Source: Candidatus Manganitrophus noduliformans
GTDB lineage: Bacteria > Nitrospirota > Nitrospiria > SBBL01 > Manganitrophaceae
DNA length: 64,000 bases
Reading direction: 5' to 3'
NCBI RefSeq assembly: GCF_012184425.1
Contig: NZ_VTOW01000003.1
Coordinates: 496,001-560,000 of the forward strand
A program made the position numbers and the translations under genes. The notes beneath the pieces were generated by a model. That model did no database searches. It was not told the origin of the DNA and saw only the letters and a program-made list of their open reading frames with translations. Shown in pieces: positions 1 to 64,000 of the stretch (the stretch's first letter is position 1; each line of letters opens with the position of its first letter).

Positions 1-108
1 GGCAACGGCATTTTTGTACTCTTCCTCTGAATGCAGCACGCCAAGGGGAACCCGTTTCCGAATCCGGCGATATTCGGCGTTTGCCTCATGGATGTAATTT
101 GAGGACAT
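1..108 (-). CDS. higA: HigA-type antitoxin, 3' end cut by window edge
   Basis: Only the first 36 codons are present, from ATG at 108 to the window start. The visible protein has a short basic N-terminus followed by PLGVLHSEEEYKNAVA, which resembles the start of HigA antitoxins of the toxin-first HigBA systems; the helix-turn-helix DNA-binding part would lie outside the window. It starts 3 bases after the HigB stop codon, so the two are certainly co-transcribed. In this family the antitoxin binds its toxin and represses the operon. The assignment rests mainly on the neighbour and gene order. Confidence 0.6.
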   Translation of the reverse strand, partial: MSSNYIHEANAEYRRIRKRVPLGVLHSEEEYKNAVA

Positions 109-111
109 GAT

Positions 112-399
112 TTATTTCCTCCATTTTCCCCGGTCGTACTCGGGGTGAGTGAGCACGTGCCGGATATAAACTTTTTTCCGGTTATAGTGGATTGCCGCAA
201 TCAATCGATACTTATTCCCTCCGATGTTGAAAACCGTGAAACGGTCGATTTGATCGGCGGAGGGAAACGTAACCCGCAGGCCGGCAAAAGAAGCGTAGTC
301 GGTCTTGCTGACGATGGTGTACCAGTGATTGAGTGGAGCTTGCGCATCCGGATGTTTCTTGGAAAATTCGATCAGCCTCTTTCGCGTAATGATATGCAC
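112..399 (-). CDS. higB: HigB-type mRNA interferase toxin
   Basis: A 95-residue protein that reads through the whole HigB fold: MHIITRKRLIEFSKKHPDA at the N-terminus, FNIGGNKYRLIAAIHYNRK in the middle and VYIRHVLTHPEYDR at the C-terminus, all typical of the RelE-superfamily HigB toxins that cut mRNA on the ribosome. The start is GTG at 399: the homologous N-terminus begins here and upstream codons in frame do not resemble the family. There is no ribosome-binding site, because the -10 box ends only six bases upstream, so the message is predicted to be leaderless. The antitoxin gene follows at once. The family assignment is secure from the motifs. Confidence 0.9.
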   Translation of the reverse strand: MHIITRKRLIEFSKKHPDAQAPLNHWYTIVSKTDYASFAGLRVTFPSADQIDRFTVFNIGGNKYRLIAAIHYNRKKVYIRHVLTHPEYDRGKWRK

Positions 400-405
400 A
401 ACACA

Positions 406-434
406 ATCATATCTCAACTTGAGATAAATGTCAA
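406..434 (-). promoter_or_regulatory. sigma-70-like promoter of higBA
   Basis: On the minus strand TTGACA (434-429), a 17-base spacer and TATGAT (411-406) form a near-perfect housekeeping promoter. Six bases after the -10 box comes the G of the higB GTG codon at 399, which is where transcription should begin. This is direct sequence reading; activity is inferred. Confidence 0.8.
411..425. promoter_or_regulatory. palindromic operator of higBA
   Basis: ATCTCAACTTGAGAT is a perfect 7-base inverted repeat around one central base. It lies between the -35 and -10 boxes and overlaps the -10 by one base. A repressor bound here would block RNA polymerase; the obvious candidate is the HigA/HigB complex, which autoregulates its operon in studied systems. 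Confidence 0.65.
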
Positions 435-470
435 AGCATCGGGGATTCAAGTTGGTAAGGTGACGACAGG

Positions 471-1706
471 ATGATCCTCCTCGACATCCTTGAAGAACAT
501 CTTGAAGAAGCCGACTTTCTTTTTCAGCAGCGGACGAATGCGCTTGCCGATCGAGCCTACGACCTCGACGGCTTAGCCGAGCTCGAAGAACGGCTGCTGG
601 CGCATCTCGACGGTTTGGTTCTCGGAGGGAAAGAAGCCTGGGCGCTCCTGGAGCCGAAGCTTGCCGGCGGCGCGTTAGGGGAAGTTTTCGCGGCGGCCTT
701 CGTGGCGCTGGAGTCGGGCGATCCGGCGCGGATCGAATTGCTCCAGAAGACATTCGGCGGGGCGGAGGGGCCGGTATTAGACGGAATCCGCCACGCCCTT
801 CGGCATACCTCCTCTCCCGAGATCGAAAAGATCGTTCGGCCTCTGCTCGACAACGAAAAGGGAGCGGTTCGCGCGGCGGCGATCGATGTGATCAGCTTCC
901 GCAGGATGTCCCTCGAAACCGGTCTTCTTCAAGCTGGATTGCGGGAGAAAGATCCGCTCGTCGCTTCCGCCGCGGCGAATGCGGTCGGGAGGCTTCGAAT
1001 CGCCGGCCTGAAATATGAGGTGGAGGCGGCGTTGGAGAGCGATGCCGTCCCGGTTCGTCTGGAGGCGATCCGGGCGGGGCTTCTCTTGAAGAGCGAGAAG
1101 GCATTGAGCCGCTGTCGAAAAGCGGTTCAGGAACGGGGTGAAGAGGGAGGGGAGGCGATCCTCCTCCTGGGTCTCCTGGGTCATCCCGAAGATGGACCGC
1201 GCCTCGTGAATGCGTTGGGAGAAGCGGCCCTCGCTCGAAATGCGGTCATGTCGCTCGGTCTTCTCGGTCGCGCCGCGGGGATCGATGCGTTGATTCAATG
1301 CGCGGCCGATCCGAAGCTTGCGCGTTTGGCGGGGGAGGCGATTCGGACAATGACCGGCGTCGATTTGGAGAAAGAGAACCTTGTCGCGCCAAAAGCGGAA
1401 GCCGATGCGAAACCTGAAGCAGAGGACGAATTCGAAGATGGTCCCGATGAGGGCCTTCCGATCCCCGATCCGGTGAAGTTGGAGGGATGGTGGCGGAAGA
1501 GCATATCCCGATTCGATAAGAAGACCCGGTACCGAAAAGGCCAGCCTTACAGCCCACAAAGGTTGATCGAACTTCTCCACACCGGCACGCTCCCCGAGCG
1601 CCATCACGCCGCGCTGGAATTGGCCTTGATCGATCCGTCTCGTCCCCCTTTCGAGACGCAGGCCTTTGCGGCGCGTCAACGGAAAGAGACGGCGGGCTTA
1701 AAATAA
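471..1706 (+). CDS. TIGR02270-family HEAT-repeat protein, T6SS-associated
   Basis: A 411-residue protein opening with ILEEHLEEADFLFQQR and YDLDGLAELEERLLAHLDGL, the strongly conserved N-terminal signature of the TIGR02270 family known from Myxococcus, Geobacter and Pseudomonas, often near type VI secretion genes. Residues about 110-290 are Ala/Leu-rich helical repeats of HEAT type, such as LEAIRAGLLLKSEKALSRCRKA. An acidic linker near 305-325 precedes a C-terminal block containing W-W and the Arg-rich FDKKTRYRKGQPYSPQRL. No catalytic motif is visible and the biochemical role of the family is unknown. It heads a three-gene plus-strand block ending in the fused sheath gene. Confidence 0.8.
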   Translation: MILLDILEEHLEEADFLFQQRTNALADRAYDLDGLAELEERLLAHLDGLVLGGKEAWALLEPKLAGGALGEVFAAAFVALESGDPARIELLQKTFGGAEGPVLDGIRHALRHTSSPEIEKIVRPLLDNEKGAVRAAAIDVISFRRMSLETGLLQAGLREKDPLVASAAANAVGRLRIAGLKYEVEAALESDAVPVRLEAIRAGLLLKSEKALSRCRKAVQERGEEGGEAILLLGLLGHPEDGPRLVNALGEAALARNAVMSLGLLGRAAGIDALIQCAADPKLARLAGEAIRTMTGVDLEKENLVAPKAEADAKPEAEDEFEDGPDEGLPIPDPVKLEGWWRKSISRFDKKTRYRKGQPYSPQRLIELLHTGTLPERHHAALELALIDPSRPPFETQAFAARQRKETAGLK

Positions 1707-1759
1707 CCAAGAGCAATACCCGGCAATCAACCATCACTTTCACGGAAAGGAGAAAAACG

Positions 1760-1999
1760 ATGCCTTACTACACACAGGATGCGAAAGTCGGAGATCGGAC
1801 CTATCGGTTTTACGGTGTTCAAAACGCGCATAATCATAATCGCGGAATTGAGTTCTCCAAGGCGATCAAGGAGCTTTGCGTTTTGAGCTTTGGAGACGAG
1901 CCCGAGCTGGGACATTTTGCCAGCAATCAGTCGAGCATCCCGGGAGGGGACCGGGTCATCGAGCTCAAGTGGAGAAACAACGCCTGGTCGAACCGGTAA
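1760..1999 (+). CDS. 79-aa hypothetical protein between TIGR02270 and sheath genes
   Basis: A small protein of 79 residues with a clear AAAGGAG ribosome-binding site ahead of ATG 1760. I do not recognise the family. It is rich in aromatic and charged residues (MPYYTQDAKVGDRTYRFYG at the start, VIELKWRNNAWSNR at the end) and has no signal peptide or membrane segment, so it is likely a soluble cytoplasmic protein of beta-rich type. It sits 53 bases after the TIGR02270 gene and 46 bases before the start of the TssB-TssC gene, so it is probably co-transcribed with them and may be a small component of the same machine. That role is inferred from position only. Confidence 0.7.
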   Translation: MPYYTQDAKVGDRTYRFYGVQNAHNHNRGIEFSKAIKELCVLSFGDEPELGHFASNQSSIPGGDRVIELKWRNNAWSNR

Positions 2000-2045
2000 T
2001 TGCAACGCAGGCGAGAAGTCCGCGTGTAATATCAAGGAGGCTCGG

Positions 2046-3956
2046 ATGGAGATCCATATGAAAATGGGCTCGGATGGAAAGCGGAAGACCGACGTCCGGG
2101 TGGCGGACCAAGCGGGCTCCTTGCGGCAGCGGTTTCCGCTCAAGCTCCTGGTCTTGGCGGAGCTGGCCCCGCGCGATGAGCAATCGGCGCCGTCCACAAT
2201 CGATGCGCGGCGGACCCGTGTCGATAAAGAGACGTTTGGCGCGGTCCTTCAATCCTTCGTCGGCCGCGTTTCGCTCACTGTCCCCAACCGCCTGGGGAGC
2301 GGGCCGAAGGAGTGGCCGATCACCCTTCCGATCGGTTCGATCAAGAGCTTCCATCCCGATGCCGTCGTAGAAGCCGTTCCTGCTTTGAGAGATCTCCTTG
2401 AAATTCGCCAACAGTTGGTCCGGCTGCGTAACAGAGAAATTTCATATGAGAACTTCAGGACCGAATTGGGCCGGCTCCAGGGGGGAGGGAACCTCCTGGG
2501 GCGAATCCAATCGGCGCTCGAAGCGGGTCCGGCCCAATCGTCCACACAGCGGACTGCGCCCCCCCCTGCTCCCGTCCGAAGTTCCACCCCGTCCGGCGAA
2601 AAGGAATCGGCCCTCGATTCTCTCTTTGACATGGTGGAAGCGCCGGTTGCGGATCGGTCTGCACCGGAATCGGCCACGGCTTCGACCTCCCGGCTCGATC
2701 GGTTCATTTCCGAGGTCATCTCGTCCGGACGCCCCGGAACGCCGGCCGATCCCCGCGCCGTCGACGCCGTTATGAAGGAGCTGGACGAAATGCTCGGCGC
2801 CCAGCTCGACGCGATCCTCCATCATCCCGAGTTCCAGCGGCTGGAAGCGGTTTGGAGGGGGGTCAAGTTTCTCGTCGATCGAACCGACTTTCGAGAGCCG
2901 ATCGAGATCGATCTGCTCCATGCTCCCAAAGAACAACTCGCGGAGATCTTCGATCGCGACGTTTTTCAACCGGAATCGGAGGGGACCGCCGAAGCGCCCG
3001 TTTCGGTGATCATCGCAGACTACATCTTCGATCGATCCCCTCGCGACATCGAGCTGCTCCAGGATCTCGCCGAGAAGGCCGAACAGCTCCAGACGCCGCT
3101 GGTCACCGCCGTCGGTCCGGCCTTCCTCGGATTGGAATCGATCGAGGAGTTGGAGCCGCTGGATGCCGCGGGGAATCTGTTCGATCAAACCGAATATGTC
3201 AAATGGAGATCGCTTCGGCAGGGAAATGCCTCGCGGTGGCTGGCGGTCCTCTTCAATCGCTTTTTGCTTCGGCTTCCTTATGGGCCGGAGCAGAATCGGG
3301 TGAAGCGTTTTGATTTTCGGGAGTCGGTCCGTTCGGATCGGTCGTTTCTCTGGGGAAATCCGGCCTGGGGCCTCGCGAGCCTGCTGACGGCGAGCTTCGC
3401 CAAAACCGGCTGGTGCAGCGAAGTCACCGGGGCGCGCGGCGGCGGGATGATCGAAGATCTTCCGTTGCGGGAGGTCTCTCGGCGGAACGGGGAGAAGGGG
3501 CAGCTTCCGTTGGAAGCGCCGATCTCGGAAGCGCACCGGATCGATCTGGCGGCGAACGGCATTCTGGCGCTGACCTGCCGCCTCAACGCGGACGCGGTTG
3601 TCATCCCTTCCGTGCCGAGCGCGCATCAGCCGGAGCGCTATCCCGACCCAAGAGAAACGGCGCTGAGCGCCGCCCGGGCGGCTTTTCCGTACCAGTTGGT
3701 TGCAGGGCGGCTCTCTCAGGCGATCGGCCGCGCGGCCGGGGAGATCGGGGAGGGGAATTCGCCTTCAGCGATCGGAAAGATCTTTACGAAGATATTGACC
3801 GAGGCTCTTTCTGTTGATCCGGATGCGATCGAGGTCCAGGCCAAGGAGAGTGAAGAGCGGCCGGACCGGTATGACGTCTTCATCACCTTCCGGCCTGACC
3901 ACGCCGGGCTGAGTCTCTCTGCTCCGGTCGGGCTAAGCTTATCTCTCCGGAAGTAG
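2046..3956 (+). CDS. tssBC: Fused type VI sheath protein TssB-TssC
   Basis: A 636-residue protein. Residues about 15-145 look like TssB, the small sheath subunit: PLKLLVLAEL, then LPIGSIKSFHPDAVVEAVP and LLEIRQQLVRLRN. A Pro/Ser/Thr-rich linker (about 155-215) leads to a TssC large subunit: MLGAQLDAILHHPEFQRLEA, WRGVKFLVDR, TPLVTAVGPAFLG, NRFLLRLPYG, FLWGNPAWGLASLL and GARGGGMIEDLPLREV. In the usual T6SS the two subunits are separate proteins that co-assemble into a contractile sheath; here they are one chain. Start ATG 2046 has AAGGAGG five bases upstream; the in-frame upstream extension overlaps the previous gene and is rejected. None of the other core genes (tssE, F, G, H, J-M, hcp, vgrG) lies in the window. 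Confidence 0.85.
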   Translation: MEIHMKMGSDGKRKTDVRVADQAGSLRQRFPLKLLVLAELAPRDEQSAPSTIDARRTRVDKETFGAVLQSFVGRVSLTVPNRLGSGPKEWPITLPIGSIKSFHPDAVVEAVPALRDLLEIRQQLVRLRNREISYENFRTELGRLQGGGNLLGRIQSALEAGPAQSSTQRTAPPPAPVRSSTPSGEKESALDSLFDMVEAPVADRSAPESATASTSRLDRFISEVISSGRPGTPADPRAVDAVMKELDEMLGAQLDAILHHPEFQRLEAVWRGVKFLVDRTDFREPIEIDLLHAPKEQLAEIFDRDVFQPESEGTAEAPVSVIIADYIFDRSPRDIELLQDLAEKAEQLQTPLVTAVGPAFLGLESIEELEPLDAAGNLFDQTEYVKWRSLRQGNASRWLAVLFNRFLLRLPYGPEQNRVKRFDFRESVRSDRSFLWGNPAWGLASLLTASFAKTGWCSEVTGARGGGMIEDLPLREVSRRNGEKGQLPLEAPISEAHRIDLAANGILALTCRLNADAVVIPSVPSAHQPERYPDPRETALSAARAAFPYQLVAGRLSQAIGRAAGEIGEGNSPSAIGKIFTKILTEALSVDPDAIEVQAKESEERPDRYDVFITFRPDHAGLSLSAPVGLSLSLRK

Positions 3957-4057
3957 GATAGGATCCCTCCTCAGGATGGGTTTCAGAAGGAAGCGCATCT
4001 TCCTAACCGCGAAGCAGTGAAATTGAAAGCAGAGCGACGGGGTAATATAGTCGTTTT

Positions 4058-5500
4058 TCAAATGGTCAGGACTCTGAGAGAGTCGATGTCGTCCGGCCGT
4101 CCGGCCGTCGCCCGCTGCGTCAGGATAAGGCGGTCGTTCTTTTGCGACAGGCCCGCATCGATCAGATATCGCTTGACCGCGTCGGGATCTCCCCTTTCCT
4201 CCCGTTTCATCAAAACGGGAAGAACCCCGAAGGAGAGCGCCAGAAGGTTGCGGGTCTTTTCGTCGTCGCAAAAAGAGAGGATCCAGCAGCCGGGCTTGAA
4301 CCGCGAGAGGCGGCGCGCCGCGTCGCCGTTCTGCGTCGGAACCAGAATGTAGCGGGCATTCAACGAACGGGCGGTTTCGATCGCATTGAGGCTGATCGTC
4401 TCCTCCGCCGAAATTCCCTCCCGGCCCGGCCCTTTCCTGAAATATTCGGCCAGGTCGGAGAGGGCGTCGATCTCCTCCCGCTGCCGCTCGATCGACGCGG
4501 CGATTTTGGCCAGCATGGCGACCGCCTCGGCGGGGTATTTGCCGACAGCGGTTTCTTCGGAGAGCATCACGGCGTCGGTTCCGTCGAGAATGGCGTTGGC
4601 CGCGTCCGACACCTCCGCCCGGGTCGGCCGGACGTTCTGCGTCATCGAGACGAGCATCTGCGTTGCGGTGATCACCGGCCGGTTCATCAGGTTCGCTTTG
4701 TGAATCAGCTTTTTCTGAACGGCGGGAACATCCTCCAAGGGGATCTGCACCCCCAGGTCTCCCCGGGCGATCATGACCGCGTCCGCCGCATTCAGGATTT
4801 CATCGATCCGGTCGATCGCCTCGACCCGCTCGATCTTCGCCACCACGTAGAGCGATTCCCCCCTTTCCTTCGCAAACGCCCTGACCTTGAGAATATCCGC
4901 CGCCTTTTCCACAAACGAGATGCTGAAAGCATCGATCCCTTCTCTCAAGCCGAAATCGACGAAGCCGAGGTCCTGTTCCGTGATCACGTCGAGATCGATT
5001 TTCGCCCCTGGGATGTTCAACCCCTTATAAGAAAGCAGCTCCCCCCCGATCACCACCTTGCAGCGCACATCGAAACCCGAGACCTCCTGAACCTGCAGCT
5101 GGATGAATCCGTCGTTGAGATAAATCGTCCGTCCGGCGGAGACGCTTTGCGGCAGCTTTGGATAGCCGACCGGGATGCGCGCCGCCGTGCCGGGAACGTC
5201 CTCCGTCGTTAGGCTGATCTCGTCCTCCTTGTTCAATAGGAGCGGCTGGTTTTGCAATTTGCCGATCCGGATTTTCGGACCGGGGAGGTCCCCCAGAATC
5301 ATGCATCCGCGGTGCAGCTTCGCCGCGATGGCGCGGATCCGCCCGATCACCTCCCGGTGGTCCTCCAGGCTGCCGTGGGCGAAATTGAGCCGGGCCACAT
5401 CCATCCCGTTCTTCATCAATTCCTCCAGAACGGCTTCCGAGCGGGAAGCGGGTCCGATCGTGCAGACGATTTTTGTCATATGGCCGGAGAGCTCGATCAT
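4058..5500 (-). CDS. pyk: Pyruvate kinase
   Basis: A 480-residue enzyme converting phosphoenolpyruvate and ADP to pyruvate and ATP. The N-terminus TKIVCTIGPASRS and MDVARLNFAHGS, the MIARGDLGVQIPLEDVP block, the active-site helix MNRPVITATQMLVSM, and RAEVSDAANAILDGTDAVMLSEETAVGKYP are diagnostic, and the length is normal for bacterial pyruvate kinase. The C-terminal allosteric domain is complete and no PEP-utilising extension is attached. Start ATG 5500 is preceded by AAAGGAG at a 10-base spacing; an internal ATG at 5479 is also possible. It is convergent with tssBC and lies 57 bases downstream of the small gene that ends the FloA operon. Confidence 0.96.
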   Translation of the reverse strand: MIELSGHMTKIVCTIGPASRSEAVLEELMKNGMDVARLNFAHGSLEDHREVIGRIRAIAAKLHRGCMILGDLPGPKIRIGKLQNQPLLLNKEDEISLTTEDVPGTAARIPVGYPKLPQSVSAGRTIYLNDGFIQLQVQEVSGFDVRCKVVIGGELLSYKGLNIPGAKIDLDVITEQDLGFVDFGLREGIDAFSISFVEKAADILKVRAFAKERGESLYVVAKIERVEAIDRIDEILNAADAVMIARGDLGVQIPLEDVPAVQKKLIHKANLMNRPVITATQMLVSMTQNVRPTRAEVSDAANAILDGTDAVMLSEETAVGKYPAEAVAMLAKIAASIERQREEIDALSDLAEYFRKGPGREGISAEETISLNAIETARSLNARYILVPTQNGDAARRLSRFKPGCWILSFCDDEKTRNLLALSFGVLPVLMKREERGDPDAVKRYLIDAGLSQKNDRLILTQRATAGRPDDIDSLRVLTI

Positions 5501-5557
5501 CGGACAGCAACTCCTTTAGATTTGGTTCGAACAGAACGGGAGCCTCTTTAATCTTTT

Positions 5558-5908
5558 TCAAAGCGGGATGGATGTCGGCGGATCGGGAGGCTCCAGCGCG
5601 CGACAGGGGCCGAGGAGCGTCATGAGGACGATCCCTCGGCGCGCCTCCCGCAGGCTTCCGATCGGCGCGCGCCGCCGGCGATTCGAGACGGGAAGGGCCG
5701 CGGCCGGCAACGGCGGGCCGGTCGGGCGCTCCTCCCGATCCCTTTGAGGGGGCAATGGCGCCCTCGCCCCGGGCGGGATTCTGGACGCTCCGGGCCCGGT
5801 CTTCGATGGGATCTTTCCCTCATGCCGTTTCCTGAGCCAGGAGGAGATCAGAGAAAAGAGCGCCGCGAGAATAAACAGCAGGTAAAAGAGAAGATCTTCC
5901 GGCCTCAT
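5558..5908 (-). CDS. Small membrane-anchored protein downstream of floA
   Basis: A 116-residue protein with one N-terminal membrane segment ([20 protein letters not shown]) followed by a basic, Pro/Arg-rich tail without recognisable domain. Its ATG overlaps the floA stop codon in an ATGA arrangement, so translation is coupled to FloA. I do not recognise the family; proteins of this shape often trail nfeD-floA operons. The tail composition is low complexity and its conservation cannot be judged from one sequence. Function is not assigned. Confidence 0.6.
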
Positions 5909-6897
5909 CGGGGACCCTCCTTCTTCGGCCCTTCGGCCGGAGGCTCTCCCGTTTCCGAAATGGCGTCGCGCATCGACGTGTCGGCCTGCAGATTTTTCAT
6001 CCGGTAGTAGTCCATCACCCCGAGGTTCCCCTGGCGGAAGGCCTCGGCCATGGCGCGCGGCACCTCGGCCTCGGCCTCCACGACCCGCGCCCGCATCTCC
6101 TGCTCCAGCGCCACCGCCATCGCCCGCCGCTCCTCCGCCTTGGCCTGGGCGATCTGTTTGTCGGCGTCCGCCTGGTCGATCTGTAGCTTGGCCCCGATGT
6201 TTTCTCCGACATCGACGTCGGCGATGTCGATGGAGAGGATCTCGTAGGCGGTCCCCGCGTCGAGCCCTTTGCTCAGGATATGCTTGGAAATATGGTCGGG
6301 ATTCTCAAGCACATTCTTGTGCGTCGCCGCGGAGCCGATGGTGCTCACCATCCCCTCGCCGACCCGCGCGATGATCGTCTCTTCCCCGGCCCCTCCGACC
6401 AGCCGGTCGATGTTCGTCCGGACGGTTACCCGGGAGATCGCCATCAGCTGGATTCCGTCTTTCGCGACGGCGGCGATCTTCGGCGTCTCGATGACCTTCG
6501 GGATGACCGACATCTTCACCGCTTCCAGCACGTCCCGTCCGGCCAGATCGATGGCGGCCGCCCGCTTGAAGGGGAGCGCGATGTTGGCCTTGTCGGCGGA
6601 GATCATCGCGTTCACCAGCCGCACGACGTTCCCGCCCGCCAGATAGTGCGCCTCCAGGTCGTTGAGGGGGAGATCGAGCCCCGCCTTCACCGCGCTGATC
6701 CGCGCCGTGACGACCGTGCCGGGGGGCACCCGCCTCAGGCGCATGCCGATCAGGGTAAAGAGCCCCACGTAGGCGCCCGACGCCCAGGCCGCGATCCAGA
6801 GCGGAATTGGAACCAGATATAAAAGAAAAAACAAAACAAAGAGCGCGAGGATGAGGAAGACAAACCCTCCGGCGATTCCGGTCTCAAGTCCGTTCAT
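5905..6897 (-). CDS. floA: Flotillin-like protein FloA (UPF0365)
   Basis: A 330-residue membrane-microdomain scaffold. Two hydrophobic stretches in the first 55 residues form the membrane anchor, followed by a SPFH-like core ([31 protein letters not shown]) and a long helical region rich in Ala and Glu ([20 protein letters not shown]) that ends in [21 protein letters not shown], the conserved end of the FloA/YqfA family. ATG 6897 is preferred because AAAGGAG lies five bases upstream; a GTG two codons earlier would sit directly on that site. It overlaps the 3' end of nfeD by 14 bases, the usual partner in this operon type. Confidence 0.93.
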
Positions 6898-8395
6898 GTT
6901 CACTCCTTTCGGTTGATGTGCGCAATCTCCGGACGACGATGCGGTTGCCGTCGACGCGAATCACTTTGATCGGCTGGCCGGCTTCAATCAGCTCCCCGTC
7001 GGAGACGACGTCGACCCGCTCCTCTTCGATCTCGGCAATCCCCGCCGGCCGAAGCGGGGAGAGGGCGATTCCCTTTTTCCCCAGCCAGCCCCGGTCGCTC
7101 TCGGGGGCGGAGGTGTATCCTTCACCCGCCCCCAGCCCCGTTTCCAGAATCAGCCGCCGCCCGAAGGGGAGGCGCGGCAGCAGGCGGAGCAGGAGAAGAC
7201 TTGCGCCCAATGCGATGAATAGGGAGAAGACGACGCGGCCGACCGCTTTGAGGATAAAGGCCCAGGTGGCCCCCGCGCCGATCACGCTCAGACTGAGCCC
7301 TCCGAGAAGGGCGGCGATGCCGAGGACGCCGGCGACGCCGAAGCCGGGGATGACAAAGATCTCCATCACCAGGAGCACGAGACCCGACACCACCAGGAGG
7401 ATCTCTTCCCAGCCGGCCAGTTGAACCAGCCAGTGGCCCCAAAAAAAGAGGGCCAGGCTCGCGATCCCAAGGCCGCCGGGGATGCCGAAGCCGGGGGTTC
7501 GAAGCTCCAGGATGATCCCGAGCATCGCCACGGTGATGAGGAGGGAGCTTAGGACCGGATGGGTGAGGAGGCGGACCAATCTTTCGGCCCAATTCGGCGT
7601 CGCCCGCTTTACCTCCGCGCCCGGGAGTTCCAACTGTTCCAGGACGCTCTCCAGGGTGTTGGCGCGGAAATCGGCCACACCATGCTCCATGGCTTCCTCG
7701 GTCGTCAGGGTAAGGAGCTTCCCTTTTTCGATGATGCCCGGGATCTCGACGTCGGCGTCGACCATCGCCTCGGCCACGAGGAGGGGGCGCTTGCGGCTCT
7801 CGGCGGTCGCCCGGAACTCTTTTCGGACGTAGGAGACCGTCTTCTCTTCCACCGGCTGCGCGGGGGCGCCCGGCTGTCCCACTTGGACGGGGGTGGCCGC
7901 TCCGATCGTTCCGCCGTCGGCCATGGCGATTTTTTCGGCGGCGAGGCTGATGAGGGCGCCGGCGGAGATCGCTCTCTTGTTGATGAAGGCGACCGTTTGA
8001 ATCGGGGCGTTCAGGAGCGCGTCGCGGATCACCACCGCCGCGTCGACCCGTCCCCCGAAGGTGTTGATCTCGAAGATGACGGCGGCGGCCTCCGCGCCGG
8101 CCGCTTCTTCGAGGACGCGGTTGACGAATGGGGCGAGGCCGAGGTCGATGATCCCTTCGATCGGCGCCAGATAGACCACCGGACGCCCGTTCTCGGCAGG
8201 GGAGGGTTGCCCCAACGGCTCGCCCGGGATGAGCAGGGCGAGCAGTCCGAACAAGATCGCCCGCCATTGCGGGAGTCGGGCTCGGCGCCGGCGCGACCCC
8301 TGCCCGGCGCGGCTTATCTCCGAAGGTCGTTCATCCATCGCAGCCTTCAGCGGCAGGCAGGCCCGATTCATCTCTTTTTCAGGAATGGTCGTCAA
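6884..8395 (-). CDS. nfeD: NfeD-family membrane serine protease
   Basis: A long NfeD of up to 503 residues. After a signal sequence ([17 protein letters not shown]) comes a ClpP/SppA-type protease domain with [32 protein letters not shown] and the serine motif [19 protein letters not shown]. Four to five membrane segments follow (about 275-400) and a C-terminal OB-fold NfeD domain ends with [30 protein letters not shown]. Related proteases cut stomatin-like or flotillin-like partners at the membrane, which fits the overlapping floA gene. The TTG at 8395 is the longest start; ATG 8338 with GAAGG five bases upstream is a good alternative that still keeps the signal sequence. Confidence 0.92.
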
Positions 8396-8734
8396 AGCGG
8401 CTTTCTCTCCTGAGATTCAACGCGGGTCATGGTATCCGTATCTTAGCGCACCGGGCCTCGTTGGAACAATGGCCCGAATGGGTGTGTAACGGTCCATTGC
8501 TCCAATTTCTTGAGAGCGGAAGCGGCTTGATTATACTCCTTTTGTACTTGAGAAGACAAACCCAGGATAGGATACTGATGAATCAGGAGGACCCTGCCGG
8601 GACCCGTCCGGGTCTTTGGGATGAGGACAGCCAATCTTTATAGAGGAAGTGAACGCTTGCCCTTCTAGACGCACTGCTTGAAGAGAGGGATTCGTGTAGA
8701 AGGGCCGATCTTCTCACGCGTCATCACCGGTCCG
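8396..8734. other. Intergenic region upstream of nfeD
   Basis: About 340 bases without a supportable gene. It holds an imperfect inverted repeat at 8461-8505, whose arms (TTGGAACAATGGCCC and GGTCCATTGCTCCAA) differ at two positions that stay pairable as G-U in one transcript. It also holds a GC-rich patch near 8590-8620. A short open frame on the plus strand here only mirrors the response-regulator gene. Confidence 0.5.
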
Positions 8735-9115
8735 TTATCCGCATGGGATTTTCTGCTGGAAGAATTGATTCAGAAGGGTCTTTACTTCGCCAAGGGTAAA
8801 AGGCTTCTCAAGGCAGAGGTTTCCCGTTTCTTTGACGAACGATTCTGTTTTGGGATTTCTCAGGTCGCCCGTGACGAATACGATCCGCCGGGCGAGGTCC
8901 GCCGAGTGATCTTTCAGATGATGATAAAGGTCTTTTCCGCTCATGTCGTTTAGATGGATATCCAGAAAGATCCCGTCAAATCCCCCCTCATTGATCTTTT
9001 CCAGCCCCTCGCTTCCCGACTGGGCTTGTGTGACGGCGTAACCGAAACGGCTCAAAAGGCTGGATAGAAAGTTCCGGATAATTGACTCGTTCTCGATCAC
9101 CAAAATCCGCTTCAT
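8735..9115 (-). CDS. Single-domain response regulator
   Basis: A 126-residue stand-alone receiver domain. Conserved positions are visible: the acidic pair region near ENES at 9-12, phospho-acceptor Asp52 in FLDIHLNDMSG, the Thr switch in IVFVTGD and the Lys in CLEKPF. There is no output domain, so it would act by protein-protein contact, as CheY-like or Spo0F-like regulators do. GAGG lies seven bases before ATG 9115. No cognate kinase is adjacent; the sensor kinases at 38-43 kb are in the same window but nothing links them directly. Confidence 0.92.
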   Translation of the reverse strand: MKRILVIENESIIRNFLSSLLSRFGYAVTQAQSGSEGLEKINEGGFDGIFLDIHLNDMSGKDLYHHLKDHSADLARRIVFVTGDLRNPKTESFVKETGNLCLEKPFTLGEVKTLLNQFFQQKIPCG

Positions 9116-9326
9116 CGCAAAACCTCACTTGTTGGAATGATTCCAGACGGTCGGGCGACCGTCTGCATCGGCGGTCATTTCTATTTTTGGTACAGACTTT
9201 CAGGATTCACCGAGGAATCGAATCGCTTATGCTCCTCTGATTTTACACGAGGTTCTCCGGCTGGACTATAGGGATCAACCCTTGGTGCGCGACAAGGCCG
9301 TCGTTACGTAAGGTGGGGGAATGCGG

Positions 9327-9734
9327 CTACGTGCATTGCTTGAAAAGCGGGTTGGCGTGGGAGACGTCCGGGTCGCCGGTTTTGAGGTCCAGTAGATAGT
9401 GCAGGACTTCATGGCGCCAGACGGAGAGGGTCCCCACTTTGAACGAATTGGGGCGGACGTATTCGCCGCTGCATCCGTCGGCATAGTGCGGGCAGGGGAA
9501 AACCGGCGGCATCAAGATGACGGAAACGTCCTCATATTTCCCCTCGGTCATCCCGGCGCAGGCTTTTGTCTCTTCGAACGCTTTCTGTAAAAATTTCTCC
9601 GTCGTCGAGTCGATAAAGAGGCCCGGCGGGGTCGATTCGGCGGAATGACCTTCCCTTCCGCATCCGCTCAGGACGAGCAGGGCGGCGATTCCCACCAAGA
9701 TAGAAGTGAACTTTCGAGCGACCCCGAGCGACAT
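9327..9734 (-). CDS. Small lipoprotein with HExxH motif
   Basis: A 135-residue protein with a lipoprotein signal (ILVGIAALLVLSGC, acylated Cys at about 25). Near the C-terminus WRHEVLHYLLDLKTGDPDVSH has HEVLH followed by a His 15 residues later, the pattern of zinc metalloproteases (HExxH plus a distal His). Four Cys lie outside the signal peptide (CAGM, FPCP, DGCSG and FKQC), so disulphides are likely in the periplasm. It has no obvious protease fold outside the motif and is very short, so it may be a minimal metalloprotease or a zinc-binding lipoprotein. No operon partner is apparent. Confidence 0.75.
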   Translation of the reverse strand: MSLGVARKFTSILVGIAALLVLSGCGREGHSAESTPPGLFIDSTTEKFLQKAFEETKACAGMTEGKYEDVSVILMPPVFPCPHYADGCSGEYVRPNSFKVGTLSVWRHEVLHYLLDLKTGDPDVSHANPLFKQCT

Positions 9735-9997
9735 GCTTCAATACCTTTACGGAATGAAAGCCCGATGACACAACGGTGTTCAACGGAACATGACAATCCA
9801 TTCCATATCGCAAAAGGCATGCCAGTGGTCTCCCGTAGAAATTTCTGGAATTAAATTAATAAATTAGAGATTTTGTTCAGGTGAAGAGGGATAAATAAGG
9901 GTAAAAACGGGGCATTTTTTGGGCAATGCTGTGAAATGGTCTACATAGCTCGATGGAAATAACTCGGTCGAGGGAGACGGTTTCCGAAGGCGCGGAA

Positions 9998-12219
9998 TCA
10001 GTCGTTTTTGGCGCCGGCGGTTATCCAGTCCCGGACTTTTTTGATTTCTTCAGCTCGAAGAGGAGATCCACCTGCCGGCATTAAGCCCAGGCTAGGATCT
10101 GTCAGCTTTTTGACCAAGAAGCTTGCGTCGGGGTTAAAAGGCTCAACCCGTTTGAAGTTAGAATCCTGTGTGCTTGGTACATTCACCAGCAGATTGAAAG
10201 CATTCTCCCTGGTGTCTAGGAACAGCCCAGTCTCGATGCCTCCAAGTCCTCCGGATCTGTGACATACAGCACCGCATTGTTGAGTAAAGATCTCAGCCTG
10301 AAGCTGGGAGAGGGTCGGAGGGGCTTCGAGGATCTGGCCCCGGATTTCGCCACCGAGATGAGTCGATGTGTGAACATGGATATAGGTATTACCGTCTCGC
10401 GTCGCTTTAATGGCGTCTGAAAAAGTATTGATCCCTTCGGTCGAAGCAATCGGTTCCAGATCAGCGGCGGTCAGCTTTCCGACCAAGGGGCTGACAAATG
10501 AATTTGAAGTCAGCGTAAAGAGGGCACGGCCTTCCGCGCCGGGGGTACCAAAGTGAATTTGTACGGCGGTGACCCCGCTGATGCCGATGTCCGCTACGTG
10601 GAGTGTGTAGGAAATTTCGTTTTGGCCGGGGCTGATTACAAAAGTAGCCGATCCCGTTGCGAGTGTCGTCACTGCAGGTATTTCCTCGCTTCCAGAGAGG
10701 GTTGTCCGTAATAAAACTGGAGGGGCGCTTGTCTGATACCGTGCCAAGGTGAAATGCGATGGAACGCCAGTATTAATCGAGTAGCCAGCGATTATAACCT
10801 TACCGTCAGTTTGAATGGCGACTGCCTGGCCGATGCTACCGGTTCCGATGGGTGTGACGACAGTGCCACCTTTTCCGTTGGTTCCAAAAGAGGCTGTATC
10901 GAAAGTGCCATCGATATTGTATCGTGCCAGAGTGAAATGGTTTGGTCCGCCGGTGTTGGAGTATCCAGCGACGAGAATTTTGCCGTCGGGTTGGAGAACC
11001 ATAGAACGACCGATACTGGTGTTCCCGATGGGTGTGACGACAGTGCCAGCGGTGACGCCGCTGCCGAAAGAATCTTTATCGAGTGTGCCATCGATGTTGT
11101 ATCGTGCCAGAGTGAAATGGTTTGGCACACCAGTGTGGAGGAGTATCCAGCGACCACGATTTTGCCGTCGGGCTGAATGACGACTGCCTGACCGATGCTA
11201 CCGGTTCCGATGGGTGTGACGACGGTGCCACCTGTGCCGGTAGTTCCAAAAGAGGCCGTATCGAGTGTGCCATCGATATTGTATCGTGCCAGAGTGAAAT
11301 GGTTTGGCCCGCCTGTGTTAGAGTATCCAGCGACCACGATTTTGCCGTCGGGCTGAATGGCGACTGCCTGACCAATGCTAGTATTTCCGATTGGAATGGC
11401 GACGGTCCCGGCGGTGACGCCGCTGCCGAAGGAAGTGGTATCAAGGGACCCCGGAGTAACCACCAATACTGGAATAGTTGCACTCTTCGCCGGGTCGGCC
11501 TGGCTGGTCGCCACCACATTGTATATTCCCGGCACCGCAGGTGCAGTATAGGTGCCGCCTGGTGTGATCGATCCGCCGCCTGTCGGTTCTTCCAGACTCC
11601 AGTTAACTCCCTGATTTGCATTTTGTGCGATGGCGGCCGTGAAGGTCTGAACACCGTTCGGAGGAAGAATCGCCGCGCCGGGATTTACGACCACTGAGAC
11701 CTCAGGCTTGAGATCGGGTCTGGTCCAGGCGTCGCTGGCGGATCCGAAGATCTCCACCTCGTTGAGGTTGGTGAATCCGTCGCCGTCGGTGTCGGGATAA
11801 ACAAGCGCTCCGGCGTTGAAGGGGACCGGGGTGTCGACATTGGCCTGAATGTTGACCGTGATGGCAGGGGCGGTAGCGATTAAGGCATTATCGATAAAAT
11901 ACTGAATCTCGAAGGTATGCTGTCCGACCGGAAGGTTGGGGATGGTCCCAATGACCCGGTCGTTTTGCGTATCGACTTGCAGATTAACGATTTGGACACG
12001 GGGGGTTCCCCCATCGACGATCACCTTCGCATTCAGTCCGGTCCGAAGCTTCTGCAGCTGCGTGGGAATCGGGGAGGAGAAGTTGTCCGCCGCGCCGGGA
12101 CCGATCGTGGTCTGCCGATCGCCGGTTTGGCCGCAACCGGCCAGGAAAAGGGCGAGGAACAGTCCGGTGAAGATCAACGTGAAGGGGAACTTGAGAAAGA
12201 TGAATTTAAGAGAGCGCAT
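9998..12219 (-). pseudogene. Lipoprotein with Ig-like, delta-60, CHRD and cytochrome-like domains, frameshifted
   Basis: One gene read in two frames. The 5' part starts at ATG 12219 with a lipoprotein signal (LFLALFLAGC), a Ca-binding-like DTDGDGFTNLNE stretch, an Ig-like domain (GGTYTAPAVPGIYNVVATS) and delta-60 repeats (QPDGKIVVAGYSNTGG, FTLARYNIDGTLD). Near 11130-11155 the frame is lost by two extra bases. The 3' part continues in another frame with more delta-60 repeats, a CHRD domain (TLSGSEEIPAV, YIHVHTSTHLGGEIRGQIL) and a cytochrome-like C-terminus (QQCGAVCH, LMPAGGSPLRAEEIKKVRDWITAGA). The intact product would be a surface lipoprotein of about 740 residues. A sequencing error cannot be excluded. 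It lies 22 bases after the gene starting at 12913 and is probably in its operon. Confidence 0.8.
10738..11460 (-). repeat. Delta-60 coding repeats, about 180-base period
   Basis: The block ATCGTGCCAGAGTGAAATGG (plus strand) recurs at 10921, 11101 and 11283, and a diverged copy lies at 10738. Spacings are 183, 180 and 182 bases. The 180-base unit is 60 codons, the period of the delta-60 beta-propeller-like repeat. The 182-base interval contains the two extra bases that break the reading frame. Confidence 0.85.
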
Positions 12220-12241
12220 AAAAAACGGTTACCTCTATATG

Positions 12242-12913
12242 TTAAGGGGTCGGTCCTGAAACGGTCGCGGAGCCGGTTTGTCCCCCGGCGCCGCCGCCAC
12301 CGCCCCCTCCACCGCCGCCCCCTCCGGCTGCGGCCGCGCCGACCACAACAACCCCCGCAACGGCCCAGACCCACCATTTCTTATACCAGGGTTTCTCGGG
12401 GGAGGCGTCTGTCTTCAGCGCCGTCTGTTTTTCTTCCGCCGGGAAAACTTTCTCGGTAAAGGCCTCTTCGGTTTCTTCCTTTTCAGGGGCCGCGGGGGTC
12501 ACGGTCAAAGTGAGCGGGGAGAAGGAGAAGCCGCGCAAGGCGATGTTTCCGGCCTGATCGGCGGCCTGGATGTAGTATTCGAGGCCGGGCTCGGCGATAT
12601 CGTCCTTCGGGATGGAAACCGAGAAGGTCCCTTTCGGCAGCCGTTCCATGTTGATGGAGGAGTACTCATCCGCTCCGATCGTACGGTAATAGAGGGTGGC
12701 CTCTTGGATCTCCGTATTATCGACAATCGTCGCCTGAATATTCACCGATTCGCCCGACCGGAAGGTTTGCGCCGGGGGCTCGTGCTGGATCGTGGGAGCG
12801 ATCAGGTCCGTGTCGGCGACCAATCTCAGAGATTGGGCCCACAGAGGCGCGGTCGGGATGACGAGAAAGGTATAAAAAGCGATGAAGCTGAGGAGCAATG
12901 CTCTGTTTTTCAT
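12242..12913 (-). CDS. Secreted protein with Ig-like domain, C-terminal anchor and poly-Gly
   Basis: A 223-residue protein with a cleavable signal (LLLSFIAFYTFLVIPTAPLWAQ). Residues about 40-140 look like an Ig/cadherin-like beta domain (IVDNTEIQEATLYYRT, LEYYIQAADQAGNIAL) of the type found in bacterial surface proteins. A Glu/Lys-rich linker leads to a C-terminal membrane segment (WWVWAVAGVVVVGAAAA) that runs straight into a run of 12 glycines. Orientation is probably bulk in the periplasm with the C-terminus in the membrane. No enzyme motif is seen. It precedes the frameshifted lipoprotein gene by 22 bases, suggesting one surface-protein operon. The family is not recognised by name. Confidence 0.75.
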   Translation of the reverse strand: MKNRALLLSFIAFYTFLVIPTAPLWAQSLRLVADTDLIAPTIQHEPPAQTFRSGESVNIQATIVDNTEIQEATLYYRTIGADEYSSINMERLPKGTFSVSIPKDDIAEPGLEYYIQAADQAGNIALRGFSFSPLTLTVTPAAPEKEETEEAFTEKVFPAEEKQTALKTDASPEKPWYKKWWVWAVAGVVVVGAAAAGGGGGGGGGGGGAGGQTGSATVSGPTP

Positions 12914-13078
12914 AGAAGACCCGTATGGATGGGTTGCGTAGGAAGTGAAAACTACCAGGGTTTGAAGGGCAAGTCAATCAAAAAATGCTGGGGGGGGATG
13001 ATTAATGAAATTAAGTTTGGATGCGACAAAAATGGAGGGACATCCATAACAAACAAAATAAATGGTATTCCGTTACGT

Positions 13079-13171
13079 GTAGGGGCGAATCTTGCTTGCA
13101 CTGTTCCACCGTGCTTGCACTGCACCACCGTGTATTCGCCCAGTCTGGGCGATCACAAGGATCGCCCCTAC
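13079..13171. repeat. 93-bp GGGGCGA palindromic element with nested hairpins
   Basis: The ends are exact inverted copies: GTAGGGGCGA (13079-13088) and TCGCCCCTAC (13162-13171). Inside are two smaller hairpins (GGGCGAAT with ATTCGCCC, and GGGCGAT with ATCGCCC) and a 19-base near-tandem repeat beginning CTTGCACTG. The minus-strand stop codon of the PP2C gene (TAG, 13170-13168) is formed by the element's end. Similar short palindromes lie at 32560-32588 and 60559-60594. Confidence 0.75.
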
Positions 13172-13965
13172 AAAGGGCGCACCAAAACGCAGGTAATGTT
13201 GTCTTTTCCGCCGTTTCGGTTGGCCTCTTTGATCAGGATGTCGCAGGCCGACTGGATTGAAGAAGGGGAGGAGAGGACCTCCTCGATGCGCGCGTCGGAA
13301 ACCATATTGGTGAGGCCGTCGGAGCAGAGAAGAAAAAGATCGCCCGGTTGGAGAGGCTCTTCCAGAAGGTCGATTTTGACTTTGGTCTCCACGCCGACCG
13401 CGCGGGTCAGGATGTGCTTCAATTTGGAGGGGAGTGTCGCTGGAGCGGCCTTTCCCGAAGGGGGCTGCATCGCGGCGAGGGTGTGGTCTTGCGTCAGCAG
13501 CGCGAGGCGGCCGTTCCGCAGGCGGTAGGCCCGGCTGTCTCCCACATTCGAAACGATGGCTGTCTCCCCGGAGAGGGCCAGGGCGACGATCGTCGTTCCG
13601 ACGGTTCCGGGGCCGGTCAGGGTCTCCGTTCCGTCGAAAACTTTCACCTTCTCCTGGGAAAATTGATAGATCCGGCTGTTCGCTTCCTGAATCGCCTCCG
13701 TCAGCAGAGGGGCCGGTTTTTCTCTGCCGGAAGAGAGGAATTTTTTCGACACGGTTTCCACCGCCATGGTGCTTGCGACCTCTCCGAAGGAGTGGCCCCC
13801 CATCCCGTCGGCCACCAGATAAAGGCCGGCTTCGTCCGAGAGGAAGAGCGCGTCTTCGTTGTGGGCCCGCTTTGATCCGATATCGGTCAAACCGGCGCTT
13901 TCGGTTTTTCCGCCGGTTTTCTCCTCATTTCTTTTGAAGTGATTTTTAAGACTATTCCAAAGCAC
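13168..13965 (-). CDS. PP2C-family Ser/Thr protein phosphatase
   Basis: A 265-residue PPM/PP2C phosphatase that removes phosphate from Ser/Thr. Metal-binding and catalytic motifs are present: KRAHNEDALFL, YLVADGMGGHSFGEVAS, FLLCSDGLTNMV and the final GGKDNITCVLV. It is soluble, with a short basic N-terminus. GTG 13965 is preferred because GGGAGG ends six bases upstream; the ATG two codons earlier abuts that site, and a longer upstream frame has no family similarity. It belongs with the FHA activator and Ser/Thr kinase that lie just upstream on the same strand. Its last codons and stop fall at the border of a palindromic repeat. Confidence 0.93.
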   Translation of the reverse strand: MLWNSLKNHFKRNEEKTGGKTESAGLTDIGSKRAHNEDALFLSDEAGLYLVADGMGGHSFGEVASTMAVETVSKKFLSSGREKPAPLLTEAIQEANSRIYQFSQEKVKVFDGTETLTGPGTVGTTIVALALSGETAIVSNVGDSRAYRLRNGRLALLTQDHTLAAMQPPSGKAAPATLPSKLKHILTRAVGVETKVKIDLLEEPLQPGDLFLLCSDGLTNMVSDARIEEVLSSPSSIQSACDILIKEANRNGGKDNITCVLVRPL

Positions 13966-14242
13966 CGGCATCCTCCCATGTCCATTCTTATGGAGATCTC
14001 GATAAAAATGAAAAGCAAAGCCTATGCCGGATAAATGGAGACTTCTTATGGATGCGCAATACCGGCCTAACATCTGAATTAGACAGAGAGATTTCGAAAG
14101 GACGAAGAATTGTTCCGAAGATTAAGTCATCGATACGGAAGATCTGATTTCAAATTTTTGAAATGAGTTTAAAAGGTTTGAAAAGTGGAAGGGGAGAAGA
14201 GGATCAAATTAAAGTAGTGGATGAGGTTTGATCAAAAGAGAA

Positions 14243-15595
14243 TTACATGTTGGCGCTTCGTTTCGCCGCTTCGCGGAGGTTGATCCCATACTTTTTCAGC
14301 TTGTAGTAGACTGTTCCCCGGCTGACCTTCAAGGTCTCCGCCGCCTTGGCGGTATCCCAACTGCTTTCTTTGAGAATTTTAAGAAGCAGCTCTTTCGAAA
14401 TAGCATCTAGCGGGGCTTCCTCTTCCATCTCTGCGGGGCTGTTCCAGGCCTCGGAATCGAAAAGAAGGGTCTCGTCCAACAACTCAGGGGCGCGGGAGCG
14501 AACGAGCGCGCTGTAGAAAGCGTTCTCCATCTGTCGGACATTGCCGGGCCAATCGGCGGCCTGAAGGCGATGGAGCGCTTCATCGGTCAGGACCGGCCTG
14601 GCCGGGAGATTTAATTCTTCGCCGAGCCGCTCGATAAAATGGGCGGCGAGAAGCGGGATATCTTCTTTTCGATCCCGCAGGGGAGGGAGGAGAATTTGAA
14701 CGACCTTGATCCGGTAGTAAAGATCGGCGCGAAAGGTCCCCTCTTTGACCGCCCGCTCCAGATCTTTGTTGGTCGCGGCGACGACGCGGGTATCGACCGG
14801 GGTCTCGCGCGCGCTTCCCAGCCGCATGACGACCTTTCCCTGGAGGAAGCGGAGAAGCTTCGCCTGAGCGGCCGGGCTCAATTCGCCGATCTCGTCGAGA
14901 AAAAGGGTTCCTTTATCGGCCTCCTCGATCTTTCCCTTCTGGGTGGTTTGAGCGCCGGTGAAGGCCCCTTTTTCATGTCCGAACAGCTCGCTTTCGATCA
15001 GATCGAGCGGGATGGCGGCGCAGTTGACGGCGATGAACGGCTCGTTTCTTCGCGCGCTTGCTTCGTGGATCGCCCGGGCGACCAGCTCCTTTCCGGTCCC
15101 ATGCTCTCCCCGGATCAGGACGGTGACCGGATGACCCGAGACATCCTCGATGAGGCGGTAGATCTGCTGCATCGACGGGCTCTCTCCGATCAAGATTCCG
15201 AAATGGCTGCGGAGAGGAGCGTTGGAAGCGTAGGCCTCTTGTCGTCGATCTTTTTCTTGCAGGACGGCCTGGGGTGTTTTCTTCGGAATCGGGACGGTGT
15301 GATCCTCCTGCCGACGGGAGCAGTCGATCTCGAACGGGTAGACCCCCAACTTGCACTGCGGGGGGAGAAGGGTTGATCCGGCGACCGGTTTCCCGTCGAG
15401 AAGAACGCCGTTCGAGCTCCGGTCCTCCAGGCGGAAAGCGTCCCCCTCCTGCGCAATCACCAGATGAAGCCGTGACACGTGTTGATTGGGGAGGACCAGG
15501 TCGTTCTCGGAAGAGCGGCCGACGGTAATTTCACCTTTGGACAGAAGCGAGCGCTGAATGAGCTTTTTGTCGAGATAGACTTTGAATTCAAGCAT
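14243..15595 (-). CDS. FHA-domain sigma-54-dependent transcriptional activator
   Basis: A 450-residue regulator. Residues 20-80 form an FHA domain (ITVGRSSENDLVLPNQHVSRLH, then DRSSNGVLLDGK) that binds phosphothreonine. The AAA+ domain follows with Walker A GEHGTGKE, the sigma-54 contact loop GAFTGA, Walker B GTLFLDEIGE and LRFLQGKVVMRLG. A Fis-type helix-turn-helix closes the protein (AAETLKVSRGTVYYKLKKYGI). An FHA input instead of a receiver domain means activation by Ser/Thr phosphorylation, and the kinase gene ends only 3 bases upstream. Expected role: switching on -24/-12 promoters when the kinase is active. Target genes are not identifiable here. Confidence 0.95.
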   Translation of the reverse strand: MLEFKVYLDKKLIQRSLLSKGEITVGRSSENDLVLPNQHVSRLHLVIAQEGDAFRLEDRSSNGVLLDGKPVAGSTLLPPQCKLGVYPFEIDCSRRQEDHTVPIPKKTPQAVLQEKDRRQEAYASNAPLRSHFGILIGESPSMQQIYRLIEDVSGHPVTVLIRGEHGTGKELVARAIHEASARRNEPFIAVNCAAIPLDLIESELFGHEKGAFTGAQTTQKGKIEEADKGTLFLDEIGELSPAAQAKLLRFLQGKVVMRLGSARETPVDTRVVAATNKDLERAVKEGTFRADLYYRIKVVQILLPPLRDRKEDIPLLAAHFIERLGEELNLPARPVLTDEALHRLQAADWPGNVRQMENAFYSALVRSRAPELLDETLLFDSEAWNSPAEMEEEAPLDAISKELLLKILKESSWDTAKAAETLKVSRGTVYYKLKKYGINLREAAKRSANM

Positions 15596-15598
15596 GCC

Positions 15599-17713
15599 TT
15601 ACCAGAGCACCTTCCCCCAGCCCGCTCCCTCTTTTCGAATGAGCACCTTGCTCTGCTTCCATTCGTCCGGGGGGGGAACGACCTTGCCGTTTCGGTCAAC
15701 CAGCCGGGTGATCACCACATTGGCGGAAGCCAGCTCTCCGGCGAGCGAAAAGTTGGCGATGGAGATTTTGACGACCGGATGGTCGCGGAAGATCTCTTGC
15801 AGGATGCGGGTCCGGCCGTCGGAGAGATTGCTGATTTGCATCAGGGCGGCCATGTCCCTCCCTTCGTAGGCTTTTTTCAACTTCGATAAAATCTCGCCGA
15901 CCACCTCGATATCGGGCCGCGGCGGAACGACCGGCGTCGGCGGGGTCTGTTTTGCGATCTTCGTTTCGGCCGGGGGGGGCGGGCCGGAGGGTTTGGCGGG
16001 ATTTTCCGGGGCGGCCTTCGGCGTTGCTACGGCCTCTTTCTTCATCGGTTTGGGGCTTGGCGCGGAGGTCGCCTTGGCGAGTTGCATCTGCGCCTCCTCT
16101 TTCGCTTTTTTGAACCCTTGGTCGGCGCGGACGAAAAACTCTTTTGCCTTCTCCAGGGTCGCGCCGGCCTCTTCATATTGCTTCCGGTTCATCAATTCGC
16201 TTCCCTCTTGGAACGCCTTGGCCCCTTTCCTTTCCAATTCGGCTGCATGCAAATAAAGCTGGGAGGCGCGATGACGGGCATCGAGTCGATCGGCTTCAAA
16301 ATTCGATTCGGAGACGTTGCTCTGCGCTTTCCGCGCCTCGGTCTCGATCTCATTCGCTTTCGCCTGCGCGGCCTCGATCGGATCTTCCTGTTTCGGTTCC
16401 GGAGGGGCGGGGGTGCTGACCGGAAGGGGAGCCGGCGCCGGTTCAGGCGGCGCGACCGGCTGCTCCACCGGACGCGGCGGGGGCGGGGAAACTGCCGCCA
16501 CCGGCTCGGGAGCCGATTCCGAATCAGAAGAAAAGAAGTAGACCCCTCCGGCGATCAGGACGACCAATCCAACGATGCCGGCGAAGATCGGGACCAATCG
16601 TTGCCCTTTACCCGCGTGCGTCCGGCCCGACGGGGGAGGCGGGGAGAGGGTATGCGTTTTCTCGGGAAAATCGGATCCCGGTAAGGGAACGGGGGTGAAT
16701 TTTCCGGTCGACGGGCGTTGAAGGGGAGGGGGCGTTTTCGGAGAAGAAAATTCCGCGCTTCTCTTCGGATCCGCTCGGCCCGGGAGCATCGTCGTCGACT
16801 CTTCTTCGTCGACCGGTTGTCCCGGCGCCGGCGTGGCGTCCGAAGGGAGGGAGATCGCCCGCGTCATCGTCCGATCGAGGGTATCTTCGTCGGGATTCTC
16901 ATTTCCGAGATTCCGGATTTTCTCGATCAAAGTTGCCGCGTCCGAAATGCGCTCCTGCGCCTGTTTTCTCAGCAGCGATTGGACGAGCGTTTGAATGGGG
17001 GAGGGGATATGATCGGGGAAGGTGAGGTTGAATTCCTGCGGCTCGTAAATCAGCTTGGCGATGATCGACATCCGGGAGAGCCGCTCGAACGGGGTCGTTC
17101 CGGTGAGCATTTCATAGAGGACGATGCCGAGCGAGTAGAGATCGCTCCGTCCGTCCATCGCTTCTCCGCGCGCTTGCTCCGGCGACATGTACTCCGGGGT
17201 GCCGATGATCTGGCCGGTGGCGGTCACGGAGATTTCGTCGGTGGCGGCGGCGATGCCGAAATCGGCGAGCTTCACCTTGCCGCGGCTGTCGACCATGACG
17301 TTGCTCGGCTTGATATCCCGGTGGACAATTCCTTGCGCATGGGCATAGGCGAGCGCCTCGGCCATCTGCAGGGCGACCGAGAGCGCCTGCTCCAGAGAGA
17401 GGGGGCCTCTCTCCAGGATGACCTGCTTGAGGTCCTTTCCCGGAAAGAACTCCATGACGATGTATTGCGCGTTCTGGTCTTCCGAAACGTCGTAGACGCG
17501 GATGACGTTCTCATGGTCCAGCCGGGCCATGGCGCGGGCCTCGCGCTGAAAGCGTTTCACAAAGGAGGTGTCTCCGGTGTATTGGGCGTGAAGGACCTTG
17601 AGGGCGACGGTCCGGTTGAGCGATTTGTGGATGGCCTTGTAGACGATCCCCATGCCGCCGCGCGCGATCTCCCCCTGGATTTCGTATTTACCGGAAAAAA
17701 GCTGGTTTTCCAT
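15599..17713 (-). CDS. Transmembrane Ser/Thr protein kinase
   Basis: A 704-residue PknB-like kinase. The glycine-rich loop is GEIARGGMGIVYK, the ATP lysine is Lys39, the catalytic loop is HRDIKPSNVM with Asp133, and the metal site is DFG at 151-153, followed by GTPEYMSPEQARGE. A Pro/Ser/Thr-rich juxtamembrane stretch of about 90 residues precedes one membrane segment (about 373-394). Outside the membrane lie a Pro-rich stretch, a Lys/Glu/Ala-rich helical part and a C-terminal domain ending in VLIRKEGAGWGKVLW that resembles a small NTF2-like sensor region. It is the first gene of the kinase, FHA activator, PP2C group. The signal it senses is unknown. Confidence 0.95.
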   Translation of the reverse strand: MENQLFSGKYEIQGEIARGGMGIVYKAIHKSLNRTVALKVLHAQYTGDTSFVKRFQREARAMARLDHENVIRVYDVSEDQNAQYIVMEFFPGKDLKQVILERGPLSLEQALSVALQMAEALAYAHAQGIVHRDIKPSNVMVDSRGKVKLADFGIAAATDEISVTATGQIIGTPEYMSPEQARGEAMDGRSDLYSLGIVLYEMLTGTTPFERLSRMSIIAKLIYEPQEFNLTFPDHIPSPIQTLVQSLLRKQAQERISDAATLIEKIRNLGNENPDEDTLDRTMTRAISLPSDATPAPGQPVDEEESTTMLPGRADPKRSAEFSSPKTPPPLQRPSTGKFTPVPLPGSDFPEKTHTLSPPPPSGRTHAGKGQRLVPIFAGIVGLVVLIAGGVYFFSSDSESAPEPVAAVSPPPPRPVEQPVAPPEPAPAPLPVSTPAPPEPKQEDPIEAAQAKANEIETEARKAQSNVSESNFEADRLDARHRASQLYLHAAELERKGAKAFQEGSELMNRKQYEEAGATLEKAKEFFVRADQGFKKAKEEAQMQLAKATSAPSPKPMKKEAVATPKAAPENPAKPSGPPPPAETKIAKQTPPTPVVPPRPDIEVVGEILSKLKKAYEGRDMAALMQISNLSDGRTRILQEIFRDHPVVKISIANFSLAGELASANVVITRLVDRNGKVVPPPDEWKQSKVLIRKEGAGWGKVLW

Positions 17714-17844
17714 CGGAGAGCCGCTGAAAGGTGATGAATCGGTTGACGTTTCGGTTCAGACTTTTTATAGACTGCCTGTATTCATACCCCAAAATTGGCT
17801 GGATTTCAACTGAATTTGTGGGGGGAGGAAGGGCAGGCGGCGGT

Positions 17845-17873
17845 TTGACATTTCATATGGGTCTTGTTATCTT
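17845..17873 (+). promoter_or_regulatory. Promoter of the Uma2-family gene
   Basis: TTGACA at 17845-17850, a 17-base spacer and TATCTT at 17868-17873 make a good sigma-70-like promoter. Transcription should begin near 17880, giving a leader of about 28 bases before ATG 17908. Confidence 0.6.
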
Positions 17874-17907
17874 CAAATCATGAATTTTTAGGAAAGTGAG
17901 GAAGACC

Positions 17908-18468
17908 ATGTCATCCCGAACCCATCGGGTCAAATTCACCTATGAAGATTACCTCCTCTTCCCGGAGGACGGGAAGCGCCACGAACTGATCGACGGAGAT
18001 CACTTCATGACCCCTTCGCCCTCGACAAGGCATCAACGGATCTCTTTGAAACTGGCAACGGCCTTTGAATTTTTTCTAAAAAATAACCGGTTGGGTGAAG
18101 TCTTCGACGCTCCGATGGATGTGGTTCTCTCCGAGACAGACGTCGTTCAGCCCGACCTGCTCTTTATCTCTTCGGGAAGGGCTTCCATCGTCACCGACAA
18201 GAACATTCAGGGAGCGCCGGACCTCGTCGTCGAAATCCTCTCCGACGGCACCCGTAAGACCGACGAAGTGATCAAGCGAAAGCTCTATGAACGCCACGGT
18301 ATCTCGGAATATTGGGTTGTCGATCCGGAGCTGGAGACGGTGAAGGTTTACCGGACATCCGAGAAGGGCTACACCCGCGCCGCCGAGCTTTCCCGCGAAA
18401 CGAACGATACCCTCAACACGCCACTCCTACCCGGCTTTCAGATTCCACTCAGCGAAATCTTCGCATAA
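17908..18468 (+). CDS. Uma2-family (DUF820) putative nuclease
   Basis: A 186-residue protein with a PD-(D/E)xK-like core: HELIDGDHFMTPSPSTRHQRI, VVQPDLLFIS, the acidic-Lys stretch PDLVVEILSDGTRKTDE with downstream KRKLYERHGISEYWVVDPE, and LPGFQIPLSEIF at the end. The family is abundant in cyanobacteria and other environmental bacteria, and its physiological role is not settled. ATG 17908 has GAGG six bases upstream; a GTG four codons earlier is possible. It stands alone on the plus strand between minus-strand operons. Confidence 0.88.
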   Translation: MSSRTHRVKFTYEDYLLFPEDGKRHELIDGDHFMTPSPSTRHQRISLKLATAFEFFLKNNRLGEVFDAPMDVVLSETDVVQPDLLFISSGRASIVTDKNIQGAPDLVVEILSDGTRKTDEVIKRKLYERHGISEYWVVDPELETVKVYRTSEKGYTRAAELSRETNDTLNTPLLPGFQIPLSEIFA

Positions 18469-18497
18469 ATTCCATAGTCCTCTTAAGATCGGTTGTT

Positions 18498-18755
18498 GTG
18501 GGGGGCGGCGATTTGAAGGCAGAGCAACTTTTCTTCTCAAAGGCAAAAAGCGCGGCACTGCTTCTTGTCTTTCTTCTGATCGTCTCAACAATAACGGGAT
18601 GCCGAGTGAAGATCGCCGGTGACGACTACATAGTCGGTCCATTTCCCACGTCTAATCGAGGAAAGGAAGACCAAAATCGAAATGTTCAAGAGCCGGCACC
18701 CAGAAAAATGGAAACGAAAATAGAAGATAAAGAAGATAAGGACAAGAACAGATGA
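18498..18755 (+). CDS. Short putative lipoprotein
   Basis: About 85 residues. A hydrophobic signal (AALLLVFLLIVSTITGC) ends in a lipobox, followed by RVKIAGDDYIVGPFP and a highly charged, Lys/Asp/Glu-rich tail (KIEDKEDKDKNR). The start is uncertain: GTG 18498 or TTG 18513 would both keep the signal, and there is no strong ribosome-binding site. The longer open frame upstream overlaps the Uma2 gene in a different frame and is not protein-like. Function unknown. Confidence 0.5.
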   Translation: MGGGDLKAEQLFFSKAKSAALLLVFLLIVSTITGCRVKIAGDDYIVGPFPTSNRGKEDQNRNVQEPAPRKMETKIEDKEDKDKNR

Positions 18756-18806
18756 TTGTAACAAGTAATGTCCGATAATATATATTATGTAAAATTTAAG
18801 AGGTTT

Positions 18807-19952
18807 TTAAAGAGAGGACAAGCGAAAGGTATTTCCGGTTAGTTCATACTTCCACTTTGATAAATCAATCCGCCGCTCCCTTTTTGAATTCAACAATCCT
18901 TCCGCTGTGAGCTGTTGAAGCGCATCAGGATACCGGCCGTATCTCAAATAATAAAGATCGAGCGCAAAGAGAAGATTGTCCCGCTCGATTCCCGCCCGGA
19001 GGGTCCTCATCTCCAGAATCGGTTGGACGGCATTGGAAAGGGTTACATAAACCGACTTGAAGGCGACAATTGAAAAAATCACCATTGCGGCAATGGTGAT
19101 GCTGTTAAAAATGATTCGGATAATCTGCTGCTGCCTGGAGAGCTCTTTAAATGTGAAGCCCGACTTCTTTCGCTGGCTTTTTAACGACTCTTCCTTTGCC
19201 TTGATCCTTCCTTGAGAGATCAACTCGCTGAGCGCCTTGAAAACGGGAAAGGTCCCCATCTGCGCGTGGTCGACGATCTCCTGGACCGTCCGTTTCCCGT
19301 CGATCCAGGGGAGCAGCCAGGCCCCTTCTTCTTCCTCCGGCTCGGAGAGGTTTGCCATCGATTCGAAGGAGTCCTCCTCCTTCTTTTCAGACTCCTCATC
19401 GGCAGGCGCCGGGGCGGGCTCTTTGGGGAGCACCTCGAAGACCATCTCGGTGGAGGGAACTCTCTTTTTGAGGAGGGGCCATTCATCGGTCCGCGTCGCC
19501 CCTTCCATCAAAATGGAGTCGGTGCTCAGCGGCTCGATGAGCTGGGAGTCGTACGACGTCTCTTTGGCCTCAAACTTATAACTTCCCGATTTCCATTCGA
19601 AGAGCGAGAAGACCGTCTCTTCGGTCAGGATTCGATTTAATTTTTTGACCTCGTCGGCCGGAAGGTGTCCCGCTTGGACCAGGGCCCGCGCAAGCGGTTG
19701 GTTGTCCCTTTTCTGCGCCCTGAGAAGCGCCTTCAATTGATCGCTGCTGATCTTCTCCGCTTTGATCAGATTGTCGGCGAGCCGCGCATCTCCCTCCCCG
19801 TCTCCCGCGGAGATGATTTGCCCCTGGTTGAACTCGATGAAGAGGGTGGTCTTTTCGCGGGTCAGCCTCAGAACCCCCTCTTTCTTTTGAAGGAGGATCA
19901 TCTGGAAGATCTCGGGAAGTCCGAACTCTTCGATGGAGCCTTCTAGAGCCAT
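18807..19952 (-). CDS. DUF4388 protein with C-terminal pseudopilin-like region
   Basis: A 381-residue protein. Residues 1-110 match the DUF4388 (PATAN-like) start: LEGSIEEFGLPEIFQMILLQKKEGVLRLTR, FIEFNQGQIISAGDGEGDARLADNLIK. This domain is common in gliding, motility and c-di-GMP-linked proteins. After an acidic linker comes a winged-helix-like block (LLPWIDGKRTVQEIVDHAQM), then one membrane segment (ITIAAMVIFSIVAF) and a tail with DLYYLRYGRYPDALQQL, which resembles the conserved part of type II secretion pseudopilins. Topology is N-terminus in the cytoplasm, tail outside. It overlaps the preceding TPR gene by 10 bases. Confidence 0.8.
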   Translation of the reverse strand: MALEGSIEEFGLPEIFQMILLQKKEGVLRLTREKTTLFIEFNQGQIISAGDGEGDARLADNLIKAEKISSDQLKALLRAQKRDNQPLARALVQAGHLPADEVKKLNRILTEETVFSLFEWKSGSYKFEAKETSYDSQLIEPLSTDSILMEGATRTDEWPLLKKRVPSTEMVFEVLPKEPAPAPADEESEKKEEDSFESMANLSEPEEEEGAWLLPWIDGKRTVQEIVDHAQMGTFPVFKALSELISQGRIKAKEESLKSQRKKSGFTFKELSRQQQIIRIIFNSITIAAMVIFSIVAFKSVYVTLSNAVQPILEMRTLRAGIERDNLLFALDLYYLRYGRYPDALQQLTAEGLLNSKRERRIDLSKWKYELTGNTFRLSSL

Positions 19953-21775
19953 GATTCATTGCTCCAAATACGCATCAGGTCGAGTGTCGACGCGATGTAG
20001 AGAAACACCATTGCGACGGGACCCCAGATCCATCGGCCGCTGTGCAGGTGCCAATGCGTTGATGAAAAGAGGACCTCGCCGAAAAAGAGATAACCGGCGA
20101 AGAAGTAGAAAAGAGATAAAAGGATAAATCCGACCACGGCCCGCTTCATGGCGAAATGCCCGCCGCCGGGAAAGAGAAAGAAAGGAAAAAGCCGGCGAGG
20201 AACCTTTTTTTCCTCGGACTCCAGAAGGGCCATATCGCTTTTCTTGATCGATTTGAACTGGGTTCCGCACTGTCCGCAGAGATGATAACTCAAGAGGGTT
20301 CTCCGGCACCGATTGCAGATCGCCTTGTGGCAGAGGGCGCAAAAAGAGGCGTCGTAGAATCGCTCGAAGAGGAATGAGGATATTCCCAGTCCGAAAAGCA
20401 GCAGGAGGGCAACGACCGCGGATCGGCGAAGGGGGATCTTTCCGGCCATCCCCTGCCAAATTTTCTCGGCATGAGCGATCTGTTCCGGATGGGGCGTCAC
20501 CGCCTGGCGCCAGAGGTCCATCTTTTCGAATCGCTCATCGATCAAGGGAAAATTGGGGAACTGGACGCTTTTTCGCGTGTAGCCTTCCACCCTGCCGTTA
20601 TCCAGTGCTTTGGCGATTTCATACTCCCGGGTGCCTTCCTCAAAGGAGAGCATCTCCCGATAGGCGAGGCTCATATTGTAATGGGCCGAAACGAGTCCCG
20701 ATTCGGCGTTCAACGCTTGCCGATAGAGATCGATCGACCGGGGATATTCTTTCAGGTAGAAAGCGAGATTGCCGAGATTGTTTAAAACCATTCCGGGGCG
20801 TTCATCGAGGGCTTCTTGATAAATCTCCTCGGCCCGGCGGTAATCTCCTTTTTGCGTCTGATAAGAAGCATGGATCACCGCCCCCCGCCAATCCGGTTCG
20901 GCCAGGTCGATTTCCGGCGGCGACCAGAAAAAATCTTCCTGATGGTTTCGGACCATCTGATTCAGCATCGGACTTTTCGCCGTAAAAAAGGTGAGAAGAA
21001 GGGGAAGGCTCCAGGCGGATAACCCGACGGCGATCAGAAAAACAACGGCGATCCCCTTCTCGGAGCGGCTGTAAAATCCCCAGAAGAGGAGAAACGAGAC
21101 CGAGAGGAACCATAAAATCGAAAGGCCGAAGACGAAAGGAATAAAAAGAATGCCGGCGAAGAAGAGCCCCGCCGAGACCGGATGAAAATATCCCCGCGAT
21201 CCTTCATAGATCTTATGAATCCAGAGCGGACTGTATGAGAAGAACGAAAAGAGCAGAAAGGTCAACAACGCAAGAAGGATTGCGAAAAAGAATAATATCA
21301 GAAAGGTCCCGGCGATCGAATGAGAAAACCAAAAATCATTGACTGTCAGTTGAAGGGCCGTGAAGTAGTGATTGACCATCGCGGGAAGATCGGTCTTGCG
21401 GCTTGTCCAGACGAGGTGGGAGAGAAAAAAGTGGGGCGCCGGCGAAGCGGGGGAGAAGGCAGCGGCCGCCTCCCCGATCCGCTCCGCCTCGGCGAGATCG
21501 CCCCGCTTTATCGCTTCCTCCGCTTTCAAGAGGAGGTAACCGGCGGCCAAATCGGATCGCTCGATCCCGCGGTCGGTTTTAAAGGTGTTGATCTGGCCCG
21601 ATTTGAGGATCTCTTCAAAAGAAAGGGTCGGAGCCGGTTCCGGAGCCGGCACGGATGCGACCGGGATCTCTTCCGCGACAGCGGTTTCTGCGATCACAGC
21701 GGGCGCTTCCGCTGTCGTGACCGAGGGGGTCGATAAAATAAAGACCACCCATAGGAAAATGATTTTATCCTTCAT
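19943..21775 (-). CDS. Membrane TPR protein with zinc-ribbon-like cysteines
   Basis: A 610-residue protein with an N-terminal signal, several membrane segments around 155-265, a TPR region (AEEIYQEALDERPGMVLNNLGNLAFYL, SIDLYRQALNAESGLVSAHYNMSLAY), another membrane helix, and a zinc-ribbon-like cluster CALCHKAICNRCRR with LCGQCG before two final membrane segments. The C-terminus GGGHFAMKRAVVGFILLSLFYFFAGY is hydrophobic. It resembles membrane TPR proteins of uncharacterised function found in gliding or environmental bacteria. It overlaps plsY by 11 bases and the DUF4388 gene by 10, so the pair is co-translated at the end of the lipid/Kdo operon. Confidence 0.78.
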   Translation of the reverse strand: MKDKIIFLWVVFILSTPSVTTAEAPAVIAETAVAEEIPVASVPAPEPAPTLSFEEILKSGQINTFKTDRGIERSDLAAGYLLLKAEEAIKRGDLAEAERIGEAAAAFSPASPAPHFFLSHLVWTSRKTDLPAMVNHYFTALQLTVNDFWFSHSIAGTFLILFFFAILLALLTFLLFSFFSYSPLWIHKIYEGSRGYFHPVSAGLFFAGILFIPFVFGLSILWFLSVSFLLFWGFYSRSEKGIAVVFLIAVGLSAWSLPLLLTFFTAKSPMLNQMVRNHQEDFFWSPPEIDLAEPDWRGAVIHASYQTQKGDYRRAEEIYQEALDERPGMVLNNLGNLAFYLKEYPRSIDLYRQALNAESGLVSAHYNMSLAYREMLSFEEGTREYEIAKALDNGRVEGYTRKSVQFPNFPLIDERFEKMDLWRQAVTPHPEQIAHAEKIWQGMAGKIPLRRSAVVALLLLFGLGISSFLFERFYDASFCALCHKAICNRCRRTLLSYHLCGQCGTQFKSIKKSDMALLESEEKKVPRRLFPFFLFPGGGHFAMKRAVVGFILLSLFYFFAGYLFFGEVLFSSTHWHLHSGRWIWGPVAMVFLYIASTLDLMRIWSNESWL

Positions 21776-22361
21776 TGCGATGGGCCTGCTCTTCCCGACC
21801 GGCGATCAGCCGCTGAATGTTCTCCTTATGTCGAATATACACCAAAATTGAAATTATGGTGGAGAAGAGGACAAATTTCATTTCTGGTTTTAGGAGAACC
21901 GCCAGGAAGGGAAGGGCCGCAAACGCCGAGAGGGCGCCCACCGAGGAATATTTGCTAAAGGAGATCCCTGCGATCCAAATCAGCAGGGCGATGAGGGCGA
22001 TGAGGGGGGAGATCCCCAGAAAAACGCCGAAGCTGGTGGCGACCCCCTTTCCCCCTTTGAATTTGAGGTATACCGGGAAGATGTGACCCAGGATGGCCGA
22101 GAGACCGGCCAGAAGAAGTCCTTCTTCCGGAAGATTAAAAAGCCGGGCGGCGGCGACCGGGAGAAGCCCCTTGAGGAGATCGCCGATCAGGGTCAAGGCG
22201 GCCGCTTTCTTCCCCGCCACCCGCATGACATTGGTCGCCCCGATGTTTTTGCTTCCCGCTTGCCGGGGGTCGACCCCCCCGCTGAATTTCGAAACGAGAA
22301 GGCCGGCCGGAATCGATCCGACGAGGTAGGCGATGATCACCGATCCGAATTCAATCAGCAT
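21765..22361 (-). CDS. plsY: Glycerol-3-phosphate acyltransferase PlsY
   Basis: A 198-residue inner-membrane enzyme that transfers an acyl group from acyl-phosphate to glycerol-3-phosphate, the first step of phospholipid synthesis. Motifs are clear: YLVGSIPAGLLVSKFSGGVDPRQAGSKNIGATNVMRVAGKK near the start (in successive pieces), LAGLSAILGHIFPVYLKFKGGKGVATSFG, and LVYIRHKENIQRLIAGRE at the end. It has five predicted membrane helices and normal length. It begins 3 bases after the pgsA stop. Confidence 0.96.
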   Translation of the reverse strand: MLIEFGSVIIAYLVGSIPAGLLVSKFSGGVDPRQAGSKNIGATNVMRVAGKKAAALTLIGDLLKGLLPVAAARLFNLPEEGLLLAGLSAILGHIFPVYLKFKGGKGVATSFGVFLGISPLIALIALLIWIAGISFSKYSSVGALSAFAALPFLAVLLKPEMKFVLFSTIISILVYIRHKENIQRLIAGREEQAHRNEG

Positions 22362-22364
22362 CGT

Positions 22365-22907
22365 CTATTTGACCTTCATCAAATTCACCTGCCGGCCGAA
22401 TTTGATGAAGTATTGTCCGGCGGAGTAGAGGGCGAGCGCCGTCGCGATCAGAAGAAGGAACAGGCCGATCTCATGAAAATAAAACGCGGGGAGGTCGGTG
22501 ATCAAGAAAATAATCGCGACCGTCTGAAGGAACATCTTGTATTTCCCCGTCCCCTCCGCGGCGATGATCACCCCTTCGGAGGAAGCGATCGCCCGGAAAG
22601 CGGTCACGGCGAATTCCCGCCCGATGATGACGATGGCGATCCATGCCGGCACGCGGCCATTCGCGACCAGCAGGATCAGGGCCGACACGATCAAAAGCTT
22701 GTCGGCGACCGGATCCAAGAATTTTCCGAATTGGGTCACCTCCTTCCGCCGGCGGGCAAAGTAGCCGTCGAGGAGGTCGGTCAAGGAGGCGACCAAAAAA
22801 ATCACCGAGGCAATGATCGCCGATGAGGTGGACGGCCGCGAGAAGAAAAAGATGAAGAACGGGATCAGCACGACCCGGAGAATGGTGAGGATATTCGGCA
22901 GGTTCAT
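22365..22907 (-). CDS. pgsA: CDP-diacylglycerol-glycerol-3-phosphate 3-phosphatidyltransferase
   Basis: A 180-residue membrane enzyme making phosphatidylglycerol phosphate. It begins MNLPNILTILRVVLIP and carries the CDP-alcohol phosphotransferase signature D-G-x2-A-R-x8-G-x3-D-x3-D as DLLDGYFARRRKEVTQFGKFLDPVADK. ATG 22907 matches the family start. A longer form from ATG 22979, which has GGAG just upstream and overlaps the acyltransferase gene by 14 bases, would add 24 residues unlike the family. It lies between the lipid A acyltransferase and plsY, so the operon feeds both leaflets of the envelope. Confidence 0.94.
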   Translation of the reverse strand: MNLPNILTILRVVLIPFFIFFFSRPSTSSAIIASVIFLVASLTDLLDGYFARRRKEVTQFGKFLDPVADKLLIVSALILLVANGRVPAWIAIVIIGREFAVTAFRAIASSEGVIIAAEGTGKYKMFLQTVAIIFLITDLPAFYFHEIGLFLLLIATALALYSAGQYFIKFGRQVNLMKVK

Positions 22908-22965
22908 GACAGATCCGTTGACGTGTTGTTTTGGGATGGGGGCGGAAGCGGGATGGATATCACTT

Positions 22966-23883
22966 TTATTCTGGACCATTTTTCTCCGGCTTCGTTTTCC
23001 AGCGTCGATGCATCCAGACCCATTGATCGGGATACTGTTTGATGTGCTCTTCAATTCGGGAGGTAAAGCGCGCCGTATTGATCTCAACGTCTTTTGAATG
23101 TTCGGTGCTCTGCGCCAGGGTCATCGGTTTCTCGATGCTGATCCGATGATGGTCGTTCGGAAGCCGCGTGATAAAGCACATCATCGTCGCCGCCCCGCTT
23201 CGCAGCGCGAGCTCCGCGGCGCCGGCCGGAGTGTATGCTTTTTTGTTGAAAAAATTGACAAAGACGCCGTTGACCTTGGTGTCCTGATCGATCAGAAGAC
23301 CGAGGATTTCTTTCTTTCTCAGAACGCCTAAGATTTTCTTTGACGAAGAGGGGCTCCCCCGGCTGATCGTCTCCACCTGAAAGCGGGATCGATGTCGCAC
23401 GATCCATTCGTCGATGCGCGGGTCGTAAAGGGGGGCGGCGATCACATGGAGCGGATAGCCGCGAAGCGACAGCGCCGCCGCCATCAGCTCCCAATTGCCG
23501 AGGTGGCCGGTAATCAGAATCGTTCCGTTTCCCTCGCATTCGGCTTCTTTGAGATATTCTTCCCCTTCGATTGTAATCAACGACTCGCTCTGCTCGGGCT
23601 TCAGGTTTCCGAAATTGATGATCTCAATCAGCCCCTTCCCCAGATTTTGAAAACTCTTTTTCAGAATCTGGTGGAGCTCCCGCTCCGGTTTATCGGAGCC
23701 GAAAGCGATCCGAAGCCCCTCCAGCGACTTGGCCCGTTCTCTCCGGAGAAGGTAATAAAGGAGGGAGCCGATCACGCCGCCGAGGCGAACCCCCCATTTC
23801 CAGGAGAGCGGCCGGGTTAAAAAAGCAACCGAGGTCAACGCGGCAAAGATGAAGGAGCGAACGAGTTTTTTCGAAATTTTCAT
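22966..23883 (-). CDS. LpxL/HtrB-type lipid A acyltransferase
   Basis: A 305-residue lysophospholipid-acyltransferase-family protein that would add secondary acyl chains to Kdo-lipid A at the inner membrane. The catalytic HX4E motif is HLGNWE within GTILITGHLGNWELMAAALSLRG (in parts); GLLIDQDTKVNGVFVNFF and YTPAGAAELALRSGA match the family, and the C-terminus carries QWVWMHRRWKT. One N-terminal membrane anchor is present. Which acyl position it modifies cannot be told. It sits 15 bases downstream of kdsC in the Kdo operon, which supports the lipid A role. Confidence 0.93.
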   Translation of the reverse strand: MKISKKLVRSFIFAALTSVAFLTRPLSWKWGVRLGGVIGSLLYYLLRRERAKSLEGLRIAFGSDKPERELHQILKKSFQNLGKGLIEIINFGNLKPEQSESLITIEGEEYLKEAECEGNGTILITGHLGNWELMAAALSLRGYPLHVIAAPLYDPRIDEWIVRHRSRFQVETISRGSPSSSKKILGVLRKKEILGLLIDQDTKVNGVFVNFFNKKAYTPAGAAELALRSGAATMMCFITRLPNDHHRISIEKPMTLAQSTEHSKDVEINTARFTSRIEEHIKQYPDQWVWMHRRWKTKPEKNGPE

Positions 23884-23898
23884 GGCGGACTCTTTAAA

Positions 23899-24435
23899 TT
23901 AAGAAAACGGTGTTTTCGTGTGTGAAGCCTGAGCAGAGAGGATGAAATCGATGACTTCCCGAACGGCTCCCTCCCCTCCCTTTTTTTTTGTGACCCAATC
24001 GACTTCCTGTTTGACGGCATCGACCGCGCTGGCGACCGCGATCGAAAAGCCGACCCTCCGAAGCAAAGTAAGATCGATCAGATCGTCCCCGATGAAAGCG
24101 ACCGCTTCATCTTGCAGACGATGTTTTGCTTTGATCATTTCGTATGCGGCCTCTTTGTCCCGGCTTCCCTGATGCACATCCTCGATGCCGAGCTCTTTGG
24201 CCCGCCAAGCGACCACGGTCGAAGATCGGCCGGAAATAATTCCGACGCCGATCCGGGCCTTTTGCAAGAGCCGGATGCCGTGGCCGTCATAAATCGAAAA
24301 CCCTTTGATCTCCCGTCCGTTCTCATCAAAATAGAGGGTTCCGTCGGTCATCACCCCGTCGACATCAAGAAGGAGATAGCGGATTCGCATCGCCTTCCGC
24401 CGTCGCTGAGAAAGGGGGACCGGCCGGCGCTTCAC
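23899..24435 (-). CDS. kdsC: 3-deoxy-D-manno-octulosonate-8-phosphate phosphatase KdsC
   Basis: A 178-residue HAD phosphatase releasing Kdo from Kdo-8-phosphate. HAD motif I is LLLDVDGVMTDGTLYFDENG, motif II is in GVGIISGRSS, the family-specific LGIEDVHQGSRDKEAAYE follows, and motif IV is FIGDDLIDLTLLRRVG. There is no cap domain, as expected. GTG 24435 directly follows the kdsD stop and has AAAGGGG at good spacing; ATG 24390 is the alternative and would match the family start more closely. Confidence 0.95.
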   Translation of the reverse strand: MKRRPVPLSQRRRKAMRIRYLLLDVDGVMTDGTLYFDENGREIKGFSIYDGHGIRLLQKARIGVGIISGRSSTVVAWRAKELGIEDVHQGSRDKEAAYEMIKAKHRLQDEAVAFIGDDLIDLTLLRRVGFSIAVASAVDAVKQEVDWVTKKKGGEGAVREVIDFILSAQASHTKTPFS

Positions 24436-25407
24436 TTAGACGACCCCTTTTTTGAGGAGATCATGAAGATGAAGGATGCCGTCGACATGCCCGTCGGACC
24501 CCGCCACCACGAGGGTGGTGATCGCGTGCGACTCCATCATGTGAATCGCCTGCGCCGTCAGCGCTTCCTTCGAGATGGTTTTCGGACTCCGATTCATCAC
24601 CTCGCGCGCCGGCAGGGAAAAGATATCGCGTCCTTCGTGATCGATTTTTTTGATCAGCCGCCGAAGATCGCCGTCGGTGATCACCCCCGCCAATTTTCCG
24701 GCGGCGTTTAACACGGTCGTCATCCCGAGTTTTTTGGCGGTCATCTCCAGGACGACCTCTCTCATCGGCGTCTCCTCGGCCACTTTCGGAATGTTGTTCC
24801 CGACGTGCATGGCGTCTTCGACCTTGAGCAGAAGTTGTCGCCCAAGGGAGCCGCCGGGATGAAAGAAGGCGAAGTCCTCTTTTCGGAATCCCCTCTGCTG
24901 AAGGAGCGCGACCGCCAGCGCATCTCCCATCGCCAAGGTGGCGGTGGTGCTCGCCGTCGGCGCCAGCCCGAGCGGGCAGGCTTCTTCCCGAATCGAAATA
25001 TCGAGGATGACATCGCTCATCTTCGCCAGGGTCGATTTGACGTTTCCGGTCAGGGTGATCATTTTTAGATCCATCCGCTTGATCGACGGCAAGATTCGAA
25101 GGATCTCCTCGGTCTCCCCGCTGTTGGAGATCAGAAGGGCGACATCTTCTTTCGAGACCATGCCGAGGTCGCCGTGGATCCCCTCCGCGGGATGAAGAAA
25201 AAAGGCCGGGGTGCCGGTGCTGGCGAGGGTCGCCGCGATTTTCTTCCCGATCAACCCTGATTTTCCCATGCCGACGACCACAATGCGGCCTTTACTGTTG
25301 TAGCAAAGCGCGACCGCCTCGACGAATCGGCCGTCCATCCGATCGATCAGATCGGTGATCGCCTGGGCCTCGATTCTGAGGACCCGCTTGCCTTCTTCCA
25401 AGATCAT
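24436..25407 (-). CDS. kdsD: D-arabinose-5-phosphate isomerase KdsD
   Basis: A 323-residue enzyme turning ribulose-5-phosphate into arabinose-5-phosphate, the first Kdo-specific step. The SIS domain shows GRIVVVGMGKSGLIGKKIAATLASTGTPAFFLHPAEGIHGDLGM (read in pieces) and LLISNSGETEEIL; two CBS domains follow (about 205-320) with VITDGDLRRLI and ending in VDGILHLHDLLKKGVV. ATG 25407 starts the conserved MILEEGKRVLRIEAQAI. An upstream in-frame extension consists of translated A/T-rich repeat and is rejected. It immediately precedes kdsC. Confidence 0.95.
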   Translation of the reverse strand: MILEEGKRVLRIEAQAITDLIDRMDGRFVEAVALCYNSKGRIVVVGMGKSGLIGKKIAATLASTGTPAFFLHPAEGIHGDLGMVSKEDVALLISNSGETEEILRILPSIKRMDLKMITLTGNVKSTLAKMSDVILDISIREEACPLGLAPTASTTATLAMGDALAVALLQQRGFRKEDFAFFHPGGSLGRQLLLKVEDAMHVGNNIPKVAEETPMREVVLEMTAKKLGMTTVLNAAGKLAGVITDGDLRRLIKKIDHEGRDIFSLPAREVMNRSPKTISKEALTAQAIHMMESHAITTLVVAGSDGHVDGILHLHDLLKKGVV

Positions 25408-25440
25408 GGGATTCCTTGAGTTCGCAGTGAGATGATTTTT

Positions 25441-25523
25441 ATTTGCCATTTGCCATTTTCCATTTTTCATTTGCCATCGACCAAATGATAGATGGAAAAT
25501 GACCAATGGAAAATGAAAAAATA
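25441..25523. repeat. A/T-rich heptad palindromic repeat between kdsA and kdsD
   Basis: The 117-base gap between kdsA and kdsD is filled with seven-base units of the type CATTTNC on the left (ATTTGCCATTTGCCATTTTCC) and their complements on the right (ATGGAAAATGACCAATGGAA). The halves can pair into a long imperfect hairpin. A second copy lies on the other side of kdsA. No other gap in the operon has one. Confidence 0.8.
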
Positions 25524-25524
25524 G

Positions 25525-26355
25525 TTAACGCTCTCCTCCGTCTTCCAGCGCTCGGAGAATCCGTCCGACCTGTCCAAGGAGTTGATTCAACTGCCCCGGA
25601 TCGATCATGTTCGGCCCGTCCGACGGAGCCTGGTCCGGAGAGGGATGGACCTCCAGAAAGAGGCCGTCGCAGCCTGCGGCCACGGCGGCCCGCGTCAACG
25701 GCAGGACGAACTCCCGCTGGCCGGAGGAGACTTTCCCCCCCCCTCCCGGCAGCTGGACGCTATGGGTGCCGTCGAAGACGACTGGATAGCCGGTCCGCCG
25801 CATGATGACCAGAGAGCGCATGTCACTGACCAGATTGTTATATCCGAAGCTGGCGCCCCGTTCGGTCAGGAAGATTTTCCGGTTCCCGGTCGACTCCAGC
25901 TTCTCGACCACGTTAGCCATGTCCCAGGGGGCGAGAAACTGCCCCTTCTTCACGTTGACCACCTTGCCGGTTTTTCCGGCGGCGAGGAGCAGATCGGTCT
26001 GCCGGCAGAGAAAGGCCGGGATCTGCAGCACGTCGAGGACCTCGGCGGCGGCGGTCGCTTCTTCAGGCCCATGAACATCGGAGAGGACCGGAACGCCGAC
26101 CTTCTCTTTCACCTTTTGGAGGATTTTCAGCCCCTCCTCCATCCCCATTCCCCGGAAGGAGCTGACGGCGGTCCGGTTCGCTTTGTCATAGGAGGATTTG
26201 AAGATGAGCGGAACCTTGTGCGCGGCGGCGATCCGGGCGATCTGCTCCGCCGTCTTTAAGACGAGATCTTCGCTTTCGATGACGCAGGGGCCGGCGATGA
26301 GAAAAAAAATCCCATCCCCTAACCGCATCCTTCCGATCTCGACAGAGTGAGGCAA
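25525..26355 (-). CDS. kdsA: Kdo-8-phosphate synthase KdsA
   Basis: A 276-residue aldolase-type enzyme condensing arabinose-5-phosphate and phosphoenolpyruvate. Signature stretches are [75 protein letters not shown] and [18 protein letters not shown]. The start is TTG 26355 with AGGAG six bases before it; no ATG is suitably placed. It follows pyrG after a 94-base gap that holds a heptad palindrome. Confidence 0.96.
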
Positions 26356-26370
26356 TCGCTTCTCCTAAAA

Positions 26371-26447
26371 AATATTTTCCATTTGCCATTGGTCATTTAT
26401 CATTTGCCAATGATAAATGGAAAATGAAAAATGAACAATAAAAATTT
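26371..26447. repeat. A/T-rich heptad palindromic repeat between pyrG and kdsA
   Basis: A second copy of the heptad palindrome, with units ATTTGCC, ATTTATC and ATTTTCC. The arms ATTTTCCATTT (26374-26384) and AAATGGAAAAT (26415-26425) are exact complements around a mixed centre. It spans the whole pyrG-kdsA gap and ends at the pyrG stop. Confidence 0.8.
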
Positions 26448-26449
26448 TC

Positions 26450-28874
<2,425 letters not shown>

Positions 28875-28878
<4 letters not shown>

Positions 28879-29921
28879 GAGAGGGCTTTCTTCAGCATCG
28901 CTTTTTCGATTGCCGTCGTTCCGACCATCCCCACGACCACGCCTGCGGCATGATTGGCCAGCCGCGCCGCGGCCGGCAGCGGCGCCCCGGCCGAGACGGC
29001 GAGCGCCAGGGTGCTGACGACCGTATCGCCGGCGCCGGTGACATCGAACACCTGTCTTGCCTCGGTCGGAATATGGGTGGTCTCCCCGCTTTTATCAAAG
29101 AGGCTCATCCCCTGCTCCCCGCGCGTGATCAGGACCGCCCGGCAGCCGAGCTTTTTCAAGAGCGCTTTCCCGGCTTGGTGGAGGGTTGCCTCGTCTTCAA
29201 TATCAACCCCCGACGCCTGTGAGGCTTCCAGATGATTGGGGGTGACGACCGTGACTTTTTTATAAAGAGAGAAATGGTGGACTTTGGGATCGACGATGAC
29301 CGGGATACCTCGCCGGAGTGCCAGGGGGAGGATCGATTCCAAGAGACCTTCGGTAATGACCCCCTTGGCGTAATCGGAAATCACCATGCAGTCGATCCGG
29401 TCGAGTTGGTCGTTGATGAATTGGATGAACTTCTTTTCAGTTTTATTTGAAATTTCGCCCTTTTTCTCGTGATCGAACCGGACGACCTGTTGTTGGTGGG
29501 CGACGATCCGCGTCTTTTTGGTGGTCGGCCGCTCTTCCTCGACCACAATCCCGCCGATCTCGACCCCTTTGGACTTCAGCTCTTCCGACAACCACCGTCC
29601 CGCTTCGTCGGCGCCGATGACGCCGCACAGAATTCCCCGGCCTCCCAATGTAAGAATATTGTGGAGCACGTTTCCGGCGCCGCCGAGCAGCACCGACTCC
29701 CGCACGACATTGACGACCGGGACCGGCGCTTCGGGAGAAATCCGCTGGACATTTCCCCAAATGTAGTGGTCGAGCATCAGGTCCCCGACCACCAGGACGC
29801 GATGTCCATCGAACCGATCGAGGTACGGCCGAAGCTCTTTTTTAGACACCGCTTCGGTCATGGCTGGACTGTTCCCTTGTGAAAGAGAGGCGGTTTTCTT
29901 TTTCCGTCGAGAAGAGGACAT
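28875..29921 (-). CDS. rfaE1: D-glycero-beta-D-manno-heptose-7-phosphate kinase (RfaE1)
   Basis: A 348-residue PfkB-family sugar kinase for the inner-core heptose pathway. LVVGDLMLDHYIWGNVQRISPEAPVPVV marks the family, GVIGADEAGRWL the substrate side, and the catalytic DVTGAGDTVVS the C-terminal end. It is the kinase half only; the adenylyltransferase domain of HldE is absent, so a separate rfaE2 should exist elsewhere. The first 20 residues are Lys/Ser-rich and the true start may be ATG 29861. It is located between lepB and kdsB. Confidence 0.94.
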
Positions 29922-29950
29922 ACCCTGGAGGTCCTAATTGACGTCCTATA

Positions 29951-30568
29951 TTAATGGATCAATTTTCCGATTCGGTTCCAGCGGACCCAACTCGCCTCGC
30001 CATCCCACGACCAGTAGATGATAAAGGCCTGGCCCTTGATCTTGGAGAAGTCGACGAATCCCCAAAAGCGCGAATCGAGGCTATGGTCGCGGTTGTCTCC
30101 CATGACGAAGTAGGAATCTTTCGGGACGGAGACCGGGCCGAAGTTGTCCCGGTCCGGCACGGAGTGCGCCGGATTGTCGTCCTCGTGGATGGCGTACGAT
30201 TCTTCCTGTTTCTGGCCGTTCAGGTAAAGTTCTTTGTTCTTCACCTCGATGGTGTCTCCCGGAAGCCCCACGACCCTTTTGATGAAATCTTTCGACTCAT
30301 CTTTCGGGAAACGGAAGACGATGATATCGCCTCGATGCGGCTCCCGGATCGGAATCAAGGTCACGTCGGTAAAGGGGAGACGAACGCCATAGATGAATTT
30401 ATTCACCAAGATATGATCGCCGATGTTCAGCGTCGGAATCATCGAGCCCGACGGAATCTTAAACGCCTGCACGACGAACGTCCGGATCACCAACGCCAGG
30501 ATGATGGCGATGACCAGCGTTTCGGCGTACTCCCGAATCGTCGATTTTAATTTGTTCTCTTCAGGCAA
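29951..30568 (-). CDS. lepB: Signal peptidase I LepB
   Basis: A 205-residue inner-membrane protease that cleaves signal peptides. One N-terminal membrane segment (LVIAIILALVIRTFVVQAF) is followed by the catalytic Ser in KIPSGSMIPTLNIGDHILVNK, the catalytic Lys in KDFIKRVVGLPGDTIEV and the closing box MGDNRDHSLDSRFWGFV. TTG 30568, three bases after the lepA stop and with AGGA upstream, fits best; longer starts would run more than 100 bases into lepA. The lepA-lepB pair is a common bacterial arrangement. Confidence 0.95.
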   Translation of the reverse strand: MPEENKLKSTIREYAETLVIAIILALVIRTFVVQAFKIPSGSMIPTLNIGDHILVNKFIYGVRLPFTDVTLIPIREPHRGDIIVFRFPKDESKDFIKRVVGLPGDTIEVKNKELYLNGQKQEESYAIHEDDNPAHSVPDRDNFGPVSVPKDSYFVMGDNRDHSLDSRFWGFVDFSKIKGQAFIIYWSWDGEASWVRWNRIGKLIH

Positions 30569-30570
30569 GG

Positions 30571-32367
30571 CTAATCCTGAACTTTCAGGACTGCAAGAAA
30601 GGCTTCCTGTGGAATCTCCACCCGGCCGACCTGCTTCATTCTTTTCTTGCCTTCCTTCTGCTTCTCCCATAATTTCCTCTTTCGCGTAATATCTCCGCCG
30701 TAACACTTGGCGGTCACATTCTTCTTCATGGCGCTGACGGTCTCCCGCGCGATGATCTTGCTCCCGATGGCCGCTTGAATGGCGACTTCGAACATCTGTT
30801 TGGGGATGAGCTCTTTCATCTTCTCGGCGAGCTGCCGCGCCCGCACCTGGGATTTGTCTTTTGCGGCGATGAAAGAGAGGGCATCGACCGTTTCGCCGTT
30901 GAGCATGATATCGACCTTCACCAGATCGGCCTCCCGGTAGCCGATGAATTCATAATCGAGCGAAGCGTATCCTTTCGAGAGCGATTTCAGCCGGTCGTAG
31001 AAATCGAGAATCACTTCATTCAGCGGGAGCTCATACTTCACCATGACCCGTCCGACATCGAGGTATTTCATATCCTTCTGTGTCCCGCGCCGATCTTGGC
31101 TGAGCTTCATGATCGATCCCAAAAACTCATCTTTCGTGATGATCACCCCTTCGATAAAGGGCTCCTCAAAACCGGCGATCAGGTTGGGCGCGGGGAGCTT
31201 CGCCGGATTATCGATGTGAAGCACCTTTCCTTTGACCGTGGTCACCCGGTAGACGACTGTCGGCGCCGTGCTGATGAGGGAGAGCCGATATTCCCTTTCG
31301 AGCCGCTCTTTAATAATCTCCATATGGAGCAGGCCCAAGAAGCCGCATCGAAACCCGAAGCCGAGCGCTAAAGAGGTCTCCGGCTCATATTTGAACGACG
31401 AGTCATTGAGTCGAAGTTTTTCGAGCGCGTCCCGCAGGTCTTCGTAGCGGTCGGTGTCGATGGTGTAGAGGCCGCAGAAGACCATCGGCTTGACTTCTTT
31501 ATAGCCGGGGATCGCCTCGGCCGCGGGGCGTTTCGCGTCGGTGATCGTGTCGCCGATCTTCGTCTCGCTGACGTTCCGGATCCCCGAGATGACGCAACCG
31601 ACCTCCCCGACCGAGAGCGAGGTCGCTTCTTCCGCTTTCGGCGTAAAAACGCCGAGGGAGAGGACTTCGTGCTCGATCCCGTTCGACATCAGCTTAATCT
31701 GAGATCCCTTGCGGATCGTTCCATCGACCACTTTGACCAGGACGACCGCCCCCTGGTAGTTGTCGAACCAGGAATCGAAGATCAGCGCGCGAAGCGGCGC
31801 ATCTGCCTTTCCGGACGGAGGGGGAACGCGGCGGATCACCGCCTCCAAGATCTCTTTGATCCCCTTTCCCTCTTTCGCGCTGGCGAGGATCGCCTCCGAG
31901 GCGTCGAGGCCGAGGATATCCTCGATCTGCTGTTTGGTCTTCTCAACGTCGGCGCTGGGGAGGTCAATCTTGTTGATCACGGGGATAATCTCAAGATTGT
32001 TGTCGATGGCGAGATAAGCGTTGGCGATCGTTTGCGCCTCCACCCCTTGAGTGGCATCGACCACCAGGAGGGCCCCTTCGCACGCGGCGAGGCTTCGGGA
32101 GACCTCATAGGTAAAATCGACGTGTCCCGGTGTATCAATCAGATGGAAGAGATAATCATGCCCATCGTCCGCCCGATACTTTAACCGAACGGCATGGGCT
32201 TTGATCGTGATCCCCCGCTCCCGCTCCAGATCCATATCGTCGAGGAGCTGATCTTTGAACTCTCGCGGGGTGACCGCCCCGGTTTTCTCCAACAGGCGGT
32301 CCGCCAGTGTTGATTTTCCATGATCAATATGGGCAATAATCGAAAAATTTCTGATATACTCTTGCAA
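30571..32367 (-). CDS. lepA: Elongation factor 4 (LepA)
   Basis: A 598-residue ribosome-bound GTPase. G1 is [21 protein letters not shown]3 is [22 protein letters not shown]4 is NKIDLPSAD; the C-terminal part has [23 protein letters not shown], the LepA-specific end. TTG 32367 gives [17 protein letters not shown], the family N-terminus, with AGGGA eight bases upstream; the upstream in-frame ATG adds 20 non-family residues. It is the first gene of the long minus-strand operon that runs to 18807. Confidence 0.97.
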
Positions 32368-32738
32368 GTCGCACTTCCCTAAAACTATAAACTTTAGAAT
32401 TATATTGATTTTCGACCCCATTGTCAAAAGGGAAAAGTGCGCTCACCCTTACTTTAAAACGGACCGAATCACGGTTCTACTCACGGTTCTACTGCAGAAG
32501 GCCCACCACTCTTCCACGCTTATCCCGGTCCGAGCACACGTGCGTTGCATGGTTCGTTTGCAGGGGCGTATCCTCGACACGCCCCTGCCTTCTTGATGGA
32601 AGAAGAATCAAAGAAACCCGTTCATTTTTCTTGCAAAAGGGGGCACAATTTAATAACATTTTAATAAAGTTTTCATTTCAGCTTAATATCTTTCACATAA
32701 ACTGCGCCTAAGGAGGCTTTCTTTCTTTACTTTCTTTT
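32368..32738. other. Divergent intergenic region lepA / cyclase
   Basis: About 370 bases that must hold both divergent promoters. No protein gene is supported. It contains a perfect 12-base tandem duplication (TCACGGTTCTAC at 32469-32480 and 32481-32492), the GGGGC palindrome at 32560-32588, and an A/T-rich stretch from 32640 to 32700 likely to include the cyclase promoter. An AAGGAGG at about 32710 is too far from ATG 32739 to act as its ribosome-binding site. Confidence 0.6.
32560..32588. repeat. Short GGGGC palindrome
   Basis: GCAGGGGCGT (32560-32569) and ACGCCCCTGC (32579-32588) are exact complements around a 9-base loop. The arms resemble the ends of the 93-bp element at 13079 and the hairpin at 60559. 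No T-run follows on either strand. Confidence 0.7.
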
Positions 32739-34181
32739 ATGATACTTAAAAAGTTCAACCTGAAAATCAAATTCTCGCTTCTCATCGGCGCCCTGCTTGG
32801 TTTGACCCTCTCGCTCTCCTATCTGATTACCTCCCGACTGATGACCGAATCATTGACCGAAGAGGTGACCCTCCGAGCGGCTTCGATCGCCCAGGGGATC
32901 GCTCAATACAGCCAAGAGGCCATTTTAACGCGAGACCGGCTCGCCTTGGAAACAATGATCAGCGAAGCCTCCAAAGATCCGGCCATCCTTTATATTTTCA
33001 TCGTGGACGTAAAACAGAATATTCTCGCTCATACCGATATGACGCAGCAAGGACGAACGTATTCTCCTTCAGTAGGAGGAGGACAGCGGCAGCTCATGGG
33101 GGGGGTCGAGTTGCTGACCTCGCATGATCTGGACGGGCGGGAGCGTCTTGACGTGATCACCCCTATTCTCTTCGCCGGTCAACAGGTGATCGGCTCGGTT
33201 CATGTCGGTTTTTCCAAAAGGCCGATCTACGAAACGGTCGCGCAATCTCAGAAGAAAATTAGGCTCTTCATTCTCCTCGCCCTCTGCGTCGGTCTGTTGG
33301 GAGCGTGGCTGCTGGCCTATGTGATCGTAAAACCGATCCGCCGGCTGGTTCAAGGGGTGAAGGCGATCACAGAGGGAGATTTCCCCCAGATTCAAATGAA
33401 GTCGAATGATGAGATCGGCCTTTTGGTTTCAAACTTCAATGAAATGTCGAGAAACCTCCGGGAAAAAGAGTTGATCAAGCGGGCTTTCACCCAATATGTC
33501 TCGGAAAACATTTTGGAGTCCTTCCTGCAAAACCCAAAAACCTTGCAATTGGGCGGGACACGGACCGAAGCAACGATCCTCTTTACCGACGTTCGCAATT
33601 TCACCGCCCTGGCGGAACAGTTGGAGCCTTCCGAAGTGGTCCATATTCTGAACGACTATTTTGCAGCGGTGGTCGAGGTGGTTCAAAAATTTGAAGGAAC
33701 ATTGGATAAGTTCATGGGCGATGCGGTGATGGCCGTTTTTGGAACGCCGGTCCGCCATGAGAACGACGAGGAACGGGCTGTTCGCGCCGCAATCGAGATG
33801 AACGAGCGGTTCCAATTGCTCAAGCAAAAATGGATCCGGGAAGGTTATCCCGAGATCGAAATCGGGATAGGAATCAATACCGGCGAGGTGATTGCCGGGA
33901 ATGTCGGCACGTTGCAGCGGCTCGCTTATACCGTCATCGGCAACAGCGTCAACATGGCGGCGAGAATCGAAAAGCTGAACAAGCGTTATCATACCCAGAT
34001 CTTGATTTCTGCGAGCACCTACAAACGTCTTGAATCCATTCTCGATGCGATCCCCCTTCCCCCGACACGGGTTCGTGGAAAATCCGAAGAGATTCAAGTC
34101 TATGTCGTTGTCGGATTCCGGACCGATTCCCTCTTTCGAAAAAACGTTGAATTCGGCACCGAACAGTACAAACTCATCTAA
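32739..34181 (+). CDS. HAMP-domain adenylate/guanylate cyclase
   Basis: A 480-residue membrane class III nucleotide cyclase. Two membrane helices (about 12-31 and 170-190) bracket a periplasmic sensor region of some 140 residues, then a HAMP linker (YVIVKPIRRLVQGVKAITEGDF, QMKSNDEIGLLVSNFNEM) and a catalytic domain: ATILFTDVRNFTALAE with metal-binding Asp, FMGDAVMAVFG, and GIGINTGEVIAGNVG...RLAYTVIGNSVNMAARIE. The substrate-specifying residues were not assigned, so cAMP or cGMP stays open. It should turn an envelope signal into a cyclic nucleotide. A TPR lipoprotein gene follows 5 bases later. No good ribosome-binding site is seen at ATG 32739. Confidence 0.93.
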   Translation: MILKKFNLKIKFSLLIGALLGLTLSLSYLITSRLMTESLTEEVTLRAASIAQGIAQYSQEAILTRDRLALETMISEASKDPAILYIFIVDVKQNILAHTDMTQQGRTYSPSVGGGQRQLMGGVELLTSHDLDGRERLDVITPILFAGQQVIGSVHVGFSKRPIYETVAQSQKKIRLFILLALCVGLLGAWLLAYVIVKPIRRLVQGVKAITEGDFPQIQMKSNDEIGLLVSNFNEMSRNLREKELIKRAFTQYVSENILESFLQNPKTLQLGGTRTEATILFTDVRNFTALAEQLEPSEVVHILNDYFAAVVEVVQKFEGTLDKFMGDAVMAVFGTPVRHENDEERAVRAAIEMNERFQLLKQKWIREGYPEIEIGIGINTGEVIAGNVGTLQRLAYTVIGNSVNMAARIEKLNKRYHTQILISASTYKRLESILDAIPLPPTRVRGKSEEIQVYVVVGFRTDSLFRKNVEFGTEQYKLI

Positions 34182-34186
34182 TCAAC

Positions 34187-34864
34187 ATGAGGTCTTGTTT
34201 GAGAGCTTTTTTCCTTTGTGTCCTTTTGGGGGCGACTCTGTCTACTTCTTGCGCTCATCTCTCTCCTAAAGAAACAGATTTGCAAGCGGTCGATCCGGCT
34301 CCGAAGTCTGCGGAACCTTCCGAGCCGGTCAAGGCAAATCCGCGTCTGGAAGCGGGCGAACAACTCTTGAAGCAAGGGAAGCATAAAGAAGCGATCGTCG
34401 AGTTCGAGGCGGCCCTCAAGGCCGATCCTTCAAGCCAGCCGGCGGCTCTGGGTCTCAGATCGGCGCAGAAAAAAATGAAAGAGGAGCGCGAAAAAACCGT
34501 CCAGAATTTGATTCAGTTCAATGAGAACGGCCTCCAATTCTACAATCGAGAGGAGTACCTGAGGGCCGGTCTGGCTTGGAAGGAGGCGCTCGAGTTGTTC
34601 CGTTCCCAGAATGATCCGACGATGGAACGCGAACTCCCATTTCGAATCGACGAGATCACCACGCATCTGGATCAACTGATCCGTATTCTTGTCGACAAAG
34701 GGATTCTTCTCTACCGTCAAGGAGAGCTGCAAAATGCCGTCTACGCCTGGCAGGATGTCTTGATCGTTGAACCTGAACATGCGGAAGCAAAGGACTATAT
34801 TCATAAAGCCCGGGTCAAAATGGAAACTCTTGAGACGTTCTCTTCCCCCCCTTCCTCGCCTTGA
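34187..34864 (+). CDS. TPR lipoprotein
   Basis: A 225-residue lipoprotein: signal FFLCVLLGATLSTSC with acylated Cys, a Pro/Glu-rich linker, then TPR-like helical pairs (AGEQLLKQGKHKEAIVEFEAALKADPSSQPAALGL, read in pieces; GILLYRQGELQNAVYAWQDVLIVEP). It lies 5 bases after the cyclase and is almost certainly in its operon, so it may be the periplasmic partner feeding the sensor domain. This functional link is inference; TPR lipoproteins have many roles. Confidence 0.82.
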   Translation: MRSCLRAFFLCVLLGATLSTSCAHLSPKETDLQAVDPAPKSAEPSEPVKANPRLEAGEQLLKQGKHKEAIVEFEAALKADPSSQPAALGLRSAQKKMKEEREKTVQNLIQFNENGLQFYNREEYLRAGLAWKEALELFRSQNDPTMERELPFRIDEITTHLDQLIRILVDKGILLYRQGELQNAVYAWQDVLIVEPEHAEAKDYIHKARVKMETLETFSSPPSSP

Positions 34865-34914
34865 CACCCTTCTTCCGACTTTTGTATATTAGAAATATGG
34901 AGGAAGGAAAACGG

Positions 34915-35211
34915 ATGAACCCAAACGATGAAGAACCATTTGAAAATGAACGTCTTCAGGGGTTGGTGAAAGAGTTGACCGAGAAGATCAGTCATCTCTT
35001 TGCAGAGAACGATCAGATCAAGAAAATCCTTGAGAATATCGAAAAAGAGGGCTATCAGGTCGATCTGGTGGTCGCTTCCCTCAGTCGTCTCCTATCCGAT
35101 CAAGATGAGCCTGACATCGAAGGAATCGAAGATGAAGAAATCGAAGAGGTTCCCTACGAGTTGAACCCCTTCGACTATGCCTTTCTTCAGGCGATCAAGG
35201 TCAAGCCGTAA
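34915..35211 (+). CDS. Acidic coiled-coil small protein
   Basis: A 98-residue soluble acidic protein. Its first half is predicted helical and coiled-coil-like (LVKELTEKISHLFAENDQIKKILENIEKEG in pieces), followed by an Asp/Glu-rich stretch and the end NPFDYAFLQAIKVKP. ATG 34915 has AAGGA six bases upstream; ATG 34897 and a start at 34861 are weaker. Family not recognised. It trails the cyclase and TPR lipoprotein genes by about 50 bases and may be in the same transcript. Confidence 0.68.
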   Translation: MNPNDEEPFENERLQGLVKELTEKISHLFAENDQIKKILENIEKEGYQVDLVVASLSRLLSDQDEPDIEGIEDEEIEEVPYELNPFDYAFLQAIKVKP

Positions 35212-35229
35212 CATTTCAAACAATAACTA

Positions 35230-35259
35230 TTGACAATCTGTACTTCGTTTTGTTACTTT
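35230..35259 (+). promoter_or_regulatory. Promoter of tRNA-Phe
   Basis: TTGACA at 35230-35235 with an extended -10 (TG at 35251-35252, TACTTT at 35254-35259) lies 10 bases upstream of the tRNA. The -10 is weak but the TG extension and position support it. Confidence 0.5.
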
Positions 35260-35269
35260 CTGCCTCATT

Positions 35270-35345
35270 GCCGAGATAGCTCAGTCGGTAGAGCAGAGGC
35301 CTGAAAAGCCTCGTGTCCGCAGTTCGATTCTGCGTCTCGGCACCA
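35270..35345 (+). tRNA. tRNA-Phe (GAA)
   Basis: A 76-base tRNA with encoded CCA. The acceptor GCCGAGA pairs with TCTCGGC, the D-arm is GCTCAGTCGGTAGAGC, the anticodon loop CTGAAAA carries GAA between stems AGGC and GCCT, and the T-arm GCAGTTCGATTCTGC is regular. Confidence 0.97.
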
Positions 35346-35717
35346 ATTCTTTCAAGCACTGACAATTAGCTTTAGCTTCAACTTCAACTCTCACCGACCG
35401 ACCCTATTTCTACCACTTACAAATTTATGACTTTCCAAGGCCAGGGCGGCGAGTTCTCTGCCGCCCGGCTATGGGAGAGCCTTGAAGGGATATCCCGCTA
35501 CCTGAACCTCGCCAAGCCTATCCGCCTCCAAACCAAAACCTCTAAACGATCCTCATGATCCGATCATGACCAGTCCGGTTGTCGGTAGTCCACGGCTACC
35601 GGCTGCCCGCCTGTTGACGGCGATTGCAGGACGGCCGTAGGAATGCTCGATATTTTCGCTTGATAGTTCTCTCCCCCCCGCTTTATCATTAATAGAGAAG
35701 ATGCAAAAGAGGTGACC
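35346..35717. other. Intergenic region after tRNA-Phe
   Basis: About 370 bases with no supported gene. It contains a small hairpin (GGGCGGC with GCCGCCC, near 35446-35467) and a short imperfect repeat of CTTCAAC/CTTTAGC near 35372. Frames that cross it on the minus strand are low-complexity shadows of the lipoprotein gene. Confidence 0.5.
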
Positions 35718-36497
35718 ATGCGAAAATTCGTCCTTCTGGTGGTGGCGGCGCTGATTTCGGTCGGTTGTGGAGATGGAGGAGGCGGTGGAAGACTGGAGGG
35801 GGTCGGACCGGGTGAACCCCAAATAACGTCGTCCCCTCCTTCGGCTCCAACCCAAAATGCAAAGATCGAACTCAAAGGCGAGATTAACCGAAGATTCAAT
35901 TCACTGGGAAACTTGGATTATCTTGGAGAGCTGATCAACAAAGGCGAGGACCCTGCGTGCCTCGTCAAAATCGTCATCGACTCGGAAAATGCCTCCGGCG
36001 AATTGATCGATTCCAATTTTACCTATGTTCATGGTTCGACCCTTTCGATCCATTCTGCTGAAACCGATTCCTGTTTGGGACCTGGAGAGGTCGGCGGGTT
36101 TCAGATCAACACATCTCTCGAATCGATTCCCGCGTCGGCTTCTGTCGTCATTAGTTGGGATGTCGATACGGCGTCGGTCCCGAGGGTCCCTTCTTTACAG
36201 GTCATGCTCGTCGGATCTGTCACTGAAACGATCGACTTTTTTGGTGAGGTAACCCTTCGGGGGCTGATTAAGAATGACTCGGTTTACCCTTTAATCTCCG
36301 TTAAAATAAGTTTTGTCGCGGTAAAGGACGGGCTTGTGGTAGGGACTTACTCTGCCTCCGTAAAAGGCTCCAGCTGCGACGCAACCAACACCTGTCTCTT
36401 GCCGGGGGGATCAGGATTGTTCGAAGCCGGCTTAAATCTGCCGCCATCCGAATTAGACGGCTATTATTATAAAATAAATTATAGTATCGCTGAATAA
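35718..36497 (+). CDS. Lipoprotein with two FxLYD-like beta domains
   Basis: A 259-residue lipoprotein: signal FVLLVVAALISVGC, a Gly-rich linker (GDGGGGGRLEG), then two similar beta-sandwich modules of FxLYD type, one starting IELKGEINRRFNSLGNLDYLGELINKG (in pieces) and one starting FFGEVTLRGLIKNDSVYPLISVKISFVAV. Paired Cys residues occur in each module (CLVK/CLGPGE and CDATNTC). Such proteins sit on the outer face of a membrane and no enzyme activity is expected. ATG 35718 has GAGG five bases upstream. It appears monocistronic. Confidence 0.8.
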   Translation: MRKFVLLVVAALISVGCGDGGGGGRLEGVGPGEPQITSSPPSAPTQNAKIELKGEINRRFNSLGNLDYLGELINKGEDPACLVKIVIDSENASGELIDSNFTYVHGSTLSIHSAETDSCLGPGEVGGFQINTSLESIPASASVVISWDVDTASVPRVPSLQVMLVGSVTETIDFFGEVTLRGLIKNDSVYPLISVKISFVAVKDGLVVGTYSASVKGSSCDATNTCLLPGGSGLFEAGLNLPPSELDGYYYKINYSIAE

Positions 36498-36567
36498 AGA
36501 GGAGGCAAATGAACCGAAGAAGATGGTTTTCGGAAGGTGAAACGCTCGGTTTTGGGCTGACAAGGAG

Positions 36568-36660
36568 CTACTTATCGTTCGGATCTTTTGGAGGCTTACA
36601 GGCAATCGCCGCAATGAAGAGAACAAATATTCCCGCCAGCGCCAACACTAGGTTTCCCAT
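36568..36660 (-). CDS. 30-residue membrane microprotein
   Basis: A 30-codon frame with ATG 36660 and an excellent ribosome-binding site (AGGGGGTG, seven bases upstream). The product is one hydrophobic helix, LVLALAGIFVLFIAAIAC, followed by the polar tail KPPKDPNDK. The single Cys at the helix end gives a lipobox-like AIAC, so it may be a tiny lipoprotein or a membrane-inserted peptide. The opposite-strand frame at the same place is Arg/Pro/Phe-rich and unconvincing. No function can be assigned; it lies alone between the FxLYD lipoprotein and htrA. Confidence 0.55.
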   Translation of the reverse strand: MGNLVLALAGIFVLFIAAIACKPPKDPNDK

Positions 36661-36887
36661 CAATACACCCCCTGCCGTTGTTTATCCGCCTTGGAAACCC
36701 ATGGTCCGCTTTCCCTCACGATGTGAGCAGAAGTGATACGCATTTTTCATTCGAACATTCCCCGCGGCGGTGAGCTTCAACCTTGTCTGCTACCTTATCT
36801 CACAAGGGTGGATCATATCAATCAAAAAGATATCTTTACAAATCGATTGGATACTTGTAATAGTTTACCTTTTAATATAAAATGTTT

Positions 36888-36899
36888 TACTATATAGTA
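36888..36899. promoter_or_regulatory. Perfect 12-base palindrome in the htrA promoter region
   Basis: TACTATATAGTA is a perfect palindrome in an A/T-rich stretch about 40 bases before the htrA ATG. It contains TATAGT, a possible -10 box (36893-36898), although no good -35 accompanies it. It could be an operator or chance in A/T-rich DNA. Confidence 0.35.
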
Positions 36900-36939
36900 T
36901 GTTCTTTCCTACCTCTTTACTTCCTTGAAAGGAGAATCT

Positions 36940-38322
36940 ATGTTCAGGAGAGTGACTATCTTCGCTCTGGTAATTTTGCTGCTTCCAGGAATGACGGTCC
37001 TGGCTGCGCCAAAAGACAGCCCTGATGCCGGAATAAAGCTACTGGAGGATTTCCAGAATATATTCATCAGCCTTGCAGATCGGGTGAAACCGACGGTGGT
37101 GAATATCGCGCCTCAAACAGGGGGCCCGCATCCGTCCCAACCCGATGAAGGGCCGCGGGAATCTCCACGTGCGCCTGAAGCTCCTCCCGGCTCCGGATCG
37201 GGCGTGATTGTCGATAAACGGGGATTTATCGTAACAAATAATCATGTCGTGGGGGATGCAGACGAAGTCGAGGTCCGGCTCTCCGATAAGACCAAATTTA
37301 CGGGGAAGGTGGTCGGAAAAGATCCCGATACCGATCTTGCCCTGATCAAGATCGAAGCGACAAAGGATCTCCCTTTTGCCACGATGGGCGACTCCACCAA
37401 AATCAAGGTGGGACAATGGGTGATCGCCGTTGGAAATCCCTTCGGATTGGATCGCACGGTGACGGTCGGCGTGGTGAGCGCGCTCGGAAGAGAAAATGTC
37501 AACCTCTCCCGGTATGAGGACTTCATCCAGACCGACGCGTCGATTAATCCGGGCAACTCGGGCGGACCGTTGTTCAATATCCGCGGCGAGGTCATCGGAA
37601 TCAACACCGCCATCATCAATTTCGCCCAGGGAATCGGATTCGCCATTCCATCGAACATGGTCGAAGCGATTACAGCGCAGTTGATGGAGAAGGGAAAAGT
37701 AACGCGCGGCTGGCTGGGCGTCGGGATCCAACCCCTCACCCCGGAGCTGGCGAGCAAGTTCGGCGTGAAAGAGAACGAAGGAGTTCTGGTGAACGAAGTT
37801 TTCGATGGAGACCCCGCGAGCAGAGCCGGAATTCTGCCGGGCGATATCATCCTGAAGGTGGAAGAATTGCCCGTGGATACACCGAATTCGTTGGCGCGCG
37901 TGATTGCCAGCCTCATCCCGGGGAAAAAGGCCAACATCGAAATCATGCGGGACGGAAAGAAGAAGACCATCGTGATCGAGTTGGTCGAGCGAAAAGACGA
38001 GGCGGTGACGGCGGCCATTCCGAGACGTCCCGAAGTCTTTCTTGGATTGAATGTTCAAGATCTTACCCCGGAAATCGCCGAGCGCTTCAAGCTTAAAGAA
38101 GAAAAAGGGGTCATCGTCACGAAGGTCGAACCCGGAAGCGCCGCGGAAGCGGAAGGTCTGAAAGAAGGGGACCTGATCAAGGAAGTGAATCGCGAAAAGG
38201 TCGACAGCACGGACGAGTTTAAGAAAATCATGGAAAAGACCAAAAAGACGGAAGCGGTTCTCCTTCGAATCAGCCGGGAGAATCGGGCATTCTTTATCGT
38301 CTTAAAGCCGGGCGATAAATAA
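36940..38322 (+). CDS. HtrA/DegP-family periplasmic serine protease
   Basis: A 460-residue DegP-like protease: signal peptide IFALVILLLPGMTVLAA, catalytic triad His102 (VTNNHVV), Asp132 (DPDTDLAL) and Ser207 (NPGNSGGP), then two PDZ domains (about 265-355 and 370-455; RGWLGVGIQPLTPELA and VFLGLNVQDLTPEIA). It degrades or refolds misfolded envelope proteins. ATG 36940 with AAAGGAG five bases upstream gives a proper signal; an earlier in-frame start is rejected. A strong terminator follows 18 bases after the stop, so the gene is monocistronic. Confidence 0.97.
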   Translation: MFRRVTIFALVILLLPGMTVLAAPKDSPDAGIKLLEDFQNIFISLADRVKPTVVNIAPQTGGPHPSQPDEGPRESPRAPEAPPGSGSGVIVDKRGFIVTNNHVVGDADEVEVRLSDKTKFTGKVVGKDPDTDLALIKIEATKDLPFATMGDSTKIKVGQWVIAVGNPFGLDRTVTVGVVSALGRENVNLSRYEDFIQTDASINPGNSGGPLFNIRGEVIGINTAIINFAQGIGFAIPSNMVEAITAQLMEKGKVTRGWLGVGIQPLTPELASKFGVKENEGVLVNEVFDGDPASRAGILPGDIILKVEELPVDTPNSLARVIASLIPGKKANIEIMRDGKKKTIVIELVERKDEAVTAAIPRRPEVFLGLNVQDLTPEIAERFKLKEEKGVIVTKVEPGSAAEAEGLKEGDLIKEVNREKVDSTDEFKKIMEKTKKTEAVLLRISRENRAFFIVLKPGDK

Positions 38323-38340
38323 AAGGCGCACGTTTTAACG

Positions 38341-38373
38341 AAAACGGCCCTCCCCTTTTGGGAGGGCCGTTTT
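38341..38373. terminator. Bidirectional rho-independent terminator
   Basis: A perfect 14-base stem (AAAACGGCCCTCCC with GGGAGGGCCGTTTT) around a 5-base loop. The T-rich end on both strands suits termination of htrA from the left and of the sensor-kinase operon (last stop at 38414) from the right. Confidence 0.9.
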
Positions 38374-38413
38374 CGTTTCCGTTCCTACTCGTTTCATCGA
38401 AGGAGTGCCGGGG

Positions 38414-39622
38414 CTACTGATCGGCGGAGGGAGCGGATGGTCTGCGGTCCGATTTTCTCCGGTTGAATTCGGTTAAATTGACCGGCAGATGGATGGTCAT
38501 GGTCGTTCCTTTTCCGAGTTCCGATCGGACATCGATGCTGCCGCTGTGTTCTTCAATGATATGATGGCACATCATCAGGCCGAGGCCGGTTCCTTCGTTT
38601 TGTTTCGTCGTAAAGAAAGGGTTGAAGAGCTTTTGAAGGTTTTCTTCGGTGATGCCGACGCCGGTGTCTTCAACCGCCACATGGAAGAACGCGTGATGCT
38701 TTTTATCGAAGTCGGCGGACGTTTTTATCCGGATGTAGCCCTCCTGGGTCGCCTGGATGGCATTCAGAAAGATATTTAAAAAAACCTGTCGGATCTTTTC
38801 CCGGTCGACATAACAGAGGGGAAGATCGGGCTCGAAATCCTGCCGAATCGTGAGCCCTTTCTTTTTCGCTTCATTATCAATGAAGGTAATGGTTTCGTAA
38901 AGAAGATCGTTGATATTCACCCCGTTCAATTTCAACCCCTCTTCCTCGGGGGTTTTCGAATAATGAAGAAGCTGGCTGATGAGCATCTGAATCCGATGGG
39001 TTTCGCCCACCGCGACGGCGTAAAACTTATCCCAAAACTCCTCGTCTTTCATTTCTTCGTCATATTTTTTAGGGATCATCTGTAGAAACGTATTAATGGC
39101 GACCAAGGGGTTGTTGATTTCGTGCGCCATGCCGGCCGCCAGGATTCCGATCGCCGTCAGCCGATTCGCTTGAGCCATCTTTTTGAATGTTTCTATTTTT
39201 TCGGCATGAAGACGGTCCCGCTCCTTCACCAGATAGTAGCGCTCGACCCCCTGCTTCAGAGTCTGTTTTAATTCCTCTTCATTGTAGGGTTTGGTGATGT
39301 ATCGGTGCACTTTTCCCCGGTTGATCGCGTCGATCACCAGTTCTATTTCGGTATAAGCGGTGATCAGCATTCGAATGAGGTTGGGCCTCTTCACCGAAAT
39401 ACGCCGGAGCAATTCGATGCCGGTCATGTCCGGCATGCGTTGATCCGAAACGATCAATGCCAACTCGGGATGCCCTTCGATGAACTCGAGCGCGGCCTCA
39501 CCGCTTCCGGCCGTATGGATTGTAAATTCTTTTTTGAAAAGATTTTTGAAGGTGACGAGGGCCATCTCTTCGTCGTCGACAAAGAGAATCGGATAGTCTT
39601 TATATCGGAGCGCTTCCGGCAT
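38414..39622 (-). CDS. Receiver-first hybrid histidine kinase
   Basis: A 402-residue soluble protein with an N-terminal receiver domain (ILFVDDEEMA, phospho-Asp about 60 in LIVSDQRMPDMTG, Lys in YITKPYNEEEL) followed by a short coiled coil and a histidine kinase: H-box AAGMAHEINNPLVAINTFL, N-box FLNIFLNAIQAT, G boxes VEDTGVGI and EGTGLGLMM. Input is therefore by phosphorylation of its own receiver. It overlaps the end of the large sensor kinase gene by 23 bases, so the two act in one relay. No DNA-binding output is present. Confidence 0.94.
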   Translation of the reverse strand: MPEALRYKDYPILFVDDEEMALVTFKNLFKKEFTIHTAGSGEAALEFIEGHPELALIVSDQRMPDMTGIELLRRISVKRPNLIRMLITAYTEIELVIDAINRGKVHRYITKPYNEEELKQTLKQGVERYYLVKERDRLHAEKIETFKKMAQANRLTAIGILAAGMAHEINNPLVAINTFLQMIPKKYDEEMKDEEFWDKFYAVAVGETHRIQMLISQLLHYSKTPEEEGLKLNGVNINDLLYETITFIDNEAKKKGLTIRQDFEPDLPLCYVDREKIRQVFLNIFLNAIQATQEGYIRIKTSADFDKKHHAFFHVAVEDTGVGITEENLQKLFNPFFTTKQNEGTGLGLMMCHHIIEEHSGSIDVRSELGKGTTMTIHLPVNLTEFNRRKSDRRPSAPSADQ

Positions 39623-42600
39623 AGAGCCCTTTCCCCGCTTTTTCCGTCGGGACGCCGGGTTGCGTCAGCGGAAGAGAAATGACCACCTCCGTTCCCGAAC
39701 CGACTTTGCTCTTCACGTCGATCTTTCCGTGGTGGTTTTCGATAATCTTGTAGGTGATGGTCATCCCCAATCCCGTTCCCTTGCCGACCTCTTTGGTGGT
39801 AAAAAACGGATCGAAGACGCGAGGAATGTCCTTCTCGGAAATGCCGGATCCGGTATCCCGGACGGAGATCCGAACGCGCTCCCCTTCCTGCTCCGTTTTG
39901 ATGAAGATCTCTCCTCGATCGGGAATCGACTGAACCGCGTTCTGGAGGACATTCATGAAAGCCTGGTTGATTTGTCCCGGAATCGCCTCCACCGAGGATA
40001 TTCTTCCATATTCCCGGCGGATCGTAATTCGATGGGCGATCTCGTGTTGAAAGAGTTGAAGGGTGGATTCAAGCCCTTCGTGAAGATCGAAGGGCTTCAG
40101 AACCTCTTCATCCTTTCTGACGAACGTTTTTAAGTTTTTAATAATATTCTCGGTGCGGTCGAGCCCGTTCTTGATCACTTGAACGGAGATATCGATATCC
40201 TCGAACAGCTCGGTCATTTCAACGGGACTCAGCCGATCCGCGGCCTTGATCTGTTCCAGGGAGCGCCGGACGATGGCAAGGCTCCCCTTGGCGAAGCTGA
40301 CCGGGTTGTTGATTTCATGGGCCACCCCCGCCACCAAAAGGCCCAAGGCCGCCATTTTCTCCGATTGGACCAACTGGCTCTGCGTTTCCTTGAGCGCTTG
40401 CAGCGTCTCTTCCAATTGATGATTCCGAACCTGAATCTCACGCTCTAACTTTCTGAGGTTGATCAGGGAGCGAACGCGGGCGCGCAGTTCTTGCGAGTTG
40501 AAGGGCTTCGTGAGATAGTCGTCCGCGCCGTGTTCCAACCCTTCTATCTTTGTCGTAATGCCGGTTTTTGCCGTGAGGAGAATGATCGGAATGTGGCAGG
40601 TGCGCGGCTCTTCTTTGATTTCGCGGCAAAGCTGGTGGCCGTCTTTATACGGCATCATCACATCCGAGATCACCAGGTCGGGGATCTCGGATGTGGCCCG
40701 CTCGACCCCTTCTTGTCCATCCTTGGCGAAGAGAAGTTGGTATTCGTCTTTCAATTGCGATGCGATATAACCGAGCATGTTCGGATTGTCTTCGACCAGG
40801 AGGAGGCGATGCCGGCCGTCTGTAAAGTTTGTCTCTTCCGGAAGAGGGGCCGTTTCCTGTACGATGCCTGCCGTGGCGTAATCCGCCTGGGTTTCGAGAG
40901 TTTTCGTCCAATCCTCTTCCCTTCTCTTTTCGGGAACCGAAACGATCTCGGTCCGCCGGTCCAAGGCCCCCGGGACATCTTCCAACCGGGTATAGATGGG
41001 GATGGTGAATAAAAAAGTCGTTCCCCTCCCCTCTTCGCTTTCGGCCCAAATTTTTCCATGATGAAGTTCGACCAGCTCCCGAGAGAGGGCAAGGCCGATG
41101 CCGGTTCCTTCATATTTTCGGCTGGCGGAGCTGTCCGCTTGGGAGAATCTGCTGAAGAGCTTCGGCATATGTTCTTTCGGAATACCGATTCCGCTGTCGG
41201 AGACTTTTACGAGGACATCATTATCCTGCCGTGAACAGGAAACGGTGATCTCCCCTTTTTCGGTGAACTTGAGCGCATTGAATACGAGATTCAGAATGAC
41301 CTTCTCGATTTTATCGGCGTCAAAGAAGAATTCAGGAATCGTTTCTTCGGACGAAAATCGAAGGTCCAACGATTTTTTCTCCGCCATCGGGCTGACGGAG
41401 AAGACCACCTCGTTGACGTACTTCGCAAAGTCTGCTCGATTGTAATAAAGCTCCATCTTGCCGGCGTCCACCTTCGCCAGATCCAGCAGGTTATTGATCA
41501 ACTTTAATAAGCGCAGGGAGTTGGTTTGCATGATCGTGAGATATTTTTCCTGATCTTTGGTGAGCTTGCCTAAGTTTCGGCTCAACATCATTTCGGTGGG
41601 GGCAAGGATGAGCGTAATCGGCGTCCGCAATTCATGACTGATATTGGCGAAGAACTTTGATTTGATTTGATCGAGCTCTTGAAGTTTCTGGTAGGACTCC
41701 TCAAGCTGGCGCTTGCTCTCCGCCAATTCCCGGGTCCGTTCATCTACTTTCCGTTCCAACTCGCCCGCCCATTGTCGAAGCTCCTCCGACATCTTGCTGA
41801 CGTCGTCATAGAGAAGGGAGTTGCTCAGGGCGATGGACGCTTCGGCGCGGAGGTTTGAAAGAAAATCGAGATCCATGTTGGAAAAGGATTTAAGATTGTC
41901 TTTTTCTCCGATGTTCACGATCCCGATGAGCTTTCCGTCATGGATCAGAGGCAACGCGATCTTTGAACGAAACGGCTTAAAATAGGATTGAGCCCATGAA
42001 CGGATCGATTCATATTTCGGATCAAGCTCGATCTCATCCGCTTCAATGACACGATCTTGTTCTTTCATCCATGAGAGAAACGGGTGATCAGGACTAATCT
42101 GTTTTGCCGCTTGGCTTTCCCCTTTTACAATCTTAAATTGTCCGTCTTTATGATCCCATAAGACGAGGGTGATGTTCGAGATGTAAAGCGCATCTTGAAT
42201 CGTGCTTGCAATTTTACCGATTAAACTATCCAGATCCTTCAACGTCGCAAGCTCTTTGACCATTCCTTGAAGGATTTTTTGCATATCGTATTGTCTTCGT
42301 TGGAACCAATGATCTATTCGTGGTTGAATCAATTTAAAATACGGTATGGTGAGGATGAAAAGCCCGGCGACGAAGATCGATAATTGCAGGTTGGATAATC
42401 TATCGATTTGATTTCTTCCGAAGTAAAAGAGAACGCTGATCGGTATAATAATCAGAGAAGAAGTGACGAGCCACATAATCGTTTTGTGAATGACTGTCGA
42501 AATATCCAAAAGGCGATACTGGATGATGGTATAACTGATCACGCCGAAAAGCGCGCCGATCAGAAGATAACCGAAGGGGTAATATTCGAAACCGTAATTG

Positions 42601-43304
42601 GGAATAAAATCGGTGGCGCCGATGACGGCGATCACGAAGGCCCAAAATACGAATTGGATTCGCTTGGCTTCTATTTGAGATTCGTCGAGTTTTTTCTTAT
42701 ATCCCTGGTAGAGATTTAGCAGCCCGCCCGCATAGGTAATGCTGAAAAAAAACAGAAAAATATTTTGAAGGAAACCTGCTCTGACATAATTGCCCCAATA
42801 ATACGCGTATAGCCCATTCAAAAATCGATTACTTGTCAACATTTCTAATATGAAAATCGCGCTGACGGAGTATACCGCTAAAGATCGCTTTCTCTGCCGT
42901 TCTAATCCCAAGAACTCAACGGTGAAATAATAGAATGTCGTCGGAATTAAAAGCACGCCGAAGTATAGAAATTTTGCCCAATACAACCCATGTTCGTAAT
43001 CAGCGGACAAATAAATCATCGCATAACCTGAAAGCCAAATTGCGATAGATAACCATAACGAAGCGAGTGCAATGTTTGCAGGTGAGTTTGAGTTTTTTTG
43101 GAAAATATAGTATCCAAACATGAAATATAAGATTGAAGTGACGATGGGAGGGATGGAGTAGAAATTGATTTTTTCCGAGCTTTGTATCACGAAAAGCGCA
43201 TACATGAAGAAACTGTATACACATAATACAAACCCGGCCCAAAAAGTACTTTTATTTACATGAAGAAGAATATTATTCAGTGGTGCATTAACTTTGTTCA
43301 TCAT
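39600..43304 (-). CDS. Membrane hybrid sensor with 7TM, GAF, kinase, receiver and second kinase
   Basis: A 1234-residue sensor. Residues 20-325 hold about eight membrane helices of the histidine-kinase N-terminal 7TM type; a GAF domain spans about 350-495; a coiled coil leads to a first kinase (NISHELRTPITLI with His557, SDSGIGIPKEHMPKLFSRFSQ, YEGTGIGLALS), then a receiver (LVISDVMMPYKDG) and a second complete kinase (GVAHEINNPVSFAKGS, DTGSGISEKDIPRVFDPFFTTKE). ATG 43304 or the adjacent ATG 43301 is the likely start; longer starts run into the HMG-CoA reductase gene and lack similarity. No ribosome-binding site is visible, so translation is probably coupled to the upstream gene, which it overlaps by about 17 bases. 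Confidence 0.93.
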   Translation of the reverse strand: MMNKVNAPLNNILLHVNKSTFWAGFVLCVYSFFMYALFVIQSSEKINFYSIPPIVTSILYFMFGYYIFQKNSNSPANIALASLWLSIAIWLSGYAMIYLSADYEHGLYWAKFLYFGVLLIPTTFYYFTVEFLGLERQRKRSLAVYSVSAIFILEMLTSNRFLNGLYAYYWGNYVRAGFLQNIFLFFFSITYAGGLLNLYQGYKKKLDESQIEAKRIQFVFWAFVIAVIGATDFIPNYGFEYYPFGYLLIGALFGVISYTIIQYRLLDISTVIHKTIMWLVTSSLIIIPISVLFYFGRNQIDRLSNLQLSIFVAGLFILTIPYFKLIQPRIDHWFQRRQYDMQKILQGMVKELATLKDLDSLIGKIASTIQDALYISNITLVLWDHKDGQFKIVKGESQAAKQISPDHPFLSWMKEQDRVIEADEIELDPKYESIRSWAQSYFKPFRSKIALPLIHDGKLIGIVNIGEKDNLKSFSNMDLDFLSNLRAEASIALSNSLLYDDVSKMSEELRQWAGELERKVDERTRELAESKRQLEESYQKLQELDQIKSKFFANISHELRTPITLILAPTEMMLSRNLGKLTKDQEKYLTIMQTNSLRLLKLINNLLDLAKVDAGKMELYYNRADFAKYVNEVVFSVSPMAEKKSLDLRFSSEETIPEFFFDADKIEKVILNLVFNALKFTEKGEITVSCSRQDNDVLVKVSDSGIGIPKEHMPKLFSRFSQADSSASRKYEGTGIGLALSRELVELHHGKIWAESEEGRGTTFLFTIPIYTRLEDVPGALDRRTEIVSVPEKRREEDWTKTLETQADYATAGIVQETAPLPEETNFTDGRHRLLLVEDNPNMLGYIASQLKDEYQLLFAKDGQEGVERATSEIPDLVISDVMMPYKDGHQLCREIKEEPRTCHIPIILLTAKTGITTKIEGLEHGADDYLTKPFNSQELRARVRSLINLRKLEREIQVRNHQLEETLQALKETQSQLVQSEKMAALGLLVAGVAHEINNPVSFAKGSLAIVRRSLEQIKAADRLSPVEMTELFEDIDISVQVIKNGLDRTENIIKNLKTFVRKDEEVLKPFDLHEGLESTLQLFQHEIAHRITIRREYGRISSVEAIPGQINQAFMNVLQNAVQSIPDRGEIFIKTEQEGERVRISVRDTGSGISEKDIPRVFDPFFTTKEVGKGTGLGMTITYKIIENHHGKIDVKSKVGSGTEVVISLPLTQPGVPTEKAGKGLYAGSAPI

Positions 43305-45018
43305 GACCGTTTGAATGAAGAAGGGCCAGCGATCGATCCACTTGCGGACCGGTTTTTCTTCCATACTTCTTATGACCTTCCACGAAAGTGCCGTTTGCGA
43401 TCCTTGCGCAAATGGCAATCTCTCCTCCCAAGGTTGTCGCCGCAATAATTTCAGCAAACTTCTTTGCGTGTCCGTGACCGAAGCACCCCATCAATTCAAG
43501 GCATTCCCTTTGTGTTCCCAAGCCGACCCCCCCTCCGACCGTGCCGATGACGAGACAAGGCAGCTTGATGCTTGCGTAAAGATCGCCTTTTTCAGTGATC
43601 TCATAGTTGATCACGCTTGCATGCGATTCTACGACACTCGCGACATCTTGGCCGCAAGCCAGAAAGATCGCCGCCAACCCGTTTGCGACGTGGCCGTTCA
43701 TCCCGATCATGGCGGCATGCGTCGTACTCAAAAGGACGAGCCGGAAGTAATCGACCATCGTTTCCGGCCATACATTAAACGTTCTTTTGACGAGCTTTCT
43801 CGGAATGACGCACTCCGCGATGAGCGATTTTCCGTACCCGCTGATAAAGTTATGGGCGGTCACTTTTTTGATCGAGGAATAATTGGATTGAATGAAGAAT
43901 TTAGCGGGTTTTACGATAGAGCTTATGAATTTACAAGCGGCATCCGTGGCAAACGTAACCATATTGACGCCCGATGCGTCCGCGGTAGAATAATAAAATT
44001 TGACTGTTACATTCCGGTCAAAGATAATCGGCTCGATACGGATGAGTTTTCCATGTCGAGTGGTTCCATCCGCGTGCGTTTTAATGCGTTCAAAATTAGC
44101 AAGAAGCCATTTTTTAAAATTGAGCGCTTCGGAGATGTTTTTGAAGGTAAATATAGAGGAGATATGGAGTTCATCTTTCAGTACGGCTGTGTTGACCCCT
44201 CCTGCTAAAGACAGAATTTGCATGCCCTGAGTATAGGTGTAAACCAATGCGCCTTCCGTCGTGGCCATCGGAACGTAGAAGTTTCCTTTCGCGAATTTGC
44301 CATTTATTTTCAGCGGCCCGGCAATACCGATCGGAATTTGAGACACTCCAATAAAGTTTTCGATGTTGCCTTTCATATTTTCCGGGCAGTCGCTGAAAAC
44401 GCTCACGTTTTCCAATTTGACTCCGGTTTTAAGTTCCAACCATTTACGTCTTGCCGCTGCCGTATCATTCGTGTAATTTGCATCTTTTCGGTTGGGGATG
44501 AGATCCAAAGTGGTAATGTCCGATCTTTTTCCGGTGTGGAATAGATCGGTATTTTCCGACTCAATGAGGTCTGTAATTCTTCGAATGATCTTCCGTTTTT
44601 CATCATTTTTAAATGGACGAGAGAGTCCATCTGAATTTCTTTTTCTCCCCTCCTCCTTTTGCCTCCGATCCGGTATCGCTGCATTTGAAGAACCTTTTAC
44701 AAACTCATCCCAACTGTTCAAATCGCCATTCTCTGATTGATAGAACTCTAAACCATAAGCGTGTTTCTGATCGTTCCGCCATTTAATCCGTATTCGGGCT
44801 TTTATCGGATTGAAGGGGTTGGGAAGACTAATTTCGATAACGCCCTTCTCAGTTTGGGGGAGGGCTTTTTCGGTAGAAATTGAAAGTCCTGTCAAACCGA
44901 TATCAAGCGCTTCACCTTTAATCCTTTTCTCTTTCTTCATCTCTCGATCTCGAAAAATGATTGAGATCGGTACAATCTCTTTTGCGCGAAAATAGGAGCG
45001 GCGATCCGGGTGTTTCAT
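43288..45018 (-). CDS. PilZ domain fused to HMG-CoA reductase
   Basis: A 576-residue fusion. Residues 5-95 form a PilZ domain with RSYFR (Arg7 to Arg11) and DIGLTG (39-44), a variant of the c-di-GMP-binding RxxxR and [D/N]xSxxG pattern. Residues about 180-555 are a class I-like HMG-CoA reductase: ENFIGVSQIPIGIAGPL, PMATTEGALV with catalytic Glu255, DASGVNM, SIKK with Lys384, LACGQD with Asp458, GTVGGGVGL, and His549 in FVEGHKK, so the catalytic residues are all kept. HMG-CoA reductase makes mevalonate from HMG-CoA with NAD(P)H. ATG 45018 has GAGG eight bases upstream; ATG 45045 is an alternative. The sensor kinase gene follows with overlap. No other mevalonate-pathway gene is in the window. 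Confidence 0.88.
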   Translation of the reverse strand: MKHPDRRSYFRAKEIVPISIIFRDREMKKEKRIKGEALDIGLTGLSISTEKALPQTEKGVIEISLPNPFNPIKARIRIKWRNDQKHAYGLEFYQSENGDLNSWDEFVKGSSNAAIPDRRQKEEGRKRNSDGLSRPFKNDEKRKIIRRITDLIESENTDLFHTGKRSDITTLDLIPNRKDANYTNDTAAARRKWLELKTGVKLENVSVFSDCPENMKGNIENFIGVSQIPIGIAGPLKINGKFAKGNFYVPMATTEGALVYTYTQGMQILSLAGGVNTAVLKDELHISSIFTFKNISEALNFKKWLLANFERIKTHADGTTRHGKLIRIEPIIFDRNVTVKFYYSTADASGVNMVTFATDAACKFISSIVKPAKFFIQSNYSSIKKVTAHNFISGYGKSLIAECVIPRKLVKRTFNVWPETMVDYFRLVLLSTTHAAMIGMNGHVANGLAAIFLACGQDVASVVESHASVINYEITEKGDLYASIKLPCLVIGTVGGGVGLGTQRECLELMGCFGHGHAKKFAEIIAATTLGGEIAICARIANGTFVEGHKKYGRKTGPQVDRSLALLHSNGHDEQS

Positions 45019-45346
45019 AAAGCTGACCTCATACTTCAATTCCATTTATTGCTTCATCACAAAAAATGGGAATGTTTCATCCCATCGGTTTGCAAAAGGG
45101 CCGTCGTGCACAAGTAGAATATTTTTTATCTGAATGAAATCGGTTTTATCTGTTTCATCTTCATAGAAGAGAAATGAATAAAACATGGAGTGGACAAGTC
45201 CTGAGACATTCAGGAGAAGGAAACAAGGTAGGAAAGGACTACCTACGTGGGTCTGATTCGTTGCCCTTGTTCTTGCTTTGGCAGTCAACCTTAAAGCTCC
45301 AGACAAGGTCGCAAAAACAATCAGATACCGGAGAAAACTATACAAT
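45019..45346 (-). other. Long structured 5' leader of the PilZ-HMG-CoA reductase gene
   Basis: From the predicted start of transcription near 45346 to the ATG at 45018 is about 330 bases of A/T-rich sequence. Two compact hairpins are visible: TCCTGA/TCAGGA (45199-45215) and AGGTAG/CTACCT (45226-45244). A 99-codon open frame (45345-45046, TTG start) runs through it and stops next to the gene, but its product does not look like a protein family I know. No named riboswitch motif was matched. Confidence 0.45.
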
Positions 45347-45352
45347 ATGTTG

Positions 45353-45380
45353 AATATACATTAAAAAAGTCCATTGTCAA
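45353..45380 (-). promoter_or_regulatory. Promoter of the PilZ-HMG-CoA reductase operon
   Basis: On the minus strand TTGACA (45380-45375), a 16-base spacer and TATATT (45358-45353) resemble a housekeeping promoter in A/T-rich DNA. It would drive the reductase and both sensor-kinase genes. Confidence 0.6.
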
Positions 45381-45517
45381 ATTAAAAAATCATTAAATTT
45401 TTTCTTAGAACTTCAAGAAATACGACAATTTCGGCGATTTTTTCTGGATGTAAAAACAGAAAAACGATTGAGTATTAGTCGGGATGAAAGATGAGGGATG
45501 AAGCGATTTGAGAAGCC

Positions 45518-45593
45518 TGGTGAGCCGCCTGGGATTCGAACCCAGGACACCCGCCTTAAAAGGGCGGTGCTCTACCAACTGAGCTAGCGGCTC
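45518..45593 (-). tRNA. tRNA-Lys (TTT)
   Basis: A 76-base tRNA with encoded CCA. The acceptor GAGCCGC pairs with GCGGCTC, the D-arm is GCTCAGTTGGTAGAGC, the anticodon loop CTTTTAA holds TTT between CCGCC and GGCGG, and the T-arm CTGGGTTCGAATCCCAG is perfect. Confidence 0.97.
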
Positions 45594-45786
45594 GCTTGAT
45601 GACGATGGGAAGAACAAGGTGATCTCTTCAGTTTTGAAGAAATCGGAAAAGTGAAAGGTCTTTTTTAACATTTCTCGGAACGGGTGTCAACTTCTATCAT
45701 AAACACGCATTGCGAGCGCATCTTCGCTCCTCTGGGACGGGGTTAGCGAGCAAACTATCTAAAGAAGTCTTTCTTCGTTTCGGGTC

Positions 45787-45821
45787 GAAGAATCCCCGCC
45801 CCCTCGGGGCGGGGATTCTTC
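45787..45821. repeat. Perfect 16-base inverted repeat
   Basis: GAAGAATCCCCGCCCC (45787-45802) and GGGGCGGGGATTCTTC (45806-45821) are exact complements with a 3-base loop. No T-run follows on either strand, so a classical terminator is unlikely; it lies between tRNA-Lys and the divergent spermidine-synthase-like gene. Confidence 0.7.
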
Positions 45822-45892
45822 AAAGTCGGGTTTGAATTTTCCGGAAAGATCGACTATGATAAGGGGTTCGATTTTTTGGAGCCCCGGTCAAC

Positions 45893-48800
45893 TTGGTTTC
45901 CATTCTCTTCTTTTTTTCAGGCGTCACCGCGCTGATCTACCAGATGGTCTGGATGCGCGAATTGGTCTTGGTTTTCGGCGCATCGATGTTTGCGATCTCC
46001 ACCCTCCTGACCGCATTCATGGGGGGGCTGGCGCTGGGGAGCGATTTCTTCGGCCGGCGCGCCGACCGCTATTCAAACCCTCTGCGCATCTACGGCTTTC
46101 TTGAGCTGGGCATCGGAGGGTATGCTTTTCTCGTTCCGTTCCTCCTCTCTTCGCTGATTCCGATCTATCAGTATCTCCACGGCCTCTTTGACTTCTCGTT
46201 CTATATCTTCAGCCTGGTCCGATTTGTGATGGCGGTGCTTGTCCTCCTTCTTCCGACCGCCTTGATGGGAGGAACCCTCCCTGTGCTTGCCCGCCTCTAT
46301 AAAAACAATGCCGAGGTCGGAAAAGGGGTCGGGCTTCTTTATGCCTTCAATACGTTGGGGGCGGTGATCGGGGTTTTGGGGGCCGGGTTTGTCCTCCTTC
46401 CTACTTTGGGTTTGAACAAAACGGTGCTTCTTGCGGCGGCGCTGAACGGCGCGGTCGGCCTTCTCGCGATCTGGCGCGGGAAATATCGAATCATCCCCAT
46501 GGAGGCCTCCGTTGAAAAAACGCCGATCTCCGCTCCGAAGCGCCCGCAATCGCCGCGTCGACTCTTGTTGATCACCTTCGCCCTCTCCGGTTTTGCCGCA
46601 ATGATTTACGAAGTGGTCTGGACGCGCATCCTGACGCTGATTCTCGGGTCGACCCTCTACTCCTTTGCAACCATGCTTGCCACCTTTCTCATGGGGCTTG
46701 CGATCGGGAGCTTTCTCTTTTCGTTCTTCCTGAAGCGGTTTTCGCGTCCCCTTCTTTTATTGGCCCTCGTTCAAGGGGGGATCGCGCTGTTTGCTTTCGG
46801 GGGGGAATTTCTTTTTCCCCTCCTCCCCGTTCTCTTCTTCAAGCTTCTTGAAATCTTCCACTCGGAGGGGGGAATTATTTCCGCCTCCAAATTCTTCATT
46901 GTCGCCGCCGTGATGCTGATCCCGACCGTCCTCATGGGAGGGGTCTTCCCGCTGGTGATCCATCTTCTGACCGGCGGAGGGAGTTCCGCTCACGAACCGA
47001 AGCGAAAAAGCCAAGCGGTCATGGATACCGGGTTGGGGTCGATCGTCGGCCGCGCTTACGCCGTTAATACGGTCGGAACGATCGTCGGTTCCTTCTCGGT
47101 CGGATTTATCCTCCTCCCGGCGCTCGGCATTCAGAAAAGCCTCCACGTCGCCATCTTCACCAACGCCGTCTTAAGCCTTCTTCTCTGGATGCAGATGCGC
47201 GAAATCGGAGAGGCGCGCCTTTGGGCGGTCGGCGGGGTTGGCGCGTTTCTCGTTGTCGTCGGCTTCTCGACCCCGGCCTGGAACCCGCTGCATATGTCGA
47301 GCGAGCTCTTCGGGAAATTATCGACCCTCGACCTTCTTTTCTATAAAGAGGGAATCTCATCCACCGTCACCGTGGTTCAGCACCCGACACTGGCGAAGCA
47401 CCCTCATCTCACCTTAGCGATCGACGGCAAGGCTAATGCCTCCACCACCGGCGACATGAAGACGCAGCTGCTTGTCGGCCATCTTCCGATGCTCCTCGCG
47501 CCGGAGGCAAAGGAGGTCATCTCGATCGGACACGGCTCCGGGATCACCACCGGCGCCATCGCGACCCATCCCCTCTCGAAGCTCGTCACCCTGGAAATCG
47601 AGCCGGCGGTCGTCGAGGCGTCGCGCTTCTTCGATCCGTTTAACGGAAGCGTCCTTGAGGACCCGCGCGTCCAAATCGTCGTCGACGACGCCCGCAATTA
47701 CCTCATTCTTTCGAAAGAGCGCTTCGACGTGATCGTTTCCGAGCCGTCGCATCCTTGGCGGAGCGGCTCCTCCAAACTTTTCACGGAGGAGTTCTTTCGC
47801 CTGGGCCGATCGCGACTGCGCCCGGGGGGAATCTTCGCCCAGTGGATTCATTTCTACGGCATCCGGGCGCCGGAGCTGAAGGCGGTGATCCGGACCTTCC
47901 ATTCCGTTTTTCCGCACGTCTTTATTTTTTATACAGACGCCGGCGATCTGATCCTGATCGGCTCCGATCGCGAAATCGTCATTGACCGGGAGGAGATCGC
48001 CCGGCGGATGGCGGTCCATGCCGTTGCAAACGATCTCGCGCGGGCCGAGGTCTACTCTCCGTATGACCTCTGGGCTTATTTTCTCCTAGGGCCCAACGAG
48101 ATCGAGCGTTACACCGGCGAAGGGATCTTCAACACCGACGATTATACCGTCGTCGAGTTCCAAACGCCGAAATCGCTTTTCGAAGATACCCTCTCGATTC
48201 ATATGGCCGACATGAAAGGGGCGTCGCGCGGCGGGGAGCTTTATCTGATCGACCCGGCGGAACCCAACAGCGCAAAGGGAGAGGCATTTTTCGCCATCGC
48301 CAAAGCGCTCCTTCGGAACGGAAAAGAGACCGACGCCCGCGACATGGTCCAAAAGGGGCTCCTTCTCCATCCGTCCGCCGAGGGAGACTGGCTCATGGGT
48401 TCGTTCTTTCAGAAGCAGGGAGATCGCGACGGCGCTTTCCGCGCCTGGCAGGCCGCCCTGAAGAAGGATCCCTCCCATGCGGAGGCCTCTCTGAGTCTGG
48501 CCAAGTTGTACCAGGAACAAGGGGCGTTTCATCAGGCGGAGCCGCTTCTCTCTCGGCTCCGAAAGGACCATCCTGAAAAGTTGATCGCCGCTTTTTATCA
48601 TGGCGTCAATCTCTACTATCTCGGCCAGTATCAGCGGGCGCTGGATGAGCTCGACCGAGGAAGGGTCTTCTCCGAGCCGTTCGCCTACTACTATCAGAGT
48701 CTCGTTTTTGGTAAGCTGAAAAAAGAAGCGGAGGCCAATCAGGCGCTGGGCCGATTCATCACCAGCCTCAACGATTGGCGAAAGGATCTGGAGCTGGAGC

Positions 48801-49201
48801 CGAAGCGCTTCTCCACCCTCCCCTACGCCAAGCAGATCGAATGGCGGAAGAAGAACGGAATCGAGATTCCGGAGGAAGAGCGGATGGCGCTCCTTTTCAA
48901 CCGATTGGTGGCGGCCCCGTTGGGCCATCTCTATAGCGGAACCGGCCTCTTTATATTGGGAATGTTCGAGCCGGCCAGCGTCGAGCTGGAGAAAGCGGCG
49001 GAGCAACTCGGGAATCAAGCCTCCGGAAGCATGGTCCAGTACTATCTCGGTTTGGCTTATCAGGAGATGGGACAAACAACTTCGGTCCGGCAGGCGTTGG
49101 AAACATTTATTTCGCACTCCCCGCTCGACCCGAAGGATATCCGGATCGATGCGGCCAAGCGCACCCTCGATCGGTTAAAACAGGCGAAGGGGGTTTCTTA
49201 G
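45893..49201 (+). CDS. Membrane spermidine-synthase-like protein with TPR tail
   Basis: A 1102-residue fusion. The first half has about 14 membrane helices in two similar blocks (FFSGVTALIYQMVWMRELVLVFG, and FALSGFAAMIYEVVWTRILTL), each with LPTALMGGTLP- or IPTVLMGGVFP-type loops. A spermidine-synthase-like Rossmann domain follows (VISIGHGSGITTGAIATH, VTLEIEPAVVEAS, VDDARNYLILSKERFDVIVSEPSHPW in pieces, LRPGGIFAQWIHFYG), and the last third is TPR-like. Such fused transporter/aminopropyltransferase proteins are widespread but their product is uncertain. TTG 45893 is the only start codon in frame after the upstream stop. The next gene begins immediately after its stop. Confidence 0.85.
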   Translation: MVSILFFFSGVTALIYQMVWMRELVLVFGASMFAISTLLTAFMGGLALGSDFFGRRADRYSNPLRIYGFLELGIGGYAFLVPFLLSSLIPIYQYLHGLFDFSFYIFSLVRFVMAVLVLLLPTALMGGTLPVLARLYKNNAEVGKGVGLLYAFNTLGAVIGVLGAGFVLLPTLGLNKTVLLAAALNGAVGLLAIWRGKYRIIPMEASVEKTPISAPKRPQSPRRLLLITFALSGFAAMIYEVVWTRILTLILGSTLYSFATMLATFLMGLAIGSFLFSFFLKRFSRPLLLLALVQGGIALFAFGGEFLFPLLPVLFFKLLEIFHSEGGIISASKFFIVAAVMLIPTVLMGGVFPLVIHLLTGGGSSAHEPKRKSQAVMDTGLGSIVGRAYAVNTVGTIVGSFSVGFILLPALGIQKSLHVAIFTNAVLSLLLWMQMREIGEARLWAVGGVGAFLVVVGFSTPAWNPLHMSSELFGKLSTLDLLFYKEGISSTVTVVQHPTLAKHPHLTLAIDGKANASTTGDMKTQLLVGHLPMLLAPEAKEVISIGHGSGITTGAIATHPLSKLVTLEIEPAVVEASRFFDPFNGSVLEDPRVQIVVDDARNYLILSKERFDVIVSEPSHPWRSGSSKLFTEEFFRLGRSRLRPGGIFAQWIHFYGIRAPELKAVIRTFHSVFPHVFIFYTDAGDLILIGSDREIVIDREEIARRMAVHAVANDLARAEVYSPYDLWAYFLLGPNEIERYTGEGIFNTDDYTVVEFQTPKSLFEDTLSIHMADMKGASRGGELYLIDPAEPNSAKGEAFFAIAKALLRNGKETDARDMVQKGLLLHPSAEGDWLMGSFFQKQGDRDGAFRAWQAALKKDPSHAEASLSLAKLYQEQGAFHQAEPLLSRLRKDHPEKLIAAFYHGVNLYYLGQYQRALDELDRGRVFSEPFAYYYQSLVFGKLKKEAEANQALGRFITSLNDWRKDLELEPKRFSTLPYAKQIEWRKKNGIEIPEEERMALLFNRLVAAPLGHLYSGTGLFILGMFEPASVELEKAAEQLGNQASGSMVQYYLGLAYQEMGQTTSVRQALETFISHSPLDPKDIRIDAAKRTLDRLKQAKGVS

Positions 49202-50011
49202 ATGGGGTCGATGGCGCCGACACATAAAGTCCGCTCCTATTCGGAAACGATCGAGCGGATGCTCCGGTCGGTGAAGGAAACAAAAGGGGTAGAGGCCCAT
49301 CTCCTTGGAACGGTTCGCGCCGATCCCCACCGGTATCCCTTCTGGGTGGTTTCGACCCCCGACGGGCGGGGAAAGAAAAAGATCTGCCTTTCCGGAGGGA
49401 TTCACGGCGATGAGCCGGCCGGCGTCGAGGCGATCCTCGCCGTCATTGAAATGATCCGGAACCAGCCGGCGCTTCTTGGCCGGTTTCAGTTTATCCTTTT
49501 TCCCTGCATTAACCCATTCGGGTATGAGCACCACACACGTGAGAACCGGTCTCGAATTGATCTCAACCGGCAGTATGTCCGGCAGCGGCCCGCCGCGGAA
49601 GTACGGTTCGTCAAAAAGGTCATCGACGGGAAAAAATTTGATCTCGATGTCGAGTTCCACGAGGATATCGACACGCCGGGATTTTATCTGTACGAAGTTT
49701 TTCGCAGCCCGGCCCAAGCGGTCGGCCGGAAGATCATCCGGCGGGTGGCGAAGAAATACCCGATCAATCTTCAGACCGAAATCGAAGGGGCCCCGGCCGA
49801 AAAGGGATTAATCAGCCCCGATGTTTCCTCCGGCTTCTTCAAACGGCGCTTCGCTCGGAAGCGGCAGTGGCCGCAGGCGCTCTACTTCTACATGAACGGC
49901 ACCTCCCACGTCATCACCTCCGAGACCCCGGTGCATCTTAAAATGCAGGAGCGGGTCGAGATCCATCTCATCGCCTTTAAAACGGCGCTGGAGAGATTGC
50001 TCTCCGCGTGA
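49202..50011 (+). CDS. Succinylglutamate desuccinylase/aspartoacylase-family zinc hydrolase
   Basis: A 269-residue M14-like carboxypeptidase-fold enzyme. Zinc ligands are visible as His-Glu in LSGGIHGDEPAGVEAIL and a His in DLDVEFHEDIDTPG; RIDLNRQY is the substrate-binding Arg-Asn-Arg type. The protein is a little short of a full M14 peptidase, as in the aspartoacylase subfamily. It starts at the base after the upstream stop, so it works with the spermidine-synthase-like protein, perhaps on an N-acylated amine or peptide. The substrate is not known. Confidence 0.85.
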   Translation: MGSMAPTHKVRSYSETIERMLRSVKETKGVEAHLLGTVRADPHRYPFWVVSTPDGRGKKKICLSGGIHGDEPAGVEAILAVIEMIRNQPALLGRFQFILFPCINPFGYEHHTRENRSRIDLNRQYVRQRPAAEVRFVKKVIDGKKFDLDVEFHEDIDTPGFYLYEVFRSPAQAVGRKIIRRVAKKYPINLQTEIEGAPAEKGLISPDVSSGFFKRRFARKRQWPQALYFYMNGTSHVITSETPVHLKMQERVEIHLIAFKTALERLLSA

Positions 50012-50083
50012 TCCTCTGACTTCCGGCTTCTCTCCTTAATTACTCCGCAATCCGAAATCCGCATTCGCCATGCCGCATTGCCC

Positions 50084-52297
50084 TTAAAAGATGCTGGCAA
50101 ACTTCCGCGATCCGGTGGCCCCCAGCCCTTTCAAGGTGAGCATGAATGAGAACTCGTTTCGGGTGCGGAGGTCCAGGTAAGTGACCGTGATTCCCCAGCA
50201 CTGGTCTTCGTATTGGAGGCCGTAGGCGATCTCGACGAACTTGCTTGTTTCGGCGTCGAAGTAAGCGCGGCTGGCGAGGCTGACCCCCCAGGGGGTTCGG
50301 ATCATAATCTTCTCCGTCCAGAACTGAATGCGGGGGGCCGGTTCCTGATCGCCGAGATAGAGCGGATTGAAGAGGTCCCCCCGCTGCGGAAGGGTCCCTC
50401 CCCGCGTGTAGCGCTGTCCGACGGAAGCGATCAGATACGGGGGAAGATCGATCGTTAGATCGGTGTTCCAGAAGGAGAAGCGACGATCGTAGAGGTCGTA
50501 GAAGGCGTCGAAACCGAGGGAGAGGTAATCGGTGAAGTGAACCACCGCCTCGCCGCGAAAATCGGAGAAAGGCTCCGTGTCGTCCCCATCCGACCGGGCG
50601 TCCCGCAGGCTGTAGGTTTCGGTGAATCGAAGATAGATCCTTTCTTGTAAGACTCCTTTCACGTCCCGCCGCATGAAACGCTGCGTCACCGAAGCGGTCA
50701 CCGCGTTGCGGTCTTGGAGCTGGTCGAGTTCGTCGAATTGTGGAACGTCGGGGTGATCTTCCACCGGGATATACTCATACATGAGTGACGGGCTCAACAG
50801 GTGAACGCTCCCTCCCCGCTCTTTGGAAAGGTGCTCTTCCCAATGAAGGCCGGTTGGAAAAATCTCCCGGCTGACCGGCTCCTCGGTCGTTCCCCGGCTG
50901 TACCAGGTCTCCCGGACGCCGGCCCAGGGGGTCAGCGTCCCGGCGCCGGAAAGGGAAATCGGGGCGGAAAGCCTTGGATAAAGATCGACCCGCTGGGTGG
51001 TCAGTCCCTCCGAGCGCCAGAAGTTCACGGCGTTGCTCTCAAAGTTGAAGTAGACCGGTGATCGGCCGAGACGATGCTCAATCAGGCTGTAGCCGACCTC
51101 CGGAAGACGCTGCGCGGTGGTGCTGTTGCTCGGCGTCGTCAGGTCCTGTGTATACCGGCCGAGGAGATAGGCAAACGATTCGTCCCCGCGGTAGGTGACG
51201 AAGAGGTTCGATTCGATATTCTGCTGCGCCCGCTCGGCGGTGACGTCCGAGAGCTCCTGGAAAAAATCCTGTTGGTTGACGTAGTGAACGTCGATCTTGG
51301 CGTTGATCCGATCGGTAAAACGCTGTTCGTGGTTGTAGCGGATCTCCCATTGGCCGACTTGATCTATTTTATCGTAAAAGTAATTCGTTTCCAGGTAGCC
51401 CTGCGAGAACTTCGATAAGACGTAGCGGTACTCCAATCCCCCGCCAATGCCCCGGGCGCCGCGGTGATCGAGATTGAACGTCACGTCCTGGCTTTTTGAA
51501 ATGGCCCAGAAGAAATCTTGGTTGTAGCGGAATCCGTCGCGAGAACTGTACCCCAATCGCGGAATCAACAGACCGGTTTGGCGTTCGGTCTTCGCCGGGT
51601 AGAGGAGATACGGAAGATAGAGAATCGGAACCTCGTTTGCGTAGAAGACGACATTGCGCGCCGTCAGGTAGCCGTCGATCTGAAGCCGGAGGCGCTGGGC
51701 GCGGATGTGCCAATCGGGGTCGTCGATGCAGTCACAGGCGGTAAAATAGGCATTCTCAAGGAGGTAGCGATCGAGTGCGTAACGCTCGGCTTTGTCCGCT
51801 TCGATGTGATAGTTTTCGACTTCGATGAAGATTTCGGCATTGTGGAGGACGCCGAGCTGTGTGTTGACATCGAGTTCGACCCGTGAGGCGTCGATGCGGT
51901 CGTCGCCGTCGGTGAAGCGAACGTTTCCCTCGGCGATCAGTCGGCCGGTCCGATTATCGAGTCTGACGGCGTCGGCCTCGATCCGAAGCGGTCCCTGGAT
52001 CGCGACCACCGATCCCTCGGCGATGAAAAGATCTTCCTCCCGCCGATATTCAAGGCGGTCGGCGTCGAGTTGAATCGGCTCGTTTGCTTCCGGGCGACCC
52101 AACACGGCTCCGTTCAGTTCTTGGGGAAGCCCCCACGCCGGCACGGCCGGCACGGAAGGAAGGAGAAAGCCGATCATCAGCAAGATCAGAGAGAAGGTCT
52201 TCGAGGGAAAGCCGACACGTCCGAAAGACCGAAACGGCGCGCTCCCCGTATAAAGGGAACGGAGAGGCTTTATCGATGCGCCGGAGCGAGGGGTCAT
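50084..52297 (-). CDS. lptD: LPS-assembly protein LptD
   Basis: A 737-residue outer-membrane protein that inserts LPS into the outer leaflet with LptE. A signal (FSLILLMIGFLLPSVPAVPA) leads to an OstA/LptA-like jellyroll (LDADRLEYRREEDLFIAEGSV, ADAVRLDNRTGRLIAEGNVRF) and a beta-barrel with alternating aromatic segments ending in SRKFASIF. The conserved TACDCIDDPDWHIRA block carries cysteines suitable for disulphides, and a later QYEDQCWGITVTY has another. The ATG overlaps the folC stop (ATGA), so translation is probably coupled. Confidence 0.94.
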   Translation of the reverse strand: MTPRSGASIKPLRSLYTGSAPFRSFGRVGFPSKTFSLILLMIGFLLPSVPAVPAWGLPQELNGAVLGRPEANEPIQLDADRLEYRREEDLFIAEGSVVAIQGPLRIEADAVRLDNRTGRLIAEGNVRFTDGDDRIDASRVELDVNTQLGVLHNAEIFIEVENYHIEADKAERYALDRYLLENAYFTACDCIDDPDWHIRAQRLRLQIDGYLTARNVVFYANEVPILYLPYLLYPAKTERQTGLLIPRLGYSSRDGFRYNQDFFWAISKSQDVTFNLDHRGARGIGGGLEYRYVLSKFSQGYLETNYFYDKIDQVGQWEIRYNHEQRFTDRINAKIDVHYVNQQDFFQELSDVTAERAQQNIESNLFVTYRGDESFAYLLGRYTQDLTTPSNSTTAQRLPEVGYSLIEHRLGRSPVYFNFESNAVNFWRSEGLTTQRVDLYPRLSAPISLSGAGTLTPWAGVRETWYSRGTTEEPVSREIFPTGLHWEEHLSKERGGSVHLLSPSLMYEYIPVEDHPDVPQFDELDQLQDRNAVTASVTQRFMRRDVKGVLQERIYLRFTETYSLRDARSDGDDTEPFSDFRGEAVVHFTDYLSLGFDAFYDLYDRRFSFWNTDLTIDLPPYLIASVGQRYTRGGTLPQRGDLFNPLYLGDQEPAPRIQFWTEKIMIRTPWGVSLASRAYFDAETSKFVEIAYGLQYEDQCWGITVTYLDLRTRNEFSFMLTLKGLGATGSRKFASIF

Positions 52298-53595
52298 CCT
52301 CGTAGCAGAGAGGGGACGGTTCCGGAATAAACCGCTTTGGCCTCCCCGACGGTATAGAGCGACCCGGCGATGACGAGGGTGTCTTCCGGACGCAGGTTGG
52401 ACTCGACGTAATCGATCGCGTCGGGCACCCGCTCTCGGACGGTTTGAATGAGCGATGCCCCTTGAAGGGAGGCGATCAGGAGATCGGTCTCGGCCGCCCG
52501 GTCGATGTCGGGCCGGGTCAGGACGATCTCATCGGTCCAAGAAAGGAGCGGGTTCAGAATGTCGCGGATATTTTTGTCGCGCATGATTCCCGCGATCAGC
52601 CAGTGTTTTCCGCGCCGCGCGGAATCGACCTCCCCGAGATAATCGGCCAGCGCCCTCGCTCCCGCCGGGTTGTGGGCGCCGTCGAGAAGAATGAGCGGCC
52701 GCCGCCGGATCACTTCCAGCCGTCCGGCCCACTCCACCTCACGGATTCCTTCGAGGATCGCCTCCTCGGAAAGAGCGATCCCCTTCGCTTGTAGCTGCTC
52801 GACGATTCCCAGAGCGACCGCCGTGTTCCGCACTTGGTGCCGTCCGAGCAGCGGAGAGTGGACCGTCCGCACGCGCTCTCCCCGATATACAAAACTCTCC
52901 GGGCGGTCCCCTTCCACGTTGATTTCATGGTCGAGACGGAGGATCGGCGCCCCTTTCGACCGGGCCGCCTGCTCAAAGAGGGCAAGGACCTCGGGCTGGG
53001 CCGCCCCGGTAATCAGGGGGATCCCCGCTTTGATGATCCCGGCTTTTTCAAACGCGATTTGAACGATCGTCGCCCCCAGGTAACGTTCATGATCGAGATC
53101 GATCTGGGTGATGGCGGTGACCAGCGGCGTCAGAAGATTGGTTGCATCGAATCGGCCCCCGAGACCGACCTCCACCACCGCCAGATCGACCTTCGCCTCC
53201 GCGAAGTAGAGGAAGGCGATCGCGGTGGTGAACTCAAAAAAGGTCAAGGAAAGGGCCAGCTCGGGCTCTTCTTCCCCGATTCGTTTTCTTAAGAGGTTCG
53301 TCAGACGGACGATTTGGTCCGGTTCAATCGGCTTTCCCGAGATGCGAATCCGTTCCGAGAAGTCGATCAGATGGGGGGAGGTGTAGAGGCCGACGCGGTA
53401 TCCTCCCCGTTTCAGAATGGAAGCGACGGTCGCGGCGGTCGAGCCCTTCCCGTTCGTTCCGCCGATATGGACGGAGCGATATTTTCGCTCGGGATGATCG
53501 ATCAGACGGAGAAGACGCTCCATCCGCTCCAGTCCCGGGCGGATGCCGTGCCACTGCAGGCGGTAGAGGTAGTCGAGTGCATCGGTATAAGACAT
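52294..53595 (-). CDS. folC: Folylpolyglutamate / dihydrofolate synthase
   Basis: A 433-residue Mur-ligase-fold enzyme adding glutamate to folates. The ATP loop is VHIGGTNGKGSTAATVASIL, followed by YTSPHLIDFSERI, VEVGLGGRFDATNLL, ITQIDLDHERYLGATI and ILLDGAHNPAGARAL. Length is typical. Start ATG 53595. It precedes lptD with a four-base overlap; the pairing is probably only a shared transcript. Confidence 0.96.
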   Translation of the reverse strand: MSYTDALDYLYRLQWHGIRPGLERMERLLRLIDHPERKYRSVHIGGTNGKGSTAATVASILKRGGYRVGLYTSPHLIDFSERIRISGKPIEPDQIVRLTNLLRKRIGEEEPELALSLTFFEFTTAIAFLYFAEAKVDLAVVEVGLGGRFDATNLLTPLVTAITQIDLDHERYLGATIVQIAFEKAGIIKAGIPLITGAAQPEVLALFEQAARSKGAPILRLDHEINVEGDRPESFVYRGERVRTVHSPLLGRHQVRNTAVALGIVEQLQAKGIALSEEAILEGIREVEWAGRLEVIRRRPLILLDGAHNPAGARALADYLGEVDSARRGKHWLIAGIMRDKNIRDILNPLLSWTDEIVLTRPDIDRAAETDLLIASLQGASLIQTVRERVPDAIDYVESNLRPEDTLVIAGSLYTVGEAKAVYSGTVPSLLRG

Positions 53596-53829
53596 GATTC
53601 CCCACGTGGATTGGCCTTCTTATTTATCATAACCGCGCGCCAAATTCAAGAAGACTCCGGGTGTCATCGGCTTCCATCCAGCCGGAGAGAGCGTCTTCAT
53701 CACCCTGTTCCGACGATTCCTCTAGACTCCGACCGGCTCTTTTGGTATGGTCATTATCCAAAATCATTTTGCTTCTGTGTCGGACGGTGGATCGTCGTTT
53801 TCGTATCGGTATTCGGTGAAGGAGGGTCG

Positions 53830-54378
53830 ATGGGTCAGTTTGTAGATCGGATGATTCGCGCAGCGCAGCTCGATGTGAATCTCTATGAAGAGGTGGAAGC
53901 CGACAAGGGGGCGATGAAACAGGCGATCGGGGTCGTGGTCCTCTCCAGCCTGGCGGCCGGAATCGGAACGATGAGTCAGGGGGGAGGAATCGGGCGGCTG
54001 GCGCTCGGCACGGTGGCGGCCCTCATCGGCTGGTATATTTGGGCTTTTCTGATCTATGTGATCGGGACGAAGATGCTTCCGGAGCCGCAGACCAGGGCGG
54101 ACCATGGAGAGCTCCTCCGGACCCTCGGCTTCGCCAGCGCGCCCGGCCTGCTCCGGATATTGGGCTTCCTCCCTGCCGTCAGCGGCATTGTTTTGATGGG
54201 GTCTTCGATCTGGATGCTGATCGCCATGGTGGTGGCGGTAAGACAGGCGCTTGATTATCAGAGCACCCTGCGCGCCGTCGGCGTCTGCGTCGTCGGGTGG
54301 GTGATTCAGATTGCGGTCCTCATCTTTGTCATGGTTGTCGGCGGCGGGGTCGCCAGTCAGACCGGACCCATGCCGTAG
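53830..54378 (+). CDS. Yip1-like integral membrane protein
   Basis: A 182-residue membrane protein with about five helices, resembling the Yip1 domain: N-terminal FVDRMIRAAQLDVNLYEEVEAD, then membrane segments with AAGIGTMSQGGGIGRLALGTVAALIGWYIWAFL (in pieces) and FLPAVSGIVLMGSSIWMLIAMVVAVRQALDY, the typical closing motif. ATG 53830 has GGAGGG upstream; a longer in-frame reading is antisense to folC. Function of bacterial Yip1-like proteins is unknown. It is convergent with the epimerase gene. Confidence 0.82.
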   Translation: MGQFVDRMIRAAQLDVNLYEEVEADKGAMKQAIGVVVLSSLAAGIGTMSQGGGIGRLALGTVAALIGWYIWAFLIYVIGTKMLPEPQTRADHGELLRTLGFASAPGLLRILGFLPAVSGIVLMGSSIWMLIAMVVAVRQALDYQSTLRAVGVCVVGWVIQIAVLIFVMVVGGGVASQTGPMP

Positions 54379-54384
54379 CCGAAT

Positions 54385-55218
54385 TTATCCGACCGGAAGA
54401 AGGGCGCCTAACCCCTCCCGGTAAGAAGGGTATTTCAAATCGATTTGGAAATGCTCCTTCATTTTCTGATTTCGGCATCTCCGACCGGCGGCCGGTTCAT
54501 CGGACGAATTCCAGAGAGGAGCGAAATCGGAAATGCCGAGCCTTTTTGCAAGAAAAGCATAGTAATCCCCCCGCCGGACCGGATGATCGTCGGAGAAAAG
54601 ATAACACTCTCCCGTTTTTGATAAAGGGGCCGTCGCCAGGAGGAGCGGAATCAGGTCGTCGAGATGGATCAAATTCAGGTAACTTTCGGGTCGGCCGCGG
54701 AGGGTCCCCCGTTTTAGAACTTGATCGCGTCCGGGAATTCGATTCGGTCCGTAGATTCCGGAGAGCCGGACGATCACTCCCGGGAACTGCGCCTCTTCGA
54801 CGGCGGTAAAGAGCATATCCTCCGTTTCGATCAGACGCGCCCCGGCGGGATGTTTTGCGCGGCGCAGAGACGATTCATCGACCCATCCGTTGGAGTAATC
54901 TCCATAAAGGCCGGTGCTGCTGGTGTAGATGAACCGACTGGGCCGGTTTTCCAGGAGCGCGGCGATCGTATGGGTCATGGCGCGGGGAAGGGTCTCCTCC
55001 TGCGATCCCGACACCAGGAAATAAACCCAGTCGGCCTGCGGGAGTCGAAAAGGAGGTTTTAAGAGATCGACGACGATCGGCTCGATCCCCTCTCTTCTGA
55101 GAAGATCGACTTTTTCGACTCTCCGGGTCGTGCCGTAGACCCTGAAACCTTTTTCGATCCACCCCTTTGCCAACGGCAACCCGACATATCCGCATCCGAT
55201 AATGAGGACAGATTCGAT
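54385..55218 (-). CDS. NAD-dependent epimerase/dehydratase-like protein, ATC start
   Basis: About 277 residues of a YeeZ-like short-chain dehydrogenase. The Rossmann motif VLIIGCGYVGLPLAKGW lies upstream of the first ATG, GTG or TTG in the frame. Between the in-frame stop before it and this motif the only initiation-like codon placed correctly is ATC at 55218, five bases after a perfect AGGAGG (55229-55224). Later motifs are FIYTSSTGLYGDYSNGWVDE (the Tyr of SxnYxxxK is not obvious), VIVRLSGIYGPNRIPGRDQV and LNLIHLDDL. Starting at TTG 55179 would remove the NAD-binding loop. Substrate unknown. Confidence 0.82.
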   Translation of the reverse strand: MESVLIIGCGYVGLPLAKGWIEKGFRVYGTTRRVEKVDLLRREGIEPIVVDLLKPPFRLPQADWVYFLVSGSQEETLPRAMTHTIAALLENRPSRFIYTSSTGLYGDYSNGWVDESSLRRAKHPAGARLIETEDMLFTAVEEAQFPGVIVRLSGIYGPNRIPGRDQVLKRGTLRGRPESYLNLIHLDDLIPLLLATAPLSKTGECYLFSDDHPVRRGDYYAFLAKRLGISDFAPLWNSSDEPAAGRRCRNQKMKEHFQIDLKYPSYREGLGALLPVG

Positions 55219-55366
55219 AACGACCTCCTTGTTGTTCCGTCCATTCCGATCTTTTCAACGGTCAGAGCGTAACGCTTTCTAGGACGCGCGTCAATGAATA
55301 TGTCTGGGAGTATGCCTGGGAGTATGCCCGGCGGTATTCACGGCGGTATGCCGGGTAAACAATACA

Positions 55367-56680
55367 TCATTGGACCGGAAGGGCTTTTACAAAGACAAAA
55401 CCATTTTCAATCCAGGCGGCATAGAGCCGTTGGCCCGAAGCGGCAAGCGAGGTGGACCAAGAAAAAGAGCCGGAGGTTTCATTCAGGGGCTCCCCCTTCC
55501 GGGTCCACGCGGTGCCGTTCCAACGCCAAACTTCCACACTCGATCCGCCGAAGGCGAGGGTCGGTTCCCCTTTGACTTCCATCAACGCGGGATCAACGCC
55601 CTCCTGGGAGAGGGGTGAGCCGAGGGTGACCCAGGCCTCCCCGTTCCATTGTCTTGCCTGAATTCCCCCCTGCTGAAACGCAAGGGTTGGAATGTCCTGA
55701 ACGAAGGCGAGGGAGAAGGTGGAGGAGAAAAAAGTCGACGGATCATTGGCCGGGCCGCCGGCGGGAAGCCAGCTCTCCTCGGTGCGATCAAAAAGGGCCA
55801 ATTCGATCCCTTCCGAAGCGGCGTTCTGCATCAGAACGGCAAGGGAGAGGTTCTGATCGTCGGCGCCGAGCGCATACTTCCTTGGCGAGGGGGCATCGGC
55901 GTAGTGTGATCCGACCCCGCCGAGATCGACCCAGGCGCCGGCCCACTGCTGGACCCGCGTGCTGGCGTATCGGCTGTCGCTGCAGAAGGAATCCCATGCG
56001 ACGGTCGGAACCCCCTGACGAACGTCCAAAGCGGCATTGGCCGGACCGCAACCATCCTGGTACGTTTGAACGGCGACGGTCGACCATGCACCCTCCTCTC
56101 GTCTGACCAGATAGAGCGATCTCCCTTCAATCCAGGTGAGGAAGAGCCGCTCTCCGTCGGATGCGAGGGAGGGAAGAGAGGCGGCTTCATTGGGGTTCAC
56201 ATTCAAAGGACCTTCCACCCCCCATCCGGTTCCGTTCCAAAAGCCGGAGTAAATTTTTCCGTCTTCTTCCCAGGACACGACCGGAGCGTTTTCGATTGTC
56301 GCGAGGGTCAACCAGACGGCCGCTCCCCGTTGCGCCGCGTTCACGCGGGCCCCCAGCGCCTGCCACTGAGCGTCTCCGTCGGATGGGCCGCCCCCTGCGT
56401 CTTCAGTCACCGGATCGGTTTCCGGGGCGGGATCGGCGATCGGGACCGATTGAGCGACCGGAACCGCCGTCGCCGTCGAGGCCGGAGTGGCCCCTTCCGT
56501 TGAGGGCTGCTCCCCTGTCGATGCGGGGGTGGCGGGGGGTGTTTCATTGGTGAGGGAAGAAGGGGTTGCAGGGTCCTTCTCCGAATTGGAACCGCCGCTG
56601 GACCCGCAGGAAATGAGGGTAGGAATAATAAGGACGACTGCAAAATAACGGACTGCTTGTTTTATAAAACCTTTTTTCAT
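55367..56680 (-). CDS. Lipoprotein with propeller-like Trp-rich repeats
   Basis: A 437-residue lipoprotein: signal FAVVLIIPTLISC, a 70-residue Ser/Thr/Pro/Ala linker typical of surface-exposed lipoproteins, then repeats containing W-N-G-x-x-W patterns (SGFWNGTGWGVEGPL, QQWAGAWVDLGGVG, RQWNGEAWVTLGSP, WRWNGTAWTRKGEP), which suggests a beta-propeller of about 50-residue blades. No enzymatic residues are apparent. It is monocistronic on the minus strand. The family is not identified by name. Confidence 0.78.
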   Translation of the reverse strand: MKKGFIKQAVRYFAVVLIIPTLISCGSSGGSNSEKDPATPSSLTNETPPATPASTGEQPSTEGATPASTATAVPVAQSVPIADPAPETDPVTEDAGGGPSDGDAQWQALGARVNAAQRGAAVWLTLATIENAPVVSWEEDGKIYSGFWNGTGWGVEGPLNVNPNEAASLPSLASDGERLFLTWIEGRSLYLVRREEGAWSTVAVQTYQDGCGPANAALDVRQGVPTVAWDSFCSDSRYASTRVQQWAGAWVDLGGVGSHYADAPSPRKYALGADDQNLSLAVLMQNAASEGIELALFDRTEESWLPAGGPANDPSTFFSSTFSLAFVQDIPTLAFQQGGIQARQWNGEAWVTLGSPLSQEGVDPALMEVKGEPTLAFGGSSVEVWRWNGTAWTRKGEPLNETSGSFSWSTSLAASGQRLYAAWIENGFVFVKALPVQ

Positions 56681-56897
56681 GATCCTCCTCCCGACTGTAC
56701 TTCTTTTAGGTAAGAGTGCAACCTATGTACCTTTGATAAAGAGACGAATTGGGGGATGGAGAGCCCTTTCTAGGTGATGACGAAATTGCAGCGGATTGCA
56801 GAATTGATTACATCCTTTACATATCGGTGAACGGTAGAGAAAGAGATGTGCAAAAAAGGATCACTTCTAATGCAAATAGGAGGAACCTTGGATCGGA

Positions 56898-56926
56898 TGG
56901 GCATCAGGTGGACGAAATGTTATAAT
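56898..56926 (+). promoter_or_regulatory. Promoter of the acetyl-CoA-synthetase-like gene
   Basis: TGGGCA (56898-56903), a 17-base spacer and a perfect TATAAT (56921-56926). Transcription should start at 56933-56934, at or one base before ATG 56934, so the message would be leaderless. No ribosome-binding site precedes that ATG. Confidence 0.6.
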
Positions 56927-56933
56927 GCTCATT

Positions 56934-58868
56934 ATGAACGATCTCATTTGGACCCCCTCCGACGAGATCATCCGGCAGTCGAACGTCTGGCGGTTGATGC
57001 AGCGGCATGGACTTTCATCTTATGAAGCGCTGATTCTCTGGTCGGTCGAGGATATCGGCCGATTTTGGGATGCGGTCTCGAAGGACCTCGGAATCCGATG
57101 GAACCGGCCTTATCGACAGGTCTACGACACCTCCGCCGGTCTTCCCTGGACGAAGTGGTTCATCGGCGGCCGGACGAACCTGGTGACGAACTGCATCGAC
57201 CGCCATCTCCCCGCCCGCGCGAATGAGATCGCCCTTCTTTGGGAAGGAGAAGATAAAAAAGTCCGCTCCTGGACGTACGATCAGCTCTTCCGGGAGGTCT
57301 CCCGCCTGGCCGATGCGCTTCGGCGGGAAGGGATCGGTCCCGGCGATACGATCGGAATCTACATGCCGATGTCGCTGGAGATGGTGGCGGTGCTCTATGC
57401 CGCTTTCAAGATCGGAGCGATCTGCATCCCGATCTTCTCCGGGTTTGCCGCCGGCCCCCTCGCCCTCCGTCTCGCGCACGCCGAGGCGAAGATCCTCTTC
57501 ACCGCCGACGGCTCGCTCCGGCGTGGAAAAATCATTGAGATCAAGCGGTCGGCCGATGAGGCCGCCGCTCAAATTCCGACGTTGCGGAAGAAAGTCATTC
57601 TGCGCCGCCTCGGAAATGAAATCGATTGGGATTCGTCGCGTGATTGCTGGTATACCGAATTTGTCGCGGGAAAGTCGGAGCGGGTCGCCACCGAACCGCT
57701 CGACGCCGAAGCCCCCGCCTTGATCCTCTACACCTCGGGGACCACCGGCCGGCCGAAAGGGACCGTCCACACGCACGGCGGCTGTTTGATGCAGATCGGG
57801 AAGGAGCTGGCGTATCACTTCGACGTCAAACCGGAGGACCGCTTTTTCTGGTTGACCGACATCGGCTGGATGATGGGCCCCTGGATGATCATCGGCGTTC
57901 ACTTGCAGGGAGGATGTGTCTTCCTTTATGAGGGGGCGCCGAACCACCCGGCCCCCGATCGCCTCTGGGAGATGATCGACCGCCATCGGCTGACTCATCT
58001 CGGGATCTCCCCGACCGCCGTCCGTCTTTTGATCCGCGCGGGGGAAGCCCCCGTCGCGCGGCACGACCTCTCATCGCTTCGAATGCTCGGCTCCACCGGC
58101 GAGCCGTGGGATCAGGAAAGTTATCTCTGGTTCTTCGAGAAAATTGGAAAAAGAAAACTTCCGATCATGAACATCTCCGGCGGCACGGAGATCATCGGCT
58201 GTTTTCTCGCCCCCCTTCCGATCACCCCGTTGAAGCCGTGCACCCTGCGGGGACCGGGGCTGGGGATGGATGTCGATGTCTTCGACGATCATGGAAAACC
58301 GGTTCGCGGGGAGACCGGACACCTGGTTTGTAAAAAGCCGGCCCCGTCGATGACGCGGGGTTTCTGGAAGGATCGCGACCGGTATCTCGCCACCTACTGG
58401 TCCCGATGGCCGAATATCTGGTTTCACGGCGACTGGGCCCGGATCGATGACGAGGGGTACTGGTTCCTCCATGGACGGTCGGACGATACAATGAAGATCG
58501 CCGGCCGCCGTGTCGGCCCCGCCGAAATCGAGTCGGTCCTCATCTCACACCCCGCCGTCTCCGAGGCGGCGGCGATCGGCGTTCCCGATCCGATCAAGGG
58601 AGAAGCGATCGTGTGTCTCGTCGTGTTGAAGCCGGGGCAATCGGCCGATGAACAGCGCCTTGCAGATCAGGTAACCGAGGCGATGGGAAAAGCGCTCCGC
58701 CCCAAAGCGATCCGCATCGTCTCCGATCTTCCGAAAACCCGATCGGCCAAAATCGTCCGCCGTGTCATCCGGGCAAAGCTTCTCGGACAATCTCTGGGAG
58801 ATCTCACCTCCATCGAAAATCCCGCCGCGATCGACGAAATCGCCGTACTTTCCGAAGAGGAAAAATAA
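56934..58868 (+). CDS. Acetyl-CoA synthetase-like AMP-forming ligase
   Basis: A 644-residue AMP-forming acyl-CoA ligase. P-loop LYTSGTTGRPKGTVHTHGG, then WLTDIGWMMGPWM, NISGGTEIIGCF, WFHGDWARIDDEGYWFLHGRSDDTMKIAGRRVGPAEIES in pieces, and the acetylatable Lys motif TRSAKIVRR. The N-terminal ACAS region (WSVEDIGRFWDAVSKDLGI) is present, so acetate or another short acid is the likely substrate, but the gene is divergent from classical Acs. ATG 56934 is chosen over ATG 56925 because the promoter -10 box overlaps the latter. Confidence 0.9.
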   Translation: MNDLIWTPSDEIIRQSNVWRLMQRHGLSSYEALILWSVEDIGRFWDAVSKDLGIRWNRPYRQVYDTSAGLPWTKWFIGGRTNLVTNCIDRHLPARANEIALLWEGEDKKVRSWTYDQLFREVSRLADALRREGIGPGDTIGIYMPMSLEMVAVLYAAFKIGAICIPIFSGFAAGPLALRLAHAEAKILFTADGSLRRGKIIEIKRSADEAAAQIPTLRKKVILRRLGNEIDWDSSRDCWYTEFVAGKSERVATEPLDAEAPALILYTSGTTGRPKGTVHTHGGCLMQIGKELAYHFDVKPEDRFFWLTDIGWMMGPWMIIGVHLQGGCVFLYEGAPNHPAPDRLWEMIDRHRLTHLGISPTAVRLLIRAGEAPVARHDLSSLRMLGSTGEPWDQESYLWFFEKIGKRKLPIMNISGGTEIIGCFLAPLPITPLKPCTLRGPGLGMDVDVFDDHGKPVRGETGHLVCKKPAPSMTRGFWKDRDRYLATYWSRWPNIWFHGDWARIDDEGYWFLHGRSDDTMKIAGRRVGPAEIESVLISHPAVSEAAAIGVPDPIKGEAIVCLVVLKPGQSADEQRLADQVTEAMGKALRPKAIRIVSDLPKTRSAKIVRRVIRAKLLGQSLGDLTSIENPAAIDEIAVLSEEEK

Positions 58869-58982
58869 CGCGAGGCGTCCCCTCACGCTTTACGCCTCAC
58901 CTGTTTTCAAGAAGTCCATTGAAAAAGGGAAGGCATCAAGGTACACTATCCGACTAACGTCAGCATGGAGAGCAGAGAAAAG

Positions 58983-59573
58983 ATGTCGGCAGAGTTCGTC
59001 AAGGTGGCTCGGCTTCAAGAGATTCCGATGGAGAAGGGGAAGGTCATCCAGGTGGAGGGAAAAGAGATTGCGCTCTTTCGATCGGAAGGATCGGTCTATG
59101 CGATCGACAATCTCTGCCTGCATGAGGGGGGGCCACTAGGGCACGGACCGGTGAAGGATGGAATCGTCACCTGTCCCTGGCATCTCTGGCGGTTTGATGT
59201 CCGAACCGGCGCGATGGTCGAAGCCCCGTCGATGAAGGTCGATTGCTTCGCCGTCAAAGTCGAAGGGGAAGAGGTTTACCTCGATGTCTCCTCGTTGACC
59301 GCTCCGGTCCGAAGAAACCAGACGATCCTGCGGCGATTGGTCGCCGGAGAGACGGCGGAGACATTGGCGAAGGAGTACCACCTTGTTCCGGAAGAGATCG
59401 AGCGGATTGCGAGACAGGCCCGGATCGGCGAGCGCTTGGTCTGGTTGGGCGAACTCTTTCAGCGGCAGGGGGCGATCTATAGTCAAGATCTGCTCCGGAT
59501 TCCGTATCGAGATCTGGAAGGAATCTCCTACGGGGCGCAGGAAAAACTCGACGAGTTGATCGAATTGCTTTAA
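58983..59573 (+). CDS. Rieske [2Fe-2S] protein with extra C-terminal helical domain
   Basis: A 196-residue protein. The first 105 residues are a Rieske ferredoxin of the NirD/BphF kind: CLHEGGPLGHG and CPWHLWRFD supply the two Cys and two His ligands. The next 90 residues are predicted helical (ILRRLVAGETAETLAKEYHLVPEEIERIARQA in pieces) with a DNA-binding-like or docking character and are not part of the usual family. No signal peptide, so cytoplasmic. ATG 58983 is preferred over 58965. The VOC gene follows 15 bases later. Confidence 0.85.
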   Translation: MSAEFVKVARLQEIPMEKGKVIQVEGKEIALFRSEGSVYAIDNLCLHEGGPLGHGPVKDGIVTCPWHLWRFDVRTGAMVEAPSMKVDCFAVKVEGEEVYLDVSSLTAPVRRNQTILRRLVAGETAETLAKEYHLVPEEIERIARQARIGERLVWLGELFQRQGAIYSQDLLRIPYRDLEGISYGAQEKLDELIELL

Positions 59574-59588
59574 GCACGAGGGGAATCG

Positions 59589-60005
59589 ATGTCTCATGAA
59601 AAGCAACCGCTCCCGCTCAAGGGGTTAAGACACTTGGCGCTGAAGGTCACCGATATCGGAAAATCGCGCCGGTTTTACGAGGGAATTCTTGGGATGCGCA
59701 TCGTCTGGGAGCCCGATCCTGAGAATCTGTATCTGAGCTTCGGGTCGGACAATCTGGCGCTTCATCAGATTCCGCCGGGAGAGACGCCGGCCGAGGAGAA
59801 GGGGCAGCGACTCGACCATTTCGGATTCATTGCGGAGAACGAGTCGGTCGTCGATGCCATGGCTATAAAAATGGAGAGGGCCGGTGTTCCGATCGTCAAA
59901 CCGGTGAAGCGGCACCGAGACGGGAGCTACTCTTTTTACATGGCGGACCCGGACGGAAATGTGATTCAAGTCCTGTATGAGCCGCATATCAGCCCGCTTC
60001 CATAG
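59589..60005 (+). CDS. VOC-superfamily (glyoxalase/dioxygenase-like) protein
   Basis: A 138-residue VOC protein with paired beta-alpha-beta-beta-beta modules: GLRHLALKVTDIGKSRRFYEGILGMR, LDHFGFIAEN and FYMADPDGNVIQVLYEP. Metal-ligand candidates are His14 region, His of LDHFG and the final Glu. ATG 59589 has GAGGGG five bases upstream. Probably in one transcript with the Rieske gene; substrate unknown. Confidence 0.86.
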   Translation: MSHEKQPLPLKGLRHLALKVTDIGKSRRFYEGILGMRIVWEPDPENLYLSFGSDNLALHQIPPGETPAEEKGQRLDHFGFIAENESVVDAMAIKMERAGVPIVKPVKRHRDGSYSFYMADPDGNVIQVLYEPHISPLP

Positions 60006-60048
60006 AGGAGAAGCTTTTTAAAGAATTCTTTTTTTGTATTTTCTTCTC

Positions 60049-60077
60049 TTGACCTCTCTTGAATTTCAGTATATATT
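60049..60077 (+). promoter_or_regulatory. Promoter of the HU-like gene
   Basis: TTGACC (60049-60054), a 17-base spacer and TATATT (60072-60077). Transcription should start near 60084, leaving a leader of about 168 bases. Confidence 0.65.
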
Positions 60078-60083
60078 CTCACG

Positions 60084-60251
60084 ATCTTATCTGGTGGGAG
60101 GGTGAAGGGGCCCCCCTCCCGACTGAGGAGTTCATTCAGTCCTGAAGAAAGACGCGTGGCCCGCTCCGATGATTGTCACAGCCAAGGCGTGAGGCGCCCG
60201 CCTTGGCAAGATTGGATCAATCGTACTTCTACCTATAAGGAGGATGAACGT
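60084..60251 (+). promoter_or_regulatory. Structured leader of the HU-like gene
   Basis: The predicted leader contains three hairpins: GGGAGGG with CCCTCCC (about 60095-60120), GACTGA with TCAGTC (60120-60140), and GCCAAGGCG (60182-60190) with CGCCTTGGC (60200-60208). AAGGAGG just before the ATG is single-stranded in this reading. No named riboswitch fits; control of HU expression is inferred. Confidence 0.45.
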
Positions 60252-60539
60252 ATGGCCAAAGCCATGACCAAGTCTCAGATCGCCGACACCCTTTCAAAGA
60301 AGACCAGTCTCCCGAAGAAAACAGCGGTTCAATTTCTCGATGAATTGGCCGGGCTCGCCTACCGGGAAGCGAAGAACACCTTTACCCTTCCCGGAATCGG
60401 AAAGCTTGTTCTGGTCAATCGTAAGGCGAGAATGGGACGGAACCCGCAGACGGGCGAGGCGATCAAAATTCCAGCGAAGCGCGTGGTGAAATTCCGCGTT
60501 GCGAAGGCGGCGAAAGACTCGATCTTAGGAAAGAAATAG
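60252..60539 (+). CDS. HU-family DNA-binding protein
   Basis: A 95-residue nucleoid protein: MTKSQIADTLSKKTSLPKKTAVQFLDELAGLAYREAKN gives the helical dimer core (in pieces), FTLPGIGKLVLVNRKARMGRNPQTGEAIKIPAKRVVKFRVAKAAKD the DNA-binding arm with the conserved GRNPQTGE. Lys content is high. Upstream start codons are rejected because AAGGAGG lies 7 bases before ATG 60252 and homology begins there. A strong terminator follows. Confidence 0.95.
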   Translation: MAKAMTKSQIADTLSKKTSLPKKTAVQFLDELAGLAYREAKNTFTLPGIGKLVLVNRKARMGRNPQTGEAIKIPAKRVVKFRVAKAAKDSILGKK

Positions 60540-60558
60540 TTCCACGGTTTGCATTTCT

Positions 60559-60600
60559 GTAGGGGCACGACATCACGACCTGTCGTGCCCCTACTTTTTT
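60559..60600 (+). terminator. Rho-independent terminator of the HU-like gene
   Basis: A perfect 14-base stem GTAGGGGCACGACA / TGTCGTGCCCCTAC (60559-60572 and 60581-60594) with an 8-base loop and six T's (60595-60600). The arms are close to the GGGGC palindrome family seen at 13079 and 32560, so the terminator may derive from such an element. Confidence 0.88.
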
Positions 60601-60601
60601 G

Positions 60602-61594
60602 TCACCCCTCGGCCGTCATTTTTTTGACGGCCTCGGTTAGAAGCGGCAGGATCTCGAAAATATCTCCGACGATGCCGTAGGTGGCGATCTTGAAGATCGG
60701 GGCATTCGGGTCTTTGTTGATGGCGACGATATATTTTGAAGAGGACATTCCGGCCTGATGCTGAATCGCCCCGGAGATGCCGCAGGCCACGTAGAGAACG
60801 GGCGAGACCGTTTTTCCCGTCAAGCCGACTTGATAAGCGTGCGGTTTCCATCCGGCATCGACGGCGGCGCGGGACGCCCCCACCGCCGCGCCGAGCGCCT
60901 CGGCGAGCTCTTCAACCAGCTTGAAGTTTTCGGGCGCCTTCAATCCCCGCCCCCCGGAAACGATGATACGGGCCTCCGTCAACTCGACTTTTGATCCGAC
61001 CGTCGCGACGACCTCTTTTACCTTATCGCCCAATTTTGCAAGATCGACGGAGGGAGCAACCCTTTCGATGACCGGCTCGCGGGCCGGATCGGGCGGATGG
61101 ACCGGAAAGACATTCGGCCGGAGCGTGGCCACTTGAAGGGTCGGCTGCCGGCTCGTCAGTTTTGAGAGGAGCTTCCCGGCATAGATCGGGCGGGTCGCCG
61201 TCGCAACGCCCCCCTCTCCGACTTCCAAACCGATGCAGTCTCCCATGAAGGGACCTTTGAGTTTGGCCGCCAGCTTGGGGCCGAGATCTTTTCCCATCGC
61301 GGTCGCTCCCATGAGAATGAGCGAGGGTTGGATTCTTTTCGCGACGTCGGCGAGGATGGAGGCATACCCTTCCGACGAGTAGAGCCGCAGCTCGGGCGCT
61401 TCAGCCAGATAGACTTTATCGGCTCCGCCGGCAGCCAAGCCTTTCGCCTCCGATGCGATCCGATCTCCGATCAACACCGCCCCCACCTCTCCGCCGGCCT
61501 TTTGAATGAGCCGACGGGCGGCGCCGAGCGCTTCCAATCCGACCCGTTTGACCTTGCCGTCCCGTTGTTCCACAAAAACCAAAATCCCTGGCAT
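60602..61594 (-). CDS. etfA: Electron transfer flavoprotein alpha subunit
   Basis: A 330-residue ETF alpha chain. Domain I starts GILVFVEQRDGKVKRVGLEALGAARRLI, and the FAD-binding C-terminal domain carries IVSGGRGLKAPENFKLVEELAEALGAAVGASRAAVDAGW (in pieces), VACGISGAIQHQAGMSSSKYIVAINKD and IFKIATYGIVGD. It carries electrons from flavin dehydrogenases toward quinone. ATG 61594 with GGAGG four bases upstream is chosen over a start seven codons earlier. It is the last gene of the ETF operon and lies after the patatin-like gene, apart from etfB. Confidence 0.96.
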   Translation of the reverse strand: MPGILVFVEQRDGKVKRVGLEALGAARRLIQKAGGEVGAVLIGDRIASEAKGLAAGGADKVYLAEAPELRLYSSEGYASILADVAKRIQPSLILMGATAMGKDLGPKLAAKLKGPFMGDCIGLEVGEGGVATATRPIYAGKLLSKLTSRQPTLQVATLRPNVFPVHPPDPAREPVIERVAPSVDLAKLGDKVKEVVATVGSKVELTEARIIVSGGRGLKAPENFKLVEELAEALGAAVGASRAAVDAGWKPHAYQVGLTGKTVSPVLYVACGISGAIQHQAGMSSSKYIVAINKDPNAPIFKIATYGIVGDIFEILPLLTEAVKKMTAEG

Positions 61595-61611
61595 GATGCC
61601 TCCTTCAATCG

Positions 61612-62760
61612 TCACGGTTCCTTGAACTTGTCGAGCGTTACCTCAATTTGATTCCGATTCAAGCAATCCTTGTAGTAAGCGAATTCCTCTCGCAGCGCCT
61701 GCATGGTCGAATGGTAACCGTACCGGAGGACCTGAGCGCGGGTGTTATAGCTGACCGCGTGGTGCGCGAACATGAAGGCCTCCGACGGTTTGGGCTGGGT
61801 TAAAATAAACTGCTTTGCCGGATGTTCGGAAATATAACGTTTCATCGCCAGGTACATGCGGGTCGATGTGTTGACCCGCATCGCCTGATCGTAGATGTAC
61901 GTGAGCCCCTTTTCTCTGATCCCGACCGCTTTTCCGTCGGCGGAAAGCGACGGCAGGCGGACCCGGTTTCGGTCGTTCACGATGTATTGGACCGGATTGA
62001 TGATCCACATCATCTCGGCGCCGTGGTTCATGGCGATATCCATATAGGCGACGCGCCCCACCCCGCCGTCGATGTAATCTTTCCCTCGAATCTGAATCGG
62101 CTGAAAAAGAATCGGCATGGCGGAAGAGGCGATGACCGCCTGGGAAATCGGCACGTCATCAAATCCCTCTTCACCGAATACGTCATATCGTCCCACATCG
62201 ACATCGACCGCAGGAATGTAAAGCGCTTTCCTCAGTTTTCTAAAATCGTTGGTGTATCCCTCTTGGGAGAAGAAATTGGAAAGGTAGAGATCAAAATTCT
62301 TCAACGTAAAGATTCCCGAAGGGAGACTCTCCTGCAGGAACTCCAAAAGGTCGAGGATCGAAACCTTTCGACCGCTTTTGATATAGTACCGAAAGATCGG
62401 GTAAAGCGATTTTAGGAACTTCTTGATGATATGCGATGTTTCTTGATAGCCGAAGCTGTAGATGTCCCGCCTGGCGAAGTTGAACGGCGTCTTTCGGTCG
62501 TTTTTGATATCGTCGTAGATCATCCGCGGCTTGACGCCGTTTGCGATCAGCGCGGCGACGGCGGCCCCGGCGCTGGTTCCGACATAAATATCGAAGTCAT
62601 TCACCGAGAAGCCGTCGAAGAAATCGTCGAGCGCCGTCAGGCATCCGATTTCATACATCCAGCCGGGAATCCCGCCGCCGGCCAGGACCAGCGCCCTTTT
62701 AGCTCGGCCCTGTTTTTCCGCTTCCCCGGTTTGGGAATCCTGGACGTTTTCTTGCGCCAT
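61612..62760 (-). CDS. Patatin-like phospholipase
   Basis: A 382-residue patatin-domain lipid acyl hydrolase. The oxyanion loop is VLAGGGIPGWMYEIG, the nucleophile elbow GTSAGA, and the catalytic Asp lies in IDGGVGRVAYMD. No signal peptide, so cytoplasmic or peripheral. The C-terminal 100 residues are helical and carry no second domain I recognise. ATG 62760 is preferred over TTG 62784, though neither has a strong ribosome-binding site. It lies between etfB and etfA, with short gaps on both sides, and must be co-transcribed with them. Confidence 0.9.
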   Translation of the reverse strand: MAQENVQDSQTGEAEKQGRAKRALVLAGGGIPGWMYEIGCLTALDDFFDGFSVNDFDIYVGTSAGAAVAALIANGVKPRMIYDDIKNDRKTPFNFARRDIYSFGYQETSHIIKKFLKSLYPIFRYYIKSGRKVSILDLLEFLQESLPSGIFTLKNFDLYLSNFFSQEGYTNDFRKLRKALYIPAVDVDVGRYDVFGEEGFDDVPISQAVIASSAMPILFQPIQIRGKDYIDGGVGRVAYMDIAMNHGAEMMWIINPVQYIVNDRNRVRLPSLSADGKAVGIREKGLTYIYDQAMRVNTSTRMYLAMKRYISEHPAKQFILTQPKPSEAFMFAHHAVSYNTRAQVLRYGYHSTMQALREEFAYYKDCLNRNQIEVTLDKFKEP

Positions 62761-62790
62761 ACACTTTTTACCAACCGAGATCAAACCCGA

Positions 62791-63585
62791 TTAGAGGACC
62801 TTGATCTCCTCGCGTAACACCCGAACCAGTTCGGCCACCGCTTGGGCCGGCTCCCCTTCGATGATTTTTCCGGCCGAGCGAACGGGAGGAGATTCGATCT
62901 TTTCCACGACCAGCTTCGCTCCGTTCGATCCGACCTGGCCCGGATCGAGGCCAAGGTCGGCCAGCGTCAGCACTGTGAGCGGTTTCTGCTTCGCTTTCAT
63001 GATGCCGGGAAGTGAAGCGTATCGCGGCTCGTTCAGCCCCTTCTGGCAGGTAAAGATGGCCGGAAGGGTCACCTCCACCACTTCGATCGCCCCTTCAATC
63101 TGCCGATGGGCGATCGCTTTTTTGGCCTGGGGATCGATTTCCAGTTTGTTGATCCCGGCGACGTGCGGAAGCCCCATCATCTCGGCGACGTGAATTCCCA
63201 CCGCCCCGGCGTCATCATCGATGGCTTGACGCCCGAAGAAGAGAATATCGTACGGATTTCGCTTCAGCGCAGCCGCCAGCGCCACGGCGGTGGCGTAAGC
63301 GTCCCCCCCTTCCAGGGGTGCGTCTTTGATGTGGACCGCTTGATCGGCTCCGACCGCGAGACAGGTCCGGAGCGCCTCCGCGGCCTTTTCAGGACCGAGG
63401 GTGAAGACGGTCACCTGGCCGGTCTTGAGCCGCTCTTTGATTCTTAGTGCCTCTTCCACGCCGAATTCATCATAAGGATTGACGACGTAGGTGAGCCCGG
63501 TCCGATCGATGTCTTTTCCATCCGCGGACGGCTTCACCTTCGATTCCGAGGCCGGAACCTGCTTGATGCAGACGGCAATATTCAT
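62791..63585 (-). CDS. etfB: Electron transfer flavoprotein beta subunit
   Basis: A 264-residue ETF beta chain: MNIAVCIKQVPASESKVKPS, TYVVNPYDEFGVEEALRIKE, VFTLGPEKAAEALRTCLAVGADQAVHI in pieces, DILFFGRQAIDDDAGAVG and the C-terminal LPAIFTCQKGLNEPRYASLPGIMKAK recognition loop. It binds AMP or FAD depending on the type. It lies 15 bases after the ETF-alpha-like partial gene and 30 before the patatin gene. Confidence 0.96.
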   Translation of the reverse strand: MNIAVCIKQVPASESKVKPSADGKDIDRTGLTYVVNPYDEFGVEEALRIKERLKTGQVTVFTLGPEKAAEALRTCLAVGADQAVHIKDAPLEGGDAYATAVALAAALKRNPYDILFFGRQAIDDDAGAVGIHVAEMMGLPHVAGINKLEIDPQAKKAIAHRQIEGAIEVVEVTLPAIFTCQKGLNEPRYASLPGIMKAKQKPLTVLTLADLGLDPGQVGSNGAKLVVEKIESPPVRSAGKIIEGEPAQAVAELVRVLREEIKVL

Positions 63586-63600
63586 CTTTTCTCCTTCATC

Positions 63601-64000
63601 TTAATTCGATATCTCCTCAATCTGTCCCTCCCTGTACGGGTCTGAAAATCCTTCCGGGAAGGCGCCGGCGGCCAGGGTCGCCATCTGCGGACGGCGCACC
63701 GGCCAGGTATACTCTTCAAAAAGTTTTCCATCAAAAAGAGGCCGCGTGGCGAGGAGTCGCCGCTCGGTTAAATCGAGGGCCATTCCCGTGCAGCCGGTCA
63801 CGAGGCCGGTTCGAAAATGTTGTGCGACACGGGCCGCCAGTGGGGTTGTTCGCTCGTTCGAGGGAAAGAGGACGATCTCCGGTCGTTTTGTTTCAATCAA
63901 GTGGGTCAACCGAGCTTTCTCGCCAAGCAAGCGATCGGCCGGGGAGGCTTCCGAAGGAGAGGGTGTTCGAAAGACGAGGTCTGCGCCGTAGGAGATGATC
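63601..64000 (-). CDS. ETF-alpha N-terminal-domain-like protein, 5' end outside window
   Basis: The frame is open to the window end; at least 132 codons are visible. SYGADLVFR, RPEIVLFPSNERTTPLAARVAQHF, GLVTGCTGMALDLTE, TRPLFDGKLFEEYTWP and RPQMATLAAGAF follow ETF-alpha domain I, but the protein stops right after this domain: no FAD-binding C-terminal domain is present. The stop is 15 bases before etfB, so it belongs to the same operon. A truncated or specialised alpha chain are both possible. Confidence 0.7.
   Translation of the reverse strand, partial: IISYGADLVFRTPSPSEASPADRLLGEKARLTHLIETKRPEIVLFPSNERTTPLAARVAQHFRTGLVTGCTGMALDLTERRLLATRPLFDGKLFEEYTWPVRRPQMATLAAGAFPEGFSDPYREGQIEEISN

Follow-up and report, generated by a model that had tools for sequence, protein, structure and literature searches.

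A PilZ-fused HMG-CoA reductase-like gene is exchanged together with a 7TM kinase sensor in Candidatus Manganitrophus: a candidate signal synthase-receptor locus

In the CqsA/CqsS and LqsA/LqsS systems, a fatty-acyl-derived signal synthase is encoded beside a multi-TM kinase; to our knowledge, neither CqsA nor LqsA carries a PilZ domain. The phcB-phcS-phcR-phcQ genes of Ralstonia encode a synthase (the methyltransferase PhcB), a membrane sensor kinase and a soluble receiver and histidine kinase protein, PhcR (PMC8578825). In the ComQXPA pherotype loci of Bacillus, the N-terminal membrane domain of ComP is variable and its cytoplasmic kinase is conserved (PMC4008528). Here we describe a locus of Candidatus Manganitrophus noduliformans that resembles these systems in layout and in pattern of variation, with an enzyme of the HMG-CoA reductase (HMGR) family. 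The DNA analysed, here called the window, is a stretch of 64,000 nucleotides (contig NZ_VTOW01000003.1), in which the operon comprises:

43288..45018, minus strand: PilZ-HMG-CoA-reductase-like fusion, 576 aa (Pfam PilZ and HMG-CoA_red, orthologues)
44722..45006, minus strand: PilZ domain of the fusion, residues 5-99, with RSYFR and DIGLTG (Pfam, motif scan)
43357..44460, minus strand: HMGR-like domain of the fusion, residues 187-554, class I (Pfam, alignment to the human and Methanothermococcus enzymes)
39600..43301, minus strand: hybrid histidine kinase with HisKA_7TM, GAF, HisKA-HATPase, receiver and a second kinase module (Pfam)
42501..43145, minus strand: HisKA_7TM sensor domain of the hybrid kinase, allele type A (Pfam PF16927, 4.5e-15)
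38414..39622, minus strand: soluble receiver-HisKA-HATPase protein with the domain layout of PhcR (Pfam; PMC8578825)

The reductase gene begins with an ATG at 45018 or 45045 and stops at 43288-43290, giving a protein of 576 or 585 aa. Both of its domains were recognised by Pfam, PilZ with E 7.5e-8 (33.1 bits vs a cut-off of 22.5) and HMG-CoA_red with E 2e-111, while the TIGR00533 score of 333.5 bits lies below the NCBIfam cut-off of 441.8. The first PilZ motif is intact (R7SYFR11 in the motif scan), and the second, D39-I-G-L-T-G44, has Gly in place of Ser relative to [DN]xSxxG. This substitution is limited to the Manganitrophus HMGR fusions; the canonical RxxxR and [DN]xSxxG are present in a Nitrospiraceae fusion (genome G326) and in the sister fusions described below. 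The hybrid kinase of 1233 aa starts at 43301, overlapping the reductase stop, and its gene in turn overlaps the receiver-kinase gene by 23 nt. A small signal-peptide gene was sought between reductase and kinase and none was found, there being no room for one because the genes overlap. A search of the operon leader for a c-di-GMP riboswitch gave no Rfam match, and a 99-aa ORF upstream of the fusion is not conserved in genome G003. AlphaFold modelled the fusion too poorly for pocket inspection (pLDDT 54), and that model was not used; the matches of the 7TM model (pLDDT 67) were GPCR-like but weak (E >= 3.5e-3) and were not taken as evidence. A sequence-only reading of this stretch had proposed the fusion, the variant PilZ motif and the two overlapping kinase genes, all of which stand, on a minus strand left unstated there. 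It also knew of no described PilZ-HMGR, and literature searches for HMGR with PilZ, quorum sensing or histidine kinase gave nothing relevant.

In the order of synthase, membrane sensor kinase and soluble receiver-kinase, the operon is like Phc (PMC8578825; domain layouts compared), but the enzyme in the synthase position is an HMGR-like reductase with PilZ and the kinase is a 7TM hybrid. It likewise shares with Cqs and Lqs the placing of an enzyme gene beside a multi-TM kinase, and differs from them in the HMGR family of the enzyme. ComQXPA differs in its pre-peptide gene, which the window locus lacks, and in its enzyme family.

The HMGR-like domain was compared with the class I enzymes of human and Methanothermococcus (PDB 1dq8, 6hr7), whose fold it shares. 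All four catalytic residues named by the sequence-only reading are kept: E255, K384, D458 and H549 correspond to E559, K691, D767 and H866 of the human enzyme. The nucleotide-site residues D653 and N658 are retained as well. That reading had missed that the HMG-binding residues are gone: R590 is replaced by I, S684 by Q, D690 by I, and K735, which we take from structural work on HMGR to be another HMG contact, by L. The HMG moiety is contacted by S684, D690, K691, K692 and R590 (PMC12902076). The substitutions range over R590 to I, S684 to Q or R, D690 to I, and K735 to L, T or A. At the R590 position, every one of the six kinase-linked HMGRs has I or F, and the 12 other HMGRs compared have R or K. 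Several other bacterial HMGR-like proteins have likewise lost K735 and S684, and the K735-type loss is seen without kinase linkage. The comparison set included distant plasmid HMGRs from Vibrio, Alteromonas, Sinorhizobium and Streptomyces; those with annotated neighbours have no adjoining 7TM kinase.

The fusion is the sole HMGR of the window genome. Searches of this genome and its congeners for HMG-CoA synthase (PF01154) and diphosphomevalonate decarboxylase (TIGR01240) found neither, and the MEP enzyme DXR is present in the window genome, as in 8 of the 9 genomes searched, the ninth being 74% complete. Because the synthase and decarboxylase were not found, DXR is present and the HMG-binding residues are lost, the fusion is, judged from gene content and residues, not a mevalonate enzyme. 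The same observations make c-di-GMP-controlled mevalonate or isoprenoid synthesis, one of two roles offered by the sequence-only reading, highly improbable, for all that the fold is a true HMGR fold with its catalytic tetrad; the genome comparison of mevalonate and MEP genes proposed there came out on the side of MEP. As the HMG-contact residues, R590 above all, are replaced in the kinase-linked HMGRs, we infer that the domain acts as a thioester reductase on a neutral, non-HMG acyl substrate.

Comparison of the locus among Manganitrophus genomes revealed a sharply delimited divergent segment:

42100..45300, minus strand: exchanged cassette of leader, PilZ-HMGR and 7TM sensor (sliding identity, informative sites, GC)
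45353..45380, minus strand: sigma-70-like promoter TTGACA-16-TATATT (consensus scan, 11/12)
45518..45593, minus strand: tRNA-Lys(TTT), 5' of the operon and close to where the exchanged segment ends upstream (ARAGORN, Rfam RF00005)

Between the window and G005, nucleotide identity in sliding windows is 49-64% from about 45.3 to about 42.1 kb and mostly 86-98% in the flanks; between the window and G003 it is mostly 95-98% over the coding part of the cassette. Amino acid identities between the window and G005 follow the same course, at 62% for HMGR, 32% for 7TM, 74% for GAF, 98% for HisKA-HATPase and 95% for the receiver-kinase. The 7TM domain of the window (type A) is 86-100% identical to that of G003, 32% to type B and 33% to a type linked to another enzyme (AOS, below). 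The swap boundary falls within the kinase gene, beyond the 7TM domain, and the output half of the kinase is 91-98% identical in genomes where the block of PilZ-HMGR and 7TM is swapped. In most flanking bins, informative sites favour the pair (G003,G005), typically several-fold. In the cassette core the favoured pair is (window,G003), at a ratio above 20:1 in most bins, and the outgroup G004 often shares the G005 (type B) state there; judged by these sites, the recombination tract reaches outwards to near 46.1 kb. The promoter is common to alleles A and B in an alignment of the window, G003 and G005, and lies just beyond the strongly divergent part. Because the tree topology switches at the cassette, PilZ-HMGR and the 7TM sensor have been swapped as one block by recombination, not by fast evolution alone. 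Enzyme and sensor are therefore a co-inherited, jointly exchanged unit. The window cassette has a GC of 0.43, compared with about 0.58 upstream, and the block is AT-rich in all genomes compared (0.39-0.48 vs 0.57-0.58 upstream).

The enzyme itself is also replaced. At the same syntenic position, G002 encodes PilZ fused to an alpha-oxoamine synthase (AOS) of the BioF/KBL/SPT/CqsA superfamily, with matches to TIGR01825 (2e-124), a quorum-sensing alpha-hydroxyketone synthase model (3.5e-72) and CqsA in the PDB (6e-44), and with the PLP-lysine motif TDSFGKAF kept; this allele is a further point in common with the Cqs and Lqs systems. Its 7TM domain is its own, 33% identical to that of the window, while the kinase body is 93% and the receiver-kinase 82% identical. 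A paralogous locus, locus 2, whose receiver-kinase is 55% identical to that of the window, carries PilZ-CADD/TENA-like, PilZ-acyl-CoA dehydrogenase (ACAD) and PilZ-ALDH fusions in G000, PilZ-FabH with its Cys-His-Asn kept in G003 and G004, and a PilZ-SAM-methyltransferase in G005, the last recalling the methyltransferase PhcB. In the kinase beside the receiver-kinase at locus 2 (G000, G003, G005), the output parts are 93-99% identical and the sensor parts 26-42%. Different PilZ-enzyme fusions thus replace one another at both loci. In a motif scan the AOS, FabH, ACAD and ALDH fusions retained their catalytic residues, and the PDB matches of the sister-fusion enzymes include CAI-1 synthase and a PQS enzyme. 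Signal synthases are known in two of these families, as CqsA/LqsA in the BioF group and as the PqsD/DarB type in the FabH group. The enzymes in the slot mostly act on acyl thioesters or products thereof.

Synthase and sensor domain co-vary and are exchanged while the output is conserved, as in the ComQXPA pherotype loci, where a variable synthase and a variable membrane sensor half accompany a conserved cytoplasmic kinase half; alleles of the window locus differ in that they span unrelated enzyme families. The polymorphism of the locus had escaped the sequence-only reading. Its second suggestion, a reductase repurposed within a signalling module, gains support and is extended by the co-exchange with the kinase sensor and by the replacement of the reductase by other acyl-thioester-family enzymes in relatives.

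The exchange could also be read as horizontal transfer of an accessory island, the enzymes serving pathways for membrane or outer-layer lipids or secondary metabolites that the kinase regulates or monitors. The low GC of the cassette fits this account, as does the occurrence of other Nitrospirota HMGRs among UbiA and PPDK genes in what are probably lipid clusters. What is exchanged, however, is one enzyme gene and half a kinase gene with no pathway genes, the breakpoint lies in the kinase gene past the 7TM domain, and the pattern recurs at the second locus; we regard the account as improbable.

The distribution of the fusion was examined in Nitrospirota genomes and in plasmid and viral records. 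HMGR is rare in Nitrospirota (7 of 396 genomes). Four of the six Ca. Manganitrophus genomes carry the PilZ-HMGR fusion, and so does one Nitrospiraceae genome, G326; among the six congeners, two assemblies are fragmented. Syntenic orthologues of the window gene are 95% identical in G003 and 57% in G004 and G005. No viral relatives were found, the single match in a phage record being a short piece in a Halorubrum virus. The frameshifts in the gene of G003 (GAC4) might suggest an assembly artefact or chance adjacency, to which we give practically no weight: syntenic copies are intact in G000, G004 and G005, G326 has an independent fusion, and HMGR-7TM pairs occur in G144 and G134. The orthologues rule this candidate out, and absence of the fusion from every other genome, which the sequence-only reading had named as the mark of an artefact, is not what was found.

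HMGR is linked to 7TM kinases in four genera, directly adjoining a HisKA_7TM kinase in three besides Manganitrophus (G326, G144, G134). The partner kinase of the G326 fusion has two tandem 7TM units; in G144 and G134, from another family, HMGR has no PilZ domain and the HMGR and kinase genes overlap by 8 nt. The PF16927 domains of G326 (both copies) and G144 occur exclusively in HMGR-linked kinases, and the HMGR-linked kinase of G134 carries the sole such domain above the cut-off. The kinase-linked HMGRs form one clade (support 91/94). The window type A 7TM best matches the second unit of G326 (126 vs 70 bits), and the G005 type B 7TM best matches the first (131 vs 62 bits). Enzyme, membrane sensor kinase and downstream receiver protein are encoded together at the Manganitrophus loci; the pairs of G326, G144 and G134 have no downstream receiver-kinase. 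Elsewhere in the window genome, the gene immediately before one further HisKA_7TM kinase encodes an acyl-ACP-reductase-like protein (TIGR04058 3.6e-22; PDB 6jzq 2.7e-16), and that before another encodes an acyl-CoA thioesterase; two more such kinases (L089, L090) have no such enzyme adjoining.

Enzyme folds are commonly reused as ligand sensors, and the PilZ-enzyme might accordingly be a cytosolic co-sensor that binds an acyl thioester or nucleotide, with c-di-GMP, and contacts the 7TM kinase, with no diffusible product and with the swaps preserving matched protein interfaces. Loss of the HMGR specificity residues would agree with this, as would reductase and kinase genes that overlap and travel together. 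Against it, the HMGR, AOS, FabH, ACAD and ALDH fusions retain their catalytic residues, the swapped part of the kinase is the membrane 7TM region and not the cytosolic kinase domains, and other 7TM kinases adjoin stand-alone acyl enzymes. We consider such a co-sensor unlikely.

The joint swapping of enzyme and kinase sensor suggests that the enzyme makes a chemical signal which the kinase detects. We lean, with modest confidence, towards a signal synthase-receptor-relay operon of the Phc/Cqs/Lqs kind, with an HMGR-type enzyme as the c-di-GMP-gated synthase. In the proposed pathway, the HMGR-like domain would use the conserved chemistry of HMGR to reduce, with NAD(P)H, a thioester of CoA or a carrier that bears an acyl group other than HMG, releasing a small lipophilic product. 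The adjoining hybrid kinase would sense this product through its 7TM domain and relay its output via the receiver-kinase protein, and the product may be used from cell to cell. The N-terminal PilZ domain would bind c-di-GMP and tune production to it; since the HMGRs of G144 and G134 have no PilZ, such control is not essential to the HMGR-kinase pair. Synthase and matching 7TM sensor would move as a specificity cassette, with promoter and kinase output retained, as in pherotype loci.

The acyl-ACP-reductase-like protein and acyl-CoA thioesterase beside other 7TM kinases count for the signal-synthase reading. Counting against it are the Gly for Ser in the c-di-GMP motif of the Manganitrophus HMGRs, the kinases L089 and L090 with no such enzyme adjoining, and the fact that HMGR-like proteins unlinked to kinases have also lost HMG contacts, K735 for example; nor did an exporter or signal-processing gene come to light. 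A wider proposal, which we put forward tentatively as possible but short of probable, is an undescribed family of c-di-GMP-gated autoinducer synthases in which PilZ is joined to one of several interchangeable enzymes of the acyl-thioester type, each paired with a matching 7TM sensor kinase and exchanged as a pherotype cassette, with HMGR turned signal synthase.

If the signal-synthase reading is true, HMG-CoA reductase would join the enzyme families making bacterial signals, c-di-GMP would be physically tied to signal production, and HisKA_7TM, a widespread orphan sensor domain, would gain a ligand source. Nearly identical kinase bodies carry the natural alleles (HMGR A and B, AOS, FabH, acyl-CoA dehydrogenase, methyltransferase), which makes the matching of enzyme, ligand and sensor directly testable. 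For Ca. Manganitrophus, a manganese-oxidising chemolithoautotroph (PMC9040806), the locus would be the first candidate communication system.

At the position syntenic to the PilZ-HMG-CoA reductase (PilZ-HMGR) fusion, the Manganitrophus congener G002 carries a fusion of PilZ to a BioF/KBL/CqsA-family synthase (contig 355, L044:7663-12888), and the 7TM kinase beside it differs from that of the window. In the GAC4 assembly, the PilZ-HMGR and the kinase of the same locus are interrupted by frameshifts (L003, L006, L009 and L010), which may be sequencing errors. PilZ-enzyme fusions were found at a second, paralogous locus, where the partner is a CADD-like, acyl-CoA dehydrogenase, ALDH, FabH-type or SAM-methyltransferase domain:

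L045:4058-18356, L078:3833-14031, L046:154-6441, L047:2575-12108: second polymorphic locus, PilZ-enzyme fusions adjoining hybrid kinases

On a Paraburkholderia plasmid (L083:4440-8815), a relative of the PilZ-fused methyltransferase domain lies immediately 5' of an ATP-binding (kinase-like) protein, followed by two response regulators, a layout resembling the Phc system.

Two other HisKA_7TM kinases in the window's genome (L088:4018-7515 and L086:336-3587) each have a stand-alone acyl enzyme immediately upstream, an acyl-ACP-reductase-like protein and an acyl-CoA thioesterase. A Nitrospiraceae kinase (L019:5692-8610) contains two tandem 7TM sensors, one similar to each Manganitrophus allele type of the cassette.

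HMGRs were observed in other settings. Genome G169 encodes HMGRs (L020, L021) that share roughly 60-65% identity with those of Vibrio; they lie in a gene cluster that also includes a UbiA prenyltransferase, PPDK and further lipid-type genes. An acyl-CoA carboxylase/indolepyruvate ferredoxin oxidoreductase operon on a Sinorhizobium meliloti plasmid (L027:1052-10748) contains an HMGR-like gene, with the HMG-binding Lys and Ser altered in its product. In genome G156 (L024:1361-4063 and L025:1163-4144), HMGR is fused to an APH/ecdysteroid-kinase-like domain and followed by a PPDK_N gene; a mevalonate-like product is possibly made and phosphorylated there.
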